In this document: positions 1 through 64,000 of the stretch, one piece after another
How positions within the stretch are numbered: the stretch's first letter is position 1
Layout of the letters: each line of letters begins with the position of its first letter
Source: Maricaulis sp.
Lineage (GTDB): Bacteria > Pseudomonadota > Alphaproteobacteria > Caulobacterales > Maricaulaceae
DNA: 64,000 bases
Reading direction: 5' to 3'
NCBI RefSeq assembly: GCF_017642925.1
Contig: NZ_JAEPOL010000006.1
Coordinates: 1 to 64,000 of the forward strand
The notes under the pieces: generated by a model
Told to the model about the DNA's origin: nothing
The model's input: only the letters and a program-made list of their open reading frames with translations
The model's database searches: none
Position numbers and translations under genes: made by a program

Positions 1-727
1 GTCCGAGCTCGGGATGATACGCCCGGTTCTTGTAGTGGTAGAGGCCGGTTTCGGGCAGCCAGACCTGGCCGGTATAGCCGAAGCGGCCGGCATTGCCGCT
101 CGCCGGGGCGCCGTATTCGTCATAGCTGTTGATCTGGATCGCCGCGCCCGACCAGTCGGTCACCGCAACGATAGACCCCCGCTCGTCCGCCAGCAGCCAT
201 TGCCGCGTCGACACCGACGTGCCGGCATATTGCACCAGCGGCTCGTCCGCGCCGGGCCCGTGAACATACCGCGCCGTCAGCGTGCCGGAGCCGTCATACT
301 CCGCGATCAGGTCGAGACCGTCATACTGCATCTCGCGGAAGGTGATCCCCGTGCCCGAGGTCTCCTGCAGACGCCCCGCCGGATCATAGGCCAGATCGAT
401 CGACGTCCCGACACCGCTCAGCCGGTTGTAGTGATCGTATTGATAGGTCTGGCCCTGGTGATCCCGGGTCATGTTTCCCCGGCCGTCATACTGCGGCGCC
501 GTCGACTGGCCCGTCACCGAGAGCAACTGGTTGAGACCGCTATAGCTCGCCGCTTCGTCGAAATTGACGAAGTCGGTCCAGGCATAACCGGTATTGCTGT
601 CCGTCCGGCTGACGATCTGGCCGGCCGGATTGTGACTGAAGCTCAGCGTGCGGTCGTCGGACGTGCCGGCCAGGTTCTGCACCAGCTCGTCCAGCCGCGA
701 GGCGGCTATCTTTTCTTTCGAAAAAAG
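1..727 (-). pseudogene. Displaced (orphan) Rhs core fragment, runs off left edge
   Basis: Seen: positions 21-705 match 1639-2323 inside the full-length rhs gene at a constant offset of 1618 bases, with scattered substitutions and no indel noticed. The reading frame is the same as in the parent (it ends in YKNRAYHPELG near the edge) and stays open to position 1. Upstream the frame is closed by a TGA at 728-730, and I find no ATG, GTG or TTG with a ribosome site before the homology begins, so the module lacks its own start. Known: Rhs, CdiA and WapA loci often keep orphan modules downstream of the intact gene, made of a piece of core plus an alternative toxin tip. Inference: this is such a module, and its tip would lie left of the window. 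Alternatively it is simply a decaying duplication. Confidence 0.8.
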
Positions 728-885
728 TCATACCACATTATTGAAACCGAAGAAAACGCCAAAATACTAGAAAAATAAATAACAGAAGAGCGTAAGTCTA
801 AATACGGAAACATAAGAAACACACTCGAAATAGGTATAATAGAAAATATTATACCTAATATCAATTTCCTAACATGATTAGTCAC
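706..885 (-). CDS. Tiny two-helix membrane protein, candidate Rhs immunity protein
   Basis: A 59-residue protein if started at GTG 885, which has a GGAG eight bases upstream and lies five bases after the rhs stop codon; a TTG at 903 in the same frame has no well-placed ribosome site. The protein is almost entirely two hydrophobic segments (LILGIIFSIIPISSVFLMF and VIYFSSILAFSSVSIMWY) ending in a basic FFRKKR. Codons are strongly AT-rich, unlike the GC-rich neighbours. Its TAG stop (706-708) abuts the first base of the orphan Rhs homology. Known: a small gene immediately after an rhs tip commonly encodes the cognate immunity protein, and membrane immunity proteins often face pore-forming or membrane-active toxins. 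The function is inferred from position only; no family is recognised. Confidence 0.6.
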   Translation of the reverse strand: MTNHVRKLILGIIFSIIPISSVFLMFPYLDLRSSVIYFSSILAFSSVSIMWYDFFRKKR

Positions 886-890
886 AAATT

Positions 891-3800
891 CTACTCCGCA
901 CAATACATGCTAATAACACCTCGGATGGTCAATTCGCCAGACAATTGTGTATCCAGGGCAACACCTGAGTTCAAAAGGGCTGCAACAAAAGCACCTTTCT
1001 GCGCTCCGCTTAAATTGTCAAAATTTGCCAGCTTTGACAACAGTTGACCTCCAAGCGCCCCAGAAGTGGAACCACTCCCTATAATAAATAGGTCCCTAGC
1101 AACCCCTTCCCAGTCTACTGGAATTCTGCCATTCACCATTCCGGTAGCCCCAATGTAGCCAGGAGTAAACTCAAGTCCGCCACCACCAACAGGACGCATA
1201 TAAGGGCTTGGCCTCCACGGGGACCAGCCATTCGGCGTTACGGGGGTATAACCATCGGGGACACGAGCCAGGCGTTCAGAGCAGGTCATTCCATCTTGTT
1301 CGGACTGCTCAGAAGCCCCGCCCAGATAGTTTCCTTCAGAATCGTAGAAGTCATAGACCGGGACCACGATCGTCCACGGGTCGCCACCATAAAGCGCCTC
1401 GAGGACATCTTCATAGGACATACAGAACCCGCGGCAGGGGTCGTCAAGCTCCGGCGTCGTCACCGTCACGACATCGCAGTTCGGGGGATTGCAGGGCGGC
1501 GGTCCCGTGTCATCCTGCCGCAACCCCAACGGATCCACAAAATTCACCGGATCCCCGCCCACATAGGCATAGAGATTCATCCCCCCGTTCACCCCGATCG
1601 GGTCCGTCTGCATGAACCTTCCAAGCTCCGGGTTATATGCCCGGTTCTTGTAGTGGTAGAGGCCGGTTTCGGGGAGCCAGACCTGGCCGGTATAGCCGAA
1701 GCGGCCGGCATTGCCCGGCGCCGGGGCGCCGTATTCGTCATAGCTGTTGATCTGGATCGACGCGCCCGACCAGTCGGTCACCGCCACGATAGACCCCCGC
1801 TCGTCCGCCAGCAGCCATTGCCGCGTCGACACCGACGTGCCGGCATATTGCACCAGCGGCTCGTCCGCGCCGGGCCCGTGAACATACCGCGCCGTCAGCG
1901 TGCCGGTGTTGTTGTATTCCGCGATCAGGTCGAGACCGTCATATTGCATCTCGCGGAAGGTGATCCCCGTGCCCGAGGTCTCCTGCAGACGCCCGGCCGG
2001 ATCATAGGCCAGATCGATCGACGTCCCGACACCGCTCAGCCGGTTGTAGTGATCGTATTCATAGGTCTGGCCCTGGTGGTCCCGGGTCATATTGCCCCGG
2101 CCGTCATATTGCGGCGCCGTCGACTGGGCGGTCACCGAGAGCAACTGGTTGAGACCGTTATAGCTCGTCGCCTCGTCGAAATTGACGAAGTCGGTCCAGG
2201 CATAGCCGGTATTGCTGTCCGTCCGGCTGGCGATCTGGCCCGCCGGGTTATGGCTGAAGGTCAGGGTGCGGTCGTCGGACGTGCCGGCCAGGTTCTGCAC
2301 CAGTTCGTCCAGCCGCGAGGCGGCGTCGTAATCATAATCCGTCGTCACCCCATTGCCGCGCGTCAGCAGGGTGCGCCGGCCATGCTGGTCATAGGTGAAG
2401 TCCGCCAGGCGTTCGAGGCCCGTCGTGTCGCCATTCTCGAAAATCGAGGCCAGCTGGCCGCCGCGCGTATAGGCATAGCTGACGTAATAACTGTCCGGCC
2501 AGGTCATGCGCGTGCGCTGGCCCGCCTCATTGTAGAGATAGCTGACCGTACCGTTTGCCCCGTCATTCTGCGAAGCCAGCCAGCCGCGGCCGTTATAGGT
2601 GTTGGCGATCGTCTGCGACCCGTTCGAGACCGTCAGGATGCGGCCGTGATTGTCATAGGTATAGCTGGTGTCCGCCGTGCCGGACGGGGCATCGACATTG
2701 GTGATCCGGTTGAGATTGTCATAGGTGTAATCGAAGACCTGCCCTGTGCGGACCCGCCGCTGGGAGATGCGGCCATAACTGTCATAGGTCAGGCGTTCAT
2801 AATCCGAGGCATTGGACGTGCCCGCCCCCTGGGTCGAGGAGGGATAGCGCGTGTATTGCAGCCGGTCGAACGTATCGTAGTGATAGGTCATACGATTGTT
2901 CTCGCCATCGGTCAGGCTGGCGACCCGGCCATTGGCGGTATAGGTCCAGGCTGCCTCCACGGCCGCAGCAGATGTGCCATAGGCGGTCGTCACCTGGGTG
3001 CGGCGGCTGGACGTGTCATAAGCCGTGCGGGTGATCCGGTCGGGCCCGTAACTGCCGGCCGTCGCCAGCGTGCAGGCCGAGGAGGGCGGGCTGGCGTAAG
3101 TAGCCGGGTTCATCCGCTGGACCACGCAATCGGTACGCCCGGCATTGTCGTAGGAATACTGTACCAGCGCATGCGTCGTGGAACCGGTCATCAGACGCGA
3201 GGCCGAGAGGCGGTGCGAGGTGTCATAGGTGACGGTCTGGCGCTCGATCTCGGAGAAACTCGTCCAGGCACTGCCATAGCCGGGCATGGTGCCGAACTGG
3301 ACCTGGGTCACCTGGCCGCGCGTATTATAGGTGGTTCGCCGGGCAGAATGGGTCAGCGGACCGCCGGCATCCGGGTCCGGCCCGATCTGGCCGGTCGGCC
3401 GGCGCAGCGCATCATAGGCGAAGACGGTGCGGTTGTTCGTGCCGTGCAGGGGCGGGTCGAGCGAGACCAGATTGCCCACCGCATCGTATTGCATCGTGCT
3501 GGTCGCGCTGAGCGCGCCATCGCCGGCCGCCTCGGTCTGCGCGGTGAGGCGCAGATTATTGGCCACGCCGGACGCGCCGTACACCATTGTGGTGTCGATG
3601 CGATAGGATGAATTGGTGCAGCTGGGACCGGAACCCTGGCGGCAGGTGGAAACCTGTGTCGGCAGGTAGATCGGGCCGGGACCGGCGAGCACCGACCCGG
3701 TGCCCTTGTGATACCAGGCATAAAGGCCGGCATAGGTGACCCGGACCTGCGGCCGGGCGAGACCGCCCGCCGGGGCGGGCTGCGTCACCGTCAACACGCC

Positions 3801-5159
3801 GCCATGCGTGCTGTCATAGGTGAAATCGGTCTGGTTGCCGGCGCCATCCTTGACCCAGCTCGGCTGGTTGCAGGTCACCGGATTGGAACAGCTGGCGGGG
3901 TAGGATGCCGTCATCCGCGTGACGGTGGCCAACCCGCTCTTGGCGTGCTCGACCACCGAGGTCACATTGCCGCGGCTGTCATAGCCATAACTGACATAAT
4001 TGCCTTCCGGCGCCGTGATCCGGGTGAGCTGGCGGCTGGAATTATAGGTGTATTCGGTGCGGTCTCCGGAGGGCCGTTCCACCGCCGTGATCTGCCCGGT
4101 CGACAGGCTGGATTCGACCTTGGTGTTGCCGGCCGCGCCGGGCGAATTCACCGTCGTCGTGCGTGTCCCGCCGCTGTCGGCATAGGTGTAGGACGTGCTC
4201 AGGCCATTGGCCGTGACCGACGAGACGCGGCCGGACGTATAGCTGTAGGTGATATCGTTGGCGGCGCTGCCGGGAAAGCGGATCCCGGTGACGCGGCCGG
4301 AGCCGTCGCGGACGAAACGTGTGACCCGGCTTTCGCTGTCGGTGTAGAGCCAGTCATTGCCCGACAGACCGATGGAGAGCGAGGGCCAGTCCTGGGAAAA
4401 GGAACAGGTGGACGCGATCGGAGCGCAGTATTCTTCCGCCATGTTGAACAGGACGGCCCGGATCGGCCGCGCCCAATACACGGTTTCGGCGGGGAAGATC
4501 GACCCGCCGTCCAGGGCGTAGCTGATGTGCAGCTGGTAGCCGCGATTGGTCGTTACCGCCTGCAGGCGCGAATAGCCATGGTCCGGATCGATGCAGGGAA
4601 GGCCGCCACAATAGGTTTTTTCGAACGCGACCGAATAGTGATAGGTCCATTCCTCCCCGTTCGGGAAGGCGATGGACCGCACGACGGCCCTGTCCGCACC
4701 GTAAAAGGCCTGATGCCCGATATCCTGGTGCTGATAGGTCACCACGGTGCCGTCCGCCGTGGTGTAGGTATAGGTCGTCCCGCTCTGCACCAGGGTCGAA
4801 CCGGACGGTGTCTCCGGCGTATAGGTCGTCCCGGAGACGGTGAATGTCTCGGCCGAGCTGTGCAGGGTGACAATGACGGTCGAGCCGTTCGATGCGATCC
4901 CGCCCATCACGCTGTGGTGCCAGTCATTGCCGACATAGTTCTGGGAATAGCTCAGCCCGCCATTGGCCGGATCGCCGATACTGATCCCCGGCGAACTCAC
5001 CACCGGCGTGCCCGATGGCAGGTTGACGCCATTGCCGTCGACTGCGGGGTAGACCAGTGGCAGGGCCGCACCGCCCTGCGCGAGGGACGGCGCTGCAAAC
5101 GCTGAAATTGCAAGCAGGCAGGCGACAAGACCAGCGGACAACAGACGGACGAACGGCAT
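891..5159 (-). CDS. Sec-exported Rhs/YD-repeat protein with variable C-terminal tip
   Basis: 1422 residues. It starts with a clear signal peptide (residues 1-28, VACLLAISAFAAPSLAQ) and has GGAG seven bases before the ATG. Many YD-type repeats (Y-DxxGR, YTYDxxNR and similar) fill roughly residues 290-1150. The Rhs-associated core follows (YNPELGRFMQTDPIG near residue 1175, ending VDPLGL near 1213). The last ~205 residues are different in kind: a Pro/Cys-containing stretch and then a Gly/Ala/Leu-rich region ending MYCAE, encoded by AT-richer DNA. Known: YD repeats form a shell enclosing a C-terminal toxin that is released after the DPxGL motif. I do not recognise the tip's activity. The gene lies 60 bp after a small exported YD protein gene and precedes a likely immunity gene. 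No VgrG, PAAR or T6SS gene is nearby, so export is probably by Sec. Confidence 0.9.
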   Translation of the reverse strand: MPFVRLLSAGLVACLLAISAFAAPSLAQGGAALPLVYPAVDGNGVNLPSGTPVVSSPGISIGDPANGGLSYSQNYVGNDWHHSVMGGIASNGSTVIVTLHSSAETFTVSGTTYTPETPSGSTLVQSGTTYTYTTADGTVVTYQHQDIGHQAFYGADRAVVRSIAFPNGEEWTYHYSVAFEKTYCGGLPCIDPDHGYSRLQAVTTNRGYQLHISYALDGGSIFPAETVYWARPIRAVLFNMAEEYCAPIASTCSFSQDWPSLSIGLSGNDWLYTDSESRVTRFVRDGSGRVTGIRFPGSAANDITYSYTSGRVSSVTANGLSTSYTYADSGGTRTTTVNSPGAAGNTKVESSLSTGQITAVERPSGDRTEYTYNSSRQLTRITAPEGNYVSYGYDSRGNVTSVVEHAKSGLATVTRMTASYPASCSNPVTCNQPSWVKDGAGNQTDFTYDSTHGGVLTVTQPAPAGGLARPQVRVTYAGLYAWYHKGTGSVLAGPGPIYLPTQVSTCRQGSGPSCTNSSYRIDTTMVYGASGVANNLRLTAQTEAAGDGALSATSTMQYDAVGNLVSLDPPLHGTNNRTVFAYDALRRPTGQIGPDPDAGGPLTHSARRTTYNTRGQVTQVQFGTMPGYGSAWTSFSEIERQTVTYDTSHRLSASRLMTGSTTHALVQYSYDNAGRTDCVVQRMNPATYASPPSSACTLATAGSYGPDRITRTAYDTSSRRTQVTTAYGTSAAAVEAAWTYTANGRVASLTDGENNRMTYHYDTFDRLQYTRYPSSTQGAGTSNASDYERLTYDSYGRISQRRVRTGQVFDYTYDNLNRITNVDAPSGTADTSYTYDNHGRILTVSNGSQTIANTYNGRGWLASQNDGANGTVSYLYNEAGQRTRMTWPDSYYVSYAYTRGGQLASIFENGDTTGLERLADFTYDQHGRRTLLTRGNGVTTDYDYDAASRLDELVQNLAGTSDDRTLTFSHNPAGQIASRTDSNTGYAWTDFVNFDEATSYNGLNQLLSVTAQSTAPQYDGRGNMTRDHQGQTYEYDHYNRLSGVGTSIDLAYDPAGRLQETSGTGITFREMQYDGLDLIAEYNNTGTLTARYVHGPGADEPLVQYAGTSVSTRQWLLADERGSIVAVTDWSGASIQINSYDEYGAPAPGNAGRFGYTGQVWLPETGLYHYKNRAYNPELGRFMQTDPIGVNGGMNLYAYVGGDPVNFVDPLGLRQDDTGPPPCNPPNCDVVTVTTPELDDPCRGFCMSYEDVLEALYGGDPWTIVVPVYDFYDSEGNYLGGASEQSEQDGMTCSERLARVPDGYTPVTPNGWSPWRPSPYMRPVGGGGLEFTPGYIGATGMVNGRIPVDWEGVARDLFIIGSGSTSGALGGQLLSKLANFDNLSGAQKGAFVAALLNSGVALDTQLSGELTIRGVISMYCAE

Positions 5160-5219
5160 GGAGATACTCCGGAAATCGGATCCTGGAACAGACGTCAGGC
5201 GGGCAGGAAAACGCGCCGG

Positions 5220-5441
5220 TCAGGCGCCGGTCGTCTTCTTGCGCGTGCGGTTGTCCGCGTCGTCGTATTCGTATTCGCGCTTCACGCCGTGATTGGGTCC
5301 GCCGGAGTGCTGGACCTCGACCACACGCCCCTGGGCGTCATAGGTGTAGGTGACGGTTTCCTGGGCGGCAGCTGCGCCCAGCGGAAGGGTCAGCGCGCCC
5401 AGAGCCCCGGTCAGGGCAGAGCCCAGCAAGAATTTTCGCAT
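5220..5441 (-). CDS. Small exported YD-repeat protein
   Basis: 73 residues, starting at ATG 5441, which has GGAGGGAC just upstream; a longer frame to 5558 has no such site. Residues 1-25 form a signal peptide (LLGSALTGALGALTLPLGAAAAQ). The mature part (~48 residues) is basically one or two YD-like units, VTYTYDAQGRVVEV and REYEYDDADNRTRKKT. It is transcribed in the same direction as the large Rhs gene 60 bp downstream, so the two probably form an operon. It may be a remnant of an rhs N terminus or a separate small partner; the intact signal peptide, ribosome site and stop argue for an expressed gene. Function unknown. Confidence 0.7.
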   Translation of the reverse strand: MRKFLLGSALTGALGALTLPLGAAAAQETVTYTYDAQGRVVEVQHSGGPNHGVKREYEYDDADNRTRKKTTGA

Positions 5442-5630
5442 GATATGTCCCTCCGCTACGCGCCGGCCGGCGGGCCGGAACCGCCCCGTCCTCACGCGAC
5501 AGGGGCTCGAAAATTTCGCGTCCAAGGCGAGTACGGCACAGCCGCGGGATACAATCAATGATTTTGTGCGCGGCAGGCGAAATTTGACGTTAACGCAAAA
5601 GCGCGAATTGAAACCAGGCCGCCCGGCCCC

Positions 5631-6944
5631 CTACCCCCGCAGCCGTCCCGCGATGCGCAGGGCGTTTTGCTTGATCAGGTCTGCGGCCTGTTCGGCATAT
5701 CCGGCACTCTTGCCCGCAAGCGCCGCAACATGGTTCGTGGCCGAGACGCGGTGCGCCACGAGGGCGTCGACGATCTCCTGGACCCGCAGGCGGACATCGC
5801 CGGCGCGGTAGCCGCCGGCCCTGGCGATGGCGGTCCAGTGATCCGCGGTGATATCGGCGGGCCTTCGCTTCCTGCCGGCGACATTCTGCGCAAAGTATTG
5901 CGCCACATCAGGCCAGGGCAGGACGCTGGAGACGTCATAGAGCGGCGCCAGCTGCGGATCGCCGCCGATGGGCAGGAGGACGGAGTAGTTCTTGGCGTGC
6001 GCGTCGGTATTGGCAACGAGAATGTTGAAGATGAGCTGGTCGAGCAGGGCCAGCGCACCGGCGGGCGGCAAATGGCGGCCTGTGCCCAGGAGTTGCGGCA
6101 GGGACAATCCGGGACGGGTGCCGCGCTCATACTTGCGCCCCGGCGGGATGCCGTTGGCCTGGGCGAAGTCTTCCTGGTGGATCCGTTGCAGCTGCCCCGT
6201 ACGGCCCACCCGGCGGTCATAGCGCAGCACACAGATCGCCCTGCGGGCACCGGCGTGCAGGATGGACACTTCGGCCGCGGCGATCCCGGCGGCACTTGCC
6301 AGATGCAGACAATAGGCCTCGTTCTCCACGATGCCGGGCAGGCGTGGATTGTCCGGTTTCACGATCACTGTCGAGGGGGCACCGTTTCGCGGAATGGCGA
6401 GCCTGTCACCGTCGCCCGGCAAGCAAAGCACCGGCTTGCCCGCGGCGTCCAGCACGGCAAGCGCCGACTTTCTCTGCCCGCCGGCGAGCGAGACACGCAC
6501 ACCTTCTTCGCCCGCCAGGAAGGGGCGCTGCCGCAGATCCTCGAAATGGCGTTCGAGTGCGGCTTCGGGATCGTCGACCTCGTAGAAATCGGTCAGCGGC
6601 GTCCAGCGCCAGTCCGCCGGCACGGACGGCGTCTCGAAGGAGAGCGCGCCTGCCGTGTCGCCGCCGATCTCGCGCAGCACGGCCAGCGTGTCCGTCCGGT
6701 CCAGTCCCAAAGAACGGGTCAGGACGAGAAGCTGTTCCTCTTCCGGCAGAAGATTGGCCAGCCAGGGCGAAATCACCACTGACGGATGATGTTCCGCCTG
6801 AAGCGGCAAGGTCAGCGACAGGGGAAAGGCGTCGCGGGTCGCGCGCCATTTCTGCGCGTAGGCAAAGCTCAGCGCGCCATCATCCGCCACGCCGACATCG
6901 CCGACCCGCAGCGTGTCGAACCAGACCGGAACCCGCTGGATCAC
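5631..6944 (-). CDS. hipA: HipA-family serine/threonine kinase toxin
   Basis: 437 residues, starting at GTG 6944, which overlaps the antitoxin stop (GTGA). The HipA N-terminal subdomain covers about residues 1-110. The kinase part shows a glycine-rich loop LAGGQRKS (153-160), an ATP-binding lysine in STVIVKP (K196), the catalytic NTDAHAKN (312-319, D314) and the metal-binding LYDVSS (D337). Known: HipA kinases phosphorylate translation factors such as GltX, causing dormancy, and are held inactive by HipB on DNA. All catalytic residues are present, so the toxin looks functional. It is the second gene of a two-gene operon with operators upstream at 7235-7352. Confidence 0.93.
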   Translation of the reverse strand: MIQRVPVWFDTLRVGDVGVADDGALSFAYAQKWRATRDAFPLSLTLPLQAEHHPSVVISPWLANLLPEEEQLLVLTRSLGLDRTDTLAVLREIGGDTAGALSFETPSVPADWRWTPLTDFYEVDDPEAALERHFEDLRQRPFLAGEEGVRVSLAGGQRKSALAVLDAAGKPVLCLPGDGDRLAIPRNGAPSTVIVKPDNPRLPGIVENEAYCLHLASAAGIAAAEVSILHAGARRAICVLRYDRRVGRTGQLQRIHQEDFAQANGIPPGRKYERGTRPGLSLPQLLGTGRHLPPAGALALLDQLIFNILVANTDAHAKNYSVLLPIGGDPQLAPLYDVSSVLPWPDVAQYFAQNVAGRKRRPADITADHWTAIARAGGYRAGDVRLRVQEIVDALVAHRVSATNHVAALAGKSAGYAEQAADLIKQNALRIAGRLRG

Positions 6945-7222
6945 GTATAGTCTCCGAGATCATAGCCCTCGTCTGCCGCGCGGCCGGGCGCCTCTTCGGA
7001 CGGCGGCTCGACCAGCTCGCCGGCCGGAATGCGCAAGGCTGCGGCGATCCGGTAGAGGCTGGTCACGCGCAGGTCGCGCTTGCCGGTTTCGATCTGTGAC
7101 AGGGCAGGCGCACTGATACCGCTGAGACGCGCCAGTTCGTGCAGGCTCAGGCCACGCGCTTCACGGACCTTGCGAATGCGTCCGCCGAGTTGGACGAGAA
7201 CATTGTCGTTTCGATCGCTGAT
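6941..7222 (-). CDS. hipB: HipB-like XRE antitoxin, apparent ATC start
   Basis: The frame encodes a Cro/C1 helix-turn-helix (LGGRIRKVREARGLSLHELARLSGIS, then ALSQIETGKRDL) with a Pro/Glu-rich tail ending GYDLGDYT, and its TGA overlaps the hipA GTG. The frame is closed by a TAA at 7286-7288. Between that stop and the HTH there is no ATG, GTG or TTG in frame; the only nearby ATG (7203-7201) is out of frame. ATC at 7222-7220 has GGAG six bases upstream (7232-7229), which I take as the start, giving 93 residues. Known: HipB represses its own operon and neutralises HipA. A missing standard start could also reflect a single-base change or a sequencing error. The gene is easily missed by automatic callers. 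Confidence 0.75.
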   Translation of the reverse strand: MSDRNDNVLVQLGGRIRKVREARGLSLHELARLSGISAPALSQIETGKRDLRVTSLYRIAAALRIPAGELVEPPSEEAPGRAADEGYDLGDYT

Positions 7223-7234
7223 GGGACGCTCCGT

Positions 7235-7351
7235 TTTATCGAATTCGATAAAGCATGCCCTGTTCCGGTGTCGGGGGCAAGAATTTTATCGAAAACGGTA
7301 AACACATCGGGATCTGGCCCGGAAACCGGCCGGTTTTACCGAAAACGTAAA
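7235..7351. promoter_or_regulatory. Three hipBA operator palindromes at 50-bp spacing
   Basis: Three related sites lie in the hipB/dapD divergent region: 7235-7252 (TTTATCGAATTCGATAAA, a perfect palindrome), 7285-7302 (TTTATCGAAAACGGTAAA) and 7335-7351 (TTTACCGAAAACGTAAA, one base shorter between the half-sites). Their left ends are exactly 50 bp apart. Half-sites TTTAYC / GRTAAA separated by about six bases fit the operator layout of HipB-type dimers. The site nearest hipB lies only 13 bases before the proposed start. dapD begins 89 bp beyond the outermost site, so binding could also touch its promoter. The role as operator is inferred. Confidence 0.7.
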
Positions 7352-7439
7352 ACCATTTGGCCCGCACCGTCGCACTTCCCCCTCTCCCGCACCGGTGCTA
7401 AGTCGCGCTCATTCTCCGTATCAGCCTGACGAGCGAGCC

Positions 7440-8279
7440 ATGACCGACGCCCTGCAATCCGCCATCGAGACCGCCTGGGACAATCGCGACAGCGTGTCCG
7501 CCGACACGAAGGGCGAGGTGCGCGAGGCGGTGGAGACGGCGATCGGCCTGCTCGATGCCGGCAAGGCCCGCGTCGCCGAACGCGCCGGCAATGGCGCCAA
7601 TTCAAACAAGGACTGGGTCGTGAACCAGTGGCTCAAGAAAGCCGTGCTGCTGGGCTTCCGGCTCAATCCGATGGGTCTGGTCGAGGGCGGTGTCGCCGGT
7701 TCGAAATGGTGGGACAAGGTGCCCTCCAAGTTCGAGAACTGGGACGAGGCCGATTTCGCCGCCGCCGGCTTCCGCGCCGTGCCGCCCTGCGCCGTGCGCC
7801 GCGGCGCTTTCATCGCACCGGGTACGGTGCTGATGCCCTCCTATGTGAATATCGGGGCGTATGTGGACGAGGGCACGATGGTCGACACCTGGTCGACGGT
7901 CGGCTCCTGCGCCCAGATCGGCAAGAATGTCCACATCTCCGGCGGCGTCGGGATCGGCGGCGTGCTGGAACCGCTGCAGGCGGGCCCGGTGATCATCGAG
8001 GATGATGTCTTCATCGGCGCGCGCTCGGAAGTGGCCGAAGGCGTGATCGTACGCACCGGCGCCGTGATCTCCATGGGCGTCTTCCTGGGCCAGTCGACCA
8101 AGATCGTCGACCGCGCCACCGGCGAGATCACCCGCGGCGAAGTCCCCGAATACGCCGTCGTCGTGCCCGGCACGCTGCCGGACCCCAAGGGCGGCCCTTC
8201 CCTCGCCTGCGCCGTCATCGTCAAACGCGTGGACGCCCAGACGCGGGCGAAGACGGCCATTAACGAGCTGTTGCGGTAG
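7440..8279 (+). CDS. dapD: Tetrahydrodipicolinate N-succinyltransferase
   Basis: 279 residues from ATG 7440. It transfers succinyl from succinyl-CoA to tetrahydrodipicolinate in the lysine/meso-diaminopimelate pathway, in the cytoplasm. The N-terminal helical part ([21 protein letters not shown]) is followed by left-handed beta-helix hexapeptide repeats ([20 protein letters not shown], then [19 protein letters not shown] and [15 protein letters not shown]), as in DapD. Length is normal for the family. It is transcribed away from hipBA and stands apart from dapE (17712), the next enzyme but one in the same pathway. Confidence 0.96.
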
Positions 8280-8292
8280 GGCTACCTCCCAT

Positions 8293-8437
8293 CCTTCCCC
8301 TTGATGGGGAAGGGGGACCGCGCCGAAGGCGTGGTGGATGGGGTGAATCCCGGTGCCTGCGAGCTCGCCAACACCTCGCCCCCACCCCCTCCGAGCCGAG
8401 GCTCTGCCTCGGCCCACCTCCCCCATCAAGGGGGAGG
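8293..8437. repeat. Intergenic element bounded by two hairpins
   Basis: The 172-bp gap between dapD and the flavoprotein gene holds two strong hairpins: CCTTCCCC/GGGGAAGG (8293-8300 with 8306-8313) and CCTCCCCC/GGGGGAGG (8417-8424 with 8430-8437), with G/C-rich imperfect palindromes between. The same kind of flanking hairpins bound the gap at 9679-9872. The hairpin next to dapD may end its transcript, though no clear T run follows. Confidence 0.6.
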
Positions 8438-8451
8438 ATGGTGCAATTCCC

Positions 8452-9657
8452 CTATCCCGCCAGCCACGCCTCCACGCCTTTCGCGGCCGCTATCCCCGTT
8501 GCGAAGCTGGCCTGCAGGAGGTAGCCGCCGGTCGGGGCATCCCAGTCCAGCATCTCGCCGGCGGCGAAAACGCCGGGCTTTGCCGTCAGCATGAAATCCT
8601 CACCCACCGCCGCGCGTGTTATACCGCCCACCGAGGAAATCGCGCGGTCGAGGCCGCGCTGGGCGGTGACGGTCAGCGGCACGGCCTTGATCAGCGCCGC
8701 GAGCGCGGCCGGATCTGACGGCAGGTCAGCCACCGCATCGCGCAGGAGGGAGATCGCGGCCGGCGGCAGTCCGGCCTTGCGCAGGCGATTGGCAAGGGAT
8801 TGGCCCTTTTTCGCCCGCGCCAGGGTCGCCGCCAGTGCCTCGGCGGTCTGGTTGGGGCGCAGGTCGAGATGGAGGGTGACCGGTCCCTGCGCCAGCGCGT
8901 CACGGACCGGCGCGGCGAGCGCATAGACCGCGCCGCCTTCCAGCCCATAACGGGCGATCACCGCCTCGCCGGCGACACGCTCCCCGTCCAGGGTGAGCGC
9001 GATCGTCTTCAGCGGCGTGCCGGCGAAACGGTCTTTCGTAATGTCACTGAACGTTACCTCTATGCCGCAGTTGGAGGGCATGAACGGGGCTGTTGTGATG
9101 CCCTCACGTGACAGAATGTCCACCCAATATCCATCCGATCCCAGCCGCGGCCAGCTCGCCCCGCCCAGCGCCAGAAGCGTCGCATCGGCGCGGTGCGTGA
9201 CCGGTCCGTCCGGCGTCTCGAACACCAGCGCGCCCTCTGTGTCCCAGCCGGTCCAGCAATGTCTCACATGCAGGGTAACACCCTGATCCTCCAGCCGTTT
9301 CCGCCACGCTCTCAGCAGCGGCGACGCCTTCATCGCCTCGGGAAACACCCGGCCGGACGAGCCGGTAAACACCGCCTGCCCCAGCCCCTCGCACCAGGCG
9401 CGCAGCGCCGCCGGATCGTGCTTGAGAATGACCGGCCCCAGCCAGTCCGCCGCTTCGCGATACCGGCCCAGAAACGCCGGCAGGGGTTCGGAATGGGTGA
9501 GGTTGAGACCGCCGCGCCCGGCCATCAGGAATTTGCGTCCCGGCGTCGGCATTTTCTCGAAGATATCCACGCCAAACCCCGCCGCGGACAGATACTCCGC
9601 AGCGATCAGACCGGCCGGCCCGGCCCCGATAATGGCGATGCGCTTCGAGGTGGTCAT
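8452..9657 (-). CDS. BaiN/YhiN-family FAD-dependent oxidoreductase (HI0933-like)
   Basis: 401 residues, from ATG 9657 so that the dinucleotide-binding motif IAIIGAGPAG lies at residues 7-16 as usual; a longer frame to 9687 only adds a basic stretch. GRKFLMAGRGGLNLTHSEP near residue 50 is diagnostic of the HI0933-like flavoprotein family (TIGR00275/TIGR03862 type), and the C-terminal PGVFAAGEMLDWDAPTGGYLL is the second FAD-contact motif. Some family members reduce unsaturated bile-acid-type substrates, but the substrate here is unknown. It stands alone between two hairpin-bounded intergenic elements. Confidence 0.88.
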   Translation of the reverse strand: MTTSKRIAIIGAGPAGLIAAEYLSAAGFGVDIFEKMPTPGRKFLMAGRGGLNLTHSEPLPAFLGRYREAADWLGPVILKHDPAALRAWCEGLGQAVFTGSSGRVFPEAMKASPLLRAWRKRLEDQGVTLHVRHCWTGWDTEGALVFETPDGPVTHRADATLLALGGASWPRLGSDGYWVDILSREGITTAPFMPSNCGIEVTFSDITKDRFAGTPLKTIALTLDGERVAGEAVIARYGLEGGAVYALAAPVRDALAQGPVTLHLDLRPNQTAEALAATLARAKKGQSLANRLRKAGLPPAAISLLRDAVADLPSDPAALAALIKAVPLTVTAQRGLDRAISSVGGITRAAVGEDFMLTAKPGVFAAGEMLDWDAPTGGYLLQASFATGIAAAKGVEAWLAG

Positions 9658-9678
9658 GGGTCTCTGGTAGCGCGCTTT

Positions 9679-9872
9679 CTTCCCCACGTCAGTGGGGAAG
9701 TGGGCCGATGCGCAGCATCGGGTCGAAGGGGCCGGCGCGCCAGCGCCGGAAGGGTTTCACAGGGCAGGATACGATTGCCGCGTGCCGCGGCACCCCTCCC
9801 CCGTGAAGCCTGTCCTCGGGTTGGCCTACGGCCAAGCCCGGGGGCGGGTCCCCCTCCCCATGAAATGGGGAG
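9679..9872. repeat. Second hairpin-bounded intergenic element
   Basis: The 219-bp gap between two minus-strand genes begins with CTTCCCCAC/GTGGGGAAG (9679-9687 with 9692-9700) and ends with CCTCCCCAT/ATGGGGAGG (around 9853-9872), with further inverted repeats in between (for example GCCGATGCGCAGCATCGGG near 9703). Architecture and outer hairpins resemble the element at 8293-8437, 1.2 kb away. It contains no gene I can support. Confidence 0.6.
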
Positions 9873-9876
9873 GAAA

Positions 9877-11043
9877 TCAACGGTCCCGTCCCTCCACCAT
9901 CGCCCGCACCCGTTCGACCGGCAGGGCGTGCACCACGGTGTCGGAGCCGACAACCGGATACTCGATATCCTCGGCCATCAGGAGGGCGTTATAAATGGCT
10001 TCCTCGGTCGCCTCGATCGCGGCCTGGAAGAGCGGCGACATCTGGCTGTTGGGCAGGTCGGCCATCGCCGCAACATCCGAGCGGCGCTCCGGCGTGCGGC
10101 GCACATCGGGATGGGTAGAGAAGGCAATGGCATAATCGCCCGACCCGTTGGTGATCGACGCGCCGGTGCGCGCCAGGCCGGCGAATGTGCGCCCGGCGAG
10201 ACGTTCCAGATTGCGGTCGGACAGGGGCGCATCGGTGGCAAGCACGATCATGATTGACCCGTCCGCCCGATCGTCGGCGACATGGTCGGAGAGATAGTAC
10301 TGGCCCAGTTCCTCACCCACGGGCAGGCCGTCCATCTGCAGGATGCCGCCATAATTGGTCTGCACCAGAACGCCCAGCGTCCAGCCGCCCAGACTGTCCG
10401 GCAGGCGGCGCGAGGCGGTGCCGATCCCGCCCTTCCAGCCAAAGGTCACCGTGCCATTGCCGGCACCGACATTGCCTTCGGCGACGGGCCCGTCCGAAGC
10501 GCTCTCGATGGCCTCAACCGCATGTTCCGGCATGACAATCCGGGCGCGGATATCGTTGAGCCGGCTGTCATTGGTCTCGCCGACCACCATGTTGAGCGAA
10601 CGGATGCCCTCATGGCCGGGCCGGGCCAGCGACCAGTCGAGTATGCCGTCCGCCGCCCGCGGCACGGCCAGCGTGTTGGTCAGCACGATCGGCGTCTCGA
10701 TCTCGCCCAGCTCGCGGATCTGTGTCGCCCCCATCAGCTTGCCATAGCCATTGCCGACCGCGAGGGCGGCCGGAACTTTGTCGGCGTAGATATCCCCGCC
10801 ATGCGGCAGGATCGCCGTGACGCCGGTGCGGATCGAGGCCTCCGGATCGGTCAGCGTCACCTGGCCGACGCGCACACCTTCGACATCCGTGATCGCATTC
10901 AGCGGACCGGGCGCCAGCACGCCGGGCGCGATACCGATTTCGCGGGCCCGCACCTGGTCCGGCCCGCGCTCCTGGGCGCCTGCTGCCGCTGTTGTCACCA
11001 CCATCGCCATTGCCAATCCTGCCAGCCTTGCCGCACCGATCAT
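9877..11043 (-). CDS. P1-family (DmpA/BapA-type) self-processing aminopeptidase, exported
   Basis: 388 residues with a signal peptide (residues 1-23, LAGLAMAMVVTTAAAGAQ). Family hallmarks: NAITDVEGVRVGQ near 49-61, the AEGNVGAGNG and KGGIGTASR loops (about 188-212), and DGSIMIVLATDAPL (261-274). Known: in DmpA and BapA the precursor cuts itself before the serine of this last motif, here between G262 and S263, making S263 the nucleophile of an N-terminal hydrolase with D-/L- or beta-aminopeptidase activity. With the signal peptide, a periplasmic or outer location is expected. Monocistronic as far as seen. Confidence 0.9.
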   Translation of the reverse strand: MIGAARLAGLAMAMVVTTAAAGAQERGPDQVRAREIGIAPGVLAPGPLNAITDVEGVRVGQVTLTDPEASIRTGVTAILPHGGDIYADKVPAALAVGNGYGKLMGATQIRELGEIETPIVLTNTLAVPRAADGILDWSLARPGHEGIRSLNMVVGETNDSRLNDIRARIVMPEHAVEAIESASDGPVAEGNVGAGNGTVTFGWKGGIGTASRRLPDSLGGWTLGVLVQTNYGGILQMDGLPVGEELGQYYLSDHVADDRADGSIMIVLATDAPLSDRNLERLAGRTFAGLARTGASITNGSGDYAIAFSTHPDVRRTPERRSDVAAMADLPNSQMSPLFQAAIEATEEAIYNALLMAEDIEYPVVGSDTVVHALPVERVRAMVEGRDR

Positions 11044-11159
11044 GACGGCGCCTCCCTGATCTGCCGCCCCGTTTATAACAGCCCCTGCGCTGACGTGCCG
11101 CTACCCGTTGCGGCTCGAATCTGATGGGATGCGCCGGTTCGAACAAGAAGGGGCGCGTC

Positions 11160-11501
11160 ATGAGCGACGAAACCAAGAAAGACCGTCCGGCGGTGGCCGA
11201 CCCGGCAGCACCCTACGGTTCCGCCAACAATCCGTCGGAATTCGACGTGCTGAACAAGCTGGGCAAGGACGAGCCCTATTTCATCATCCGCGGCGGCGAT
11301 CCGCTGTCCGACGCGCTGGTCGAGCTGCACGCCTATATCGGTGCGGGCCAGTCCGGTGCGGCGCACGACACGCTGGAACGCATCCTCGCCCTCACCTCGC
11401 AACATCCGCCCCGTCCGGTCGGCTCGCCGAAATACCGCGAAACCTTCAAGATCTCGGTCTCGATGGAACGCTATCGCGAGACGCACGGACGCTCGCACTA
11501 G
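11160..11501 (+). CDS. Small cytoplasmic protein of unknown function
   Basis: 113 residues from ATG 11160; the longer frame from 11124 has no ribosome site. Features: a charged, Pro/Ala-rich N terminus (SDETKKDRPAVADPAAP), then FDVLNKLGKDEPYFIIRGGDPLSDALVELHAYIG, suggesting a small helical domain with no signal or membrane segment. I do not recognise the family. It lies 17 bp before the GNAT gene in the same direction, so the two are probably co-transcribed. Confidence 0.7.
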   Translation: MSDETKKDRPAVADPAAPYGSANNPSEFDVLNKLGKDEPYFIIRGGDPLSDALVELHAYIGAGQSGAAHDTLERILALTSQHPPRPVGSPKYRETFKISVSMERYRETHGRSH

Positions 11502-11518
11502 CGCGCAGGCCACCCGTC

Positions 11519-12001
11519 ATGAGTGACACCGTCACGATCCGCCGGGCGGCCCCGGCGGACTTCGCGGTATTGGGCGAGTTGATGTTCGACGCCGTCCACA
11601 ACGCGCCCAGCCGCTACACGCCGCAGCAGCGCCAGGCCTGGGTGCCGGAACCGCGCCGGGGCGACGACTGGAATGCGCGCCTCGCCGGGCAGGTGATCTT
11701 CATCGCCGAACAGGACGGTCATGCCGCCGGCTTCATGTCGCTGGCACCGCCGGACTATGTCGACTTCGCCTATATCCGTCCCGGCTTTCAGGGCTCGGGC
11801 CTGTTCCGGCGGCTCTACACCGCGATCGAGGAAGCGGCGCTCGAAGAAGGCCAGGCCCGCCTCACCGTCCATGCCAGCCTGATGGCCCAGCCGGCCTTTT
11901 CGGCAATGGGCTTCGAGATCACACAGCGCGAGACGGTCGAGGTCCGCGGCGAACAGCTCGACCGGTTCGCGATGGAAAAGCTGCTGTCTCCGGCCCCGTA
12001 A
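11519..12001 (+). CDS. GNAT-family N-acetyltransferase
   Basis: 160 residues. It opens with VTIRRAAPADFAVLGELMFDAV and has the acetyl-CoA loop in YIRPGFQGSGLFRRLYTAIEEAA (about residues 82-104), then LTVHASLMAQPAFSAMGFEI, the usual GNAT C-terminal motif. The substrate cannot be told; the shape (YjgM/ElaA-like, ~160 residues) fits small-molecule or peptide acetylation. Downstream, a hairpin at 12010-12040 separates it from the convergent hydrolase gene. Confidence 0.88.
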   Translation: MSDTVTIRRAAPADFAVLGELMFDAVHNAPSRYTPQQRQAWVPEPRRGDDWNARLAGQVIFIAEQDGHAAGFMSLAPPDYVDFAYIRPGFQGSGLFRRLYTAIEEAALEEGQARLTVHASLMAQPAFSAMGFEITQRETVEVRGEQLDRFAMEKLLSPAP

Positions 12002-12040
12002 AAAAGGGTGTGGCCCGCCAGAAAACGACGGACGGGCCAC
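12001..12040 (-). terminator. Intrinsic terminator after the HSL-type hydrolase
   Basis: Read on the minus strand, an 8-bp stem GTGGCCCG/CGGGCCAC (12040-12033 with 12017-12010) is followed by a run of five T (12005-12001), 13 bases past the stop at 12053. It lies between convergent genes and could also slow transcription from the plus strand. Confidence 0.75.
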
Positions 12041-12052
12041 CCAGGGGAGTTT

Positions 12053-13027
12053 TCATGAAAAGCGGTGACGCAGGACCCGGAAGGCCCGGCGGGATTCCGG
12101 CATGGCCAGGCTCAGCCCCATGAAGCCGTGCAGCGTCGTCTCGAAACAGTAATAGGCCGCCTTGCCGCCGGCCTTGCGGATGCGCCGTACGAAATCCGCC
12201 CCCTCGTCGCGCAGCGGGTCGTAGCCGGCGGTAATCATAGTCACCGGTGGCAGCTCGCCCAGATCCTCCGCCAGAAGCGGCGACACGTCCTGCGCGCCGG
12301 CCAGGGCAGGATCGTCGAGATAGTTGCGCGCCGACCAGGCCACGTCTTCGTGCGAGAGGAAGTAGCGGCCATCACCCAGCACCCGCCGCGAACCGTGTTC
12401 GGGCAGGTCGGGCACCAGCATCACCGGGTAGAACAAGGCCAGGTGGTTCAGCTGTACATCCGGCATGCCGCGCGCCCGCAAGGCGAGCGCCGCAGCCATG
12501 GTCCCGCCGGCACTGTCGCCGGCCAGGGCCAGCGACGCCAGTCCGCGCCGCACCTGTTCTTCCCGTGCCCATTCAAGCGCCGACAGTCCGGCCCGGATGG
12601 CCGCCGGGTATTTGTGCTCGGGCGACAGGGGATAGCCGACACTGGCCACGACATGGCCCGTCGCTTCGGCCAGACGGCGGGCGAAGCCGTCATAGGCATC
12701 CAGACTGCCCAGCGTGCAGCCGCCACCGTGAAAGAAGACCAGCATCCCGCGCGCGCCGCCTTCCGGCTCGTAGATCCTCAGATCGGGAGCCTCCCCCTCG
12801 ACCGCCGGACCGCTGGCGGCGGTGACGGATTTCATCGCCGGACCGGGCTGGTCGACCTCACGCATCAGGGTTTCGATCGCTGCCCGCGCCTCCTCAAGCG
12901 GCAAATCGCGGATCGGCGGCGCGTCTGGCGGTGTCGCATCGAGGAAGGCCTGTGCCCCGCGGGACAGGGGGCGACGGCGTGCCTTTGCGAGCGGAACCGG
13001 ACGCGTCGAATAGGATCGGAACCACAT
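12053..13027 (-). CDS. HSL-family alpha/beta hydrolase (esterase/lipase)
   Basis: 324 residues from ATG 13027. Oxyanion motif HGGG (100-103), nucleophile GDSAGG (170-175, S172), acid in AGYDPLRDEG (D270) and catalytic H300 (TTLHGF) are all in place, as in hormone-sensitive-lipase-like esterases. No signal peptide, so it is likely cytoplasmic. It starts five bases after the TonB-receptor stop codon and ends in an intrinsic terminator, so receptor and esterase form an operon. Inference: the receptor may bring in an ester-containing compound that this enzyme cleaves. Confidence 0.92.
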   Translation of the reverse strand: MWFRSYSTRPVPLAKARRRPLSRGAQAFLDATPPDAPPIRDLPLEEARAAIETLMREVDQPGPAMKSVTAASGPAVEGEAPDLRIYEPEGGARGMLVFFHGGGCTLGSLDAYDGFARRLAEATGHVVASVGYPLSPEHKYPAAIRAGLSALEWAREEQVRRGLASLALAGDSAGGTMAAALALRARGMPDVQLNHLALFYPVMLVPDLPEHGSRRVLGDGRYFLSHEDVAWSARNYLDDPALAGAQDVSPLLAEDLGELPPVTMITAGYDPLRDEGADFVRRIRKAGGKAAYYCFETTLHGFMGLSLAMPESRRAFRVLRHRFS

Positions 13028-13032
13028 ACCGG

Positions 13033-15288
13033 CTACCGGGTCCGCAGGACGAGACGGATGTCGAAGGTTCGCGGCGCGCCGTAATAGGCGAGCTGGTAGC
13101 CGGGGAATTCCATCAGGTCGAAGGCCTGGTTGATATGGTGCTCGTCGAAGACGTTGCGCACCCCGGCCCGGATCTCCCAGCGGTCGTCCGCGGCGCCGAT
13201 CGCGGCAAAGGCATTGACCAGCGCATAGCCGTCCTGGGCCAGGTTCTCGGCGCTGGACACGGTGGTGTAGGTCTTCGAGCGCCAGGACGCGTCGGCGTGC
13301 ACGGTGGCGTAGAGGCTGTCGCCGACCGGCCATTCATACGTCGCCGCGGCACCGCCACTCCATTCCGGCGTATTCACCAGCTCGCGCTCGCCGGCGATGT
13401 CCACACCGCCCGGCCCGATGTATTCCTCGTAGAAGGCGTCCATATAGCCGAGATGACCGGTCAGGGTGAGGCCGTCGGCCGGACGCCACATCGCCTCGAC
13501 CTCCAGGCCCTGGATCACCGCCTCGCCGGCATTGGTGAACTGGGCCTCGAAGGCGCCGGTGTCCGGATTGGCGGTGAAGCTGGAGAGCTGCAGATCGGTG
13601 TAGTCGTTGCGGAAGAGCGCCGCGTTGAGGACGAGGTCGCCGTCCAGCAGCGTCGACTTTATGCCGGCCTCGTAGGACCAGACGAATTCCGGATCGTAGG
13701 GTTCGGCGTCGAAGGGCGTGTTCGAGCGCCCGTCGAAACCGCCGCTCTTGAAGCCGCGCGACGCGAGCCCGTAGAGCATGACATCGTCGTTGAGCCGGTA
13801 GTCCAGACCGATCCGCGGGGTCAGCGCCTCAAAGCTCTCCGAGGTGTCGATATCGGTGACGGTCACGCCCGCGCCTGTCCGGAAGGGCGGCGGGTTGGGC
13901 GTGCCCGGCGCATAGGCTTCCTGCAGCCGCGCGAAGGACTTGTCCTCATAGGTATAGCGCAGCCCGCCGCTCAGCCGGACGCGGTCGCTCACGGCATAGC
14001 TGGCGTCGAAATAGGCCGCCCAGGCCTGCGTGTCCTGGTCGTTTGTCGAGGCCGTTTGCAAGGGATAGGGCAGGTAGACGCCCCCGCCCAGCGGCAGGGC
14101 GATATCGTCGCCCGCCAGGCCATTGAACGTGTCGTCCTGATCGTCGAAATAATAGAGGCCACCGGTGAGCTGCAGCGGTCCGCCGGCATCGTATTCGGCA
14201 CGGAATTCCTGGCTGAACTGTTCGGCATCCTCGCGCACGAAGATCTCGAAAATCTCCAGCTCGGTTCCGTCCAGGTCGAGATTGCTGTCATAGCTCAGCG
14301 AGCGATGCGCGGTGATCGATGTGAGGGTCAGCGCATCGGAGACCCGCCACTGGGCGCGCGCCGTCAGCCCCCAGCTGGAGAGGTCGTCGAGATCATTGTA
14401 GCTGGCGCGGATATCGAACGGATCCGGTGACGGCTCGAAAATCCGCACATCCCCGGTCGCCGGATCTATGCCGGCCACGGCGGTCGCCCGGGCCGGCGTG
14501 CGCGAGGCATCGGGCGTATCGCTTGTGCCTTCCAGGGTGAGTTCCAGCTCGAAATCGTCATGCGGCGTGAACAGCAGGCCTGCGCGGCCGGCAAGGCGAT
14601 TGACGTCGCCGTCATGCGTCCCGTCCACCGCGTTGCTGGCATAGCCGTCGCTGGACGCATAGAAGAGCGCCGCCTTGCCGGCCAGACGGTCTTCGGCAAG
14701 CTCGCCGGAGATGCGGGCCCGGCCGAAGACATGGCCGTGATTGCCCGCCCCCAGTTCCAGTTGCGCGCCCGGGTTCGAGCCCGGCCGGGTGGAGATGAAG
14801 CGCACCGCACCGCCGATCGTATTGCGGCCGTAGAGCGTGCCCTGGGGACCGCGCAGCACTTCCACGCGCTCGACATCGAACACGTCCAGGATCGCGCCCT
14901 GGGTTCGGGCCAGATAGACATCGTCGAGATAGACCCCGACGCCCGGCTCGGCAAAGGCCAGCGAGTCGACCTGGCCGACACCGCGGATATAGATCACCGC
15001 ATTCTCGGCATCGCCGGTATGGATGGTCAGGTTCGGCACGGCGTTCTGCAGGGCCGTTATGTCCGCCGCCTGCAGGTTTTCCAGCTGGCGCTCGCCGAAG
15101 GCGGAGACCGAGAGCGGCACGTCCTGCAGCGATTCCTCGCGCCGCCGCGCCGTCACAACGATCACGTCACTGTCGGTGCGCGCGGCCGGGCGCGGTTCGC
15201 CGTCAGCCGTCTGGGCGTGAGCGGCGGAACCGGCAGCGAAGGCGGCCACGGCCACAGCCGATACCGCCTGGAACAGGCGTTGTTTCAT
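13033..15288 (-). CDS. TonB-dependent outer-membrane receptor
   Basis: 751 residues from ATG 15288 (GGAGGACAATCG upstream). Signal peptide 1-26 (AVAAFAAGSAAHAQ). A TonB-box-like DSDVIVVTARRREE (~37-50) is followed by the plug domain (DVPLSVSAFGERQLENLQ, VYIRGVGQ, RVEVLRGPQGTLYGRNTIGGAVR). The remainder is beta-barrel with alternating aromatic strands and the late motif ASRGFKSGGFDGR typical of non-siderophore receptors of Sphingomonas/Caulobacter type. The last residues are FDIRLVLRTR rather than a terminal Phe. Substrate unknown; the partner esterase gene follows directly. Confidence 0.95.
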   Translation of the reverse strand: MKQRLFQAVSAVAVAAFAAGSAAHAQTADGEPRPAARTDSDVIVVTARRREESLQDVPLSVSAFGERQLENLQAADITALQNAVPNLTIHTGDAENAVIYIRGVGQVDSLAFAEPGVGVYLDDVYLARTQGAILDVFDVERVEVLRGPQGTLYGRNTIGGAVRFISTRPGSNPGAQLELGAGNHGHVFGRARISGELAEDRLAGKAALFYASSDGYASNAVDGTHDGDVNRLAGRAGLLFTPHDDFELELTLEGTSDTPDASRTPARATAVAGIDPATGDVRIFEPSPDPFDIRASYNDLDDLSSWGLTARAQWRVSDALTLTSITAHRSLSYDSNLDLDGTELEIFEIFVREDAEQFSQEFRAEYDAGGPLQLTGGLYYFDDQDDTFNGLAGDDIALPLGGGVYLPYPLQTASTNDQDTQAWAAYFDASYAVSDRVRLSGGLRYTYEDKSFARLQEAYAPGTPNPPPFRTGAGVTVTDIDTSESFEALTPRIGLDYRLNDDVMLYGLASRGFKSGGFDGRSNTPFDAEPYDPEFVWSYEAGIKSTLLDGDLVLNAALFRNDYTDLQLSSFTANPDTGAFEAQFTNAGEAVIQGLEVEAMWRPADGLTLTGHLGYMDAFYEEYIGPGGVDIAGERELVNTPEWSGGAAATYEWPVGDSLYATVHADASWRSKTYTTVSSAENLAQDGYALVNAFAAIGAADDRWEIRAGVRNVFDEHHINQAFDLMEFPGYQLAYYGAPRTFDIRLVLRTR

Positions 15289-15414
15289 CGATTGTCCTCC
15301 CCAAGACCGTCCGGTTTTCCGGACTGATTTCATGTGGGAGCGAGTTTGGTCCGGCCTCGCCGCACCGCTCAATCGGAGAAATAGCGGAAAGAATGGCCGC
15401 AGAATCTGCGGGTA

Positions 15415-15837
15415 TCAGGCGGGGTCGGCCGGCATGTCCGGGGCGAGGCCGAAATGCGCCCGGCCCGCCGCGAGCGTGCGTTCCAGATGCCCGCGCAGCA
15501 ACGCCTCCAGCCGGTCCGACGGCAGGAGCACCGTCGTCCGCCGGTCCTCGCCTATCTTGGCTTTCACCAGAAACCCGTCACTGACCGCACGGTTGATGCG
15601 CTCCTCGCGGGTGCGGTTCGATCCGGTCTTCATCGCCTGGCACGCCGCCGACACCGTGATCGGCGCACCACGCCAGTACGAGCGCAGGCAGGTCACGAAG
15701 AGATACCAGAATTCCTGCGTGAAATAATGCGGCTGCCCCTCGAAGGCCTGGTCCCAGTCGCGGGCATAGTCCTCGAGAAATTGCGACCAGTCCGCCAGAG
15801 CCGCGACGTCCAGCATTGTGCTCGTGTCAGTGGCCAT
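15415..15837 (-). CDS. Winged-helix protein, unknown role
   Basis: 140 residues from ATG 15837. Residues about 20-60 (FLEDYARDWDQAFEGQPHYF) are helical. Residues about 65-110 look like a helix-turn-helix with wing: ITVSAACQAMKTGSNRTREERINRAVSDG, then FLVKAKIGEDRRTTVLLP, resembling the recognition helix and wing of MarR-type regulators. No signal peptide. I cannot name a family or target. Neighbours are the cupin gene upstream and the TonB receptor downstream, all on the same strand. Confidence 0.7.
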   Translation of the reverse strand: MATDTSTMLDVAALADWSQFLEDYARDWDQAFEGQPHYFTQEFWYLFVTCLRSYWRGAPITVSAACQAMKTGSNRTREERINRAVSDGFLVKAKIGEDRRTTVLLPSDRLEALLRGHLERTLAAGRAHFGLAPDMPADPA

Positions 15838-15930
15838 ACGCGTCCCGCGCCCTGGTTTCCAAGGGGATGGGATACCCTGCTTGCCAGTCACACCGCAAGC
15901 GGCAGCGCCGGCCGGATCTCCGGCTCGCCG

Positions 15931-16398
15931 CTAGTCGAAACGCGACCCGTCCTTGCGGCGAAAGCAGTCCGGGTTGGAGTAACGCCCCGGCTTGGCTTCC
16001 AGATCGATGTCCGGATAGAAGGCCGCATCAGCATCCGAACGGCCGCCGGCGACCAGGAAGACGCAATCGGCACCCGAGCGGTTCTGCAGGCAGTGTCCGT
16101 TCTCGACCCCGGCCGGGAAGCCCGCGCAATCGCCGGCATGCAGCACGGTTTCGCCCTCATCGGTGACCAGGACGGCCTCGCCTTCCATCATCATGACGAA
16201 CTCGTCCTCATGCGTGTGCCAGTGGCGCTGGGAGGACCAGGCTCCCGGTTCGAGGCGCACGAGATTGACGCCGAAGCCGGTCAGCCCGGCCGCAGCGCCG
16301 AGACGGCGGAAATGGCGGCCGTTGACGACGGCGGCGTGCTCGGCGGGATAGCCCGTACCCGTGGCCTCCTCGATATCGTCGATCGCAAATTTCACCAT
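15931..16398 (-). CDS. Cupin-domain protein
   Basis: 155 residues from ATG 16398, with a strong GGAGAGGGTG upstream. The central beta-barrel carries the first cupin motif, WHTHEDEFVMMMEGE, and the second, AGDCAGFPAGVENGHCLQN. This gives two His and a Glu, plus a later His, for a metal. The C terminus PGRYSNPDCFRRKDGSRFD is typical of a group of single-domain cupins near transcription regulators. No reaction can be assigned. Confidence 0.85.
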   Translation of the reverse strand: MVKFAIDDIEEATGTGYPAEHAAVVNGRHFRRLGAAAGLTGFGVNLVRLEPGAWSSQRHWHTHEDEFVMMMEGEAVLVTDEGETVLHAGDCAGFPAGVENGHCLQNRSGADCVFLVAGGRSDADAAFYPDIDLEAKPGRYSNPDCFRRKDGSRFD

Positions 16399-16906
16399 GA
16401 TCACCCTCTCCGGTCCGGCAGCCAATCCAGCACGTCCGATATAGGCGCCCTCGACGACATTGGCGACAGGCACGCCACCCCTGCTGCTGCCCCCTTGGAC
16501 CACAACCGGAAACCCTTATAAGCAATACAAGGGCGATTGAGCGTTAGCGACGATCTTTCCCGCCCTGGCTGTGTACCATCGGTGCATCGTGTGACCGGTC
16601 GCCTGACCGCCCCGGGGATGAGGCGCGCCGCCGAGAGCGCATTCCGGAATCCCCCAACGGAATCTCGCGGAGATAGCTAACTCCTGCGGAGATAGCTAAC
16701 TCCTGTGGAGATAACGTATTCCCATGGAGATAACGAACTCCTGTGGAGATAATGTATTCCCGTGAAGATATTGTCCCTGCACAGGCGCCCCGATCCCCTC
16801 CCGGTCTCATATCAAGCGAACCCTGCGCACCCGGTATCATGGGGAGCATTGACACCATTCCTTCTAATCCTTCTAATTGCTTACAAGTCCATCCCCGGAG
16901 GCCTTC
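16399..16906. other. 508-bp non-coding region with tandem repeats upstream of the SeqA-like gene
   Basis: No supported gene lies here: a minus-strand frame across the repeats is out of register with the 19-bp period and has no ribosome site. The region holds two GAATC sites 13 bp apart (16647-16651 and 16660-16664), the tandem array at 16669-16782, an AT-richer stretch around 16850-16890, and GGAGG before the SeqA-like ATG at 16907. It must contain the promoter of the SeqA-like/dapE/membrane-protein operon. Confidence 0.6.
16669..16782. repeat. Tandem array of 19-bp repeats
   Basis: Five consecutive 19-bp units start at 16669, 16688, 16707, 16726 and 16745, and a decayed sixth starts at 16764. 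The first is GGAGATAGCTAACTCCTGC; the others keep GGAGATA at the front and nTnTCC or nTCC later in the unit. Each unit is an imperfect palindrome (GGAG...CTCC or GGAG...TTCC). The period is not a multiple of three. There are no spacers, so it is not CRISPR. The layout resembles a cluster of protein-binding sites (iteron-like) ahead of the SeqA-like gene; the function is inferred. Confidence 0.85.
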
Positions 16907-17725
16907 ATGTCGGCGCAAAACACCATCGAGCTGGACCTGGAGTGTTACAAAGCACTGGAATCTCACCGGCAATCACTGGACGAGAGCGCACTGGACATTC
17001 TGCGCCGCATCCTTCTAAGCGCTGACAGTCCTTATAAGACGCATCCTGCGGACCCTGCGGAACGGAGTGCGTCGGCCGGAGGCGAGGAAGGGAATGTCGG
17101 CGGTGGCGCACCGGATCGTACGAGCCCGACTTTGCCGCTTGATGGGACGGGCTCGACCTTGTCACCGGATCGCATGAGCTCGACTTCGCTGCTCGATCGG
17201 ACGGGCTCGACCTTGTCGCCGGATCGCATGAGCCCGACTTTGCCGCTTGATGGGACGGGCTCGACCTTGTCACCGGATCGCATGAGCTCGACTTCGCTGC
17301 TCGATCGGACGGGCTCGACCTTGTCACCGGGTCGCATGAGCCCGACTTTGCCGCCCGACTGGCAGGATCCGAATGACGAGACGGAAAGGCGAACCGGCAA
17401 TTATCTCGTCCAGCTCGGAGAAAGGGCCTGTTTCGCGCCCAGCCAGAAGGCCGCCTACCGGCTGGGGCTGATCTGGCTGGAGAAAACCCGTCCGGGCCTG
17501 CTGGCCGCACTCGCTCATGCTGGCACGCGAAACCGCCGGATCGTGGCGCATTCCCCGGACGCGCTCTATCCGCGATCGCCGGCGCTGGCCAAACATGCTG
17601 AAAAGCTGATCGATGACTGGTATGTCGATGTGAACCTCTCGAAGGAACAAAAGCTTTCGCGTCTCAAGACCGCCTGCCGGCATGCCGGCCTGATGTTCGG
17701 CAAGGATCTTATTGTTGACCTCTGA
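16907..17725 (+). CDS. SeqA-like replication-regulator homologue with repeat-expanded linker
   Basis: 272 residues; ATG 16907 is preceded by GGAGG. The N terminus ([16 protein letters not shown] and [12 protein letters not shown]) matches the oligomerisation domain of E. coli SeqA (KTIEVDDELYSYIASH, ESASDILRRML). After a 100-residue linker, residues ~165-272 follow the order of the SeqA C-terminal DNA-binding domain: helices [29 protein letters not shown] against Seq[33 protein letters not shown] against TPYWVITNTNTGRKCSMI, and a final helix. The SeqA NTN residues that read hemimethylated GATC are not conserved. The linker (69-152) has 18-residue repeats PDRMSxTxxLDxTGSTLS. Known: SeqA delays re-initiation and is typical of Dam-containing gammaproteobacteria. 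The homology is read by eye from memory of SeqA; the role here is inferred. It overlaps dapE. Confidence 0.7.
17111..17359 (+). repeat. In-frame tandem repeats (27/54/108 bp) in the SeqA-like gene
   Basis: Four 54-bp units and a partial fifth begin at 17111, 17165, 17219, 17273 and 17327. They alternate between two versions, so a 108-bp pair is nearly perfectly repeated, and each 54-bp unit is itself two related 27-bp halves. Encoded pattern: PDRMSPTLP / LDGTGSTLS and PDRMSSTSL / [13 protein letters not shown] occurs about six times in the array. Near-identity at DNA level means recent expansion and likely length variation between strains. Confidence 0.95.
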
Positions 17726-18887
17726 AACCGGCTTCGACCTCGCCAATCCAGTCCCGATCGCCCAGGCGCTGATCCGGCGCCCGTCGATCACGCCGGCCGA
17801 TGCCGGTGCGCTGGACGTGCTGCAGGGCATGCTGGAGGCGATGGGGTTTGCCTGCCGGCGTTATCCTTTCGGCGAGGTCGACAATCTCTATGCCCGCCTC
17901 GGCACAGCCTCGCCCTGCTTCCTGTTTGCCGGACACACCGATGTCGTGCCGCCCGGTGACGAGGCCGGCTGGCAGCGCGCACCGTTTGCCGCCGAAGAAG
18001 CGGACGGGGTTCTGTGGGGACGCGGCGCGGCCGACATGAAGGGTGCGATTGCCGCAATGGTCGCCGCCGTGCGCCGCCATCTCGACGCGTCCGGCACGCC
18101 GGACGGCTCGATCGCCTTCCTGATCACGGGCGATGAGGAAGGTCCGGCGATCAATGGCACCAAGGCCGTGCTCAAGGCGCTGGAGGCCGAAGGCGAGACT
18201 TTCGACCATTGCCTGGTCGGCGAGCCTACCAATCCCAATGCGCTGGGCGACACGATCAAGTCGGGCCGGCGCGGATCGCTGAATTGCGAGATCACCGTCA
18301 CCGGCCGCCAGGGGCATGTGGCCTATCCGGAGCGGGCCGAAAACCCGATCCCGCCTTTGCTCGACCTGCTGGCGCGGCTGACCGCGCGGACGCTGGACAG
18401 CGGCGTGCCGCACTTCCAGCCGTCCAATCTGGAAATCACCACGGTGGATGTCGGCAATCCGACCACCAATGTCATTCCCGCCACCGCCCGGGCCCGCTTC
18501 AACATCCGCTTCAACATCGCCCATACCGGCGCCGATCTGACCCGCTGGATCGAGGATGAGGCGGCCGGCGTGAACCTGCATTTCGACGGGCAGGTGAAGA
18601 CCGATATCCATGTTACGGGCGAAGCCTTCCTCACACCGGCAGGCGCCTTCACCAGCCTGCTGCAGGATTGCGTGGAAGCGGAAACCGGGCGCAGGCCCGC
18701 CCTGACCACCGGCGGCGGAACCTCCGACGCCCGCTTCATCCAGGCCTATGCGCCCGTGGCCGAGTTCGGCCTCGTCGGCGCGACCATGCACCAGGTCAAT
18801 GAGCGCGTGCCCGTCAGCGATATCGAGAGCCTGACGCGGATCTATGCGCGCATTCTGGATCGCTATTTCAAGGATACGCCGGAATGA
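17712..18887 (+). CDS. dapE: Succinyl-diaminopimelate desuccinylase
   Basis: 391 residues from TTG 17712 (or the adjacent TTG 17715), overlapping the end of the SeqA-like gene by 14 bases, so translation is likely coupled. Zinc-ligand motifs: [10 protein letters not shown] (H75), GRGAADMKG (D108), TGDEEGPA (E142/E143) and GGGTSDARF near the C terminus; the lid/dimerisation domain contains [21 protein letters not shown]. It removes succinate from N-succinyl-LL-diaminopimelate for lysine and peptidoglycan synthesis, acting with DapD. Full length. The next gene overlaps its stop by four bases. Confidence 0.95.
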
Positions 18888-19462
18888 TGCGCCTGGTCGC
18901 GGAAGCCTGGGTCGCGCTGGGCGCGAGCTGGCGCATCTTCACCTTCCGGCCGGACTGGCAGTCCGGCTTCGATGTGTCGATGGGCGGGTTCTGGCGCTCC
19001 TTCGCCGCGATCCTCTTCGCCGTACCGATGATCGCGATGATCCATGTCGCCGGCCAGGCCGTCGGGCGCGAACTGAGCTGGGCCGACGAATTCCTGATCC
19101 AGGGCCTGTCCTGGGTGCTGTTCCCGATCTCGGCCGCCCTGGCAGCGCAGGTTACCAGCGCACGCGCCGGTTTCGTGCGCTGGATCGTGGTACACAACTG
19201 GGCCGTCCTGTGGCTGTATGCCTATCTCTTCGTGTTCTGGACCGTGTTCACGGCCGGGCTGCTGCCGGTGGAGCTGATGCGGGTCGCGCTGTTCGTCTAT
19301 CCCTATCTGCGCGTCCTCGCGCACTGGCGCATCGCCTACGTCTCGCTGGGCCTGCCGACCATCACCTCGGCCCTGGCCGCCGCCGTGCCGGTGCTGGCAA
19401 TCGAGATTGCGGTCGCCGTCTACTTCGCCACCCTGATCGCGCCTCAGGCGCCCGGCGGATAG
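18884..19462 (+). CDS. Integral membrane protein of unknown function next to dapE
   Basis: 192 residues; its ATG overlaps the dapE stop (ATGA). Four or five hydrophobic segments are visible ([72 protein letters not shown]). The N-terminal part carries a [10 protein letters not shown] motif. No recognised family. Its 3' end overlaps the convergent truA gene tail-to-tail by 19 bases. Confidence 0.8.
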
Positions 19463-20193
19463 TCCACCGCGACGAGGTAGAGCCCGTCCGGCGGCGCAAC
19501 CGGCCCGCAGCGGCTGCGATCGGCGGCGTCCAGCGCCGCCTTGAAATCCTTCGCGCTCCACTTGCCCGTGCCGACCTCGACCAGCGAGCCCACCATGGAG
19601 CGCACCTGGCGGTGCAGGAAGGAGCGCGCCGAACAGGTCAGCTGGACCTCCTCGCCATAGCGCGAGACCTGCACCGCATCGAGCGTCTTCACCGGGCTTT
19701 CCGCCTGGCACTGGGCATCGCGGAATGTCGTGAAATCATGCTGTCCCAGCAGCGCCTGGGCCGCGTGATGCATCGCATCGGCGTCCAGACGTTTCGGCAC
19801 CCGCCAGACCTGGCCGCGATCGAGGGTGAGCGGCGGGCGGCGGTCGATCATGCGGTAGAGATAGTGCCGGCTCGTCGCCGAGAAACGGGCATGGAATTCA
19901 TCGTCCACGCGCTCGGCCTCCAGAACGGCGACCGGATCGGGCTTGAGGTGATAATTCAGCGCATCGCGCACCTTGTCAGCGGCCAGATCCTTGACGAGAT
20001 CGAGATGCGCGACCTGCCCCAGCGCATGTACGCCGCTATCGGTCCGGCCGGCGCCATAGACCAGGACCGGCGCACCATCCAGACGTTCCGCGGCGCGCTC
20101 GAGCGAGGCCTGGACGGAAGGGGCATTGTCCTGGCGCTGCCAGCCGGCAAAGGGCGTCCCGTCATACTCGATGGTGATCTTGTAGCGCGGCAT
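19444..20193 (-). CDS. truA: tRNA pseudouridine(38-40) synthase
   Basis: 249 residues. [20 protein letters not shown] at the start and [15 protein letters not shown] (catalytic Asp in RTDSGVH) are TruA signatures; YRMIDRRPP and [11 protein letters not shown] follow in order. It converts U38-U40 in the anticodon stem to pseudouridine. The ATG overlaps the fmt stop (ATGA), giving the common fmt-truA pair. Confidence 0.97.
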
Positions 20194-21125
20194 CAGGCGA
20201 GCACCGTGCCGGGTTCGACGCTGTTGCCGCGCAGGAAGTCGGTGGCATCCATGGCGCCCTTGCCCGCCCGCTGCAGGCGGGTGAGACGCAGCGCGCCCTC
20301 ACCGCAGGCGATCAGGAGATTGCCGTCGAGCACTTCGCCCGGCGCGCCCGAACCCGTCTCGGCCTGCGCCATCAACACCTTCACCCGCACGGCCTCCTTG
20401 CCGGTATCCAGTTCGAACCAGGCGCCCGGGAAGGGGGAGAGGCCGCGCACATGATTGGCCAGTTCATTGGCCGGGCGCGTCCAGTCGATCCGCGCTTCCT
20501 CGGAGGAGATCTTCTTCGCATAGGTGACGCCCTCCTCCGATTGCGGCACGGCTTCCAGACTGTCGCGTTCAAGCGCCGACAGCGCGCGCGGCCACATGAG
20601 GGCGCCCGTCTCCATCAGCTTGTCGTGCAGGCTGGCCGCGGTATCGGTGGGGGCAATGGCAACGGTTTCCGACAGCAGGATCGGGCCGGTGTCCAGACCC
20701 GCCTCCATCTGCTGGATCTGCACGCCGGTCGTCGCATCGCCGGCCATGATGGCGCGCTGGATCGGCGCCGCCCCGCGCCAGCGCGGCAGCAGGGAGGCGT
20801 GCAGGTTGAGACAGCCCATGCGCGGTGCATCCAGGGCCGCCTGCGGCAGGATCTGGCCATAGGCCACCACGGCGGCGACATCGAGATCGAGCGAGGCAAA
20901 CTCCTCGATCACCTGCGGATCGCGGAAACTGTCCGGTGTCGAGACCGGAATGCCCAGCACTTCGGCGAGCTGGTGGACCGGTGTCTTCTGCTCGGCCTGG
21001 CCACGGCCACGCCGGCGCGGCGGCTGGGTGTAGACCCGGGCGACCTCATGGCCGGCGGCGGCGATCTCGGCCAGAGAGCGGGCGGCGAAGTCGGGCGTTC
21101 CCATGAAGGCGAGGCGGAGCGTCAT
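20193..21125 (-). CDS. fmt: Methionyl-tRNA formyltransferase
   Basis: 310 residues. [19 protein letters not shown] at the start, the formyl-donor-site motif [21 protein letters not shown], then [17 protein letters not shown], and a C-terminal OB-like domain. It formylates initiator Met-tRNA. def, its usual neighbour, lies 4 kb away at 25076 on the same strand, so the def-fmt-truA cluster is interrupted here. Confidence 0.97.
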
Positions 21126-21206
21126 TGTCGATCAACATTCATCTGAGGTTGGGCTTGGGGTGTGATATCGTCCCCGGCAATGAAACGCCAAGAGGAAGCG
21201 TCACCC

Positions 21207-21569
21207 ATGAAACTCGCCTGGCTTGTCCTGCCCCTGACCCTGCTCGCCGCCTGCGCCGCCACTGACAGCCCGCCGCCCGGCCATGGCGGACCGGACCCGG
21301 TCGTCGTCGGTATCGGCGAGATGTGCGGCGGCAATACGCGTCCCCAGCGGATTTGCGGCGGTGCGCCGGAGGCCAATTACTGCCGCTATGAACAGGCCGC
21401 CATGTGCGGCGCAGCCGACGCGCCCGGCACCTGCCAGCCCCGGCCGCAGATGTGCACCCGGGAATACCGCCCGGTCTGCGGCTGTGACGGCCAGACCTAT
21501 GGCAATGCCTGCACCGCGGCCTCGGCCGGGGTCAGTATTGTCCATGACGGCGAATGCCGCGCGGACTAG
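21207..21569 (+). CDS. Kazal-type protease-inhibitor-like lipoprotein 1
   Basis: 120 residues from ATG 21207 (AGAGGA upstream). Lipoprotein signal LVLPLTLLAAC, with the Cys at residue 15. A Cys-rich segment (MCGGNTRPQRICGG, YCRYEQAAMCG) precedes a Kazal domain, CTREYRPVCGCDGQTYGNAC ... GEC, at about 83-118. Known: Kazal domains inhibit serine proteases through the exposed loop after the second Cys (here around REYRPV). Presumably anchored to a membrane facing the periplasm or surface. The next gene downstream is a paralogue. Confidence 0.88.
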   Translation: MKLAWLVLPLTLLAACAATDSPPPGHGGPDPVVVGIGEMCGGNTRPQRICGGAPEANYCRYEQAAMCGAADAPGTCQPRPQMCTREYRPVCGCDGQTYGNACTAASAGVSIVHDGECRAD

Positions 21570-21711
21570 CGTTCACGGCGGGACGGGATTTGCTTCAGCC
21601 ACGCAATAATTCGTGATGGCCGGCGATCAACGTCCCGCTACCCCAATAACGGGCATAATGGTAAATCGCACCCGCGTGCCAATCATGGCACGAGGGTCAA
21701 GGACACCATAC

Positions 21712-22080
21712 ATGCGCATGCAAATTTCCGCTGCTCTTCTGGGCGGCGCGCTTCTGATGGCCTGCACTGCTTCCGAAGACGTCTCCGCAGCTCAGGACGC
21801 TGCCCAGGACGACACGTCTGTCGCGAGCGAAACCGTCACCGAAACCCCGGCCGAAACGGTCGTCGAGGACACCGGTACGGACCACATGTCGACCGACGCA
21901 ACGGTCGATGCTGAAACCCCGGCCGAAACGGTGGAAGCCGAAGCGGTCTGCACCCAGGACTATGCTCCGGTGTGCGGTTCCGACGGCGAAACCTACGGCA
22001 ATGCCTGCGAAGCCGAGCTCGCCGGCGTGGACGTGGCCGCCTCTGGCGAATGCCACACCGACGAAGAGCCGCAGAACTAA
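21712..22080 (+). CDS. Kazal-type protease-inhibitor-like lipoprotein 2
   Basis: 122 residues; ATG 21712 is preceded by AAGGA (ATG 21718 is possible). The lipoprotein signal AALLGGALLMAC is followed by a long acidic, Thr/Glu-rich stalk (ETVTETPAETVVEDTG, AETPAETVEAEA) and a single Kazal domain, CTQDYAPVCGSDGETYGNAC ... GEC, at about 80-115. The stalk could hold the domain away from the membrane. Two terminators follow. Confidence 0.88.
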   Translation: MRMQISAALLGGALLMACTASEDVSAAQDAAQDDTSVASETVTETPAETVVEDTGTDHMSTDATVDAETPAETVEAEAVCTQDYAPVCGSDGETYGNACEAELAGVDVAASGECHTDEEPQN

Positions 22081-22136
22081 AGCGTGGTCAGGTGAAGTGG
22101 GAACCGGTTCACCGGTTCGACCACGCGACCACTCAG
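22081..22136. repeat. Dispersed 56-bp intergenic repeat, copy 1
   Basis: The stretch AGCGTGRTCAGGTGAAGTGG followed by GKWACCGGTTCACCGGTTCG and RWCACGCGACCACTCAG is shared with 62805-62860, differing at only a few positions. It contains GTGGTC/GACCAC and CCGGTTCACCGG inverted repeats and can fold. It lies just after the stop of the Kazal lipoprotein gene. Confidence 0.85.
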
Positions 22137-22140
22137 CATT

Positions 22141-22225
22141 CCGGGGCAGGAAACGATCCTGCCCCGGGCTTCTCTCCGCATCGAAAACCTGACGGGCCGG
22201 TTTCCCAACGACCGGCCCGTCTTGT
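22141..22225 (+). terminator. Two consecutive terminator hairpins after the Kazal gene
   Basis: First hairpin: CCGGGGCAGGA/TCCTGCCCCGG (22141-22151 with 22157-22167, loop of five). Second: GACGGGCCGGT/ACCGGCCCGTC (22191-22201 with 22211-22221), followed by TTGTTTT. The second is a good plus-strand intrinsic terminator. Both also shield the convergent lipoprotein gene ending at 22247. Confidence 0.8.
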
Positions 22226-22246
22226 TTTCGGGCTTGTTTTTGAGCC

Positions 22247-22816
22247 CTATTCGAAACCCCAGGGCGGGGGCGGGGCATCCACCGGCCGGGTCAGATCGAA
22301 CTCCGCCGCGAAATGCCGCTCCGGACGGTCCAGCGCATAGGTGAAGCTGTCGTCGGTCAGCGTGATCGACCAGACATTCTCCATCGAGGCCGGAATACCC
22401 TCGCGCTCGAACAGCTCGCGCGAGAAATCGTCGGCGGGGAATTCGGCCCGGCTGTCGGTCGGCGGCGAGACCGTATCCCCGCCATACTGGGTCAGCACGT
22501 CCTCGCTGCCATCCTCATGACGGTGATCGTGCTTGAGACGCAGATGGCCGTCGCCCATGCGCGTGATCACCCAGGTCCGCGACCGGTCCTCCCCGACATG
22601 CAGCGGAATGCGAATTTCCGTGTCCGAACACTCCCGCACATGCATGACGAGACGCTGCGACGCCCAGTCGGCATCGCGCGGATCGTCGCTGGCGACATGC
22701 CCCTCGAACGCCTGGCCGCAATAGGCGCCGAGACGGTCGAACAGGTCGGCCTGGTCTGCAGGCTGTGAACAGGCCAGCAGGGCCAGCGGCACGAGGCCGG
22801 TCATCAGGTGTTTCAT
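22247..22816 (-). CDS. Lipoprotein of unknown function
   Basis: 189 residues from ATG 22816. Lipobox LVPLALLAC (Cys at residue 15). The body contains AYCGQAFEGHVASDDPRDADW, VRECSDTEIRIPLHVGEDRSRTW and RLKHDHRHEDGSEDVLTQYGGDT, suggesting a beta-rich domain seen in several marine alphaproteobacterial hypothetical lipoproteins. No enzyme motif is recognised. Monocistronic. Confidence 0.8.
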   Translation of the reverse strand: MKHLMTGLVPLALLACSQPADQADLFDRLGAYCGQAFEGHVASDDPRDADWASQRLVMHVRECSDTEIRIPLHVGEDRSRTWVITRMGDGHLRLKHDHRHEDGSEDVLTQYGGDTVSPPTDSRAEFPADDFSRELFEREGIPASMENVWSITLTDDSFTYALDRPERHFAAEFDLTRPVDAPPPPWGFE

Positions 22817-22973
22817 TGGCAATCTCTCTCCCCAATCGCGGATTACCCTGCCCGATCCTTGCCGCAGTGGAAACAATCCTTTTCGTCCGGCGTGGTGGGT
22901 CGCGCGGCCGATCATGCCTATCTTGGGGTCAAGCCAAGGCCCGAGCGGCCTGCAAGACAAGGAGCGCATCGCC

Positions 22974-23825
22974 ATGACTGCGACCGATACCCTGACCCGC
23001 CCGCGCAAGATCACCAAGGTCTCGCGCGGCCTGCCGACCTCCGACGGGGCCGGCGTGAAACTCACCCGCATGCTGGGCCATCGCGGGCTGATGGATCTCG
23101 ACCCCTTCCTGATGCTCGACCAGATCCGCTCCGACGACAGCGCGGACTACATGGCCGGCTTCCCGAACCATCCCCACCGCGGCTTCGAGACCGTGACGAT
23201 CATGCTGGACGGCAAGATGCGCCACGGTGACAACAAGGGCCATGCCGGCGTGATCGAGGGCGGCGGCATCCAGTGGATGACGGCCGGCCGCGGCATCGTG
23301 CACTCGGAGATTCCCGAGCAGGAGGATGGCCGCCTGTGGGGCTTCCAGCTGTGGGTGAACCTGCCCTCGCACATGAAGATGACCGATCCGGGCTATCAGG
23401 AGTTCTCCAGGGACGAGATCCCGGTGGAAACCCGCGACGGGGCGACCCTGCGCGTGCTCGCCGGCAAGAGTGCCTCGGGCGTTGAAGGCCCGGCGAAATC
23501 GGTCTCGATCCAGCCGACGCTGATCGACATCGTGCTGGAACCGGGCGCCACGCTGCGTGAAAGCATCGATGCGGACCACACCGCCTTCATCGCCGTCTAC
23601 AAGGGCATGGTCTCGTCCGGCGAAGGCCGGGTGAGCGATCCCGATCTGGGCGTGCTGGAGGACGGCGATACGATCGAGCTGACCGCCGGGCCCGAAGGCG
23701 CCAGCCTGCTGCTGGTGGCCGGAAAGCCGATCAACGAGCCGGTCGCGCGCTACGGCCCCTTCGTGATGAATACCGAAGCCGAGCTGCACCAGGCGGTGCG
23801 CGACTTCCAGGCGGGCCGTTTCTAG
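22974..23825 (+). CDS. Pirin-family protein
   Basis: 283 residues; ATG 22974 has AAGGAG upstream. Bicupin. The N-terminal metal-binding pattern is FPNHPHRGFETVTIMLDGKMRHGDNKGHAG (His-rich) plus GRGIVHSEIPEQEDG; the C-terminal cupin is degenerate. Known: pirins are Fe(II) cupins, and some act as quercetin dioxygenases or redox regulators. The neighbour downstream is a glutathionyl-hydroquinone reductase, so a quinone or redox role is possible, but this is an inference. Confidence 0.93.
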   Translation: MTATDTLTRPRKITKVSRGLPTSDGAGVKLTRMLGHRGLMDLDPFLMLDQIRSDDSADYMAGFPNHPHRGFETVTIMLDGKMRHGDNKGHAGVIEGGGIQWMTAGRGIVHSEIPEQEDGRLWGFQLWVNLPSHMKMTDPGYQEFSRDEIPVETRDGATLRVLAGKSASGVEGPAKSVSIQPTLIDIVLEPGATLRESIDADHTAFIAVYKGMVSSGEGRVSDPDLGVLEDGDTIELTAGPEGASLLLVAGKPINEPVARYGPFVMNTEAELHQAVRDFQAGRF

Positions 23826-23909
23826 GCGGAACCGATACCGGCCGGACCCGTAGCATCAATTGCGGGTCCGGTACCCGGCACACTCGCAACACCAGGAAAG
23901 GAGAACCCG

Positions 23910-24884
23910 ATGGGCCTCCTCGTCGACGGCCAGTGGCAGGACCGCTGGTATGATACGGACAAGACCGGCGGACGCTTCGAACGCTCCGCCTCGCAATTGC
24001 GCAACTGGGTGACGCCGGACGGCGAGCCCGGCCCCTCCGGCCGCGGCGGTTTCAAGGCCGAGCCCGGGCGCTATCACCTCTATGTCTCCTATGCCTGCCC
24101 CTGGGCGCACCGCACGCTGATCTACCGCGCGCTGAAGGGCCAGGAAGACATGATCTCGGTCTCCGTCGTCGACTGGCTGATGGGCGAGAATGGCTGGACC
24201 TTCAAGGATCGCGGCGACGGCATTGTCGGCGACGATCTCTTCGGCAAGGACTTCCTCTACCAGGTCTATCTGGAGAGCGAGCCGGACTATTCCGGCCGTG
24301 TCACCGTGCCCGTGCTGTGGGACAAGCAGACCGGCCGCATCGTCTCGAACGAGAGCGCCGAGATCATCCGCATGTTCAACTCCGCCTTCGATGGCGTCGG
24401 TGCAGCGGCGGGCGACTGGTATCCGCAAGACAGGCGCGACGAAATCGACGCGCTGAACGACCGCATCTACGAGACGGTGAACAATGGCGTCTACAAATCC
24501 GGTTTTGCGACCACACAGGACGCCTATGAAGAGGCCGTGCGCCCGCTCTTCGACAGTCTGAACTGGATCGAGGGCATTCTGGCGGAGACGCGTTTCCTGA
24601 CCGGCGACACACCGACCGAGGCGGACTGGCGTCTACTGCCCACCCTGTTGCGCTTCGACCTCGTCTATCACGGCCATTTCAAGTGCAATATCCGGCGGAT
24701 CGCGGACTATCCCAACCTGTCCGGCTATATGCGCGAGCTCTACCAATGGCCCGGCATCGCCGGCACCTGCAATTTCGACCACGCCAAGAAGCACTACTAT
24801 GCCAGCCATGAAAACGTAAACCCGACCGGCATCGTCCCGGTGGGACCGGCACTGGATCTGGAACGGCCGCACGGGCGGGGGTAG
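23910..24884 (+). CDS. Glutathionyl-hydroquinone reductase (Xi-class GST)
   Basis: 324 residues. The active-site motif YVSYACPWAHRTLI (C63) and the family motif TVNNGVYKSGFATTQDAYE with NWIEG mark the YqjG/ECM4/PcpF family, which reduces glutathionyl-(hydro)quinones. Length and order (thioredoxin-like domain, then all-helical domain with FLTGDTPTEADW) are normal. Ribosome site AAGGAGAA. Follows the pirin gene at 84 bp; they may share a transcript. Confidence 0.92.
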   Translation: MGLLVDGQWQDRWYDTDKTGGRFERSASQLRNWVTPDGEPGPSGRGGFKAEPGRYHLYVSYACPWAHRTLIYRALKGQEDMISVSVVDWLMGENGWTFKDRGDGIVGDDLFGKDFLYQVYLESEPDYSGRVTVPVLWDKQTGRIVSNESAEIIRMFNSAFDGVGAAAGDWYPQDRRDEIDALNDRIYETVNNGVYKSGFATTQDAYEEAVRPLFDSLNWIEGILAETRFLTGDTPTEADWRLLPTLLRFDLVYHGHFKCNIRRIADYPNLSGYMRELYQWPGIAGTCNFDHAKKHYYASHENVNPTGIVPVGPALDLERPHGRG

Positions 24885-24928
24885 GAGCCAGAAGAGTTTC
24901 CTCCCCGCGCATTTTTCCCGGCCGCATG

Positions 24929-25037
24929 TCCCGCGAAAGCGGGACGAAGAGCCGGGACCTACAAGACGTGCGTCGAGCCGGCTTCACGTCCACTGGGTCC
25001 CGGATCTGCAGCCTGCCTTCGCAGGCTTCCGTCCGGG
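24929..25037. repeat. Intergenic hairpins between the GST and def genes
   Basis: The 191-bp gap between the convergent GST and def genes holds GTCCCGC-GAAA-GCGGGAC (about 24929-24946) and GCCTGC/GCAGGC around 25010-25026, with a CCCGGA/TCCGGG pair flanking the latter. Stable stems without T runs; probably repetitive palindromic elements or weak terminators. Confidence 0.5.
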
Positions 25038-25075
25038 AAAACCGTGAAATTCTGAAATGAAATGGGGAGAAAAAC

Positions 25076-25600
25076 CTAAGCCGCGTCGCGCGACTTTTCC
25101 TTTTCGGCCTTCTTCACCTTCTGCACCGCCCGCTGCCGCTTCAGGCGGGAGAGGTAGTCGATGAAGAGAATGCCTTCCAGGTGGTCCATTTCGTGCTGGA
25201 TGCACACGGCGAACATGCCTTCGGCGATCTCGTCGCGCTCATTCCCGTCATAGTCGAGATATTGCACGCGGATGCGGTCGGGACGCTCGACCTCGTCGAA
25301 CACGGCCGGCACCGACAGGCAGCCTTCCTCATAGGGACGCAGCGTGTCGGACGGGTCGGACAGGACCGGATTGACGAAATAGCGCGGCTGCGGCTCCTCG
25401 TCGGAACCGGCCAGATCCATCACGATCACGCGCTTGGGCACACCGATCTGGATCGCGGCGAGGCCGATGCCATCGGCCGCGTACATCGAGTCCAGCATGT
25501 CGTCCATCAACGCACGGAGCTCGTCATCCACCCGGTCGACCGGTTGGGAGACTTCCTTCAGACGCGGGTCCGGGACGGTAAGAATTTCACGTATAGCCAT
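25076..25600 (-). CDS. def: Peptide deformylase
   Basis: 174 residues. The three PDF motifs are [10 protein letters not shown] (44-53), EEGCLS (91-96, C94) and HEMDHLEG (136-143; H136, E137, H140), all intact; motif 1 has Ile where Pro is commoner. It removes the formyl group from new proteins. The C terminus is unusually basic ([18 protein letters not shown]). It follows rmuC at 31 bp. Confidence 0.97.
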
Positions 25601-25631
25601 GCCCCTAAAATAGTCGCAGCGGCTTAACGGT

Positions 25632-27086
25632 TCAAGAATTCGCCGCTTCTGACTCCGCTTCCGGCGCAGACAGGGCGCGAGGCTCGCCGTCATCCTCGTC
25701 CAGGCCCGCTGCGTCGAGATATCCGTCGGGCAGGGATTTCTTGGTCGAGGCGCCGAGCTTCTTGAGCATCTCGGTCTGGCGGATGACATTTCCCCGCCCG
25801 TCGACCAGCTTGTTCTTGGCGTCGTGCCAGGCGCCCTTGGCCGCATCGATCCGCTGGCCCACCTTCTCCAGATCGCCGACGAAACCCTCGAATTTGTCGT
25901 AGAGCGCACCAGCCCGGCTGGCGATCTCGCGGGCATTCTGGTTCTGGCGGTCAATGGTCCACAGGTTCTGGACCGTACGCATCGCCATCATCAGCGTGGT
26001 CGGCGTGGCGATCATGACATCGCGTTCCCAGGCATAAACGGAAATGTCCGGATCGTTCTGCAGCGCCAGCGAGGCGGCGCCCTCCAGCGGCACGAACATC
26101 AGGGTGAAGGAGACACCCTCGTAGAATTGCGCATAGTCCTTCTCGCCCAGCGCCTTGATGTGGCTGCGCACCGAGGTGAGGTGCTGTTTCAGGGCCGCGC
26201 CGCGCTCCTCCTCTTCCTCGGCATTCACGCAGCGCTCGAAGGCGGTGAGCGAGACTTTCGAGTCGATCACCAGGCGCTGCTTGCCGGGCAGTTCGACAAC
26301 GATATCCGGACGGCGGCGTGCCCCGTCCTCGGTCGTCTCGCTCTGCTGGGTGAAGAATTCATGCCCCTCGCGCAGGCCGGCGCGTTCCAGGATGGTGGCC
26401 AGCACCATCTCGCCCCAGTCGCCCTGCACCTTGGAGGAGGAGCGCAGCGCATTGGCCAGGTTCTTGGCGTCCGCCGACATCTGATGCGCGTCCTTGCGAA
26501 CCGTCTCCATCAATTGCTTGATCTCGCCGGCATGACCCGATCGCTCGGTCGCGTCCTTTTCCACCTTCTCGCGGAAATCCTTCAACTGGTCGCGCAGCGG
26601 ATTGAGCAGGGTCTGCAGGTTCTGCGCGCTCTGCTTGTTCAGCTCGGCGCCGGAGGTCTTGAGGATTTCGCTGGCGGTGAGCTTGAACTGTTCGGTCAGG
26701 CGCTCGCGCGCCTTGTCGAGCTCGGCGAGCTTTTCACCGTGATGGCGCTGCGTGGCGTCGTGCTCGGATTTCAGACTGGCAAAGTCCGCCGACAGACGGT
26801 CCCGCTCGGCCCGCAATTCCTCGGACTGTTTGAGCAGGCGGTCGCGCTCCTCGCGCACGCTTTCCAGACGCGCCAGCTTCTCGCGCGCCTCCACGGCTTC
26901 GGTCGCGCGCTGCTCTGCCGTCTCGCGCCATTGATCCCGCTCGGCCCGCAGGGTTTCGGCCTGGTCGGCGGCAAACCCGTCCTGTGCCTTCGGACGGCGC
27001 AGGATCAGTACGGCCAGCAGCAGGATGGCGAGCGCCATCCCGCCGAGCAGGAGCCAGGTTTCCGGAGCGATTTCGGTCAGCATCAT
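25632..27086 (-). CDS. rmuC: DNA recombination protein RmuC
   Basis: 484 residues from ATG 27086 (a second ATG at 27083). An N-terminal membrane anchor ([19 protein letters not shown], ~10-29) and a long coiled coil (~45-170) rich in AERDQWRE and [14 protein letters not shown] precede the RmuC nuclease-like domain, with [39 protein letters not shown] and [15 protein letters not shown]. Known: RmuC limits DNA inversions and rearrangements. The C terminus is acidic ([11 protein letters not shown]). Confidence 0.95.
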
Positions 27087-27247
27087 GGGGTCGCCTTGTC
27101 TTTGCACGTCATTCTGCGTGAGTCGGTCGTGTGCGGCCACAATGCCAGCCCGCCGCGACAGAAACTGTCACCCGAATCCGCTCGCGCAGGAGGGGAAAAC
27201 GGCCTCGATCCTGCATCCTGACGGGCAAGGGATGTGGGAGAGCGTGC

Positions 27248-28366
27248 ATGCACGTGCGTATCGTTTCAATCGGAGACATGACCGGCGAGCTGGTCGCGAA
27301 ATGGAACGCCTGGGCGGCTCCGCAGGGACGCCTGATCAGCCCCTATTTCCACTATGAATTCACCGCCGCGATCGCGCGCGCCCGTTCCGATGTCCGCATT
27401 GCCGTTGTGGAACAGGATGGCGAGATCGCCGGCTTCTTCCCGCACCATGTCGCCCATGACGGGGTGATCCGCCCGGTCGGGGCACCGATGAGCGACTACC
27501 AGGGCGTGATCGCCCGGCCGGACGTGCAGATACCGCTCGAGCGGATCGTGCGGGCCTGCGGCGGCTCCGCCATGGTGTTCGACAACTGGCATTGTGCCCG
27601 GGGCGGCTGCGACCGCGCCCGCCGCGGCCGCGACGGATCGGTGATGGTCGATCTGGCCGGCGGTGCCGACGCCTATTTTGCCGCGCAGCGCGCCGAATAC
27701 CGTGACCATTTCCGCAAGACCGCACGCCGCCAGCGCGCGGCCGAGCGCGATATCGGCCCGGCCCGCGTCGTCATCGGCGATGCCGATGGCAGCGCCTTTG
27801 CCCAGCTGGATGCCTGGAAACAGACCCAGTACGAGACCACCGGCAAGCTGAACGTGTTCGGAATCGACTGGGTGCGCGAGACCCTGAACGATCTGCGAAC
27901 GCTCGATACGGCGGACTTCTCGGGCCTGACCGCCTCGCTCTGGTTCGGCGACCGGCTGGCCGCCGTCGAGTTCGGCCTCAGGGCCGGCGGCGTCTATCAT
28001 TCCTGGTTCCCGGCCTATGATCCGGAACTGGCCCGCTATTCGCCGGGCCTCCTCCTGCTGCACGGCCTGTTCGAACAGGCGGCGGAACATGGCATCGAGC
28101 GCCTCGATCTGGGCCGCGGCGGCCTGCACTACAAGAAATACTATGCCAGCTATGAAGTGCCGCTGGACCAGGGCCGCGTCCTGGTACCGGGTCTCGCCTC
28201 AACGGCGATCCGCAGCTGGGAGATTGCCGAGAAAGCCGCCGGCCTGATGCCGGGCGCCGCTGCTGAAATGCCGGCCCGCCTGCGCCGCCGCTGGTCGCAG
28301 GTCAGCGCCTTCCAGCCGCGCCTCGCCCCGCGCCTGGCCAGCTTTGCCGGATCGATCTCGCTGTAG
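27248..28366 (+). CDS. CelD/BcsL-type GNAT acyltransferase (Acetyltransf_6)
   Basis: 372 residues from ATG 27248 (GGGAGAG upstream). N-terminal half: ISPYFHYEFTAAIARA and AVVEQDGEIAGFFPHHVA. C-terminal GNAT-like half: YRDHFRKTARRQRAAER, AQLDAWKQTQYETTGKLNVF, AVEFGLRAGGVYHSWFPAYDPELARYSPGLLLLHGL, LDLGRGGLHYKKYYASYE. This order is typical of proteins annotated as cellulose-biosynthesis CelD or polysaccharide acetyltransferases; the acceptor is unknown. No polysaccharide genes lie alongside. Confidence 0.85.
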   Translation: MHVRIVSIGDMTGELVAKWNAWAAPQGRLISPYFHYEFTAAIARARSDVRIAVVEQDGEIAGFFPHHVAHDGVIRPVGAPMSDYQGVIARPDVQIPLERIVRACGGSAMVFDNWHCARGGCDRARRGRDGSVMVDLAGGADAYFAAQRAEYRDHFRKTARRQRAAERDIGPARVVIGDADGSAFAQLDAWKQTQYETTGKLNVFGIDWVRETLNDLRTLDTADFSGLTASLWFGDRLAAVEFGLRAGGVYHSWFPAYDPELARYSPGLLLLHGLFEQAAEHGIERLDLGRGGLHYKKYYASYEVPLDQGRVLVPGLASTAIRSWEIAEKAAGLMPGAAAEMPARLRRRWSQVSAFQPRLAPRLASFAGSISL

Positions 28367-28421
28367 GTATTTCCGGGTGCGTCAATCTGCCATCAAACGG
28401 CGACACACTCGCCGAGAACAA

Positions 28422-28447
28422 TTATCTTTTTAAATTCAAAAAGATAA
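28422..28447. promoter_or_regulatory. Perfect AT-rich inverted repeat upstream of the chemoreceptor gene
   Basis: TTATCTTTTT (28422-28431) and AAAAAGATAA (28438-28447) form a 10-bp perfect inverted repeat with a six-base loop, 56 bases after one gene and 123 before the next, in an unusually AT-rich 200-bp gap. It could terminate the upstream transcript (the T run is inside the stem) or be an operator; I cannot decide. Confidence 0.45.
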
Positions 28448-28569
28448 TAGCTCTATTCAAATTGGTAATTCGTTATAAGCGCGCTCACTTTTCGTTAACC
28501 TATTTCCTTAGCAATTGATAAAAATTCTCGGGCGCTTTTTCCCGCATCAATATTTGCGGGACTCATCCA

Positions 28570-30267
28570 ATGCCCAAGCTCTCCGACCTCTCCATCTCCA
28601 CCAAAATCCTCCTGATCGTCGGCGTCCTGTCGATCGGGACCGTCGCTCTGGGAACAATCGGCCTGACCAGCCTGGCCCGCGTCAAGGCGGCATCCCTCGC
28701 CGTTGAGCGCGTTGCCGACGAGATCCGTCTGGGCAGCCGCATGGGACAGAATGCGCTCGAACTCAGCCGGGCCGAGTATCGCGCCGCCGCCGACCCCGCC
28801 GAGCTGGAAGATGTCCGGCGTGTGACGCGCGAAAGCCGCGCCGCCTTCACCAACCGGCTCGAACAGGCCCAGTCCCTCGCCGATGACGACCAGATCCGTC
28901 TGCTGGAAGAAGTCGAGAGCGCCTATGAAGACTATCTCGAGGAGCTCGCCTCCTCCTTTGACGCCCTGTCCCGTGCCGGCGACCGGGACATGAATGCAGA
29001 CGAGCAGGCCGCCATGGCAGCGGTCCACAGCTCGCGCGACGCGATGTCGACCCTGCGCACCGCGATCACCGAATATGTCGACTTCACCGACCTGCAGGGC
29101 GAAGCGGTGATCGCCGAAGCCGCGGCCCTGAACAACACCGTTCGCATCACCATGATCCTGGTCGGCCTCGCCACGACGATCGGCGGCTTCGTGCTGGCCT
29201 TCCTGCTGAGCCGAGCCGGTATCGTGCGTCCGCTGACCCGCGTGGTGCAGAACCTGAAGCGTGTCGCATCGGGCGATCTGGACGTCGATACAGACGGCGC
29301 GGCGCGCCGGGACGAGATCGGCGATCTGAACGAGGCCCTGCAGCACTTCATCAAGGCGGCGCACGAACAGCGTAGCCAGATCGAGCGCGAACAGGCGGAT
29401 GCCCGCCGCAAGACGGAACGCGCCGCCAAGGTGAAGGATCTCACCGACGCTTTCGAAGCCGAGATCGAACAGGCCATGGCGACCCTCGCCAGCGCGGCCG
29501 AGGAGCTCGCTGCCACCGCCAACTCCATGTCGTCTGCTGCCGAAGAGACCAGCGCGCAGACGCAAAGCGTATCCTCCACGACCACTCAGACCTCGGCCAA
29601 TGTCCAGACTGTGGCTGCCGCCACCGAGGAATTGGCCACGGCGATTTCCGAAGTGGCCCGCCAGATCGACCGGACGGCCGAAATCTCCGACACCGCATCC
29701 AGCCGGACCGAGAATGCACTGGGCGATATCCAGGCCCTGAGCAAGGCCGCGCAGGAGATCGAAGACATCCTCGTCCTGATCGTCGGCATAACCGACCAGA
29801 CCAAGCTGCTCGCTCTCAACGCCACGATCGAGGCGGCGCGAGCGGGCGAGGCCGGCCGCGGCTTCGGCGTGGTTGCAAGCGAGGTGAAGAATCTCGCCAA
29901 CCAGACCGAGCAGGCCACCGCGAGCGTAACCGAACAGATCCGCGCGATCCAGCAGCGCACCCAGGCCGTCGTGGACTCGGTCCAGGGCATCCACAGCGTT
30001 GTGAACGACATGAATGCGATCTCGACAGCCGTCGCCAGCTCGGCGGAGCAACAGACCGTTGCCACCAACGAGATCAATCGCAACATCACCGAGGCTGCCA
30101 CCGGCACCGAAGAAGTCACGCGCTCGATCGGCATGCTGGAAACGGCGGCCGGCAGCACCTCCGCTGCGGCGACCCAGGTCGCCTCGACGGCCGAGGAACT
30201 CTCGCGCCGGAGCAATTCCATCAAGGCGGACATCCAGAAATACCTGGCCGACGTGGAGGCGGCCTGA
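28570..30267 (+). CDS. Methyl-accepting chemotaxis protein
   Basis: 565 residues. TM1 ~13-35 ([20 protein letters not shown]), a periplasmic helical sensor of ~155 residues (four-helix-bundle type with acidic heptads), TM2 ~193-213 ([20 protein letters not shown]), HAMP ([24 protein letters not shown]) and the long signalling coil. The hairpin tip has the conserved [20 protein letters not shown] and [16 protein letters not shown]. No C-terminal CheR-binding pentapeptide (ends YLADVEAA). No other che genes are in the window; the ligand is unknown. Confidence 0.96.
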
Positions 30268-30359
30268 TCCGGTGCGGCGGGCGGTGGAGAACACGCCGCC
30301 CGCCCCTTCATTCGCACATCGCTTCGCCCTAGATTGGTCCGGCAATGAGGGAGACAAGC

Positions 30360-31487
30360 ATGCGCGTTGCTGCCGCCGGGCTCGCCCTTGCCGTCCTGTC
30401 CGGACCGGCAATGGCGCAAGACACGATCCACGAGACCGAACAGGCCGATTTCCGCGTCGAGACCGTCGCGACCGGGCTGGAATTCCCCTGGTCCATGGCC
30501 TTCCTGCCGGATGGCGACATGCTGGTCACCGAGCGCGAGGGGCGCCTGCGCTATATCGATGACGGCGCGCTGCGCGAGGCGCCGGTCGAGGGGCTGCCGG
30601 AGATCCTGGTCGACAATCAGGGCGGTCTTCTCGGCCTGGCGCTGCATCCGAACTTCGCCGAAAACCGCTGGGTCTATTTTGCGTATTCAGAGGGCTCCTC
30701 GCGCGCCAATCACACCGCGCTCGCCCGCGGCCGGCTCAGCGAGGACGGCAGCGCACTGGAAGGCGTGGAACCCCTGTTCCGCGTCAATTTCGACAAGCAG
30801 CGCGGCTATCATTTCGGCGGCCGCATCCTGTTCCTGGACGACGGCACCCTGCTGCTGACGCTGGGCGAAGGCGCCCAGTATTTCCAGGAAGCCCAGAACC
30901 TGGACAATCATCTGGGAACCATCGTGCGCCTCAATGATGACGGCTCGGTTCCCTTCGACAATCCCTATGTCAGCGCAGATGGTGCCCAGCCGGAAATCTG
31001 GAGCTATGGCCACCGCAATGTGCAGGGCATCGCCCGCAACCCCCAGACCGGGGCCATCTGGGCCCACGAGCACGGTCCCCGCGGCGGCGACGAGATCAAT
31101 GATATCCGCCCCGGCCTGAATTACGGCTGGCCGGCCATCACCTACGGCATCAACTACAACGGCACGCCCGTCTCCGATGCCCGCGCGGCCGAGGGCATGG
31201 AACAGCCGCTGTGGTACTGGGTGCCCTCGATCGCGCCCTCGGGCATGGCCTTCTATGAGGGCACCGAGTTTCCCGAATGGCAGGGCGATCTGTTTGTCGG
31301 CGCCCTCGCCGGCTCGATGCTGGTGCGCTACGAGGTCGAGGGCGACCGGATCATTTCCGAGGAAGAGCTGCTGACCGAGCGCGGCGACCGGATCCGCGAT
31401 GTGCAGGCCGGTCCGGACGGGCATATCTACCTGCTGACCGACGATCTGGAAGGCAGCGTGCTGCGACTGGATCCGGTCATTCCCTGA
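30360..31487 (+). CDS. PQQ-dependent sugar dehydrogenase (soluble aldose dehydrogenase type)
   Basis: 375 residues from ATG 30360 (GAGGGAGA upstream; an in-frame ATG at 30345 overlaps that site). Signal peptide 1-20 (AGLALAVLSGPAMAQ). Beta-propeller repeats: LEFPWSMAFLPDGDMLVTEREGRLR, DNQGGLLGLALHPNF, GYHFGGRILFLDDGTLLLTLGE, YGHRNVQGIARN and HEHGPRGGDEINDI, as in YliI/Asd. Known: periplasmic oxidation of aldoses with PQQ. No PQQ-synthesis genes are in the window. Confidence 0.93.
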   Translation: MRVAAAGLALAVLSGPAMAQDTIHETEQADFRVETVATGLEFPWSMAFLPDGDMLVTEREGRLRYIDDGALREAPVEGLPEILVDNQGGLLGLALHPNFAENRWVYFAYSEGSSRANHTALARGRLSEDGSALEGVEPLFRVNFDKQRGYHFGGRILFLDDGTLLLTLGEGAQYFQEAQNLDNHLGTIVRLNDDGSVPFDNPYVSADGAQPEIWSYGHRNVQGIARNPQTGAIWAHEHGPRGGDEINDIRPGLNYGWPAITYGINYNGTPVSDARAAEGMEQPLWYWVPSIAPSGMAFYEGTEFPEWQGDLFVGALAGSMLVRYEVEGDRIISEEELLTERGDRIRDVQAGPDGHIYLLTDDLEGSVLRLDPVIP

Positions 31488-31495
31488 CCGGGCGG

Positions 31496-32218
31496 CTAAC
31501 CCCGCATGTCAGTCAGCGACCGGCCTTCGGCGATATTGCGCAACAGATAGACCAGCGGCGTATCGACCGCGGCGGCGAGCAGTTTCACCACGACCTGGCC
31601 GAGGATGAGGCTGCCGATCGCGGCCCAGCTCTCGATCCCGCCGAAGGCCACCGTGATGAAGATCGTCGAATTGAGGATCTGCGACACCATGGTCGACAGG
31701 TTGTTGCGCAGCCACAGCCGATTGCGGCCCATGTCGCGCTGGCGCAGATGATGGAAGATCAGCACGTCGGCCAGCGCACTCACGAAGAAGGCGACAATGC
31801 CGGCGAAATTGGTCCGTATGCCTGACGAGAAGACCGAGACGAATTCCGATTGACGCTCGGCCGTCCAGCTCGGCGCAGCCGAGACGAAACCGGCAATGTC
31901 TTCCAGATACATGGCGTAGAGGATCAGGAGCGCCACAACGAAACGCATGATGACGCCGATCAACACCACGCACAGCGCATAGCCGCGGCCCCATACCTCG
32001 CTGATCACATCGGTCGCCAGATAGGTGAAGCAGAAGGCCAGCGTGCCGGCCGGCACCAGCACGTCGAGCGGGCCGAGATGGACGACCTGCACCTTGATCG
32101 CCGTCAGCGCGGCCATCACCAGCGAGACCATGAACAGGCCCGTGCAGAAGAACAGCACGAAGGCCTTCCGCGTAACCCGTTCGGGATTCATCCCGCTGAA
32201 AGTGTCGGTATCGTCCAT
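31496..32218 (-). CDS. Queuosine-precursor transporter (VUT/YhhQ family)
   Basis: 240 residues with about six hydrophobic segments. Family motifs: PAGTLAFCFTYLATDVISEVWGRGYA (~56-81), RTNFAGIVAFFVSALADVLIFHHLR and LRNNLSTMVSQILNSTIFITVAF, which match the YhhQ pattern. Known: YhhQ imports preQ0/preQ1 for queuosine in tRNA. Convergent with the sugar dehydrogenase (8-bp gap). Confidence 0.9.
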   Translation of the reverse strand: MDDTDTFSGMNPERVTRKAFVLFFCTGLFMVSLVMAALTAIKVQVVHLGPLDVLVPAGTLAFCFTYLATDVISEVWGRGYALCVVLIGVIMRFVVALLILYAMYLEDIAGFVSAAPSWTAERQSEFVSVFSSGIRTNFAGIVAFFVSALADVLIFHHLRQRDMGRNRLWLRNNLSTMVSQILNSTIFITVAFGGIESWAAIGSLILGQVVVKLLAAAVDTPLVYLLRNIAEGRSLTDMRG

Positions 32219-32291
32219 GCCGCCCCCGGCCGTCCGGTGGCAGTTTAGGACGATTTGCCGCTTTGCCTAGTCTTGACGGGAAAGCGCGCGC

Positions 32292-32897
32292 TCAGACCGC
32301 CGACCGGCTGCGGAAAGCCGCGGCCAGCGTGCCGTCGTCGAGATAGTCCAGCTCGCCGCCCACCGGCACACCGCGCGCCAGCGACGTCACCGACACACCG
32401 CACGGTTCCAGCTTGTCGGCCAGGTAGTGCGCGGTGGTCTGGCCGTCGACCGTGGCATTGAGCGCCAGCACGATCTCGGTCACCGTCTCGTCGCTTGCCC
32501 GCTCGATCAGCTTTGCGATGTTGAGATCGTCCGGCCGTACCCCGTCGAGGGCTGACAGGACGCCGCCCAGCACATGATACCGGCCCTTGAAGGCCCCGGC
32601 CCGCTCCAGCGCCCACAGGTCGCCGACCGTCTCGACGACGCAGATTTCCTTCTCCGCCCGGTTGGGCGCGGCACAGACCGCACACGGATCGGTGACATCG
32701 AGATTGCCGCAGGTCGAACAGGCGCGGATCTTGTCGGCGGCGTCGGCCAGCGCGTCCGCCAGCGGCCGCATCACGGCATCGCGCTTGCCCAGAAGGTGGA
32801 GCGCGGCGCGGCGCGCAGAACGCGGCCCCAGCCCCGGCAACTTGGCCAGCAGCGTGATCAGTCGCTCGATTTCCGGGCCGGCAGAAGCGGTTCGCAT
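32292..32897 (-). CDS. recR: Recombination protein RecR
   Basis: 201 residues. Helix-hairpin-helix [20 protein letters not shown], the C4 zinc finger [16 protein letters not shown] (~57-72), then the Toprim domain with [27 protein letters not shown] and [17 protein letters not shown]. It works in RecFOR gap repair. It is the third gene of dnaX-ybaB-recR, the standard order. Confidence 0.97.
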
Positions 32898-32912
32898 CGT
32901 CAGCGCCCGGTA

Positions 32913-33236
32913 TCAGAAAGGAAGGTTCATGCCGGGCGGCAGGTCCAGCCCGCCGGCCGCTTCCTTGAGGACTTCCTGCTGGCGCACCTCGGCCTTGCGC
33001 CGCGCGTCGGCATGGGCGGCCAGGATCAGGTCTTCCAGGATTTCCGGCTCGTCCGGATCGATCAGGCTCTTGTCGATCGAGACGCGTTTCAGATCGCCCT
33101 TGGCGGTCATCGTCATCGCGATCAGGCCGGCACCGGCCTCACCGGTCACCTCGGCCTCGTCGAGCCTGGCCTGGGCTTCGGCCATTTTCTGCTGCATGGC
33201 CTGCGCCTGTTTCATCAGGCCCATCAGGTCTTTCAT
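32913..33236 (-). CDS. YbaB/EbfC nucleoid-associated protein
   Basis: 107 residues. KDLMGLMKQAQAMQQKMAEAQARLDEAEVTGEAGAGLI, then MTAKGDLKRVSIDKSLIDPDEPEILEDLI, is the classic YbaB fold. It is a dimeric DNA-binding protein. The ATG overlaps the dnaX stop (ATGA); recR follows at 15 bp. Confidence 0.97.
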   Translation of the reverse strand: MKDLMGLMKQAQAMQQKMAEAQARLDEAEVTGEAGAGLIAMTMTAKGDLKRVSIDKSLIDPDEPEILEDLILAAHADARRKAEVRQQEVLKEAAGGLDLPPGMNLPF

Positions 33237-35026
33237 GCCCGTCTCTCCGTTGTCTTCTCGTCTGCATCGCCATCGGCAGCCGGCGCCTCGCGCACGGCGA
33301 CAATCTCTGCGCCCGGGAAGAGGCGCAAGGCCTCTGCCACAGCGGGATCCTGCCGGGCGCGCTCCAGTTTTTCCTCGGCCTCGCGCTGACGGCGTTCCGC
33401 CCAGGTCTCGCCGCCACGCACTTCATGATCGGCCAGGATCGCCCAGCGCGCACCGGTCCATTCCTGCAGCCGCTTGGCCAGCCGCTGGGCCAGATCCGGC
33501 GGACAGTCCTCGACCGGTTGGAAGGTGAAAGAGCCCGGACGGAAGGCGCCGGGGCGCACATAGCGCTCGACATCCGACTGCAGGGCAATGTCGCGCTTTT
33601 CGCGCAACAGCGCGATCAGGGCTTCGAACGTCCGGGGACCGGGCAGTTCACTCTCGGCCTCGGCAGGCGCAACCGGCGCAGCGGTGCGGGCAGCGTGCGC
33701 CGGCGCTTGCGACGCCGGCTCAGGCTTTCCCGGCGCCTCCCCGGCCGGAGAAGCGGACGGGGCAGACGCTTCGCTGCGCGCGGCAGGCGGATGCCCGGCC
33801 AGAATGCGCGCGGCCTCTTCGGGCGGCGGCAGCGAGGCCGCAGCGGCCAGGCGCAGCACCGTCATCTCGGCTGCGGCCAGCGCGTCCGGTGCGTTGCGCA
33901 CATCGTCGAGCCCGGTCAGCAGGATTTTCCAGAGCCGGGTCAGCTGGGCCAGGGACTGTTTTTCCGCCAGCCCGGCAATGCGCTGGACCGTGTCCGCCGC
34001 TTCGCCGAGATCGGCGCCGGGACCGGCCGCCTTCACCCGGGAAATGGCATGGACATAGTCCAGAAGATCGCGCGTGATCACCACCGGATCGCCGCCGGCA
34101 TCGTAGAGCGCACCGATCTCGTCCAGCGCGTCCGCCGTCTTGCCCGACAGGGCTTGCTCCAGGAGATCGAGCACACGGGCCCGGTCCGCCAGGCCCAGCA
34201 TGTCGCGTACTTGCGGCGCGGTGACCGGACCGGTCTCCTCGCTGCCCTGCACGATCGCCTGGTCCAGCAGCGACAGTGCGTCGCGCACCGAGCCCTCGGC
34301 GGCGCGCGCGATCAGGGAAAGGCCCTCGCGATCGACAGACGCGTTTTCCAGGCCGCAAATGCGTGTCAGATGATCGGTCAGAACCTCGCGGTCGATCCGC
34401 TTGAGGTCGAAACGCTGGCAGCGCGACAGCACGGTCACCGGAACCTTGCGGATCTCGGTCGTCGCGAAAATGAACTTGGCGTGCTCGGGCGGTTCCTCGA
34501 GCGTCTTCAAAAGCGCGTTGAAGGCCGAGGTCGACAGCATGTGGACCTCGTCGATGATGTAGACCTTGTAGCGCGCGGAGACCGGCGCATAGCGCACACC
34601 GTCGAGGATTTCGCGGATATCGTTGACGCCGGTACGCGAGGCGGCGTCCATCTCCATCACGTCGACATGCGCGGACCGCGCGATGGCATCGCAATGGCGG
34701 CCCGGTTCGGACAGCGTCATCGCCGGTCCGTCGGCCGTATCGGTTTCATAATTGAGCGCGCGGGCGATCAGGCGTGCCGTCGTCGTCTTGCCGATGCCGC
34801 GCACGCCGGTGAGCATGTAGGCATGGGCGATACGGCCGGCCGCGAAGGCATTGGTCAGGGTGCGCACCATGGCGTCCTGGCCGATCAGGTCTTCAAATTT
34901 TGACGGGCGGTATTTGCGGGCCAGCACCTGGTAGCCGGGGTCCGGCGCCGTCTGCGGCAGGTCGAGACCCGGCATCAACGCTTCGCCCGCTGCGGTATCG
35001 TCAGCTGGGAGCGGCGTATCGTCCAT
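33233..35026 (-). CDS. dnaX: DNA polymerase III subunits gamma and tau
   Basis: 597 residues. Walker A GVRGIGKTT (74-82), Walker B region YIIDEVHMLS, sensor-1 FIFATTEIRKVP, SRC finger RCQRFDLKRI, then tau-specific Ala/Pro-rich and C-terminal domains. The usual four zinc cysteines after Walker A are missing (NYETDTADGPAMTLSEPG), as is common in alphaproteobacteria. It loads the beta clamp and links polymerase to helicase. The SRP RNA gene lies just upstream. Confidence 0.97.
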   Translation of the reverse strand: MDDTPLPADDTAAGEALMPGLDLPQTAPDPGYQVLARKYRPSKFEDLIGQDAMVRTLTNAFAAGRIAHAYMLTGVRGIGKTTTARLIARALNYETDTADGPAMTLSEPGRHCDAIARSAHVDVMEMDAASRTGVNDIREILDGVRYAPVSARYKVYIIDEVHMLSTSAFNALLKTLEEPPEHAKFIFATTEIRKVPVTVLSRCQRFDLKRIDREVLTDHLTRICGLENASVDREGLSLIARAAEGSVRDALSLLDQAIVQGSEETGPVTAPQVRDMLGLADRARVLDLLEQALSGKTADALDEIGALYDAGGDPVVITRDLLDYVHAISRVKAAGPGADLGEAADTVQRIAGLAEKQSLAQLTRLWKILLTGLDDVRNAPDALAAAEMTVLRLAAAASLPPPEEAARILAGHPPAARSEASAPSASPAGEAPGKPEPASQAPAHAARTAAPVAPAEAESELPGPRTFEALIALLREKRDIALQSDVERYVRPGAFRPGSFTFQPVEDCPPDLAQRLAKRLQEWTGARWAILADHEVRGGETWAERRQREAEEKLERARQDPAVAEALRLFPGAEIVAVREAPAADGDADEKTTERRA

Positions 35027-35095
35027 GAGGGCTCTTCTGGCTGCGGCTGACAGACCCTGTCCCGGGGGCGTCCCCCGAGCCGGGCGGCGCGATTG

Positions 35096-35201
35096 CGCGT
35101 GGAAGACCGGACAGCGACCCGGACGAAACTCGTTACGGCTGCTTCCTTCCGGACCTGACCGGGTTGGCGAGGTGCCCGTCCACCGCCGGCCTTCCGCCCC
35201 C
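35096..35201 (-). ncRNA. ffs: Signal recognition particle 4.5S RNA
   Basis: On the minus strand the highly conserved Ffh-binding hairpin GGTCAGGTCCGGAAGGAAGC, then AGCC, lies at about 35159-35136. The flanks pair: GGAAGGCCGG (5' side, from 35195) with CCGGTCTTCC (3' side, to 35101), and an outer GCG/CGC. This gives a small bacterial SRP RNA of ~100 nt; the exact ends are estimated from pairing. The position immediately before dnaX is the usual one in alphaproteobacteria. Confidence 0.93.
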
Positions 35202-35261
35202 TATATCGCCCGCCGGACAGCGTCATGCAAGCCGCGGCCTGCAGCCTTTTTCGCCACGGCC

Positions 35262-37043
35262 TCACCCGGCCGGCGGCCCCGGCAGGCTGTCGCAGGACAC
35301 CGCCTCGCCCAGACCGAGTTCGGTGAAGGGAAGCACTGCCAGCGGACCCGCTGCACTGCCCAGAAGCCCCGCCAGCACGCCCTGCAGCACAGACGGCGCC
35401 GCATCCACATCAATGTCGGGATTGCGCAGGGTTCCGTTCACGGCAACGCCGCCCAGCAGATTGCCCCAGGAGACGTCCTTCGCCTCCGCGGCAACAGCGA
35501 GCGCCAGCCGTTCGGTCTCCAGCGAGACCTGGCCGTCGAGCGCGACGACACTGTCATCCGTATCGACAAAGACGTGTTCCGCCTGAAGCCGGCCGTTCCG
35601 CGCGCGAAACACGCCGCCCGCGCAGTTCACGGGAATGAAGCCGGGATCGGCCTCGTCTTCCGACAAACGCAGGAGCAGGATCTCGCCGACATCGAGACCG
35701 GCGCCCTCGACGGCGAGATGGCGGATCCGGGTCCCCGGCGCCGCCTGCGCGGTGATCTCGCCATCGGCCGAGGCAAAGGCGCTTCGCAGGTCCGCACCAG
35801 TCATGGCCAGGGCGAAGGCGACATGCATCTGGCCCCGGGCCAGCTGTCCATTGCCGATCGAAGCCAGCTCGAACCCGTCCAGCTCGCCTTCGGCATCCGT
35901 GCGCACCGTGTCTGTGCGCGCATCGATCGTCGCATAGGCGGTCAGCCGGCCGCGGTCCTGTGTCTCGAAGGCCAGCGGCTCGAAGGTCATCACGCCGTCC
36001 TCCAGCCGGAAAACGATCTCCATCGCGCTCAGGGGGACGGCTCCGGCCTGCACATTGCGGGCGGTAAAGCGCACCCGGGCGTCGGCGGTGCGCACGCGCG
36101 TGGTATCCAGACGCGCATTCGGGATCAGCCGTCCGCTGGACGCATAGGCCCGGTTGGCCGCTTCCTGCTCGTCATTCGCGGTGGTCCGCTCGATGTCCGA
36201 CGGCGCGCCGATCACCACGCCCAGATCGTCAAAGTCGAGATTGTCGGAAGTGAGGTCCGCCGTCAGCCGCGGGCGCGGCCGTCCGAAATCAGCGGACATG
36301 GTGCCGGCCAGATCGGAGTCGCCGACCAGCCCGTTGAAGGGGCTGAAGGTCCAGATACCGTCCTCATGCGAGACATCGCCATACAGCGAGAAGGGCGGCG
36401 TATCCGGTGCCGACAGGCCGAAAACCGCCGCCAGCTCGGCGAAGTTACGCCCGTGCATCTCCATCTCGCCGGAAAACCCGTCCAGCGACAGGCCTTCGGC
36501 CGACCCGTTGAGATGCAGCACCGACCGCCCGCCTGCCGCGGTGAGACGGAAATCGCCGCTGGCGAGATTGCCGCGCGCTTCGGTGATGATCAGCAGTGCG
36601 GGCTCGCGTCCCGGCCGCCGGATGCGCAGCCGCAATTGCGTGATGTCGACATCGCGCACATTGGAGAGATAGCCCGGCAGCCCTCCTCCTGCATCGTCGC
36701 GGCCCCGCATGCGGTAGGTGAAGGACGCTTCGTCGATGCCGGCCTGGACGATCAGCGGACGCCCCGGCAGAAGACCGGCCGGATCGAGGCGCATGTCGAC
36801 GGTCTGTGCCGTGCCCGCATTCTCGACAGACAGGCCGCGCAGATGGAGCACCGGCTGCCATCCCGGGCTCAGCCAGCCTTCACCCAGTTCCACCGTCCGT
36901 CCGGCTGCGCCCGTCAGCCGGGCCTCGATGAAACCGGTTGCCCGGTCTGCAGATGACAGGAACCACAGGCTTCCGGCCGCAGTCGCGACGAGCGCGGCCG
37001 CAATCATGCCGGCGATCAGAACTGTCCGTCTGGCTTTTGCCAC
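35262..37043 (-). CDS. AsmA-family protein
   Basis: 593 residues from GTG 37043. One N-terminal membrane segment (~7-29, VLIAGMIAAALVATAAGSLWFL) is followed by a long beta-rich periplasmic body with AsmA-like features (RTVELGEGWLSPGWQPVLHLRGLSVENA, GTLRNPDIDVD near the C terminus). Known: AsmA-like proteins affect outer-membrane assembly and may carry phospholipid between membranes. Alone on this strand, after dnaX. Confidence 0.85.
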   Translation of the reverse strand: MAKARRTVLIAGMIAAALVATAAGSLWFLSSADRATGFIEARLTGAAGRTVELGEGWLSPGWQPVLHLRGLSVENAGTAQTVDMRLDPAGLLPGRPLIVQAGIDEASFTYRMRGRDDAGGGLPGYLSNVRDVDITQLRLRIRRPGREPALLIITEARGNLASGDFRLTAAGGRSVLHLNGSAEGLSLDGFSGEMEMHGRNFAELAAVFGLSAPDTPPFSLYGDVSHEDGIWTFSPFNGLVGDSDLAGTMSADFGRPRPRLTADLTSDNLDFDDLGVVIGAPSDIERTTANDEQEAANRAYASSGRLIPNARLDTTRVRTADARVRFTARNVQAGAVPLSAMEIVFRLEDGVMTFEPLAFETQDRGRLTAYATIDARTDTVRTDAEGELDGFELASIGNGQLARGQMHVAFALAMTGADLRSAFASADGEITAQAAPGTRIRHLAVEGAGLDVGEILLLRLSEDEADPGFIPVNCAGGVFRARNGRLQAEHVFVDTDDSVVALDGQVSLETERLALAVAAEAKDVSWGNLLGGVAVNGTLRNPDIDVDAAPSVLQGVLAGLLGSAAGPLAVLPFTELGLGEAVSCDSLPGPPAG

Positions 37044-37139
37044 GATACCGAGCGCTGCCGTGCAGCGCGCCTCTGCCTGGTTCTCAATGGAACGTTGCAG
37101 GACGCGCGGGGGTTCCCGGCATTGCGAGCGGAACCGCCG

Positions 37140-37361
37140 CTAGTGCGCGAAGACGGGTTCGGCGCTGTCCAGCCGGGCGGCAGCCGCGAGGACATCGGCA
37201 TGATGGTCGAGCACGGCGATGAGTTCCTCGCTGCCGCCCGAGGACAGCAGCACGTCACGCCAGTACCCCGTCACCCGCGCCTGGGTCTCCAGCCAGTCGC
37301 GGACAGCCATCTGGGCGTGATGAGCGCACAGGGCTGACGATCGTTGCGATTTCGGATCCAT
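37140..37361 (-). CDS. Small protein of unknown function
   Basis: 73 residues; ATG 37361 is preceded by the near-perfect site AGGAGGTG, so I count it as real. Sequence is helical and without signal or membrane segment: MAVRDWLETQARVTGYWRDVLL, then ELIAVLDHHADVLAAAARLDS. Upstream it diverges from the beta-CASP hydrolase gene; the shared 135-bp region is AT-rich enough for promoters. Family not recognised. Confidence 0.7.
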   Translation of the reverse strand: MDPKSQRSSALCAHHAQMAVRDWLETQARVTGYWRDVLLSSGGSEELIAVLDHHADVLAAAARLDSAEPVFAH

Positions 37362-37496
37362 TTCGACACCTCCTGCCCCGACAATAATTGCGACTCATTC
37401 GCAGATGCAAGTGACAAATGGATCCGGCCCCTGCGGCGCGTCGCCACGCTTGCCTTTGCGCGTCTCCCCCGGAAAGGTGCTTCAAGGAGGATGCGG

Positions 37497-38861
37497 ATGG
37501 AAAAGCTCGAGCTGACCTTTCTCGGCGCGGCCGGTACGGTGACCGGGTCGCGGCATCTTCTCAGTTCGGCGGGACGGGACATCCTGCTCGACTGCGGCAT
37601 GTTCCAGGGCCGGCGCGACATCCGCACCCGCAACTGGTCCGGTTTCGGCATCGATCCCGCGCGGATCGACGCCCTCGCCCTGTCCCACGCCCATCTCGAT
37701 CATTCCGGCTATATCCCCCGCCTCATCAAGGACGGGTATCGCGGCCCCGTCCTGTGCACCCCGCCGACCCTGGATCTGTGTGAAATCCTGCTGACCGACA
37801 GCGGCTATCTCCAGGAGCGCGATGCCGAATACGCCAATCGCAAACGCTTCTCGCGCCACGATCCGGCCCTGCCGCTCTACACCGAAGAAGACGCCAAGGC
37901 CGCGATGGAACAGTTCGACAGTGTCGAATTCGGCGAGACGGTCGAGCCGGTTCCCGGAGCGCGGCTGGTGTTCCGCCGGGCCGGCCACATTCTCGGCGCC
38001 GCGACCGTCACGCTCGACTGGCAAGGCCGCCGCGTCGTGTTTTCCGGCGATCTGGGCCGCGAGGACGATCCGCTGCTGCCGGATCCCGACCCTGTCGGCC
38101 GCGCCGATTTTCTTCTGCTGGAAACCACCTATGGCGATCGCCTGCACGAACGCCGCGACGTCGCCGACCTGCTGCACGATGTTGTCGAGCGTACTGTCCG
38201 GCGCGGCGGCACCGTGATCATTCCCGCCTTTGCGGTCGGCCGCGCCCAATTGCTGACCTGGCATCTGTGGCGGCTGAAATGTGCCGGCCGGCTGGACTCC
38301 ATCCCGGTCTATCTGGACAGCCCGATGGCCATCGATGCCAGCATCCTGCTCAACCGCCATGTCGGCGAGCACAAGCTGAGCGCCGCCGACGCCCGCGCCA
38401 TGGGCCGGATGATCGAATATGTCCGCGACACCGAACGGTCCAAGGAGCTGACTGCCGATCCCATGCCCAAGATCATCATCGCCGCCAGCGGGATGGTGAC
38501 CGGCGGGCGGGTCCAGCATCACCTCAAGGCCTATGCGCCGCACCGGCGCAACACGATCCTGTTCTCCGGCTTCCAGGCACCCGGCACGCCCGGCGCGGCG
38601 ATTCTCGCCGGTGCCGACGAGATCCGGCTGCATGGCCGCACCGTTCCGATAGAGGCCGAGGTGGCGGATCTGCCCATGCTGTCGGCCCATGCCGATGCCG
38701 ACGGGCTGATGAGCTGGCTTCGCCGCTTCGAACAGCCGCCCCGCCGGACCTTTCTCGTGCACGGCGAGCCGCAGGCCTCGCGGGCATTGCGCGACCGGAT
38801 CGAGCACGAGCTGGGCTGGGACTGCCACATCCCCGAACACGGCGAACGCGTCGCGCTGTAG
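37497..38861 (+). CDS. Beta-CASP metallo-beta-lactamase-fold RNA hydrolase
   Basis: 454 residues. Of two in-frame ATGs, 37497 sits six bases after AAGGAGG, while 37491 touches it, so 37497 is chosen. Motif 2 HAHLDHSG (64-71), FLGAAGTVTGSRHLL at the start, RAGHILGAATV, FSGDLGREDDP and TTYGDRLH, then the beta-CASP part with GRVQHHL and the final HGEPQA. Known: relatives (Ysh1/TTHA0252) are RNases. It stands beside nudC. Confidence 0.92.
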   Translation: MEKLELTFLGAAGTVTGSRHLLSSAGRDILLDCGMFQGRRDIRTRNWSGFGIDPARIDALALSHAHLDHSGYIPRLIKDGYRGPVLCTPPTLDLCEILLTDSGYLQERDAEYANRKRFSRHDPALPLYTEEDAKAAMEQFDSVEFGETVEPVPGARLVFRRAGHILGAATVTLDWQGRRVVFSGDLGREDDPLLPDPDPVGRADFLLLETTYGDRLHERRDVADLLHDVVERTVRRGGTVIIPAFAVGRAQLLTWHLWRLKCAGRLDSIPVYLDSPMAIDASILLNRHVGEHKLSAADARAMGRMIEYVRDTERSKELTADPMPKIIIAASGMVTGGRVQHHLKAYAPHRRNTILFSGFQAPGTPGAAILAGADEIRLHGRTVPIEAEVADLPMLSAHADADGLMSWLRRFEQPPRRTFLVHGEPQASRALRDRIEHELGWDCHIPEHGERVAL

Positions 38862-38942
38862 GGGGGCGTCGCCCGCACTGCCCGATTGATGCCCGCGCCG
38901 CATGCGGCTAAGCCTGCAAAGCCGCTGACCGGACATCTCCCC

Positions 38943-39863
38943 ATGAATGACAGAACCCTGCTTGCCGATGCCGCCCCGCTCGTCTTTGCCGGCGCTCCGC
39001 TGGATCGCGGTGAAGTCCTCAGACGCGACGAAGCAAGGCTGAATGCGCTGATGGACGGCGATGAGGGCTGGTGGATGGTGTTGCAGGCGGGCGATCCGCT
39101 GCTGTCGCCGGAGGGCGCCATCTTCTGGTTCCGCCCGGACGAGCTGGCCGCCCTGCCGACAACAGGACCGCGCGTCTTTCTGGGCCATTATCGCGGCTCG
39201 CCCTGTTTTGCCGCCCAGCTGGAGACCGATGCGCCGGAGCCGGAGGGCACGATGCGCCTGGACGCCCGGCGCGCCGCCATGGGGCTCTCGTCCGACGAGG
39301 CCGCGATCTACGGCTATGCCAAGTCCATCCTGGCCTGGCACGACCGGCACGGCTTCTGCGCCAATTGCGGCCAGCCGACCCGCATGCGCTCGGGCGGCAA
39401 TCGCCGCAGCTGCGACGGCTGCGGCGCCGAACATTTCCCGCGCGTCGACCCGGTCGTGATCATGCTCGCCACCGACGGCGAGCGCTGCCTCCTGGGACGG
39501 CAGGCGAGCTGGCCGGAAGGCATGTGGTCGGCGCTCGCCGGTTTCGTCGAACCGGCCGAGACGCTGGAAGAGGCCTGCGCGCGCGAACTGAAGGAAGAGT
39601 CGGGCGTGACCGCCGACATCGCCGCCACCCGCTATGTCATGGCCCAGCCCTGGCCCTTCCCCTCCTCGCTGATGGTGGGCCTGGTCGCGCCGGTGCTCGA
39701 TGCCTCACTGACGATCGACCCCCACGAGCTGGAAGACGCGCGCTGGTTCTCGCGGGACGATGTCCGCGACATGCTGGCCGGAACGCACCCGGACGCCGCC
39801 ATGCCGCCCTCGATCGCGATTGCCCGGCGCCTGGCCGAACTCTGGGTCGAGCGGAAAATCTGA
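38943..39863 (+). CDS. nudC: NADH pyrophosphatase / deNADding enzyme
   Basis: 306 residues from ATG 38943. The zinc ribbon FCANCGQPTRM...CDGCGAEHFPR (C139, C142, C157, C160) precedes the Nudix box GFVEPAETLEEACARELKEE (200-219), then SGV. The NudC-specific SQPWPFPxS motif reads AQPWPFPSS. It hydrolyses NAD(H) and can remove NAD caps from RNA. A beta-CASP RNase-like gene directly upstream makes a link to RNA turnover plausible, though inferred. Confidence 0.96.
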   Translation: MNDRTLLADAAPLVFAGAPLDRGEVLRRDEARLNALMDGDEGWWMVLQAGDPLLSPEGAIFWFRPDELAALPTTGPRVFLGHYRGSPCFAAQLETDAPEPEGTMRLDARRAAMGLSSDEAAIYGYAKSILAWHDRHGFCANCGQPTRMRSGGNRRSCDGCGAEHFPRVDPVVIMLATDGERCLLGRQASWPEGMWSALAGFVEPAETLEEACARELKEESGVTADIAATRYVMAQPWPFPSSLMVGLVAPVLDASLTIDPHELEDARWFSRDDVRDMLAGTHPDAAMPPSIAIARRLAELWVERKI

Positions 39864-39899
39864 CGTCCTGCAAAAAGGCGGGGCGGCAAAAAGGTGAGT

Positions 39900-39932
39900 T
39901 GGCAAAAAGACGGGGCCGGCTATCCGGCCCCG
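39900..39932 (-). terminator. Intrinsic terminator of the AhpD-like gene
   Basis: A 9-bp perfect stem CGGGGCCGG/CCGGCCCCG (39911-39919 with 39924-39932, loop CTAT). On the minus strand it is followed by TCTTTTTGCC, 30 bases after the stop at 39963. It also separates the convergent nudC. Confidence 0.88.
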
Positions 39933-39962
39933 CAGGTGTCCGCCAATCGGGCTTCCGTCTGA

Positions 39963-40535
39963 TCAGTCGGCATGCTGGAGGAGAGGTTTGGACCAGGCCA
40001 TCGGCGCGAAACTGTCGTCCAGCTCGGTCTCGGCGATGTGGTTGGTGTAGTTGGACATGGTTTTCAGCGTCACGCCGGTCACCACGTCGAGCACATTGGC
40101 CTTGGTGAAGCCGGCGCGCAGGAAGGCGTCGATATCGTAGCGCTCCACCAGGCCCCGCTCGCGCACCATGGCACGGGTGAACTGGTGCAAGGCTTCGAGC
40201 CGCGCATCGCTCTGGATCACCCGTCCTTCGCGGATCGCCACAACGATTTCGCGGTCGAGTCCCGTATTCAGGGCGATCGTCGAATCCGCCGCCATGCAAT
40301 ACCCGCAATTATTCTCGAAATCGGTGGTCAGCAGGACGACATTGCGCTCGATCTGGGTCAGGCCGCTGCGTCCGAACACGGCCGACAGGGTCGCATAGGC
40401 GTCCAGCGCCGAAGGCGACGCAGCGAGCTCGCCCATGATGTTGGGGATGAAGCCGAGCCGGGCCTTCACCGAACGCAGGATCGGCTTTGAGTCGGCGGGT
40501 GCGGACGTTTCGTCGAAAATCGTGAACTGTGTCAT
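39963..40535 (-). CDS. Carboxymuconolactone decarboxylase / AhpD-like protein
   Basis: 190 residues from ATG 40535. CMD-domain helix with the redox pair ENNCGYCMAADSTIAL (C77, C80), preceded by LGFIPNIMGELAASPSALDAY. The CxxC suggests alkylhydroperoxidase-like thiol chemistry. Other motifs: LTQIERNVVLLTTD and AGFTKANVLDVVTGVTLKTMSNY. Ends in a strong terminator; monocistronic. Confidence 0.92.
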   Translation of the reverse strand: MTQFTIFDETSAPADSKPILRSVKARLGFIPNIMGELAASPSALDAYATLSAVFGRSGLTQIERNVVLLTTDFENNCGYCMAADSTIALNTGLDREIVVAIREGRVIQSDARLEALHQFTRAMVRERGLVERYDIDAFLRAGFTKANVLDVVTGVTLKTMSNYTNHIAETELDDSFAPMAWSKPLLQHAD

Positions 40536-40839
40536 TGCATCGCCTTTCGTGCGACGCCCAGCAGACCGCCGCCGGGCGGTGTGGGTCGGAACTGTCAGAA
40601 CAGATCCGGGCCCGTTCGGCCCGGAGCGCCGCACGACCGGCGGGTTATGGCACTCGCAGGATGCGCGGCGTCACACGCATGGGGCACTTATGGGGCAGTT
40701 ATGCAGCCCTTATGGTGCCGTAACACAACCGTATCACACCCGGACGGGATCACCGAGTCCTCCCTCGAAGACCGGTCAAAAGAAAACGGGAGCCGCATCG
40801 CAGCTCCCGTTCATTTTCGCACGGTTCCGAAGCCGGCTG
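40536..40839. other. 304-bp intergenic region
   Basis: It contains no supported gene. It holds the upstream region of the AhpD-like gene (including two short repeats of ATGGGGCASTTATG around 40679-40703) and, at its left-to-right end, the terminator of the beta-barrel gene (40785-40811). Nothing else stands out. Confidence 0.5.
40777..40811 (-). terminator. Intrinsic terminator of outer-membrane beta-barrel gene 2
   Basis: Stem AACGGGAGC/GCTCCCGTT (40785-40793 with 40803-40811, loop of nine). On the minus strand it is followed by TTTTCTTTTGACC, 28 bases past the stop at 40840. Confidence 0.85.
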
Positions 40840-41388
40840 TCAGCCGCCGAAACGATGGACATAGGACAGGCCGAAACTGTCGGCCTCACCAAAATCGTCA
40901 TAATCGGTCCGGGTGTAGTCGAAACGGATCGCGCCATTCTCCCACACCTCGTACTGGGCCCCGACACCCCAGGCGATAGCCTGGTCGTCCGTGGAACCGC
41001 CATAGGCAAAATTCGCGTCGAACTCGGTCGTCACATAACCCAGGCGGCCGAACACGCTGAAACTGTCGGTGACGGGCAAACGTCCGACGGCAAACGCACC
41101 GACGGAGTATTCCAGATCCAGCGTCGAGATCGCGGCGATGCACACGGCATCCACCGGACAGGCATTGGCGTCGTCGCCGTCAATGCCGATATCGAGCTGG
41201 GCCTCGACGCCGAGATAGCGGTTGAAATCATAGCCGCCGCGAATCGTTGCTGCGCCGAGATCGAAATTCTCGAGATCGATACGGCTGTAGCCGCCCGACA
41301 GGTTGAAGCCATTGTCAGCGGTTTGCGCGTGACCGGCCGCAGCCAGCCCCGCCCATGCCAGCACGCACGCACTCAGCACTCTGAACAT
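40840..41388 (-). CDS. Small outer-membrane beta-barrel protein (copy 2)
   Basis: 182 residues from ATG 41388 (AGGAAATAC upstream). Signal peptide 1-21 (ACVLAWAGLAAAGHAQ). Eight-strand OmpA/OmpW-like barrel: FNLSGGYSRIDLENFDLGAATIRGGYDFNRYLGVEAQLDIG, FSVFGRLGYVTTEFDANFAYGG, AIAWGVGAQYEVWENGAIRFDYTR, ending LSYVHRFGG. It is a paralogue of the next gene. It has an extra Cys pair (NACPVDAVC) in a loop. Role unknown: structural porin or adhesion. Confidence 0.9.
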   Translation of the reverse strand: MFRVLSACVLAWAGLAAAGHAQTADNGFNLSGGYSRIDLENFDLGAATIRGGYDFNRYLGVEAQLDIGIDGDDANACPVDAVCIAAISTLDLEYSVGAFAVGRLPVTDSFSVFGRLGYVTTEFDANFAYGGSTDDQAIAWGVGAQYEVWENGAIRFDYTRTDYDDFGEADSFGLSYVHRFGG

Positions 41389-41490
41389 TTTGTATTTCCT
41401 CGCATTTGATGCCCTCGCACGGGGAAATTGCCGCCGGATGCGTGAGCCCGGGCTGAACGCGGCGTTCATCTCGATTACGTGTCCGCAATG

Positions 41491-41525
41491 AAAGAAAAAG
41501 GCCGCACCCGGCGGGCGCGGCCTTT
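41491..41525 (-). terminator. Intrinsic terminator of outer-membrane beta-barrel gene 1
   Basis: Stem AAAGGCCGC/GCGGCCTTT (41497-41505 with 41517-41525), then on the minus strand TTTTTCTTT, 28 bases past the stop at 41554. So the two tandem beta-barrel genes are transcribed separately. Confidence 0.88.
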
Positions 41526-41553
41526 CGTTTCGCTGGGTATTTCCCGGCTTTGT

Positions 41554-42078
41554 CTAGCCGCCGAAGCGACGGACGTAGGAAATGCCGTAGGTGTCGGCTT
41601 CACCGCCTTCATCGTAGTCATAGCGGGTGTAGTCGAGGCGGACGCCGTTATCGCCGGCGAAGAACCACTCGCCGCCGACGCCGAAAGCCCAGGCCTCGTC
41701 GCTGCCGTCATAGTTCAGACCGGCAATATCGGCATCGAATTCGGTCGTGGTGTAGCCGCCGCGCAGGAAGACATTGGCCTGCTCGTTCGACCAGGGGCGC
41801 ACGACACCGAACGCGCCGAGCGAATAATCGAGACCGACATCGCCGGTCACGCCGGCCACCGTCACGGACTCGTCATTGATGCCGATATTGGCCTGGCCCT
41901 CAACGCCGAAGAAGCGATTGAAGTCGTAGCCACCGCGAACAACGGCCGTGTCCACATCGACATCGTCGAAGTCGAAGCGCTCATAGCCGCCGCCGAGGCG
42001 GAACTCGCCCTGCTGGGCCGTTGCACCGGCAGTGAGCGCAAGGATGGAAAGGGAGGCGAGGGAAAGGGTACGCAGCAT
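41554..42078 (-). CDS. Small outer-membrane beta-barrel protein (copy 1)
   Basis: 174 residues from ATG 42078. Signal peptide 1-22 (LASLSILALTAGATAQ). Strands FRLGGGYERFDFDDVDVDTAVVRGGYDFNRFFGVEGQANIGI, NVFLRGGYTTTEFDADIAGLNYDG, WAFGVGGEWFFAGDNGVRLDYTRYDYDE, ending ISYVRRFGG. Same plan as the gene at 40840, clearly a tandem duplication with much divergence. Own terminator. Confidence 0.9.
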   Translation of the reverse strand: MLRTLSLASLSILALTAGATAQQGEFRLGGGYERFDFDDVDVDTAVVRGGYDFNRFFGVEGQANIGINDESVTVAGVTGDVGLDYSLGAFGVVRPWSNEQANVFLRGGYTTTEFDADIAGLNYDGSDEAWAFGVGGEWFFAGDNGVRLDYTRYDYDEGGEADTYGISYVRRFGG

Positions 42079-42433
42079 TTTTATCAACCTTACTCTATAC
42101 ATGGCGTCGTTGCGCCAGTTGCGGGTTCCCAGCCCGTCCCACAGCTGGGAACGGGCTTCGGGGGTTTCAAGCCGTCCGTCTGCAGACCGTCTGACCGGCA
42201 TCATGCCCTCCCCGTCATGATCCGCCTGTCAGGCAATCCCGGCTGCAGCCGGCTCGCCCCGCCACAACGCGCGAACTGCGATTTTTGGTCTTTCCGTTAC
42301 ATGAAAATCCTGCAAGCCTGCGGTCATGCGTCGTGTTAACGCATGCACAAGAACGCGCTGGACTGTTGCCTGTCCGCGCAGCGCATGCCAAACACGGCCC
42401 CGACTTTCGACCTGACTAATTTTGGGGGCGTCC
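42079..42433. other. 355-bp divergent intergenic region
   Basis: It lies between a beta-barrel gene (minus) and the cytochrome gene (plus). It contains an inverted repeat GTTCCCAGC/GCTGGGAAC (42125-42133 with 42144-42152) in the beta-barrel leader, several GC palindromes (CTGCAGCCGG area near 42241), and a GTTAAC at 42333-42338. No supported gene; promoters for both sides are expected here. Confidence 0.5.
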
Positions 42434-43180
42434 ATGGGCGATCTCTTCTGGAACAAGGTGGCCGGTGTCCTGATCGGCGCAGTGCTGGCTGTCATGGCCA
42501 TTACCGAGCTTGGGCACCTGCTGGTTCCCTCGCACGGCGCGCACGAGCTGACCGACGAGAACACCTCGTATCCGGTTGACTGGGCTGCAATCGAATCGGG
42601 CGGCGGCGACGCCGAACCGGTCGAGGAAGGCCCCACCGACTACGGCCTCCTGCTGGCCAATGCCGATATCTCCAACGGCGAGCGTGTCGCGCGCCGCTGT
42701 GCTGCCTGCCACACCTTCGAACAAGGTGGCCCCAATGGCGTCGGCCCGAATCTCTGGGGTGTTGTGGGCGCGGACATCGCGACCCATGCCGGCTTCTCCT
42801 ATTCCGCCGCCCTGCAGGCGCTGGAAGGGGAATGGACCTATGAGGCCCTGAACCACTTCATCGAGAGCCCGGCCTCCTACGCTCCGGGTACGGCGATGTC
42901 CTTCCGCGGCCTCAGCGACGAAGCCCAGCGCTTCGACCTGATCGCCTATCTGCACAGCCTGTCGGACAACCCGCTGCCCTTCCCGGACCCGCTGCCGGAA
43001 GAGAGCGAAATGTCGGAGGAAGTCTCCGATATGGCCGAGCAGGCCGGTGAAGCCATGGGCGATGCCGGTGAAGAGGCCGGCGAGCAGGCTGCAGAGATGA
43101 CGCCTGAGGGTGAGGAACCCGCACCGGCCGAAGACGACGAGGCTGCTGCCGGTGAAGAACCTCAGGAAGGCGGCCACTAG
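42434..43180 (+). CDS. Membrane-anchored c-type cytochrome with acidic tail
   Basis: 248 residues from ATG 42434 (GGGGG upstream). N-terminal anchor (VAGVLIGAVLAVMAITEL, ~9-26), class I cytochrome c domain with RCAACHTF (C89, C92, H93) and the sixth ligand in PGTAMSF (M155), like cytochrome c552/CycM. The last ~60 residues are almost all Glu/Ala/Gly/Pro (EEAGEQAAEMTPEGEEPAP), an unusual acidic extension. Known: CycM-type proteins pass electrons from bc1 to the aa3 oxidase. A bidirectional terminator follows. Confidence 0.93.
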   Translation: MGDLFWNKVAGVLIGAVLAVMAITELGHLLVPSHGAHELTDENTSYPVDWAAIESGGGDAEPVEEGPTDYGLLLANADISNGERVARRCAACHTFEQGGPNGVGPNLWGVVGADIATHAGFSYSAALQALEGEWTYEALNHFIESPASYAPGTAMSFRGLSDEAQRFDLIAYLHSLSDNPLPFPDPLPEESEMSEEVSDMAEQAGEAMGDAGEEAGEQAAEMTPEGEEPAPAEDDEAAAGEEPQEGGH

Positions 43181-43201
43181 GCCCACCTCCGATACGAACA
43201 G

Positions 43202-43233
43202 AAAAGCCCGGGTCACCTGACCCGGGCTTTTTT
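43202..43233 (+). terminator. Bidirectional intrinsic terminator
   Basis: A 13-14 bp perfect stem AAAAGCCCGGGTCA/TGACCCGGGCTTTT (43202-43215 with 43218-43231), with TTTTTT at 43228-43233. It ends the cytochrome gene, and on the minus strand the NlpC/P60 gene (stop at 43260). Confidence 0.95.
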
Positions 43234-43259
43234 GTGCCGGCTGTCAGCCCTGCCAGGTG

Positions 43260-44111
43260 TCAGACGGGGCGGACGATCGTGCGGACCGGGTTTTCCTTTT
43301 CCCGGATCCGCGCTTCGGCTTCGGAAAAAAGCTCCAGCGTCACATCCATGAAGCCGGCATTGGCGTGCAGCAGGTGTTCCGAGTCGACCATGATGCCGAC
43401 ATGGCCCGGCCAGAAAACGATATCGCCACGCTCGCGTGCCTCGTCACCGGTCACGTCCTGCCAGGCGGCCTTCAGAGCGGCTTCCTGCTGATCCGCATCC
43501 CGCGGCACATCAATACCCGCGGCGCGGAGCGCCATCTGCACGAGACCGGAACAATCCAGCCCCAGGCTCTCCTTGCCGCCCCAGAGATAGGGCGCCGCGA
43601 GAAAGCTCTCGGCCACAGCGACGAAATCGCCGGCATGATCGTCCGGAGCGCCGGTATGGGCCTCGACGACCCATCCCAGCCCCTCCGCCTCGATAAAGCG
43701 GCCCTCGCGTGCGCCTGTCGAAACCAGCGCGTTCAGGCTGAGCAGATGGCGCGGGGCCGATTTGATGTCCGGCTTTGAAAAGGCGTAGGTGCGCAATGCG
43801 GTGACCCACCGGTCGGGCTGACGGACCGTCGTGGAGAAGCCGGCAAGCTCGACCCATCCGACATAGCCGCCGGCGCGGGAAAAGCCCCAGCCCCAACCAT
43901 CGCGCGCTTCCAGAACTGCAAAGACCTCGCCGGCCAGAACCTGATCGTCCATGGCACCGTCGGGCGCGGGCGCCCGGCGGATCGGCGCAGCGGCAATCAC
44001 GGATTGATAGTCCGTCGGCTCCACGAAGCGCGCCGCTTCGACCTGCCCTTTCAGATGGGCGGCGGCGAGATCGGGCCTGGCGGGCGTGAGGCGGGGATCC
44101 AGGTGGGACAT
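43260..44111 (-). CDS. NlpC/P60 peptidoglycan endopeptidase with SH3 region
   Basis: 283 residues. N-terminal SH3-like segment (MDDQVLAGEVFAVLEARDGWGWGFSRAGGYVGWVE, ~54-88), a second SH3-like stretch, then the NlpC/P60 domain with LDCSGLVQ (C187), PGHVGIMVD (H237) and LLHANAG (H249). It cleaves peptidoglycan cross-bridge peptides. No signal peptide is apparent, as in related cytoplasmic or recycling enzymes. Its start lies inside the end of the MarR-family gene (61-bp overlap). Confidence 0.93.
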   Translation of the reverse strand: MSHLDPRLTPARPDLAAAHLKGQVEAARFVEPTDYQSVIAAAPIRRAPAPDGAMDDQVLAGEVFAVLEARDGWGWGFSRAGGYVGWVELAGFSTTVRQPDRWVTALRTYAFSKPDIKSAPRHLLSLNALVSTGAREGRFIEAEGLGWVVEAHTGAPDDHAGDFVAVAESFLAAPYLWGGKESLGLDCSGLVQMALRAAGIDVPRDADQQEAALKAAWQDVTGDEARERGDIVFWPGHVGIMVDSEHLLHANAGFMDVTLELFSEAEARIREKENPVRTIVRPV

Positions 44112-44452
44112 GTGCGGGTTTCCTCGGCACGGACGGCAACGCGTTCACCGTAATCGTACAGGAAGACAGCACCTTTGACAGTGCGGTGCACCGAGACGTC
44201 GCGCTTGTCGTCACGGTCGCGCTTGCGGCGCACGAACCCCTGCCGCTCGAGCACGTCCAGGGCGCGTGTCACGGCCGGCTTGGGCAGTCCCAGCGAGCGC
44301 GACAGGTCCCGCACAGCGTGGGGCCCCGGCTGCATGAAGATCGACAGCAGCAGCGCGAACTGGCGGGCCGTGAGGTCCGCCGTTTCGCCCTGCAGCGCGT
44401 CCGCCGATACGCGGCGCATCATTTCAAGCGATGTCATCGCCTGGGATGCCAT
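44051..44452 (-). CDS. MarR-family transcription regulator
   Basis: 133 residues. LTARQFALLLSIFMQPGPHAVRDLSRSLGLPKPAVTRALDVLERQGFVRRKRDRDDKRDVSVHRTVKG is a textbook MarR winged helix (DRDDKRD wing). It is shorter than the usual ~145 residues, and the last ~25 residues (RAEETRTCPTWIPASRPPG) read through the start of the NlpC/P60 gene in another frame, replacing the normal dimerisation helix. Likely local regulator of the overlapping gene (inference). Confidence 0.85.
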   Translation of the reverse strand: MASQAMTSLEMMRRVSADALQGETADLTARQFALLLSIFMQPGPHAVRDLSRSLGLPKPAVTRALDVLERQGFVRRKRDRDDKRDVSVHRTVKGAVFLYDYGERVAVRAEETRTCPTWIPASRPPGPISPPPI

Positions 44453-44499
44453 CCGGCACGCTCCCGTTCAGCCTGCGAATCGCCCCGAAGGGATCGCGG

Positions 44500-45858
44500 C
44501 TAATCCTGAAAGCGCTCCTTGAGCATTTGGTAAACGGCGCGTGCGGCATGCATATCGCCGCCCTTGGGACGCCCCGGACGGTCCTTCGGATTCCAGGCAA
44601 AGATGTCAAAATGCATCCACGCCGCATCGCCGACGAACCGCCGCAGGAACAGGCCCGCCGTGATCGATCCCGCCATCGGCATGGCGGTCGAGTTCACGAT
44701 GTCGGAAATCTCGCCGTCGATATCGCCCTCATAGCCATCCCACAACGGCATGCGCCAGACCGGGTCGAACACTTTCACCGCGGCCCCGGCCAGATCGGCG
44801 GCCAGATCGTCCTGATCGGTGTAGAACGGCGCGACTTCCGGCCCCAGCGCAACGCGCGCCGCACCGGTCAGGGTCGCGAAGTCGAGCAGCAGATCGACCT
44901 TGTCCTCGGTGGCCCGCGCCAGCGCGTCTGCGAGCACAAGCCGGCCTTCCGCGTCGGTATTGTCGACCTCGACGGTGATGCCCTTGCGCGATGTGAGAAT
45001 GTCGCCCGGACGGAACGCCCCGGCGCCGACGGCATTCTCGACAGCCGGCACCAGAAGGTGCAGCCGGACCGGCAGGCCGGCCGCCATGATCATGCTGGCC
45101 AGGCCCATCGCATTGGCCGCGCCGCCCATATCCTTCTTCATCAGCCGCATGAACTGGGCCGCCTTCAGGTCCAGACCGCCGCTGTCGAAGCAAACGCCTT
45201 TGCCGACAATGGCGACGCGCGGATGGCTTTCCTCGCCCCATTCCAGCTCAAGCAGGCGCGGCGCCTCGCCGGCGGCCCGTCCGACCGCATGGATCATCGG
45301 ATAGTTCTGGGCGAGAAGATCGTCACCGCGCACAACCCGCACCGTCGCTTCGAAGCGTTCGGCCAGGGAACGGAATGCGTTCTCCAGGCCTTCCGGTCCC
45401 ATCCGGTCGGCCGGCGTGTTGACCAGATCGCGTGTCAGCGTGACCGCACGCACCACCGCCTCGGCTTCCGCAGCGTCGGCCCCCTCGGGCAGGACCAGCC
45501 GTGCCGGTTCACGATCCGCGGGCTTGTAGAGCGTGAAGCTGTAACCGCCCAACGCCCAGGCGGTCGCTGTCAGGGTCGGGTCCCAGCCATCCGGCAGGGC
45601 TTCGATCTTCCAGTCGCCACCGGCGAGCGCTTTCGCTGCAGCGCCGATCGTAAAGACATCCTTGCCCGGGCCGATGCCCAGCCAGGCGTCGCTGTCGCTG
45701 CCGGAAGGAAAGCGTACGACCTGGCCCGGCTTGCCTTCGAAACCGGCCGCCAGGAGACGCAGCGCCTCCGGCAGGGCTCCGACCATGTCCGCACTGGCCT
45801 CCGCCGTTACGAGTCGCAGGGTGAGCGCCGTCCCGCCGGACGCGAATATCGAAGTCAT
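44500..45858 (-). CDS. M17 leucyl aminopeptidase
   Basis: 452 residues from ATG 45858 (AAAGG upstream; a TTG at 45864 is less likely). Catalytic/metal motifs: VGKGVCFDSGGLDLK (K220, D225), KKDMGGAANA (D243) and NTDAEGRL (300-307) with R306. Two Mn/Zn ions bind here. It trims N-terminal residues from peptides in the cytoplasm. Full length for the short PepB/PepA-like group. Confidence 0.95.
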   Translation of the reverse strand: MTSIFASGGTALTLRLVTAEASADMVGALPEALRLLAAGFEGKPGQVVRFPSGSDSDAWLGIGPGKDVFTIGAAAKALAGGDWKIEALPDGWDPTLTATAWALGGYSFTLYKPADREPARLVLPEGADAAEAEAVVRAVTLTRDLVNTPADRMGPEGLENAFRSLAERFEATVRVVRGDDLLAQNYPMIHAVGRAAGEAPRLLELEWGEESHPRVAIVGKGVCFDSGGLDLKAAQFMRLMKKDMGGAANAMGLASMIMAAGLPVRLHLLVPAVENAVGAGAFRPGDILTSRKGITVEVDNTDAEGRLVLADALARATEDKVDLLLDFATLTGAARVALGPEVAPFYTDQDDLAADLAGAAVKVFDPVWRMPLWDGYEGDIDGEISDIVNSTAMPMAGSITAGLFLRRFVGDAAWMHFDIFAWNPKDRPGRPKGGDMHAARAVYQMLKERFQD

Positions 45859-45963
45859 GATCAACCTTTCCCGTGTGCCGCCAAGCGGCCGAACTGCGAT
45901 TAACCCATTCTTGACCGGGCAGGCGCAGATTCAAGAGACGCCCACAGTTGACCGATTCGTATC

Positions 45964-46761
45964 ATGCGACCGATTTACGCCCTTGCCCCGCTCGTCTTCC
46001 TTGCCGTTTCGGCCTGCGCCACCACCACGGCGCCGACCGAACAGGAACAGGCCGTCATCGACACGATGAACGCCAACACGATCGTGCCGGCCTCGCAGAC
46101 CGAACGCGACGCAATCCGCAGCCAGGACCTTCTGACCCAGGCCGCATTCTGGGCCGAGGCTCACGAACTGAACCCGTCGGACCTGGAAGCGGCAACCGAA
46201 CTTTCGAGCACGCTGCGCCAGCTGGGAAATCACCGCCGCGCAGCAGAAGTGGCGCAGCAATCGCTCGCGCTTTACCCCGATAACGCACCGCTCTTGTTTG
46301 CCTATGGCAGTGCCATGGCCGCCGCCGGGCGCGGTGCGGGCGGACTGGAGGCGCTGCGGCGAGCGACGCAGATCGATCCCGGCAACTGGCGATATCTCAA
46401 CGCACTCGGCGTAGCGCAGGAGCAGGCCGGCCAGACAGGCCCTGCCCGGGCCAGTTTCCAGGCCGCGCTGGAACTACAGCCGGGCAATCCCTCCATCCTG
46501 TCGAATATCGCGCTGTCCTACATGGCAGCCGGCGAGACCGAGACCGCGGAGCGGATGCTGCGTGAAGCGATGATCCGTCCGGGCGCCGATCCGACGGTCC
46601 GCCAGAATCTCGCCCTCGCCATGGCCCTGCAAGGCCGCTTCGAGGAAGCCGAAACGATGGCACGCGTCGATGTCTCGCCGCAGATGGCCGAGGCCAATAT
46701 GGCCTATATCCGGTCGATGCTGACATCGCGCCGGCGCTATGACGCCGTCCGCGCCGACTAG
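45964..46761 (+). CDS. TPR lipoprotein, TadD-like
   Basis: 265 residues. Lipobox VFLAVSAC (Cys18), then TPR units: DLEAATELSSTLRQLGNHRRAAEVAQQSLALYPDN, APLLFAYGSAMAAAGRGAGGLEALRRATQIDPGN, WRYLNALGVAQEQAGQTGPARASFQAALELQPGN, PSILSNIALSYMAAGETETAERMLREAM. This pattern matches TadD, the outer-membrane pilotin-like protein of Flp pili, and the main tad locus begins 1 kb further on (though on the other strand). Assignment to the pilus is inferred. Confidence 0.82.
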   Translation: MRPIYALAPLVFLAVSACATTTAPTEQEQAVIDTMNANTIVPASQTERDAIRSQDLLTQAAFWAEAHELNPSDLEAATELSSTLRQLGNHRRAAEVAQQSLALYPDNAPLLFAYGSAMAAAGRGAGGLEALRRATQIDPGNWRYLNALGVAQEQAGQTGPARASFQAALELQPGNPSILSNIALSYMAAGETETAERMLREAMIRPGADPTVRQNLALAMALQGRFEEAETMARVDVSPQMAEANMAYIRSMLTSRRRYDAVRAD

Positions 46762-46764
46762 GCC

Positions 46765-47235
46765 TCAGCCCTCGACATATTCGGCTTCGTAATCGATCGG
46801 GAAGTTCACCGATCGGGCGATAAAGCAGAAGCGGTGCACCTCCTTGTGCAGCGCGTCGGCTTTTGCGGTGTCGGTTCCAGGCTCCACCGAAATTCGCGGC
46901 CGCAGCGTTGCTCTCAGGAAACGGCCAGACCCGTCGGGCAGCGTCTCGCCCACCCCGCCCGGATTGTCCTCATACCCGGTCACCACAATCCCCGCCGAAC
47001 TGGCGAGATGCAGATACCAGAGCATGTGGCACGCCGACAGCGCACTGAGGAGCATGTCTTCCGGGTTGGGCAGACCGGGATCACCGCCCAGCAGCGGGTC
47101 GTTTGAGCAATGAATGACCGGCTTGCCGGGCGTTTCGACATTCCAGGTCCGGTCATAGCCCTTGTAGGTCCGCGTTCCCTCGCCCCGGTCACCGGTCCAG
47201 ACGATGCGGGTGGTGTAGACGTGTTCCCGGCTCAT
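46765..47235 (-). CDS. OsmC-family protein
   Basis: 156 residues. LLGGDPGLPNPEDMLLSALSACHMLWYLHLAS (C69) and HRFCFIARSVNFPI (C137) carry the two peroxidatic/resolving cysteines of OsmC/Ohr-like proteins. It likely reduces organic hydroperoxides. Its stop lies 3 bp from that of the convergent TPR gene. Confidence 0.92.
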   Translation of the reverse strand: MSREHVYTTRIVWTGDRGEGTRTYKGYDRTWNVETPGKPVIHCSNDPLLGGDPGLPNPEDMLLSALSACHMLWYLHLASSAGIVVTGYEDNPGGVGETLPDGSGRFLRATLRPRISVEPGTDTAKADALHKEVHRFCFIARSVNFPIDYEAEYVEG

Positions 47236-47274
47236 GCGATCAGCTCCCTCGTTTGTCCCGGATCCGGCTGTCCG

Positions 47275-47748
47275 CTAGCGCAGAAAGCCACGCCGGTGCA
47301 GATAGGCGAGCGCGCATACCGCCACAAGATGGCCGATGAGATGGATGTAGCCGCTCAGATCGTTCGCCATTTGCGGGATCGAGGTCATCATCACCCAGTC
47401 TGCGATGCCCGGCACCAGGCAGAAGACGAGAAGCGGCAGGGCCAGGCGAGCCCGCAGGACCAGCGCGATGAAGGCCGCAAGGAAGCTGGCGCAGGCCGCA
47501 ACGAACACGGCCTCGTGCAGCAGGGTGGTCTGGCTGTAATACCCGTAGGCGTCAAAAGCGATGAGGTCCGGCGGCCAGATCTCCAGGCGCACCGCAATAT
47601 CGACAACGCCCCAGAACGCGTAGGACAGCGCCTGACGGCCCACCAGCACAAGCGCAATCGCGAAGACAACCCAATCGGCCCGCTTCGACCTGAGAAAGTG
47701 CAGGATGGACATCGACTTCGCCTGAACGCCTTCCTTTTGCGCCTTCAC
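47275..47748 (-). CDS. Four-helix membrane protein at the end of the tad operon
   Basis: 157 residues from GTG 47748, three bases after the upstream gene's stop (ATG 47712 would give 145 residues; neither start has a strong ribosome site). Hydrophobic segments at WVVFAIALVLVGRQALSYAFWGVVDI, AVFVAACASFLAAFIALVL, LALPLLVFCLVPGIADWVMM and YIHLIGHLVAVCALAYL. I do not recognise the family. Position suggests co-transcription with the proline-tailed protein gene and tadC. Confidence 0.7.
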   Translation of the reverse strand: MKAQKEGVQAKSMSILHFLRSKRADWVVFAIALVLVGRQALSYAFWGVVDIAVRLEIWPPDLIAFDAYGYYSQTTLLHEAVFVAACASFLAAFIALVLRARLALPLLVFCLVPGIADWVMMTSIPQMANDLSGYIHLIGHLVAVCALAYLHRRGFLR

Positions 47749-47751
47749 GTG

Positions 47752-48246
47752 TCAGCCAACGTTCAGAGGCGGCGGAGGGGGCGGAGGCGGTGGCCCGTCC
47801 TCATTGTCCTCGACATGTTTGAGAGGAAAGTCCTTGCGCAGGATGGGCGACACCAGGGTGTGATCGAAGCGGAAGTCTTCCACCATGTCCCGCAGCTCCG
47901 TCGGCGCCCGGCCGGTCTTCGAGGCTTCGGTTCCGCGATAGAGTGCATAGAGCTTGAGATAGTTCTTGTCGTCGCGCGACAGGGATGTGTCGTCGAGACG
48001 TCCGCATATCGTGACCAGACGCTGCAGCCCCGCACGGCGCTTGCCGGCTTTCAGCTCGATCATCGCGGTCGCCAGACCAACCTTCCAGCCCATATCGGCA
48101 TAGTGGGTCTTGGGCGCGGCGGACAGCGCCTTGCGGGCAGACTGGACATCGTCAGCCGACAGGGCCTGCATGGCCTCGCCAACGGCGCGGTCGGCAGCGC
48201 GGATGTCCTCGCGGATGGCTTCTTCCGTCTTGCGGCCCGAAAACAT
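47752..48246 (-). CDS. Polyproline-tailed protein of unknown function downstream of tadC
   Basis: 164 residues from ATG 48246. N-terminal helices (RKTEEAIREDIRAADRAVGEAMQALSADD), then a TPR/solenoid-like body (ARKALSAAPKTHYADMGWKVGLATAMIELKAGKRRAGLQRL), and a C terminus ending in a run of nine prolines, then LNVG. No signal peptide, so probably cytoplasmic. It follows tadC at 61 bp. No family recognised; a role tied to the pilus machine is only suggested by position. Confidence 0.72.
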   Translation of the reverse strand: MFSGRKTEEAIREDIRAADRAVGEAMQALSADDVQSARKALSAAPKTHYADMGWKVGLATAMIELKAGKRRAGLQRLVTICGRLDDTSLSRDDKNYLKLYALYRGTEASKTGRAPTELRDMVEDFRFDHTLVSPILRKDFPLKHVEDNEDGPPPPPPPPPLNVG

Positions 48247-48307
48247 GGGCTGTGTCCACCTGTGCAGCGTGCGGCGAGTCACTCAAATAGCGCGCCAGAG
48301 CGAATTT

Positions 48308-49297
48308 TCACAGGCTGTTAAAGCGGATAATTGCCGGTCCGAGAATGACAACGAACAGAACCGGCAGGAAGAACACGATCATCGGCACGGTCAGCTTGGC
48401 CGGCAGCGAGGCGGCTTTCTTTTCGGCCGTCGCCAGACGCATATCGCGATTTTCCTTCGCCATGACCCGCAGGGCCTGTCCGAGCGGTGTACCATATCGT
48501 TCCGCCTGAATCAGGGAGGTACACACAGCGCGCACACCGGGATGGTTTGTGCGCTTGCCGAGGTTCTCGTAGGCCGACCGCCGGTCCTGGAGATAGGACA
48601 GCTCGGCCGTCGTCAGGGACAATTCCTCGGCGAGTTCGATGGACTGGGACCCGACCTCGGTTGAAACCTTGTGAAAGGCGGCCTCGATCGACATCCCCGA
48701 TTCCACACAGATCAAAAGCAGATCGAGCGCGTCCGGGAAGGCGCCCATGATGGATTGCTGCCGCTTCTGGGCAGCGTTGCTCAGATAGACGTTCGGCGCG
48801 TAGTAGCCCAGCAGGCCCAGACCGAAGGCCAGACACCAGCGGGTGATCGTCGGAAGACCGAAATCATTGATCATGAAGACGTAGATCGCCGTGCCCGCAA
48901 ACAGGATGATCGGCGAGGCCAGGCGGAAGAAGTAGAAGGCGACGGCGGGCTTGTTGCCACGCAGGCCGGCCTGCTGCAGCTTGTCCTGCAGGTCGGGGTC
49001 CTCGAAGGCCTTCTGCAGGTTCAGCGCATCCACGACCTTGCGCATCAGCCCCTTGGCTTCGGCGCCGCGGATCGAATTGTTGCGGCCGGACTGCTCCATC
49101 GCTTCGCGGCTCTTGCGGCGCAGTTCCTCACGACGGTTGCGCACGCCCTTGATCCGCTTGTCGAGGGAATTCGTGTTCATGGCCGGCGCCGCCAGCGTGA
49201 CGATCGTCGCGAACACGAGGACGGCCGAGATCATCATCACCAGGTTTTCCGGCGAGATCAGGAAGTCTCGGATATCGGCGAAGTCGAGCCCGAACAT
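48308..49297 (-). CDS. tadC: Flp pilus inner-membrane platform protein TadC
   Basis: 329 residues. Membrane segment ~16-36 (ENLVMMISAVLVFATIVTLAA), then a T2SSF domain with FPDALDLLLICVESGMSIEAAFHKVSTEVG and LIQAERYGTPLGQALRVMAKENRDMR, a conserved PAKLTVPMIVFFLPVLFVVILGPAII end segment, and two central TMs. Pairs with TadB. Confidence 0.95.
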   Translation of the reverse strand: MFGLDFADIRDFLISPENLVMMISAVLVFATIVTLAAPAMNTNSLDKRIKGVRNRREELRRKSREAMEQSGRNNSIRGAEAKGLMRKVVDALNLQKAFEDPDLQDKLQQAGLRGNKPAVAFYFFRLASPIILFAGTAIYVFMINDFGLPTITRWCLAFGLGLLGYYAPNVYLSNAAQKRQQSIMGAFPDALDLLLICVESGMSIEAAFHKVSTEVGSQSIELAEELSLTTAELSYLQDRRSAYENLGKRTNHPGVRAVCTSLIQAERYGTPLGQALRVMAKENRDMRLATAEKKAASLPAKLTVPMIVFFLPVLFVVILGPAIIRFNSL

Positions 49298-49304
49298 GCC
49301 GCCC

Positions 49305-50300
49305 TCAGATCTTGAAGTTGATCATGCCGCGCATGACCATGATACCGAGGAACATCCAGAAGGCGCCGCCCAGCAGCATCAGCTGGCCTGTGGGATGCTG
49401 GAACATCTGGCCCATATAGGACGGTGTCGTCGCATAGACGATGCCCAGCACACCCGGCGGCAGCGAGCCGATGATGAAGGCCGACGACTTGGCTTCGGAC
49501 GAGAGCGCGCTGATCTTCTCGCGCATCATCTTGCGCGACCGCAGCACGGTGGCGAGATTGCCCAGGGTTTCGGCGAGATTGCCGCCGGTCTTCTGCTGGA
49601 TCACCAGAACGGTGCGGAAAAAGTTCACCTCGGGCAGCGGCATGCGTTCGCACATCCGGTCGAGCCCGTCCGCCAGCGTCACACCGACAGCGATCCCCTC
49701 GACGAGCTTCTCGAACTCCGTGCGAACCGGTTCCGGCGACTCGGTCGCCAGGATTTTCAGACACTCGTTCAGTGGCAGACCGGATTTCACACCACGCGTG
49801 ATGACGTCGAGCGAGTTGGCGAATTCGGCGGTGAATTTCTTCTGCCGCCGGCCGCACAGGAAGCCCAGCCACCAGCGTGGCAGACCGAAGCCGCTGATCA
49901 GCGTGATCGCTGCGAGAACCAGCAGGTTCTGGCCGGTGATAAAGGCGATCAGCGCACCGGTGAGCGCGGCACCGGCCGAGATCATCCAGAAGACGCTCGG
50001 CGAGAACGACATGCCGGCCTGGCGGATACGCGCCTTGATGGTCAGCGACTTCTTGCGCTGGTCGCGCTGGCGCTGCTCCATGTCCTTGAGGGATTCCTGG
50101 ACCTGGCGTTTGCGCTGCGCAGCCTGGTCCAGCGCCGCCGTCTGGCGCTTGCCCCGCACGAGCTGGCCATCGCCCACCGCCCGGGTAATGCGCTTTTTCG
50201 ACTGGGCGTCTCCCATCGAACCGACAGCAACCCAGCCGACACCGCCGACAGCGACAAAGGCCGCAACAGCCGCAAGAAAAAAGGCCATGTCCGGATTCAT
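49305..50300 (-). CDS. tadB: Flp pilus inner-membrane platform protein TadB
   Basis: 331 residues. N-terminal membrane helix (FFLAAVAAFVAVGGVGWVAV), basic cytoplasmic coil (KKRITRAVGDGQ...KRKRQVQESLKDMEQRQRDQRKK), then TMs and the T2SSF domain with FANSLDVITRGVKSGLPLNECLKILATESPEPVRTEFEKL and FRTVLVIQQKTGGNLAETL. The ATG is 4 bp after the cpaF stop. Confidence 0.95.
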   Translation of the reverse strand: MNPDMAFFLAAVAAFVAVGGVGWVAVGSMGDAQSKKRITRAVGDGQLVRGKRQTAALDQAAQRKRQVQESLKDMEQRQRDQRKKSLTIKARIRQAGMSFSPSVFWMISAGAALTGALIAFITGQNLLVLAAITLISGFGLPRWWLGFLCGRRQKKFTAEFANSLDVITRGVKSGLPLNECLKILATESPEPVRTEFEKLVEGIAVGVTLADGLDRMCERMPLPEVNFFRTVLVIQQKTGGNLAETLGNLATVLRSRKMMREKISALSSEAKSSAFIIGSLPPGVLGIVYATTPSYMGQMFQHPTGQLMLLGGAFWMFLGIMVMRGMINFKI

Positions 50301-50303
50301 GCG

Positions 50304-51842
50304 TCAGGCCTCCGCTGCGTCGAGTGCGTTGGCGAGTTCGCGCTCCAGACCGAAATAGCGGGCGCGGTCCCAGAATTTCGGACGGGCGATACCGGTCGAG
50401 GCGTGCTGGCCGATGATCCGGCCGTGCTCGTCCTCCCCCTGGATCTCGTACAGGAAGAGGTCCTGGGTGACGATGACGTCGCCTTCCATGCCGACCACTT
50501 CGGTAATGTGGGTGATCTTCCGCGAGCCGTCGCGAAGGCGCGCGGCCTGCACAACAACATCGATCGAGCCGACGATCATCTCGCGGATCGTCCGCGTCGG
50601 CAGGCTGTAGCCGCCCATGGTGATCATGGATTCGATCCGCGACAGGGCCTCGCGCGGCGAGTTGGCGTGCAAGGTGCCCATGGAGCCGTCGTGACCGGTG
50701 TTCATCGCCTGCAGAAGGTCGAAGGCTTCCGGGCCACGCACCTCGCCGACGATGATCCGTTCGGGACGCATACGCAGACAGTTCTTCACCAGGTCGCGCA
50801 TTGTCACCTGCCCCTGGCCTTCCAGGTTCGGCGGACGTGTTTCCAGGCGCACGACGTGCGGCTGCTGCAGCTGCAGTTCCGCGGCGTCCTCACAGGTCAC
50901 CACGCGCTCGTCTTCTTCGATGAAGCCGGTCATACAGTTCAGGAGTGTCGTCTTGCCCGAACCGGTACCGCCGGAGATCAGCACGTTACAGCGGCTGGCG
51001 CCGATGATTTCGAGAACCTTGGCGCCTTCCGGCGTGATGGAGGCGAACTCCACCAGGTTCTTCATCGTCAGCTTGTCTTTCTTGAACTTACGAATGGTCA
51101 GCGTCGGACCGTCCAGCGCCAGCGGCGGCGCGATGACGTTGACGCGCGAGCCGTCCATCAGGCGCGCGTCACAGATCGGCGAGCTTTCGTCGACCCGGCG
51201 ACCGACCTGGCTGACGATCCGCTGACAGATGTTCATGAGCTGAGCGTTGTCACGAAAGCGGATATTGGTCCGCTCGACCTTGCCGTTCACTTCGATGAAG
51301 ACGTCGTCGGCGCCGTTGACCATGATGTCGGCGATGTCGTCGCGCGCCAGAAGGGGTTCCAGCGGGCCGAAGCCCAGCACGTCGTTGCAGATATCCTGGA
51401 GCAGCTGTTCCTGCTCCGCGATCGACATGGCGACATTCTTGATCGAGATGATCTCGGTGACGATGTCGCGGATTTCTTCGGCGGCAGTCTCATTGTCGAG
51501 ACGGGCCAGCTGGCCCAGATCGATCGTGTCGATCAACGCGTTGAAGATCGTCGTCTTGATCGCGTAATACTCTTCCGACCGGCCATTGTCGGCAGGCGGA
51601 CGGGCCCGGGCGGCTGCGGCGGCCACAGCCGCCGGCCTGGAAGGCTTGGGGGCCTGGAAGGTCTGCACAGACGGTTTCGGTGCAGCCTTGGCTGCGGGTT
51701 TGGGCGCAGGCTTGGGCGCGGGAGCAGGCGCACGACGACGTTCGGCGCCCGCATCGCTGCGAGGCGCCTCCTTGACCTCCGCCGGCGGCGGGGTCGGTGT
51801 CGTCGGTTGGGTGGTGGGACCTCCGGCGCGCTTGCCGAACAT
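50304..51842 (-). CDS. cpaF: Flp pilus assembly ATPase CpaF/TadA
   Basis: 512 residues. Ala/Pro/Lys-rich N terminus (15-85), then the GSPE-type ATPase: Walker A GGTGSGKTT (291-299), ERIIVGEVRG Walker B (361-370), His box TGHDGSMGTLHANSP (382-396), FGPLEPLLARDDIADIMVNG in the N domain. It powers pilus extension and probably retraction. The longest N-terminal low-complexity region of the operon. Confidence 0.97.
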   Translation of the reverse strand: MFGKRAGGPTTQPTTPTPPPAEVKEAPRSDAGAERRRAPAPAPKPAPKPAAKAAPKPSVQTFQAPKPSRPAAVAAAAARARPPADNGRSEEYYAIKTTIFNALIDTIDLGQLARLDNETAAEEIRDIVTEIISIKNVAMSIAEQEQLLQDICNDVLGFGPLEPLLARDDIADIMVNGADDVFIEVNGKVERTNIRFRDNAQLMNICQRIVSQVGRRVDESSPICDARLMDGSRVNVIAPPLALDGPTLTIRKFKKDKLTMKNLVEFASITPEGAKVLEIIGASRCNVLISGGTGSGKTTLLNCMTGFIEEDERVVTCEDAAELQLQQPHVVRLETRPPNLEGQGQVTMRDLVKNCLRMRPERIIVGEVRGPEAFDLLQAMNTGHDGSMGTLHANSPREALSRIESMITMGGYSLPTRTIREMIVGSIDVVVQAARLRDGSRKITHITEVVGMEGDVIVTQDLFLYEIQGEDEHGRIIGQHASTGIARPKFWDRARYFGLERELANALDAAEA

Positions 51843-51848
51843 GGCTGA

Positions 51849-53393
51849 CTAGCCTCCGAACATCTTTCCGAACAGGGAACGCGAACGCTGCGGCGTACTC
51901 GCGCGACCGCTGACCAGACCGGCCAGGTGGGTGAAGCCTTCCGCCGCTTTGGACTTGGCATCGAGCTCGGTGATCATCTGACCGTTGTTCGCCGCCTTGC
52001 CGAACAATTGCGGCTCGAACGGCAGAACGAGAGCCGGCTGAGTGCCCAGCGCTTCGGCGAAGTCCTTGACCGGAATTTCCGGACGCTTGGGCATGCCGGC
52101 CATGTTGATCACGACCTTCGGCGGCTCGTCATTCGGGCGCGCGCTGGTGATCAGGTCGAACAGGTTCTTCGCATTGCGCAGGGACGCCAGGTCCGGGGTC
52201 ACCGTGACCACGACCTGGTCGGCACTGAGCAGGGTCTGCTTGACCCAGGGCATCCAGATGTGCGGCAGATCGAGCGCCATGAACGGCGCCTGGCGGCGCA
52301 CCTTGTCGAGCACCATTTCGTACTCGGCCGGCGAGAACTCCCAGTCCTTGTCGAGAGTCGCCGGCGCCGAGAACAGGCTGAGCCGTTCCGTGCAGCGCAC
52401 CAGCAGGCGATCGAGCAAAGCATCGTCCAGACGATCGGGCTCGGCCAGGGCATCGCCCAGCGTCTGGGCCGGGTCCTGGTTGAAGTCCAGGCCCGCCGTT
52501 CCGAACGATAGGTCGAGATCGACCAGAACCGCGTCGGTCTGGATGCCTTCGGTCAGGGCCCAGGCGCAATTGTGCGCGACGGTCGACGAGCCCACGCCGC
52601 CCTTGGACCCGATAAAGGCGATCGACTTGCCGGCGAAGGGCTGATCGGGATCGAGGAAGAGCTCCGAGATCGTGCGGATCAGGTGCAGCGGCGTCATCGG
52701 CGGCACCAGATACTCGCTCACCCCGCGCTTCATCAGCTCGCGATAGAGACCGATATCGTTCGCGGCACCGACGATGATCACCTTAGTGTCCGCATCGCAG
52801 ACCCCGGCCAGCTCCTCGAGCTGGTCGAACAGGCCCCGCCCGCGCATGCCGCTCTCGACAATCAGCAGGTTCGGCGTCGATTCATCGTGATAGCGTTCGA
52901 TTGCAGCAGGCAGACCGCCGAGTTCGACTGTGACATGCGCTTTCGCAAGACGGCGGTCATTGCCCGCATTGTGAACCAGGGCGCCGGTTTCCGGACGCTC
53001 ACAGAAGGCAGCGACCGTAATGCGCGGCACCGGCTGGTCGGAGACCTCGCCATCGACCTCACCATAGAAGGCACCGCTCGCCCCGACAGGCGCAATTTCG
53101 TCGTGCATGCCCTCATACTCGGCCGCGCTCGGATCGAAAGGCGCGCGCGTTGCGGGGCTGGCCGGATAGTCGCCGTCGTCGAAGTCGTCCTCGTCTTCCA
53201 GGAACGGATCATCGCCTTCGTCGTCATAGGCTGAACCGAACCCGCCCTGGGGCGCATTCATCGCCGGTGCAGGACGCGCCGGGGCCGCCTCGCCGAGCAG
53301 CATCCGCTCAACGTCTTCCGCCTCCAGGAACGGATCATCCCCGTCATCCATGAGCGGATCGGCCTTGAGGGCTCTGTTTGCGTCGTTCATCAT
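51849..53393 (-). CDS. cpaE: Flp pilus CpaE, receiver-like plus ParA/MinD ATPase
   Basis: 514 residues from ATG 53393 (AAAGG upstream; ATG 53390 is equally possible). An N-terminal acidic region with repeated DDGDDPFLEAEDVE / DEGDDPFLEDEDD motifs (16-75) precedes an atypical receiver domain (~122-245), then a MinD/ParA-like ATPase with KSIAFIGSKGGVGSSTVAHN (deviant Walker A at 264-271). Known: CpaE localises the pilus machinery to the pole in Caulobacter. Followed by cpaF at 6 bp. Confidence 0.95.
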   Translation of the reverse strand: MMNDANRALKADPLMDDGDDPFLEAEDVERMLLGEAAPARPAPAMNAPQGGFGSAYDDEGDDPFLEDEDDFDDGDYPASPATRAPFDPSAAEYEGMHDEIAPVGASGAFYGEVDGEVSDQPVPRITVAAFCERPETGALVHNAGNDRRLAKAHVTVELGGLPAAIERYHDESTPNLLIVESGMRGRGLFDQLEELAGVCDADTKVIIVGAANDIGLYRELMKRGVSEYLVPPMTPLHLIRTISELFLDPDQPFAGKSIAFIGSKGGVGSSTVAHNCAWALTEGIQTDAVLVDLDLSFGTAGLDFNQDPAQTLGDALAEPDRLDDALLDRLLVRCTERLSLFSAPATLDKDWEFSPAEYEMVLDKVRRQAPFMALDLPHIWMPWVKQTLLSADQVVVTVTPDLASLRNAKNLFDLITSARPNDEPPKVVINMAGMPKRPEIPVKDFAEALGTQPALVLPFEPQLFGKAANNGQMITELDAKSKAAEGFTHLAGLVSGRASTPQRSRSLFGKMFGG

Positions 53394-53409
53394 TCGCGCC
53401 TTTCGCCCC

Positions 53410-54078
53410 CTAGTTTTCGCTGACTTCCGAGACCGCGCCGCTCTCGTGATCGGAACGCTCGCTCGCGGTCGACTCCCCGGCCCGATACGCATCAAGCACC
53501 GTCTGCCGCCGGCCCGTATCCGCCACCCCCATGGTTCTCGGCGCCACCAGATCGCGCGGATCGGCGATCATGGCGGCGAGATTGGCTGCCATCGCGCAGC
53601 CGAAATTGCTGTGTCCCTGATTGTCGCGCTCGACAGCGAGATTGTCCCAGCTGGTTCCGCATTCAGGCGCGACCGCTGCATAGCGGCGGAACGAGAAGAT
53701 CACCTGCCCGTCCATGCCGCCCCGGGCGTCATACGCACCGCCGGCGATCTGGCGCCAGTCGATGCCCTGCTCGTACAGGAAGGTCCGCGCCTCGGCGATG
53801 GCGCCGATCGCGGCGTCCTGGCCGCTGCCACCCTGCGGATAGCTGATCACGAGCGGACCATGGCCACGCGCCTTGTACTCGCTGGCGATCGCCGCCAGCT
53901 GGCTGCGTTGCTGCCATGTCAGACCATTATCGCGCGGATCGATCATCATCTCGCTGCGGAATGTCTCGGCAACGGCGGTTGCGCGCGGCAGACCGACATC
54001 GGCACTCGGGGTCGATGCGCAAGCCGTGAGAGCGGCAAGCGAAGCCAGGGCTGCGAAACTTGTACGGAACGCCGTCAT
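53410..54078 (-). CDS. cpaD: Pilus lipoprotein CpaD
   Basis: 222 residues; ATG 54078 has GGAG eight bases upstream. Lipobox LASLAALTAC at ~20. CpaD features: SQLAAIASEYKARGHGPLVISYP, ECGTSWDNLAVERDNQGHSNFGCAMAANLAAMIADPRDLVAPR. It supports secretin assembly. Directly follows cpaC. Confidence 0.95.
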   Translation of the reverse strand: MTAFRTSFAALASLAALTACASTPSADVGLPRATAVAETFRSEMMIDPRDNGLTWQQRSQLAAIASEYKARGHGPLVISYPQGGSGQDAAIGAIAEARTFLYEQGIDWRQIAGGAYDARGGMDGQVIFSFRRYAAVAPECGTSWDNLAVERDNQGHSNFGCAMAANLAAMIADPRDLVAPRTMGVADTGRRQTVLDAYRAGESTASERSDHESGAVSEVSEN

Positions 54079-54090
54079 GACCAACTCCAC

Positions 54091-55551
54091 CTACTCGAAC
54101 AGATAGCCGACCGGACCGGACCAGGACTGGTCGCCGGTATCCGAGCCGGGCACGGAATAAACCTGATTGATCCGGTTGAAGAGAAAGGCCGTCGCCTCGT
54201 GCGGCGTGCGATAGCCATCAGCCGGGGTATTCAGCTGGTTCGGATTGGCCGGGTCGACCAGATAAGGCGTGACCAGCACGACCAGTTCGGTTTCCTGGTT
54301 CTCGAAATCGCGCGAGCGGAACAGTGTGCCCAGAACCGGCAGGTTGCGAACACCCGGGACACCGTCGAGATTCTGACGCGTCTCCTCCTGGATCAGGCCG
54401 GCCAGCACGAGGCTGCCGCCGGAGGGAAGCTCCACCGTGGTCTCGGCGCGGTTCACATTCAGCGCGGGAATGGTCAGACCGGGCACGGTGCCGATCACTT
54501 CGCCGGCATCGTTCACGACCAGGCTTTCCTGGGCCGTCAGAGCGCCCTGCGTTGTCAGCTCGGAGACCTCCGTCGAAATGCGCAGGCTGATGCGCCCTTC
54601 CGAAAGCACCACAGGCGTAAAGCCCAATCCCACGCCAAACGGTTTGAACTCGATGATGACATTGCCGTCGCGATCGCGGCCAACCGGAACCGGGAATTCG
54701 CCCCCCGCCAGGAAGTTGGCCGATTCACCCGTGATCGCAGTCAGATTGGGTTCGGCCAGCGTGCGGACCAGACCGACCCGTTCCATCGCCTGCAAGAGAG
54801 TCGAGACATCGGTCACACCGGTAGGGTTCCCGCTGGTCCATTCCAGCAGGGCACCCATGCCGCCCAGGAAGGATCCGACCTGCGAGAATTGCGGTTCTGT
54901 CTCGACCTGGAAGCCGAATTCACCCGTATTGCCGCCGGCGGTCAGATTGACGCCCAGCTGGCGAACAATGGTCCGGCGCATCTCGACGATGCGCACCTTC
55001 AGCATCACCTGTTCGCGTGCCTGGACCGAGATCATGGACAGGATGTTTTCCGGATCGTTGACCCAGCGCTGAGCGATCCGCAGGGCCGCATCGGCATCCG
55101 AAGCGCTCGGCACGGAACCGGACAGCACGATGTGATCATTCATCGCCTCGGCCCGGACGCGCGCATTCGGCAGGAAGCGCTCCAGCGCGTCCTGCAGCGG
55201 CGCCAGATCGCGTTCGACACGCAGGTTCAGGTCAAGGATCAGCTGGCCGTCCGCATCGAAGAAGAAGGCATTCGTCTGACCGATACCCATACCCATCAGA
55301 TAGGCGCGGCGCGGCGTGCGCACGACAGCGTCGACCACTTCGGGATTGGTCACCAGCACATCGGCGACGTCTACCGGCAGATGGACGACTGCAGCCTTGG
55401 ACAGCGGCAGATCCAGGTTCTGCGACACCGGACCATCGCCAGGCTCGCGGATGTAGACCTGCATGGTGTTGCCGCGTTCGGTACCGGGCGCCTGGGCCTG
55501 GGCCGGAGCGGCAACCGCCATCGCGGCGAGAAGGATCAGGGAGCGGATCAT
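54091..55551 (-). CDS. cpaC: Pilus secretin CpaC/RcpA
   Basis: 486 residues from ATG 55551 (GAGGAC upstream). Signal peptide 1-19 (LILLAAMAVAAPAQAQ). N-terminal pilus-formation domain with LPVDVADVLVTNPEVVDAVVR, a BON-like domain (LERFLPNARVRAEAMNDHIVLSGSV), then secretin repeats VGLVRTLAEPNLTAITGESANFLAGGEFPVPV and FGVGLGFTPVVLSEGRISLRISTEVSEL, and the end ETELVVLVTPYLVDP. Forms the outer-membrane pore. Confidence 0.96.
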   Translation of the reverse strand: MIRSLILLAAMAVAAPAQAQAPGTERGNTMQVYIREPGDGPVSQNLDLPLSKAAVVHLPVDVADVLVTNPEVVDAVVRTPRRAYLMGMGIGQTNAFFFDADGQLILDLNLRVERDLAPLQDALERFLPNARVRAEAMNDHIVLSGSVPSASDADAALRIAQRWVNDPENILSMISVQAREQVMLKVRIVEMRRTIVRQLGVNLTAGGNTGEFGFQVETEPQFSQVGSFLGGMGALLEWTSGNPTGVTDVSTLLQAMERVGLVRTLAEPNLTAITGESANFLAGGEFPVPVGRDRDGNVIIEFKPFGVGLGFTPVVLSEGRISLRISTEVSELTTQGALTAQESLVVNDAGEVIGTVPGLTIPALNVNRAETTVELPSGGSLVLAGLIQEETRQNLDGVPGVRNLPVLGTLFRSRDFENQETELVVLVTPYLVDPANPNQLNTPADGYRTPHEATAFLFNRINQVYSVPGSDTGDQSWSGPVGYLFE

Positions 55552-55562
55552 CGCGTCAGTCC

Positions 55563-56405
55563 TCACTCGTCTCCGGCCAGCGCGATTTGCTGGGCATGGC
55601 CGTAACGGATCAGCGTCACCTGGTTCGTGCGCGGTGACAGGCTTTCGGTCATCCCAGCGGCGTCGGCCACTTCGCCGCCGGTCACAAGAACAGGACCGCC
55701 TTCATTGTCGGTCAGGCTGCGCAGCACGAGGCTCACCTCGCCGCGGGCAACCGCGACGGCAACGGCACGGGCCTGCTCCGGAGTCAGCTCAAGCGTGGCG
55801 GTATCGCCGATGACATTTTCCTCGCCCTCGCCATCACCGAACATTTCGTCGATGGCCAGCACGCGTGCATTTTCGACGATGGTGCGGGCGACAAAGGCCC
55901 GGCGGCCGCCGCGGGCGCCCTCCCCGTCATCCTCGAAGGAGACGATGACATCGACGCGGTCATTGGGAAGAATGAAGCCGCCGGCACCGCGCTCGGCCGA
56001 GATCGGCACGGCCACTGCGCGCATTCCCGGCGACAGGACCGCTGCCATGAAGCCGGCATCGCCGGGCTGCACCAGGCGGCGGCCGGTTATCGGCTCACCC
56101 TGGGCGATCGGTGCGCGAACAACGGAACCGGCAAAATCCTCGATACCCTGGCCCTGGCCTTCGACGATATAGCCGTTGGAAACGGCTTCTTCGGGCCAGG
56201 CCTGCCAGTAGAAATCGGCAGCACCAACGCGCGCGCCCGTCGCCAGGTCGTTACGTGCCGCCAGGATGCGAACAGCCGGGCGTTCTTCCTGAACCTGCAC
56301 GACCTGCGGAGCATCGGACCCCGACATGGCCTGCTTTACGAAGAAGGCCACGGCGATCGCTGCGATCGCGGCGGCGGCAAGAATGGCAATACGGACAGCG
56401 TTCAT
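55563..56405 (-). CDS. cpaB: Pilus assembly protein CpaB/RcpC
   Basis: 280 residues from ATG 56405. N-terminal membrane helix (IAILAAAAIAAIAVAFFV). SAF domain: RPAVRILAARNDLATGARVGAADF, and AVPISAERGAGGFILPNDRVDVIVSFED, RTIVENARVLAID in the RcpC domain. Periplasmic, associated with the secretin. Stop codon 11 bp before cpaC. Confidence 0.95.
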   Translation of the reverse strand: MNAVRIAILAAAAIAAIAVAFFVKQAMSGSDAPQVVQVQEERPAVRILAARNDLATGARVGAADFYWQAWPEEAVSNGYIVEGQGQGIEDFAGSVVRAPIAQGEPITGRRLVQPGDAGFMAAVLSPGMRAVAVPISAERGAGGFILPNDRVDVIVSFEDDGEGARGGRRAFVARTIVENARVLAIDEMFGDGEGEENVIGDTATLELTPEQARAVAVAVARGEVSLVLRSLTDNEGGPVLVTGGEVADAAGMTESLSPRTNQVTLIRYGHAQQIALAGDE

Positions 56406-56582
56406 GGGACGCTTCGAACCTCTTGGGCGCACGAATACGCCCCACAGGAGAAGCCGAATTCCTCAAAGTCGCGTTAATGCTATCCGGACAATCCGTTTGA
56501 ACTCGGGATTTTTCAGCATGTGCCGGTAATTCCGGATGATTCGCTTGCGCGGCAAGGTTTACCGTGCCCGGGTCTGAGGCAC

Positions 56583-57080
56583 TCAGACAGCCGCAAACAG
56601 CGCGCTTCCCGGCAAGGTCCACAAGGCACCCGCGGCGATCGCGATTCCATAGGGGACCGGCGCGCCTTCCGCGATCGCGGTTCGGGCGACCCATCCGGCC
56701 GGAAGATCGAAAACGGGAACCATGCGGCGGATGCCGATCAGAAGCAGGACCAGAACACCGCCAGCGAGCGCGGTGTGGAAGGCGAAGGCCGCCAGATCCG
56801 CCCAGCCCATCCAGAGCGCGGCCGCGGCAATCAGCTTGGCGTCACCGCCGCCGATCCAGCCCGGCGCGAAGAGCGCGAACCCGAAAACAAGGGCGACAAA
56901 TCCCGCGAGGACATGCAGGCCGGCATCGGCCCAGCCCAGTCCGGCCGCCAGGGCAACAAGCGGAAATCCGGCGGCGATGACGCCACACAGCCAGTTGGGA
57001 ATTGTAAAGCGCGTCGCGTCGGAGAACGCGGCGGCCACCATCAGGCCGGCAAAGGCGAGCAGCAGGATATCGGTCAGCAT
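56583..57080 (-). CDS. cpaA: Prepilin peptidase CpaA
   Basis: 165 residues from ATG 57080 (AGGAGGGA upstream). Multi-pass type IV prepilin peptidase of the short CpaA/TadV kind: catalytic Asp in FSDATRFTIPN (D21) and GGGDAKLI (D80). It removes the leader of PilA and of the TadE/F-like pseudopilins. No methyltransferase domain. It follows pilA after a terminator, so some transcripts must read through or start internally. Confidence 0.95.
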   Translation of the reverse strand: MLTDILLLAFAGLMVAAAFSDATRFTIPNWLCGVIAAGFPLVALAAGLGWADAGLHVLAGFVALVFGFALFAPGWIGGGDAKLIAAAALWMGWADLAAFAFHTALAGGVLVLLLIGIRRMVPVFDLPAGWVARTAIAEGAPVPYGIAIAAGALWTLPGSALFAAV

Positions 57081-57170
57081 GGTTTCCCTCCTGGACGAGG
57101 GCGATGCTGCCGCAAAGGCCTTAATATCGGGTTGGCGTCGCAACAAGGCCGCGCAAGTCATGGCCAGACA

Positions 57171-57209
57171 AGCGAAAAGAAAAGGGCCGCCCTTTCGGGG
57201 CGGCCCTTC
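57171..57209 (-). terminator. Terminator/attenuator between pilA and cpaA
   Basis: Stem AAGGGCCGCC/GGCGGCCCTT (57182-57191 with 57199-57208, loop of seven) followed on the minus strand by TTTTCTTTTCGC, 29 bases past the pilA stop. It probably makes pilin mRNA far more abundant than that of the downstream assembly genes. Confidence 0.88.
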
Positions 57210-57236
57210 CACTGCGCTGGGCAGTTTTTACGCGTC

Positions 57237-57398
57237 TTAGTTGACCGCGTCAGACACCGTCGTGAAGCCGGTGTTGATGCCCGTACCGAGCGTGGTCACG
57301 GCGCCGATGATAACGACGGCGATAAGGGCGGCAATCAGGCCGTACTCGATCGCGGTGGCGCCAGATTCGTCTTTGAAAAAGCGAGAAACGAGTTTCAT
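57237..57398 (-). CDS. pilA: Flp-type major pilin
   Basis: 53 residues from ATG 57398 (GGGAGTAG upstream). A short basic leader ending KDESG is followed by ATAIEYGLIAALIAVVIIG: the Flp motif with Glu5-Tyr6 of the mature protein; cleavage after the Gly is expected. The rest (TTLGTGINTGFTTVSDAVN) is a tiny tail, so the mature pilin is essentially one helix, as in Caulobacter PilA. Confidence 0.97.
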   Translation of the reverse strand: MKLVSRFFKDESGATAIEYGLIAALIAVVIIGAVTTLGTGINTGFTTVSDAVN

Positions 57399-57545
57399 TT
57401 TTCTACTCCCGTGTAGGTACCTCACCATCAGGAGCCGATCCGTCCCGACCCCTCCTGAACGAGGCCCATCAAACACGAGAACGCTTTCAGTTCAGTAAAA
57501 ATACGTGCTTAATAAAATCTGTACGAACACCAATCTTCGCTATAG

Positions 57546-57560
57546 TTAACATTGAAATAA
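57546..57560. promoter_or_regulatory. Possible CtrA box between pilA and the tadE operon
   Basis: TTAA-N7-ATAA (57546-57549 and 57557-57560) matches seven of eight positions of the CtrA consensus TTAA-N7-TTAA, in a 272-bp AT-rich gap shared by divergent pilA and the plus-strand pilus genes. Known: CtrA drives pilA in Caulobacter. Motifs this short arise by chance in AT-rich DNA, so confidence is low. Confidence 0.35.
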
Positions 57561-57670
57561 CAATACCGTCCGATTTCAAAAACAAATACGCGCAGCGCCG
57601 TTTAGAAAAGATTCAGACGCGCGCGCGAGACTGGAGGCCATGTTCAGCCGACCGGGACGGAGTGCCCATC

Positions 57671-58135
57671 ATGTTCTACAGGACCGCCGCCGCATTCACC
57701 TTGGCCATCGCCTGCACGATGCCGGCCGCTGCCAGCGAACTCTCTGTCGCTGTCGAGCATGCGCAGGTCGTACGCCTGCCCGGCGAGGCGTCTGCCATTG
57801 TAATCGGCAATCCCTCGATCGCGGACGCCCTGGTCCATGATGGCCGGACCCTTGTCGTGACCGGCCGCCTGCAGGGCCGCACCAATGTCATCGCGCTGGA
57901 TCGCGTCGGACGCATTATCTACTCGCGCGAGATCGTGGTGACCAATCCGGTCGAGGGTCAGGTCGCCTATTTCCGCGGCACCGATCGCCAGACACTCTCC
58001 TGCGGCGATGTCTGCGAAAACGTCCCGCGCGTCGGCGACGCGGACGAACGCTTCAACCAGCTGACCGCCGCCCAGCAAGCCCGCCTCAGAACGGCCGAGG
58101 CCGGGCTGGGCGATGGCGGCGGCCAACCGCAATAG
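57671..58135 (+). CDS. Free-standing secretin N-domain protein (pilus formation domain)
   Basis: 154 residues; ATG 57671 has GGAG eight bases upstream. Signal peptide 1-21 (AFTLAIACTMPAAAS). The mature part is the pilus-formation N-terminal domain: VVRLPGEASAIVIGNPSIADALVHDGRTLVVTGRLQGRTNVIALDRVGRIIYSREI, parallel to residues ~55-115 of CpaC, but with no secretin domain. A Cys pair (LSCGDVCE) lies near the C terminus. Probably a periplasmic accessory of the pilus; operon with the two following genes. Confidence 0.88.
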   Translation: MFYRTAAAFTLAIACTMPAAASELSVAVEHAQVVRLPGEASAIVIGNPSIADALVHDGRTLVVTGRLQGRTNVIALDRVGRIIYSREIVVTNPVEGQVAYFRGTDRQTLSCGDVCENVPRVGDADERFNQLTAAQQARLRTAEAGLGDGGGQPQ

Positions 58136-58160
58136 TGGCACCGCAGAACGGAGGCGCAGC

Positions 58161-58727
58161 ATGACGTGTTCAGGCCAGCCGACGTGTTCCGGCTTAGCGG
58201 CAAAACGCACGCGCGCATTGCTGCGCCGGTTTGCCCGCAATCGCTCCGGCGTTGCCGCCGTCGAGTTCGCGTTGATCGCGGCCCCTTTCTTTTTCCTGCT
58301 GTTTGCGATGATCGAGATTGCGGTCGTGTTCTTTCTCGGCTCGGTCCTTGAGAACGCGGTACTGGAAACCGCCCGGGACATCCGCACCGGCAGAGCCCAG
58401 TCTTCCGGCATGTCCCAGGCTGCGTTCCGCACGGCCGTATGCGATCGCATTGTGGTGCTGGGCACTTGCGACAATGTCGAGATCGACGTGCGGGTCTTTG
58501 AGGACTTCGACAATGTCGACCAGTCCAGTCCGATCCAGGACGGCGCCATCAACACGGATGATTTCGGTTTCGATCCCGGCGATGCCGGTGACATCGTCCT
58601 GGTCCGCGTCTTTTATCGCTGGCAGCTGCTAACACCGGGCTTTACCGGTGCCCTGGCGAATATGAGCGGAAACCAGCACCTGATCACGGCGGCAACCGTT
58701 TTCCGCAACGAGCCTTTCGATGACTAG
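58161..58727 (+). CDS. TadE-like pseudopilin
   Basis: 188 residues from ATG 58161 (GGAGG upstream). NRSGVAAVEFALIAAPFFFLLFAMIEIAVVFF is a TadE N terminus: prepilin-like cut after Gly, then AVEFALI with the key Glu. The long basic leader (~36 residues) precedes it. Periplasmic remainder with a Cys pair. Minor pilin of the Flp system. Confidence 0.92.
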   Translation: MTCSGQPTCSGLAAKRTRALLRRFARNRSGVAAVEFALIAAPFFFLLFAMIEIAVVFFLGSVLENAVLETARDIRTGRAQSSGMSQAAFRTAVCDRIVVLGTCDNVEIDVRVFEDFDNVDQSSPIQDGAINTDDFGFDPGDAGDIVLVRVFYRWQLLTPGFTGALANMSGNQHLITAATVFRNEPFDD

Positions 58728-59259
58728 TTCGCTGACGCAATGCCTGCACCGCTTCTGGCGCGACTGCCGCGGCCTTTCAGCTGTCGAGTTTGCGCTTATC
58801 GCACCGGTGATGATCCTGCTCTATCTCGGCGCGGTCGATCTCAGCCTCGTCCTGTCGGTCGACCGGAAAGTCACGAGCGCGGCCAGCGCCCTTGCCGATC
58901 TCGTCGCCCAGGACGACATCATCACCGATGACGAGATGGTTGAAATTCTCAATGCAGGCGCTGTCATTCTTGCGCCCTTTGACCCGACGCCCATGCAGAT
59001 CCGCGTGTCCAGCGTGATGATGGACAATGGCGGAGACGTCGAGGTGCAATGGTCGGACGCGCGCGGCATGTCGCCCTATTCGGAGGGGGCCGGTGTGGCG
59101 ATACCCGGTGGCATCCTGCAGCCGAACCGTTCCATCATCATGGTCGAAGTGAATTACGAGCACGAGACGCTGTTCAGCGAGCTCGGCCTGTCGCGCTTCA
59201 ACCTGAATGAGGCCTTCTATCTGCGGCCGCGGCGCTCGCTCGTCGTGTCACGCGAATAG
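58720..59259 (+). CDS. Second TadE/TadF-like pseudopilin
   Basis: 179 residues; its ATG overlaps the preceding gene's end by eight bases. DCRGLSAVEFALIAPVMILLYLGAVDLSLVLSVDRKVTSAASALADLVAQDD is a TadE/G-type pseudopilin N terminus. No cysteines. Acts with the previous gene as minor pilin pair. Overlaps the convergent pabC by 12 bases. Confidence 0.92.
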   Translation: MTSSLTQCLHRFWRDCRGLSAVEFALIAPVMILLYLGAVDLSLVLSVDRKVTSAASALADLVAQDDIITDDEMVEILNAGAVILAPFDPTPMQIRVSSVMMDNGGDVEVQWSDARGMSPYSEGAGVAIPGGILQPNRSIIMVEVNYEHETLFSELGLSRFNLNEAFYLRPRRSLVVSRE

Positions 59260-60048
59260 TGCGGCGATCCGGGGCGGCAATTCACCGCTGCCCAGCGGCA
59301 CCCCGTCCAGCGAGACCACGGGCACTGCGCCAATCGCGGCATTGGTGACGAAGACGGCATCGGCCTGCATCAACGCGCCGGGTTCGTAGCTTCCCGTCTC
59401 GACGGGAATGGAATCGAGAATCTCGGCCCGCACCGTCCCGGCCAGGACACCGCAGCGCAGGTCCGGCGTGAAAACCTCCTCCCCGCGTGTCCAGAACAGG
59501 TTGGCACAATCGCCGCCGGAGAGATTGCCCCGGGTGTCGAGCAGAAGTGCCATGTCGGCGCCGGCGCCGCGGGCCTGCCGCCGCGCCTGCAGATTGTCCA
59601 TATAGCTCAGCGTCTTGTAGCGAGCCACAATACTCGCCGGAGATCGCCGGATCTCGCTCAGCGCCAGGCGGTATTGCGCTGGCGGGGACGTGAAAGGCGC
59701 GGCTGACAGGGCCAGGGACGGGATGATCTCGTCCGGCCGGTCAAGACCGCGCGGTCCCGGCCCGGCCGTCAGTGTCAGACGGACCACCGCATCCTTCAGC
59801 GCATTCTCGGCAACGAGCTCGGCAATGAGGCCGGCAATGCCCTCCGGGTCCTTCGGGCCGGGCAGGCCGAGATCGGAACAGCTGCGCGTCAGTCTTTCCA
59901 TATGCCGGTCGAAACGCAGCACCCGCCCGCGCTCCACGCGCATGGTCTCGATCAGCCCGTCACCCAGCAGCGCACCCCGGTCATTGAGCGCCCAGGCCTT
60001 GCGGGTCTCCTCGATCCAGTCGCCGTCCTTGAATGCGATACCGCTCAT
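59248..60048 (-). CDS. pabC: Aminodeoxychorismate lyase / class IV aminotransferase
   Basis: 266 residues from ATG 60048, overlapping the pabB stop (ATGA). PLP-lysine in ARYKTLSYMDN (K145), then ADMALLLDTRGNLSGGDCANLFW and RCGVLAGTVR. Together with pabB it makes p-aminobenzoate for folate; distinction from branched-chain aminotransferases rests on the pabB partner. Confidence 0.92.
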   Translation of the reverse strand: MSGIAFKDGDWIEETRKAWALNDRGALLGDGLIETMRVERGRVLRFDRHMERLTRSCSDLGLPGPKDPEGIAGLIAELVAENALKDAVVRLTLTAGPGPRGLDRPDEIIPSLALSAAPFTSPPAQYRLALSEIRRSPASIVARYKTLSYMDNLQARRQARGAGADMALLLDTRGNLSGGDCANLFWTRGEEVFTPDLRCGVLAGTVRAEILDSIPVETGSYEPGALMQADAVFVTNAAIGAVPVVSLDGVPLGSGELPPRIAALFA

Positions 60049-61319
60049 TCCGCCTCCACGCCGAACGCCCGCCGCAGGGCCGAGGCCTTGGTCAGGGTTT
60101 CCTCGTATTCTGCCTGCGGATCGCTGTCGGCGACAATGCCGCCGCCCGACCGCACGCTCGCCCGCCAGCGCCCGTCGACACACCGCAGTGCTGCGGTACG
60201 GATCATGACATTGAGATCAAGCGCGGCAGATCCGTCGATCCAGCCGAGCGCGCCGCAATAGGGACCGCGCGGCTCGCCCTCGAGTTCGGAGATGATTTCC
60301 ATGGCCCGGACCTTGGGAGCGCCCGTGATCGAGCCCGGCGGAAAGCTGGCGGCCAGAAGGTCGAAAACATCGTGATCCGCGGCCAGCTCGCCTTCGACGA
60401 CAGAGACCAGATGGTGCACATTTGCGTAACTTTCCAGGTCACATAAGTGTGGCACACGTACACTGCCCGGCCGACATACGCGTGACATATCGTTACGCAT
60501 CAGATCCACAATCATCAGGTTCTCGGCGCGATCCTTCGTGCTGGCCGACAATTCGGCGGCGAGCGCGGCGTCGGCGGCCGGATCGGCCGCGCGGCGGCGG
60601 GTGCCCTTGATCGGACGCGCCTCGACCCGGCCATCCCGGACCTTGAGAAATCGTTCCGGCGAGTTGGTCAGCACGACCCGGTCGGCATCGAGCCGGAGAA
60701 AGGCCGCATGCGGCGCCGGACTGTACGCGCACAGGCGGCGAAAGACCGCCCAGGGTGTGTCGTCCTCCGCCAGTTCGATATCGAAGGCCTGGGACAGATT
60801 GACCTGGAACACATCGCCGGCATGGACATAGTCGCGGGCGCGGCGGGCGGCGGCGAGATAGCGCTCGCGGCTCCAACGGGGTTCAAGCCGGGCACCGGCA
60901 ACAGACGGAGCCGGGACGCGTTCGTCTTCCCCCAGCGCGCCGGCCAGCCGTTCGGCGGCTGCGGCGGTTTCGCCATGGACGCGGCAGGTCCCGGCTTCCC
61001 GGTCGAACTCGGCCCAGGCGGGGTAGCGGGCCATGGCCAGCATCGGCCAGCGCGGATCGAGATGCGGCAGGCGTTCGAAGGCGGCGGCGAGGTCGTAGCC
61101 GAGAAGCCCGGCATGCGGCCCGCCCCTGGACCGTGCGGAGTGTGCGAGCGCGTCAAAACCGGCCCGCCCCTCACCGTCGAACACCGCATCCGGGAAGGCG
61201 AAAATCCGTGCGCGGCCATTGCGGCCGTCATGCAGCAGGAGCGCGTACGGCTCGCCGGCCAGCGGCGCAAAGGCTGCCAGCGGGTCCCGCCAGGGCAGGT
61301 CGATCGATTGGCCCGTCAT
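60045..61319 (-). CDS. pabB: Aminodeoxychorismate synthase component I
   Basis: 424 residues. Chorismate-binding domain: AGDVFQVNLSQAFDIEL, SPERFLKVRDGRVEARPIKGTRRR, DRAENLMIVDLMRNDMSRVCRPGSV and FPPGSITGAPKVRAMEII, GGGIVADSDPQAEYEET. Lys in PIKGT marks the PabB type as opposed to TrpE. Needs a PabA-type glutaminase, not in the window. Confidence 0.95.
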   Translation of the reverse strand: MTGQSIDLPWRDPLAAFAPLAGEPYALLLHDGRNGRARIFAFPDAVFDGEGRAGFDALAHSARSRGGPHAGLLGYDLAAAFERLPHLDPRWPMLAMARYPAWAEFDREAGTCRVHGETAAAAERLAGALGEDERVPAPSVAGARLEPRWSRERYLAAARRARDYVHAGDVFQVNLSQAFDIELAEDDTPWAVFRRLCAYSPAPHAAFLRLDADRVVLTNSPERFLKVRDGRVEARPIKGTRRRAADPAADAALAAELSASTKDRAENLMIVDLMRNDMSRVCRPGSVRVPHLCDLESYANVHHLVSVVEGELAADHDVFDLLAASFPPGSITGAPKVRAMEIISELEGEPRGPYCGALGWIDGSAALDLNVMIRTAALRCVDGRWRASVRSGGGIVADSDPQAEYEETLTKASALRRAFGVEAE

Positions 61320-61341
61320 GTCATGCGCGCCATGGCCGCTC

Positions 61342-62112
61342 TCAGGACGTAAGCCAGCGCTCGCGCAGCGCCTGGCGCTCGGCTTCGGTAATCCCGAGCT
61401 GGCCGGTCACATAACTGCCGGTATCGCCCATGGTGCGGAAGGCCTCGGCCAGATAGTCGGCATCCACGCCCAGGAAGACCTGCATGATTTCCGCCGGCAT
61501 CGCCTGGCCGTACTGGGCCGTGGCGCGTTGCTGGATGAGCGGGATCAGGCTTTCGAAATCCACCGCCTCATTGGTCAGCAGATAGTCCGCCATCACGGTA
61601 TCCCGGTCGACGCCGAGCTCCTCCAGGATCAGGGCGCAGAATATCCCCGTCCGGTCCTTGCCGGCGGCGCAGTGAACCAGGAATCCGCCATCCGCCTCGC
61701 CCGATGCCAGCGCCCGGTAGCCTTCGCGGTAGACCTCCTGATTGCACGCCTCCATGGGGATGCGGCGATAGGCCGACAGCATGTAGTCGCGCACGGCTTC
61801 AGGCGTGTGGACGCCCTTGCGCATGAAGGCCAGGTGCGGCGGCTCGCCGGCATCGCCCAGATCCGAGGCGATCACACGGACGGCCATGTCTTCCGGCCAG
61901 GCGGAGGGTTCATTGGTGCGTTCGCGTGCCTTGCGCAGATCGGCGACGACGCGGATACCCAGCTTGCGCATGATCTCCAGATCGGCCGCCGTGGCCCGGC
62001 TGTGATGGCCGGAGCGGTAGAGCCCCTCGCGCACTTTCGCGCCGCCGGCTGCGTCATAGCCGTGGAAATTACGAAAATTGTGGACGCCTTCAAGCGGTGT
62101 AATCCGTATCAT
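61342..62112 (-). CDS. Tyrosine-specific protein phosphatase (PF13350 type)
   Basis: 256 residues from ATG 62112 (a GTG at 62136 is the alternative; neither has a clear ribosome site). GVHNFRNFHGYDAAGGAKVREGLYRSGHHSRATAADLE at the start and the C-X5-R loop HCAAGKDRTG (C148, R154) are typical of bacterial MptpB-like dual phosphatases. These act on phosphotyrosine or phosphoinositides. Target unknown. Confidence 0.92.
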   Translation of the reverse strand: MIRITPLEGVHNFRNFHGYDAAGGAKVREGLYRSGHHSRATAADLEIMRKLGIRVVADLRKARERTNEPSAWPEDMAVRVIASDLGDAGEPPHLAFMRKGVHTPEAVRDYMLSAYRRIPMEACNQEVYREGYRALASGEADGGFLVHCAAGKDRTGIFCALILEELGVDRDTVMADYLLTNEAVDFESLIPLIQQRATAQYGQAMPAEIMQVFLGVDADYLAEAFRTMGDTGSYVTGQLGITEAERQALRERWLTS

Positions 62113-62155
62113 ACCATGGAGGTACGCAATCCGCACCGCCGCGGCAAGAGGAGCA

Positions 62156-62785
62156 TCAGGCCGGCGGGGTGCGGCGGGCCGGCGGCCAGCGCAGGATCAG
62201 CCATTCTGCGACGAGGAGATTGCCGACCCAGCACAGCCAGGCGGCGATGCCGTAGGCGGCGGCGAATTCCATGTCTGCCGCCAGGGCCAGAAGAAGTGTT
62301 TCTGCTCGCAGCGTCACGCCGGAGAAGGCGAGTGCATAGGAGCGGATCATCCAGCGGCGATGCTGCAGGAGATCGCCGGCGATGACGGCGCGGATGCCGG
62401 TCGCCGTCGCGACGAACCAGAGCACCGCGAGCATCGCGAAGGCCGCCGTGTTGGATGGCGGGCCGAAAGCATGCCCGGACAGCGCCAATCCGCTTGCAGA
62501 CGCGCTGACGACGGCGAGCGCATAGACCCAGCCATTGATGCGATGCAGGACAGGCCGGCGTTCACGCAGGCCGCGCAGGAACTGCACCGGTCCGGCGAGG
62601 AGCGCGAGCATTCCGCCGGCCACGTGCACCAGCAGCGCCGTGCGATTGGCGGCAAAAACGGCGCTCTGTTCCTCGAAGGGATAGGCATCGGCCGAAACCA
62701 TGAAGTAGCGCAGCGACACGGCGCACACGGCCAGCGCCGACAGAAAGACAAGCGCCAGCGCATAGCGGCGCGAAAGTGCGGGCAT
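62156..62785 (-). CDS. DUF2306 integral membrane protein
   Basis: 209 residues from ATG 62785 (GGAGA upstream). About six TMs. The pattern TALLVHVAGGMLALLAGPVQFLRGLRERRPVLHRINGWVYAL and HRRWMIRSYALAFSGVTLRAETLL, with conserved His residues, is that of the DUF2306 family. Function unknown; the conserved histidines may bind heme. Confidence 0.85.
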   Translation of the reverse strand: MPALSRRYALALVFLSALAVCAVSLRYFMVSADAYPFEEQSAVFAANRTALLVHVAGGMLALLAGPVQFLRGLRERRPVLHRINGWVYALAVVSASASGLALSGHAFGPPSNTAAFAMLAVLWFVATATGIRAVIAGDLLQHRRWMIRSYALAFSGVTLRAETLLLALAADMEFAAAYGIAAWLCWVGNLLVAEWLILRWPPARRTPPA

Positions 62786-62804
62786 GATTGTCTCCGGTGA
62801 ACAG

Positions 62805-62860
62805 AGCGTGATCAGGTGAAGTGGGTACCGGTTCACCGGTTCGATCACGCGACCACTCAG
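62805..62860. repeat. Dispersed 56-bp intergenic repeat, copy 2
   Basis: Matches 22081-22136 over 56 bases with a few substitutions (GTGATC here for GTGGTC, and the matching GATCAC for GACCAC, which keeps the stem paired). The compensating changes suggest the folded form matters. It lies 20 bp upstream of the DUF2306 gene's ATG, here on its 5' side. Confidence 0.85.
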
Positions 62861-62912
62861 GATCCTGCTCCAGCGGCGCGGGGCGGTCGCAGACCGGCCC
62901 CGCCCCGGCGGA

Positions 62913-63677
62913 TCAGAAGCGGACCATCAGCCCAAGAAAGGCGCCATAGCGGGCATCCGCATCGATGATCGGGCTGTCGCGGCCGGTATCCGGTATGGCC
63001 TCGACCTCGATTGCACCGACAACGGCGATCCGCTCGGTCAGGGCATAGCGCCCCATGGCCGCCATGAAGGGCGCGACACTGTCATCCGCGGTGTAGGCAG
63101 CGCGGCCGGGCCGGACCTCGTCGGCGTAGATGCCGTACATATAGGTGCCCAGATCGCTGTCGCGCCAATAGGCCCCGGCCTCCGCCGAGATCGCGAAACG
63201 CGGCGTCAGCGCCGTTTCCGCTTCGACCGACAGGGTGACTTCCTGTCCGTCATGCCGGCCCGAGATATCGGCGAGATAGGCCAGGGACACCGTCACCGGA
63301 CCGCTGGCCGCTGCCAGGCGAAATCCGCCATCGACAGCAATGTCGCGCTCGATGTCTTCCAGCCCGGCGACATCGCCAGGTTCGGCAAACTGCCAGCGCG
63401 GCGCGACCAGCGCTTCCAGCCGGATCGCCTCGCCGCGGTAGAGCGCCATCGCGGCCCCCTCGGGACTGACGGAGAGCCAGTCATTCTCATAGGCGATGTA
63501 GGGGATGGCCGTGGCTTCGACATCGTCATCGGCGCCCAGATAGGGATTGGAGTTGACGACAACGCCGAGGCCCGCCGTCCAGCGGAGTTCGGCGTCCTGG
63601 GCGGAGGCCACAGCCGCCAGGCAAGGGAAAGCCAGCCCGGCCGCAAGGGACACGGCCGGGAAGAAAGCGGATTTCAT
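62913..63677 (-). CDS. MipA/OmpV-family outer-membrane protein
   Basis: 254 residues from ATG 63677 (AAAGGTG upstream). Signal peptide 1-27 (LAAGLAFPCLAAVASAQ). LRWTAGLGVVVNSNPYLGADDDVEATAIPYIAYENDWLSVSPEGAAMAL is the MipA/OmpV start, with a 12-14-strand barrel ending YGAFLGLMVRF (terminal Phe). Known: scaffold for murein enzymes (MipA) or porin; here undetermined. Confidence 0.92.
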   Translation of the reverse strand: MKSAFFPAVSLAAGLAFPCLAAVASAQDAELRWTAGLGVVVNSNPYLGADDDVEATAIPYIAYENDWLSVSPEGAAMALYRGEAIRLEALVAPRWQFAEPGDVAGLEDIERDIAVDGGFRLAAASGPVTVSLAYLADISGRHDGQEVTLSVEAETALTPRFAISAEAGAYWRDSDLGTYMYGIYADEVRPGRAAYTADDSVAPFMAAMGRYALTERIAVVGAIEVEAIPDTGRDSPIIDADARYGAFLGLMVRF

Positions 63678-63854
63678 GATCGGATACACCTTTGCAGTTC
63701 GGGGGATGGCCCGCTGCACCAGGCTGGGGATCGAGAGCTGAACGGTGCGGCGGGCCGCCCGTCTTGTGCCGCGCCGTCGCGGCCGGGTCGTCCGGACGGT
63801 CACGCCGGGACGCGGAAATGTCCGGACGCTCACGCCCGGACATGGCCGGTCGAT

Positions 63855-64000
63855 CTATTCTGCCGGTGAAGCCTCGATCCGCGGCAGCCCGTCCGGCCAG
63901 TCCGCGGCAGGCTGGCGGCGCCAGGCGCTGGGCGTGGTGCCGGTGTGCTTGCGGAAGGCGGCATTGAAGGTGGAGCGGGAGTTGAACCCGGTCTCGTGCG
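63855..64000 (-). CDS. AraC-family regulator, C-terminal end only
   Basis: Partial, cut by the right edge. The visible 47 codons give HETGFNSRSTFNAAFRKHTG, then TTPSAWRRQ, the second helix-turn-helix of the AraC/XylS DNA-binding domain, followed by a short tail PADWPDGLPRIEASPAE and TAG. It is upstream of the MipA/OmpV gene on the same strand (177-bp gap), so it could regulate it. Confidence 0.88.
   Translation of the reverse strand, partial: HETGFNSRSTFNAAFRKHTGTTPSAWRRQPAADWPDGLPRIEASPAE

Follow-up and report, generated by a model that had tools for sequence, protein, structure and literature searches.

A SeqA-like protein in Maricaulis with both SeqA-type domains, probably independent of Dam

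The window analysed here, a 64,000-nucleotide stretch of a Maricaulis genome (G000; 3.61 Mb in 35 contigs), carries at 16907..17725 on the plus strand an open frame with a Shine-Dalgarno sequence, encoding a SeqA-like protein of 272 aa. The nearest named relatives that carry the gene are also Maricaulis. Residues 6-36 (16922..17014, plus strand) make up a SeqA_N-type oligomerisation domain, and residues 161-272 (17387..17722, plus strand) a putative DNA-binding domain of the SeqA-C type, including the reading loop W238-K249 (17618..17653, plus strand), which aligns to WVITNTNTGRK of SeqA. The linker is encoded by a tandem repeat with units of 27/54/108 bp, detected by TRF (17109..17358, plus strand), across which the predicted model has a pLDDT of mostly <50. 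The repeat is missing from the seven other orthologues aligned (n=8 with the window protein), and a related form of this coding minisatellite is also found in the sister genome G008. On the same strand at 17712..18887 lies a gene for a product of the Pfam M20 peptidase family, which we take to be dapE and which, with the TTG at 17712 as its start, would overlap the 3' end of the SeqA-like gene. Elsewhere in the window there is a small bacterial SRP RNA (35099-35194, minus strand).

The N-terminal domain was recognised by sequence. The SeqA_N model (PF17206) matched residues 6-36 at E 6.3e-5 with a borderline 22.6 bits (cut-off 23) and scored 26 bits in a second search, while the NCBI SeqA equivalog NF008389 reached 25 bits against a cut-off of 185 and covered residues 6-55 only. 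In a phmmer search of the PDB the top match was the SeqA-N structure 1xrx (E 0.0013), which the predicted fold of the window protein also matches. Among the eight proteins that could be aligned over both domains, the SeqA oligomerisation residue T18 is replaced by Arg in all eight, I21 is Leu or Val in the Maricaulaceae proteins and A25 is kept in the window protein only (1/8). With most of the SeqA-N filament residues altered, it is doubtful that these proteins would form filaments like those of SeqA.

For the C-terminal half, a Pfam search of the window protein gave no match to the SeqA C-terminal family PF03925 (cut-off 25.5 bits), nor was there one anywhere in G000 at E 0.01, and the half has no credible Pfam family, the only match being to a clathrin model (E 0.23). 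In structure comparisons of predicted models, however, SeqA stood out from all other matches, through four SeqA-C entries and one SeqA-N entry for the window protein and through four SeqA-C entries for an orthologue. The earlier note had proposed a protein with both SeqA domains, and this is upheld, with SeqA_N recognised by sequence, SeqA-C by predicted fold and both present in orthologues; of its expectation that the C-terminal half would match SeqA by HMM or by fold, the fold match was found but the direct HMM match was not. When the eight Maricaulaceae C-domains alone were compared with SeqA-C, profile to profile, the result was not significant (E 0.39). After addition of the wider family, one member of which (L037) had entered through its similarity to SeqA, the comparison gave P 1.8e-5, or 0.0031 without L037 and L045, against 0.23 for a reversed control and 0.025 for the best of 20 column shuffles. 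A genome search with the wider profile retrieved two SeqA proteins and missed the other SeqA carriers in the sample, and the full list of this retrieval test held one unrelated frame (E 0.5). Overall we judge it very likely that both domains are homologous to those of SeqA.

According to an excerpt of PMC6225831, SeqA contacts GATC through R116, T117, R118, N150 and N152. These correspond to R208, N209, R210, N243 and S245 of the window protein, with three of the five retained, and K156 of SeqA also has an equivalent. Across the eight aligned proteins the equivalents of R118 and N150 are always present, that of R116 is present in five, and the N152 position is always Ser. The earlier note had described the NTN loop as replaced, which holds for N152 but not for the first Asn (N150). 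The loop is among the best-conserved stretches of the protein, with 7 of the 12 positions 238-249 invariant in the eight (W238, D241, N243, L244, S245, Q248 and K249). With its reading loop partly changed, the SeqA-like protein probably reads a DNA signal other than that of SeqA. Purifying selection acts on the C-domain, the dN/dS being 0.076-0.132 in three close orthologue pairs (dS 0.2-0.6), 0.091 in a distant pair at a saturated dS of 2.2 and 0.264 in a second distant pair (dS 1.0).

In a tree of 25 C-domains, using nine of the 14 SeqA proteins at hand, a 100/100 branch sets the SeqA rows on one side and the Maricaulaceae on the other, so that the latter (support 91/85) do not group with SeqA but sit among nuclease-fused, stand-alone and other domains. 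The N-domains have a mean identity of 33% to SeqA_N and 37% to RAMA-linked SeqA_N-like domains. The window protein is a deep relative of SeqA, placed outside the SeqA rows, and its two parts could have come together independently or could have diverged long ago.

A match at E <= 0.01 was found in 13 of 61 genomes, three of them weak (E 0.003-0.006). Within Maricaulis, 8 of 19 genomes carry the gene at E <= 0.001 (6 of the 16 of good quality), the G008 copy being divided over two contigs, and outside the genus both domains are present in Marinicauda (G030). In a sample of 385 genomes of the class, the full-length protein occurred only in the window genome, the C-domain alone in three and the N-domain alone in three; an additional match (L053) looks spurious. 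A scan of 84,980 species, built on two short peptide patterns that divergent copies may escape, returned six Maricaulis loci, Marinicauda salina and one C-domain in Cupriavidus. Seven more Maricaulis loci were examined, and in all of them dapE lies immediately 3' of the gene; in Marinicauda it is about 0.8 kb away, and the position beside dapE, truA and fmt is stable across the loci examined. G010, a single-contig genome in which the gene found no match, has 66 bp between the aligned portions of dapE and the cupin gene. Since synteny is kept and the G010 locus is without the gene, the pattern fits an old residence at one site plus losses, not a recent arrival. Phage or plasmid cargo was also considered and rejected, as no credible mobile-element relative was found: there was no relative of the family or of L045 in viral contigs, no phage relative of the window protein, L045 or L037, and no plasmid match for the domain of L047. 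The one plasmid match of the window protein (E 8e-4) covers query residues 79-178, most of them in the repeat linker, and falls in a pullulanase gene; we take it to be a chance match of low-complexity sequence. Among viral structures nothing comparable was found, though a relative may exist there. The literature titles and opening abstracts surveyed held no report of this protein, and a word match in the excerpt of PMC11556038 was unrelated to it.

The earlier note had also assumed a CcrM setting, and this genome bears it out: CcrM is present (NF050803, E 2.5e-188, 625 bits with the cut-off at 830), and a profile search for the MethyltransfD12 (Dam) class gave no match in G000. Of the 19 Maricaulis genomes, 18 have a RAMA match in a frame of 361-387 aa, the identity as CcrM being established for that of the window genome. 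MethyltransfD12 was found in two of the 19, both among the eight carriers of the SeqA-like gene, and their three Dam-family enzymes score 75.6-86 bits, short of the Dam cut-off (114.85). As far as the MethyltransfD12 class goes, the one class of GATC methylase covered, the gene does not co-occur with Dam, and in our judgement the SeqA-like protein is likely to be independent of it.

Upstream of the gene, a putative promoter (TTGACA-17-TCTAAT, 16849..16877, plus strand) was picked by eye; a consensus promoter scan omits it and reports another site at 16725-16753. The palindrome CTTACAAG follows at 16880..16887, 27 bp before the start, as a putative operator. In seven of nine orthologues CTTNNAAG lies 23-29 bp before the start codon, directly 3' of sequences that by eye resemble a -10 element. 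In an eighth it is at -42, counted only with an upstream ATG, which makes eight of nine within a band from -18 to -42, and the ninth, in the sister genome G008, has none before the gene. When 448 palindromes were tested in the same band, which was picked after the sites had been seen, none but CTTNNAAG reached seven of nine, and since the orthologues represent few lineages the nine promoters are not nine independent events. In the window, four of the six CTTNNAAG begin within 517 bp round the gene (P about 4.5e-5 for a cluster of any four). A 19-bp array of five copies of the near-palindrome GGAGATANNNNANTCC (16669..16760) has no further exact match in the genome and is absent from the eight orthologue loci scanned.

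A second upstream palindrome, CTTATAAG (16515..16522), is one of four in the genome, and CTTCTAAG and CTTATAAG lie 19 bp apart within the coding region (17012..17038). CTTATAAG is scarce: carrier genomes have 3-7 copies each (reversed control, 21-34), and three genomes that lack the gene have 1-8 (control, 13-49). In six carriers 9 of 27 sites are at the SeqA-like gene. G016 has a CTTATAAG cluster with no SeqA-like gene found, and G010, also without the gene, still keeps a single site before a GTPase-like gene, presumably ychF-like; these two cases would weaken any simple link between CTTNNAAG or CTTATAAG and the gene. This second cluster was seen in G018, G015 and G016 (L071, L072 and L069, at about 1500-1850) as three CTTATAAG, two of them 19-20 bp apart and the third about 130 bp off, downstream of a frame that we take to be hydantoinase/oxoprolinase-like. 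A long hairpin lies beside it (fold z -8.4 in L072), and Rfam returned nothing credible for the cluster, its sole match being to a miRNA at chance level. On the one contig of genome G015, dnaA lies at 1.2 kb, the SeqA-like gene at 526 kb and the second cluster at 2.28 Mb, and the sampled skew flips sign at 1.56-1.73 Mb and at 3.09-3.26 Mb. Since this places gene and cluster away from both origin and terminus, a link to either was rejected for G015, the one genome used.

The mechanism that we favour, and whose chances as a whole we regard as evenly balanced, is that of a distant two-domain SeqA relative that acts without Dam, in dimers or short oligomers, as the regulator of its own promoter. 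The SeqA_N-type domain would pair two copies, and the flexible linker would tether two SeqA-C-type domains able to grip short DNA sites in pairs spaced by about two helical turns. The CTTNNAAG palindrome near the likely -10 element would then be the protein's own operator for autorepression, and the protein would serve as a nucleoid protein or local regulator, not as an origin sequestrant. Alternatively, CTTNNAAG could belong to the core promoter or be bound by a different regulator.

It is possible, if unlikely, that the SeqA-C-type domain binds the hemimethylated GANTC left after replication, the mark of CcrM, and so times transcription or replication in S phase. Besides the presence of CcrM in the window genome, GANTC has G-A and T-C in common with GATC, and the retention of R118 and N150 alongside the change at N152 would be in keeping with a shifted site. 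GANTC is enriched upstream of the orthologues, with 11 sites in 9 x 420 bp compared with a background of 455 in 400 kb, but it is not conserved there, the 11 sites being spread over five of the nine promoters with none in the other four. Furthermore, since 11 of the 19 Maricaulis genomes have no match to the gene yet 18 show a RAMA frame as long as that of CcrM, reading of GANTC cannot be essential. In other alphaproteobacteria SeqA_N-like domains precede a RAMA-like domain, a type also found in CcrM. RAMA has been proposed as a reader of adenine methylation, with the preference unconfirmed for one such protein in the excerpt of PMC11037411.

We regard it as improbable that the protein is a defence- or restriction-related reader, in which a domain of the nuclease-fused kind has turned regulator or counter-defence. 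Its C-domain does group with nuclease-fused and stand-alone domains and not with SeqA, and three of the fusions match HSDR_N over the cut-off, but searches of PADLOC and PHROG at E 0.01 gave nothing for the window protein, its stable locus near dapE, truA and fmt is not a defence island, no relative turned up in phages or viral contigs, and the one plasmid match looks like chance. That the protein still reads GATC, through an undetected GATC methylase or as an unmethylated site, appears very improbable. The Dam-family genes in two of eight carriers and the 12 GATC in the 819-bp gene, six of them in the linker repeat, compared with 564 in the 64-kb window, would favour it, but those enzymes fall below the Dam cut-off, the window genome has no MethyltransfD12, N152 is Ser throughout, and GATC is common in these genomes (3,266 in 400 kb). 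Recent transfer of seqA from a gammaproteobacterium, which the earlier note had wished to see checked by phylogeny, can practically be discounted: to our knowledge SeqA is otherwise known from gammaproteobacteria, and none of the 14 SeqA-matching genomes belongs to the window's own class, but the 100/100 branch separates SeqA from the Maricaulaceae rows and the locus is common to Maricaulis and Marinicauda.

In E. coli, SeqA delays new rounds of chromosome copying. The seqA gene has been used as a sign of Dam (PMC4786541, in excerpt), and the excerpted text of a review describes alphaproteobacteria as lacking a SeqA homologue, whose job an unknown protein could do (PMC6090056). This conserved relative from outside the Dam world is real, and with its reading loop half changed, in a genome that has CcrM but no Dam-class match, it offers a handle on what SeqA-type domains read and where SeqA arose. 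If GANTC were indeed read, the Caulobacter-like cell cycle would gain the sequestration protein that it is said to lack, and SeqA would be one branch of a wider family that couples a pairing domain to a reader of adenine methylation.

With SeqA itself (E. coli, V. cholerae; PF17206 plus PF03925, NF008389) the window protein shares the domain order, both folds and the equivalents of R116, R118, N150 and K156. Unlike SeqA, it has Ser for N152 and Arg for T18, a lead-in to the C-domain of other sequence, and a C-domain and whole-protein score far below the family cut-offs, and it comes from a genome with no Dam-class match and falls outside the SeqA rows. In a second group (L047, L049 and L125) a SeqA-C-like domain ends proteins with an N-terminal HSDR_N of type I R proteins, scoring over the cut-off. 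These candidate modification-dependent nucleases, for which we found no name, have a similar C-domain with the W and N of the loop, L049 even attaining the cut-off of PF03925, but they carry a nuclease-type domain where the window protein has SeqA_N. A third group, from alphaproteobacteria (G611, G270 and G076), has a SeqA_N-like followed by a RAMA-like domain, both weak and under the cut-off, in L051 and L052, which L050 joins by similarity with no Pfam match of its own. These proteins resemble the window protein in the N-domain, at about 37% mean identity to the Maricaulaceae, and differ in their RAMA-like reader domain, and may be a second pairing of the SeqA dimer domain with a suspected reader of adenine methylation.
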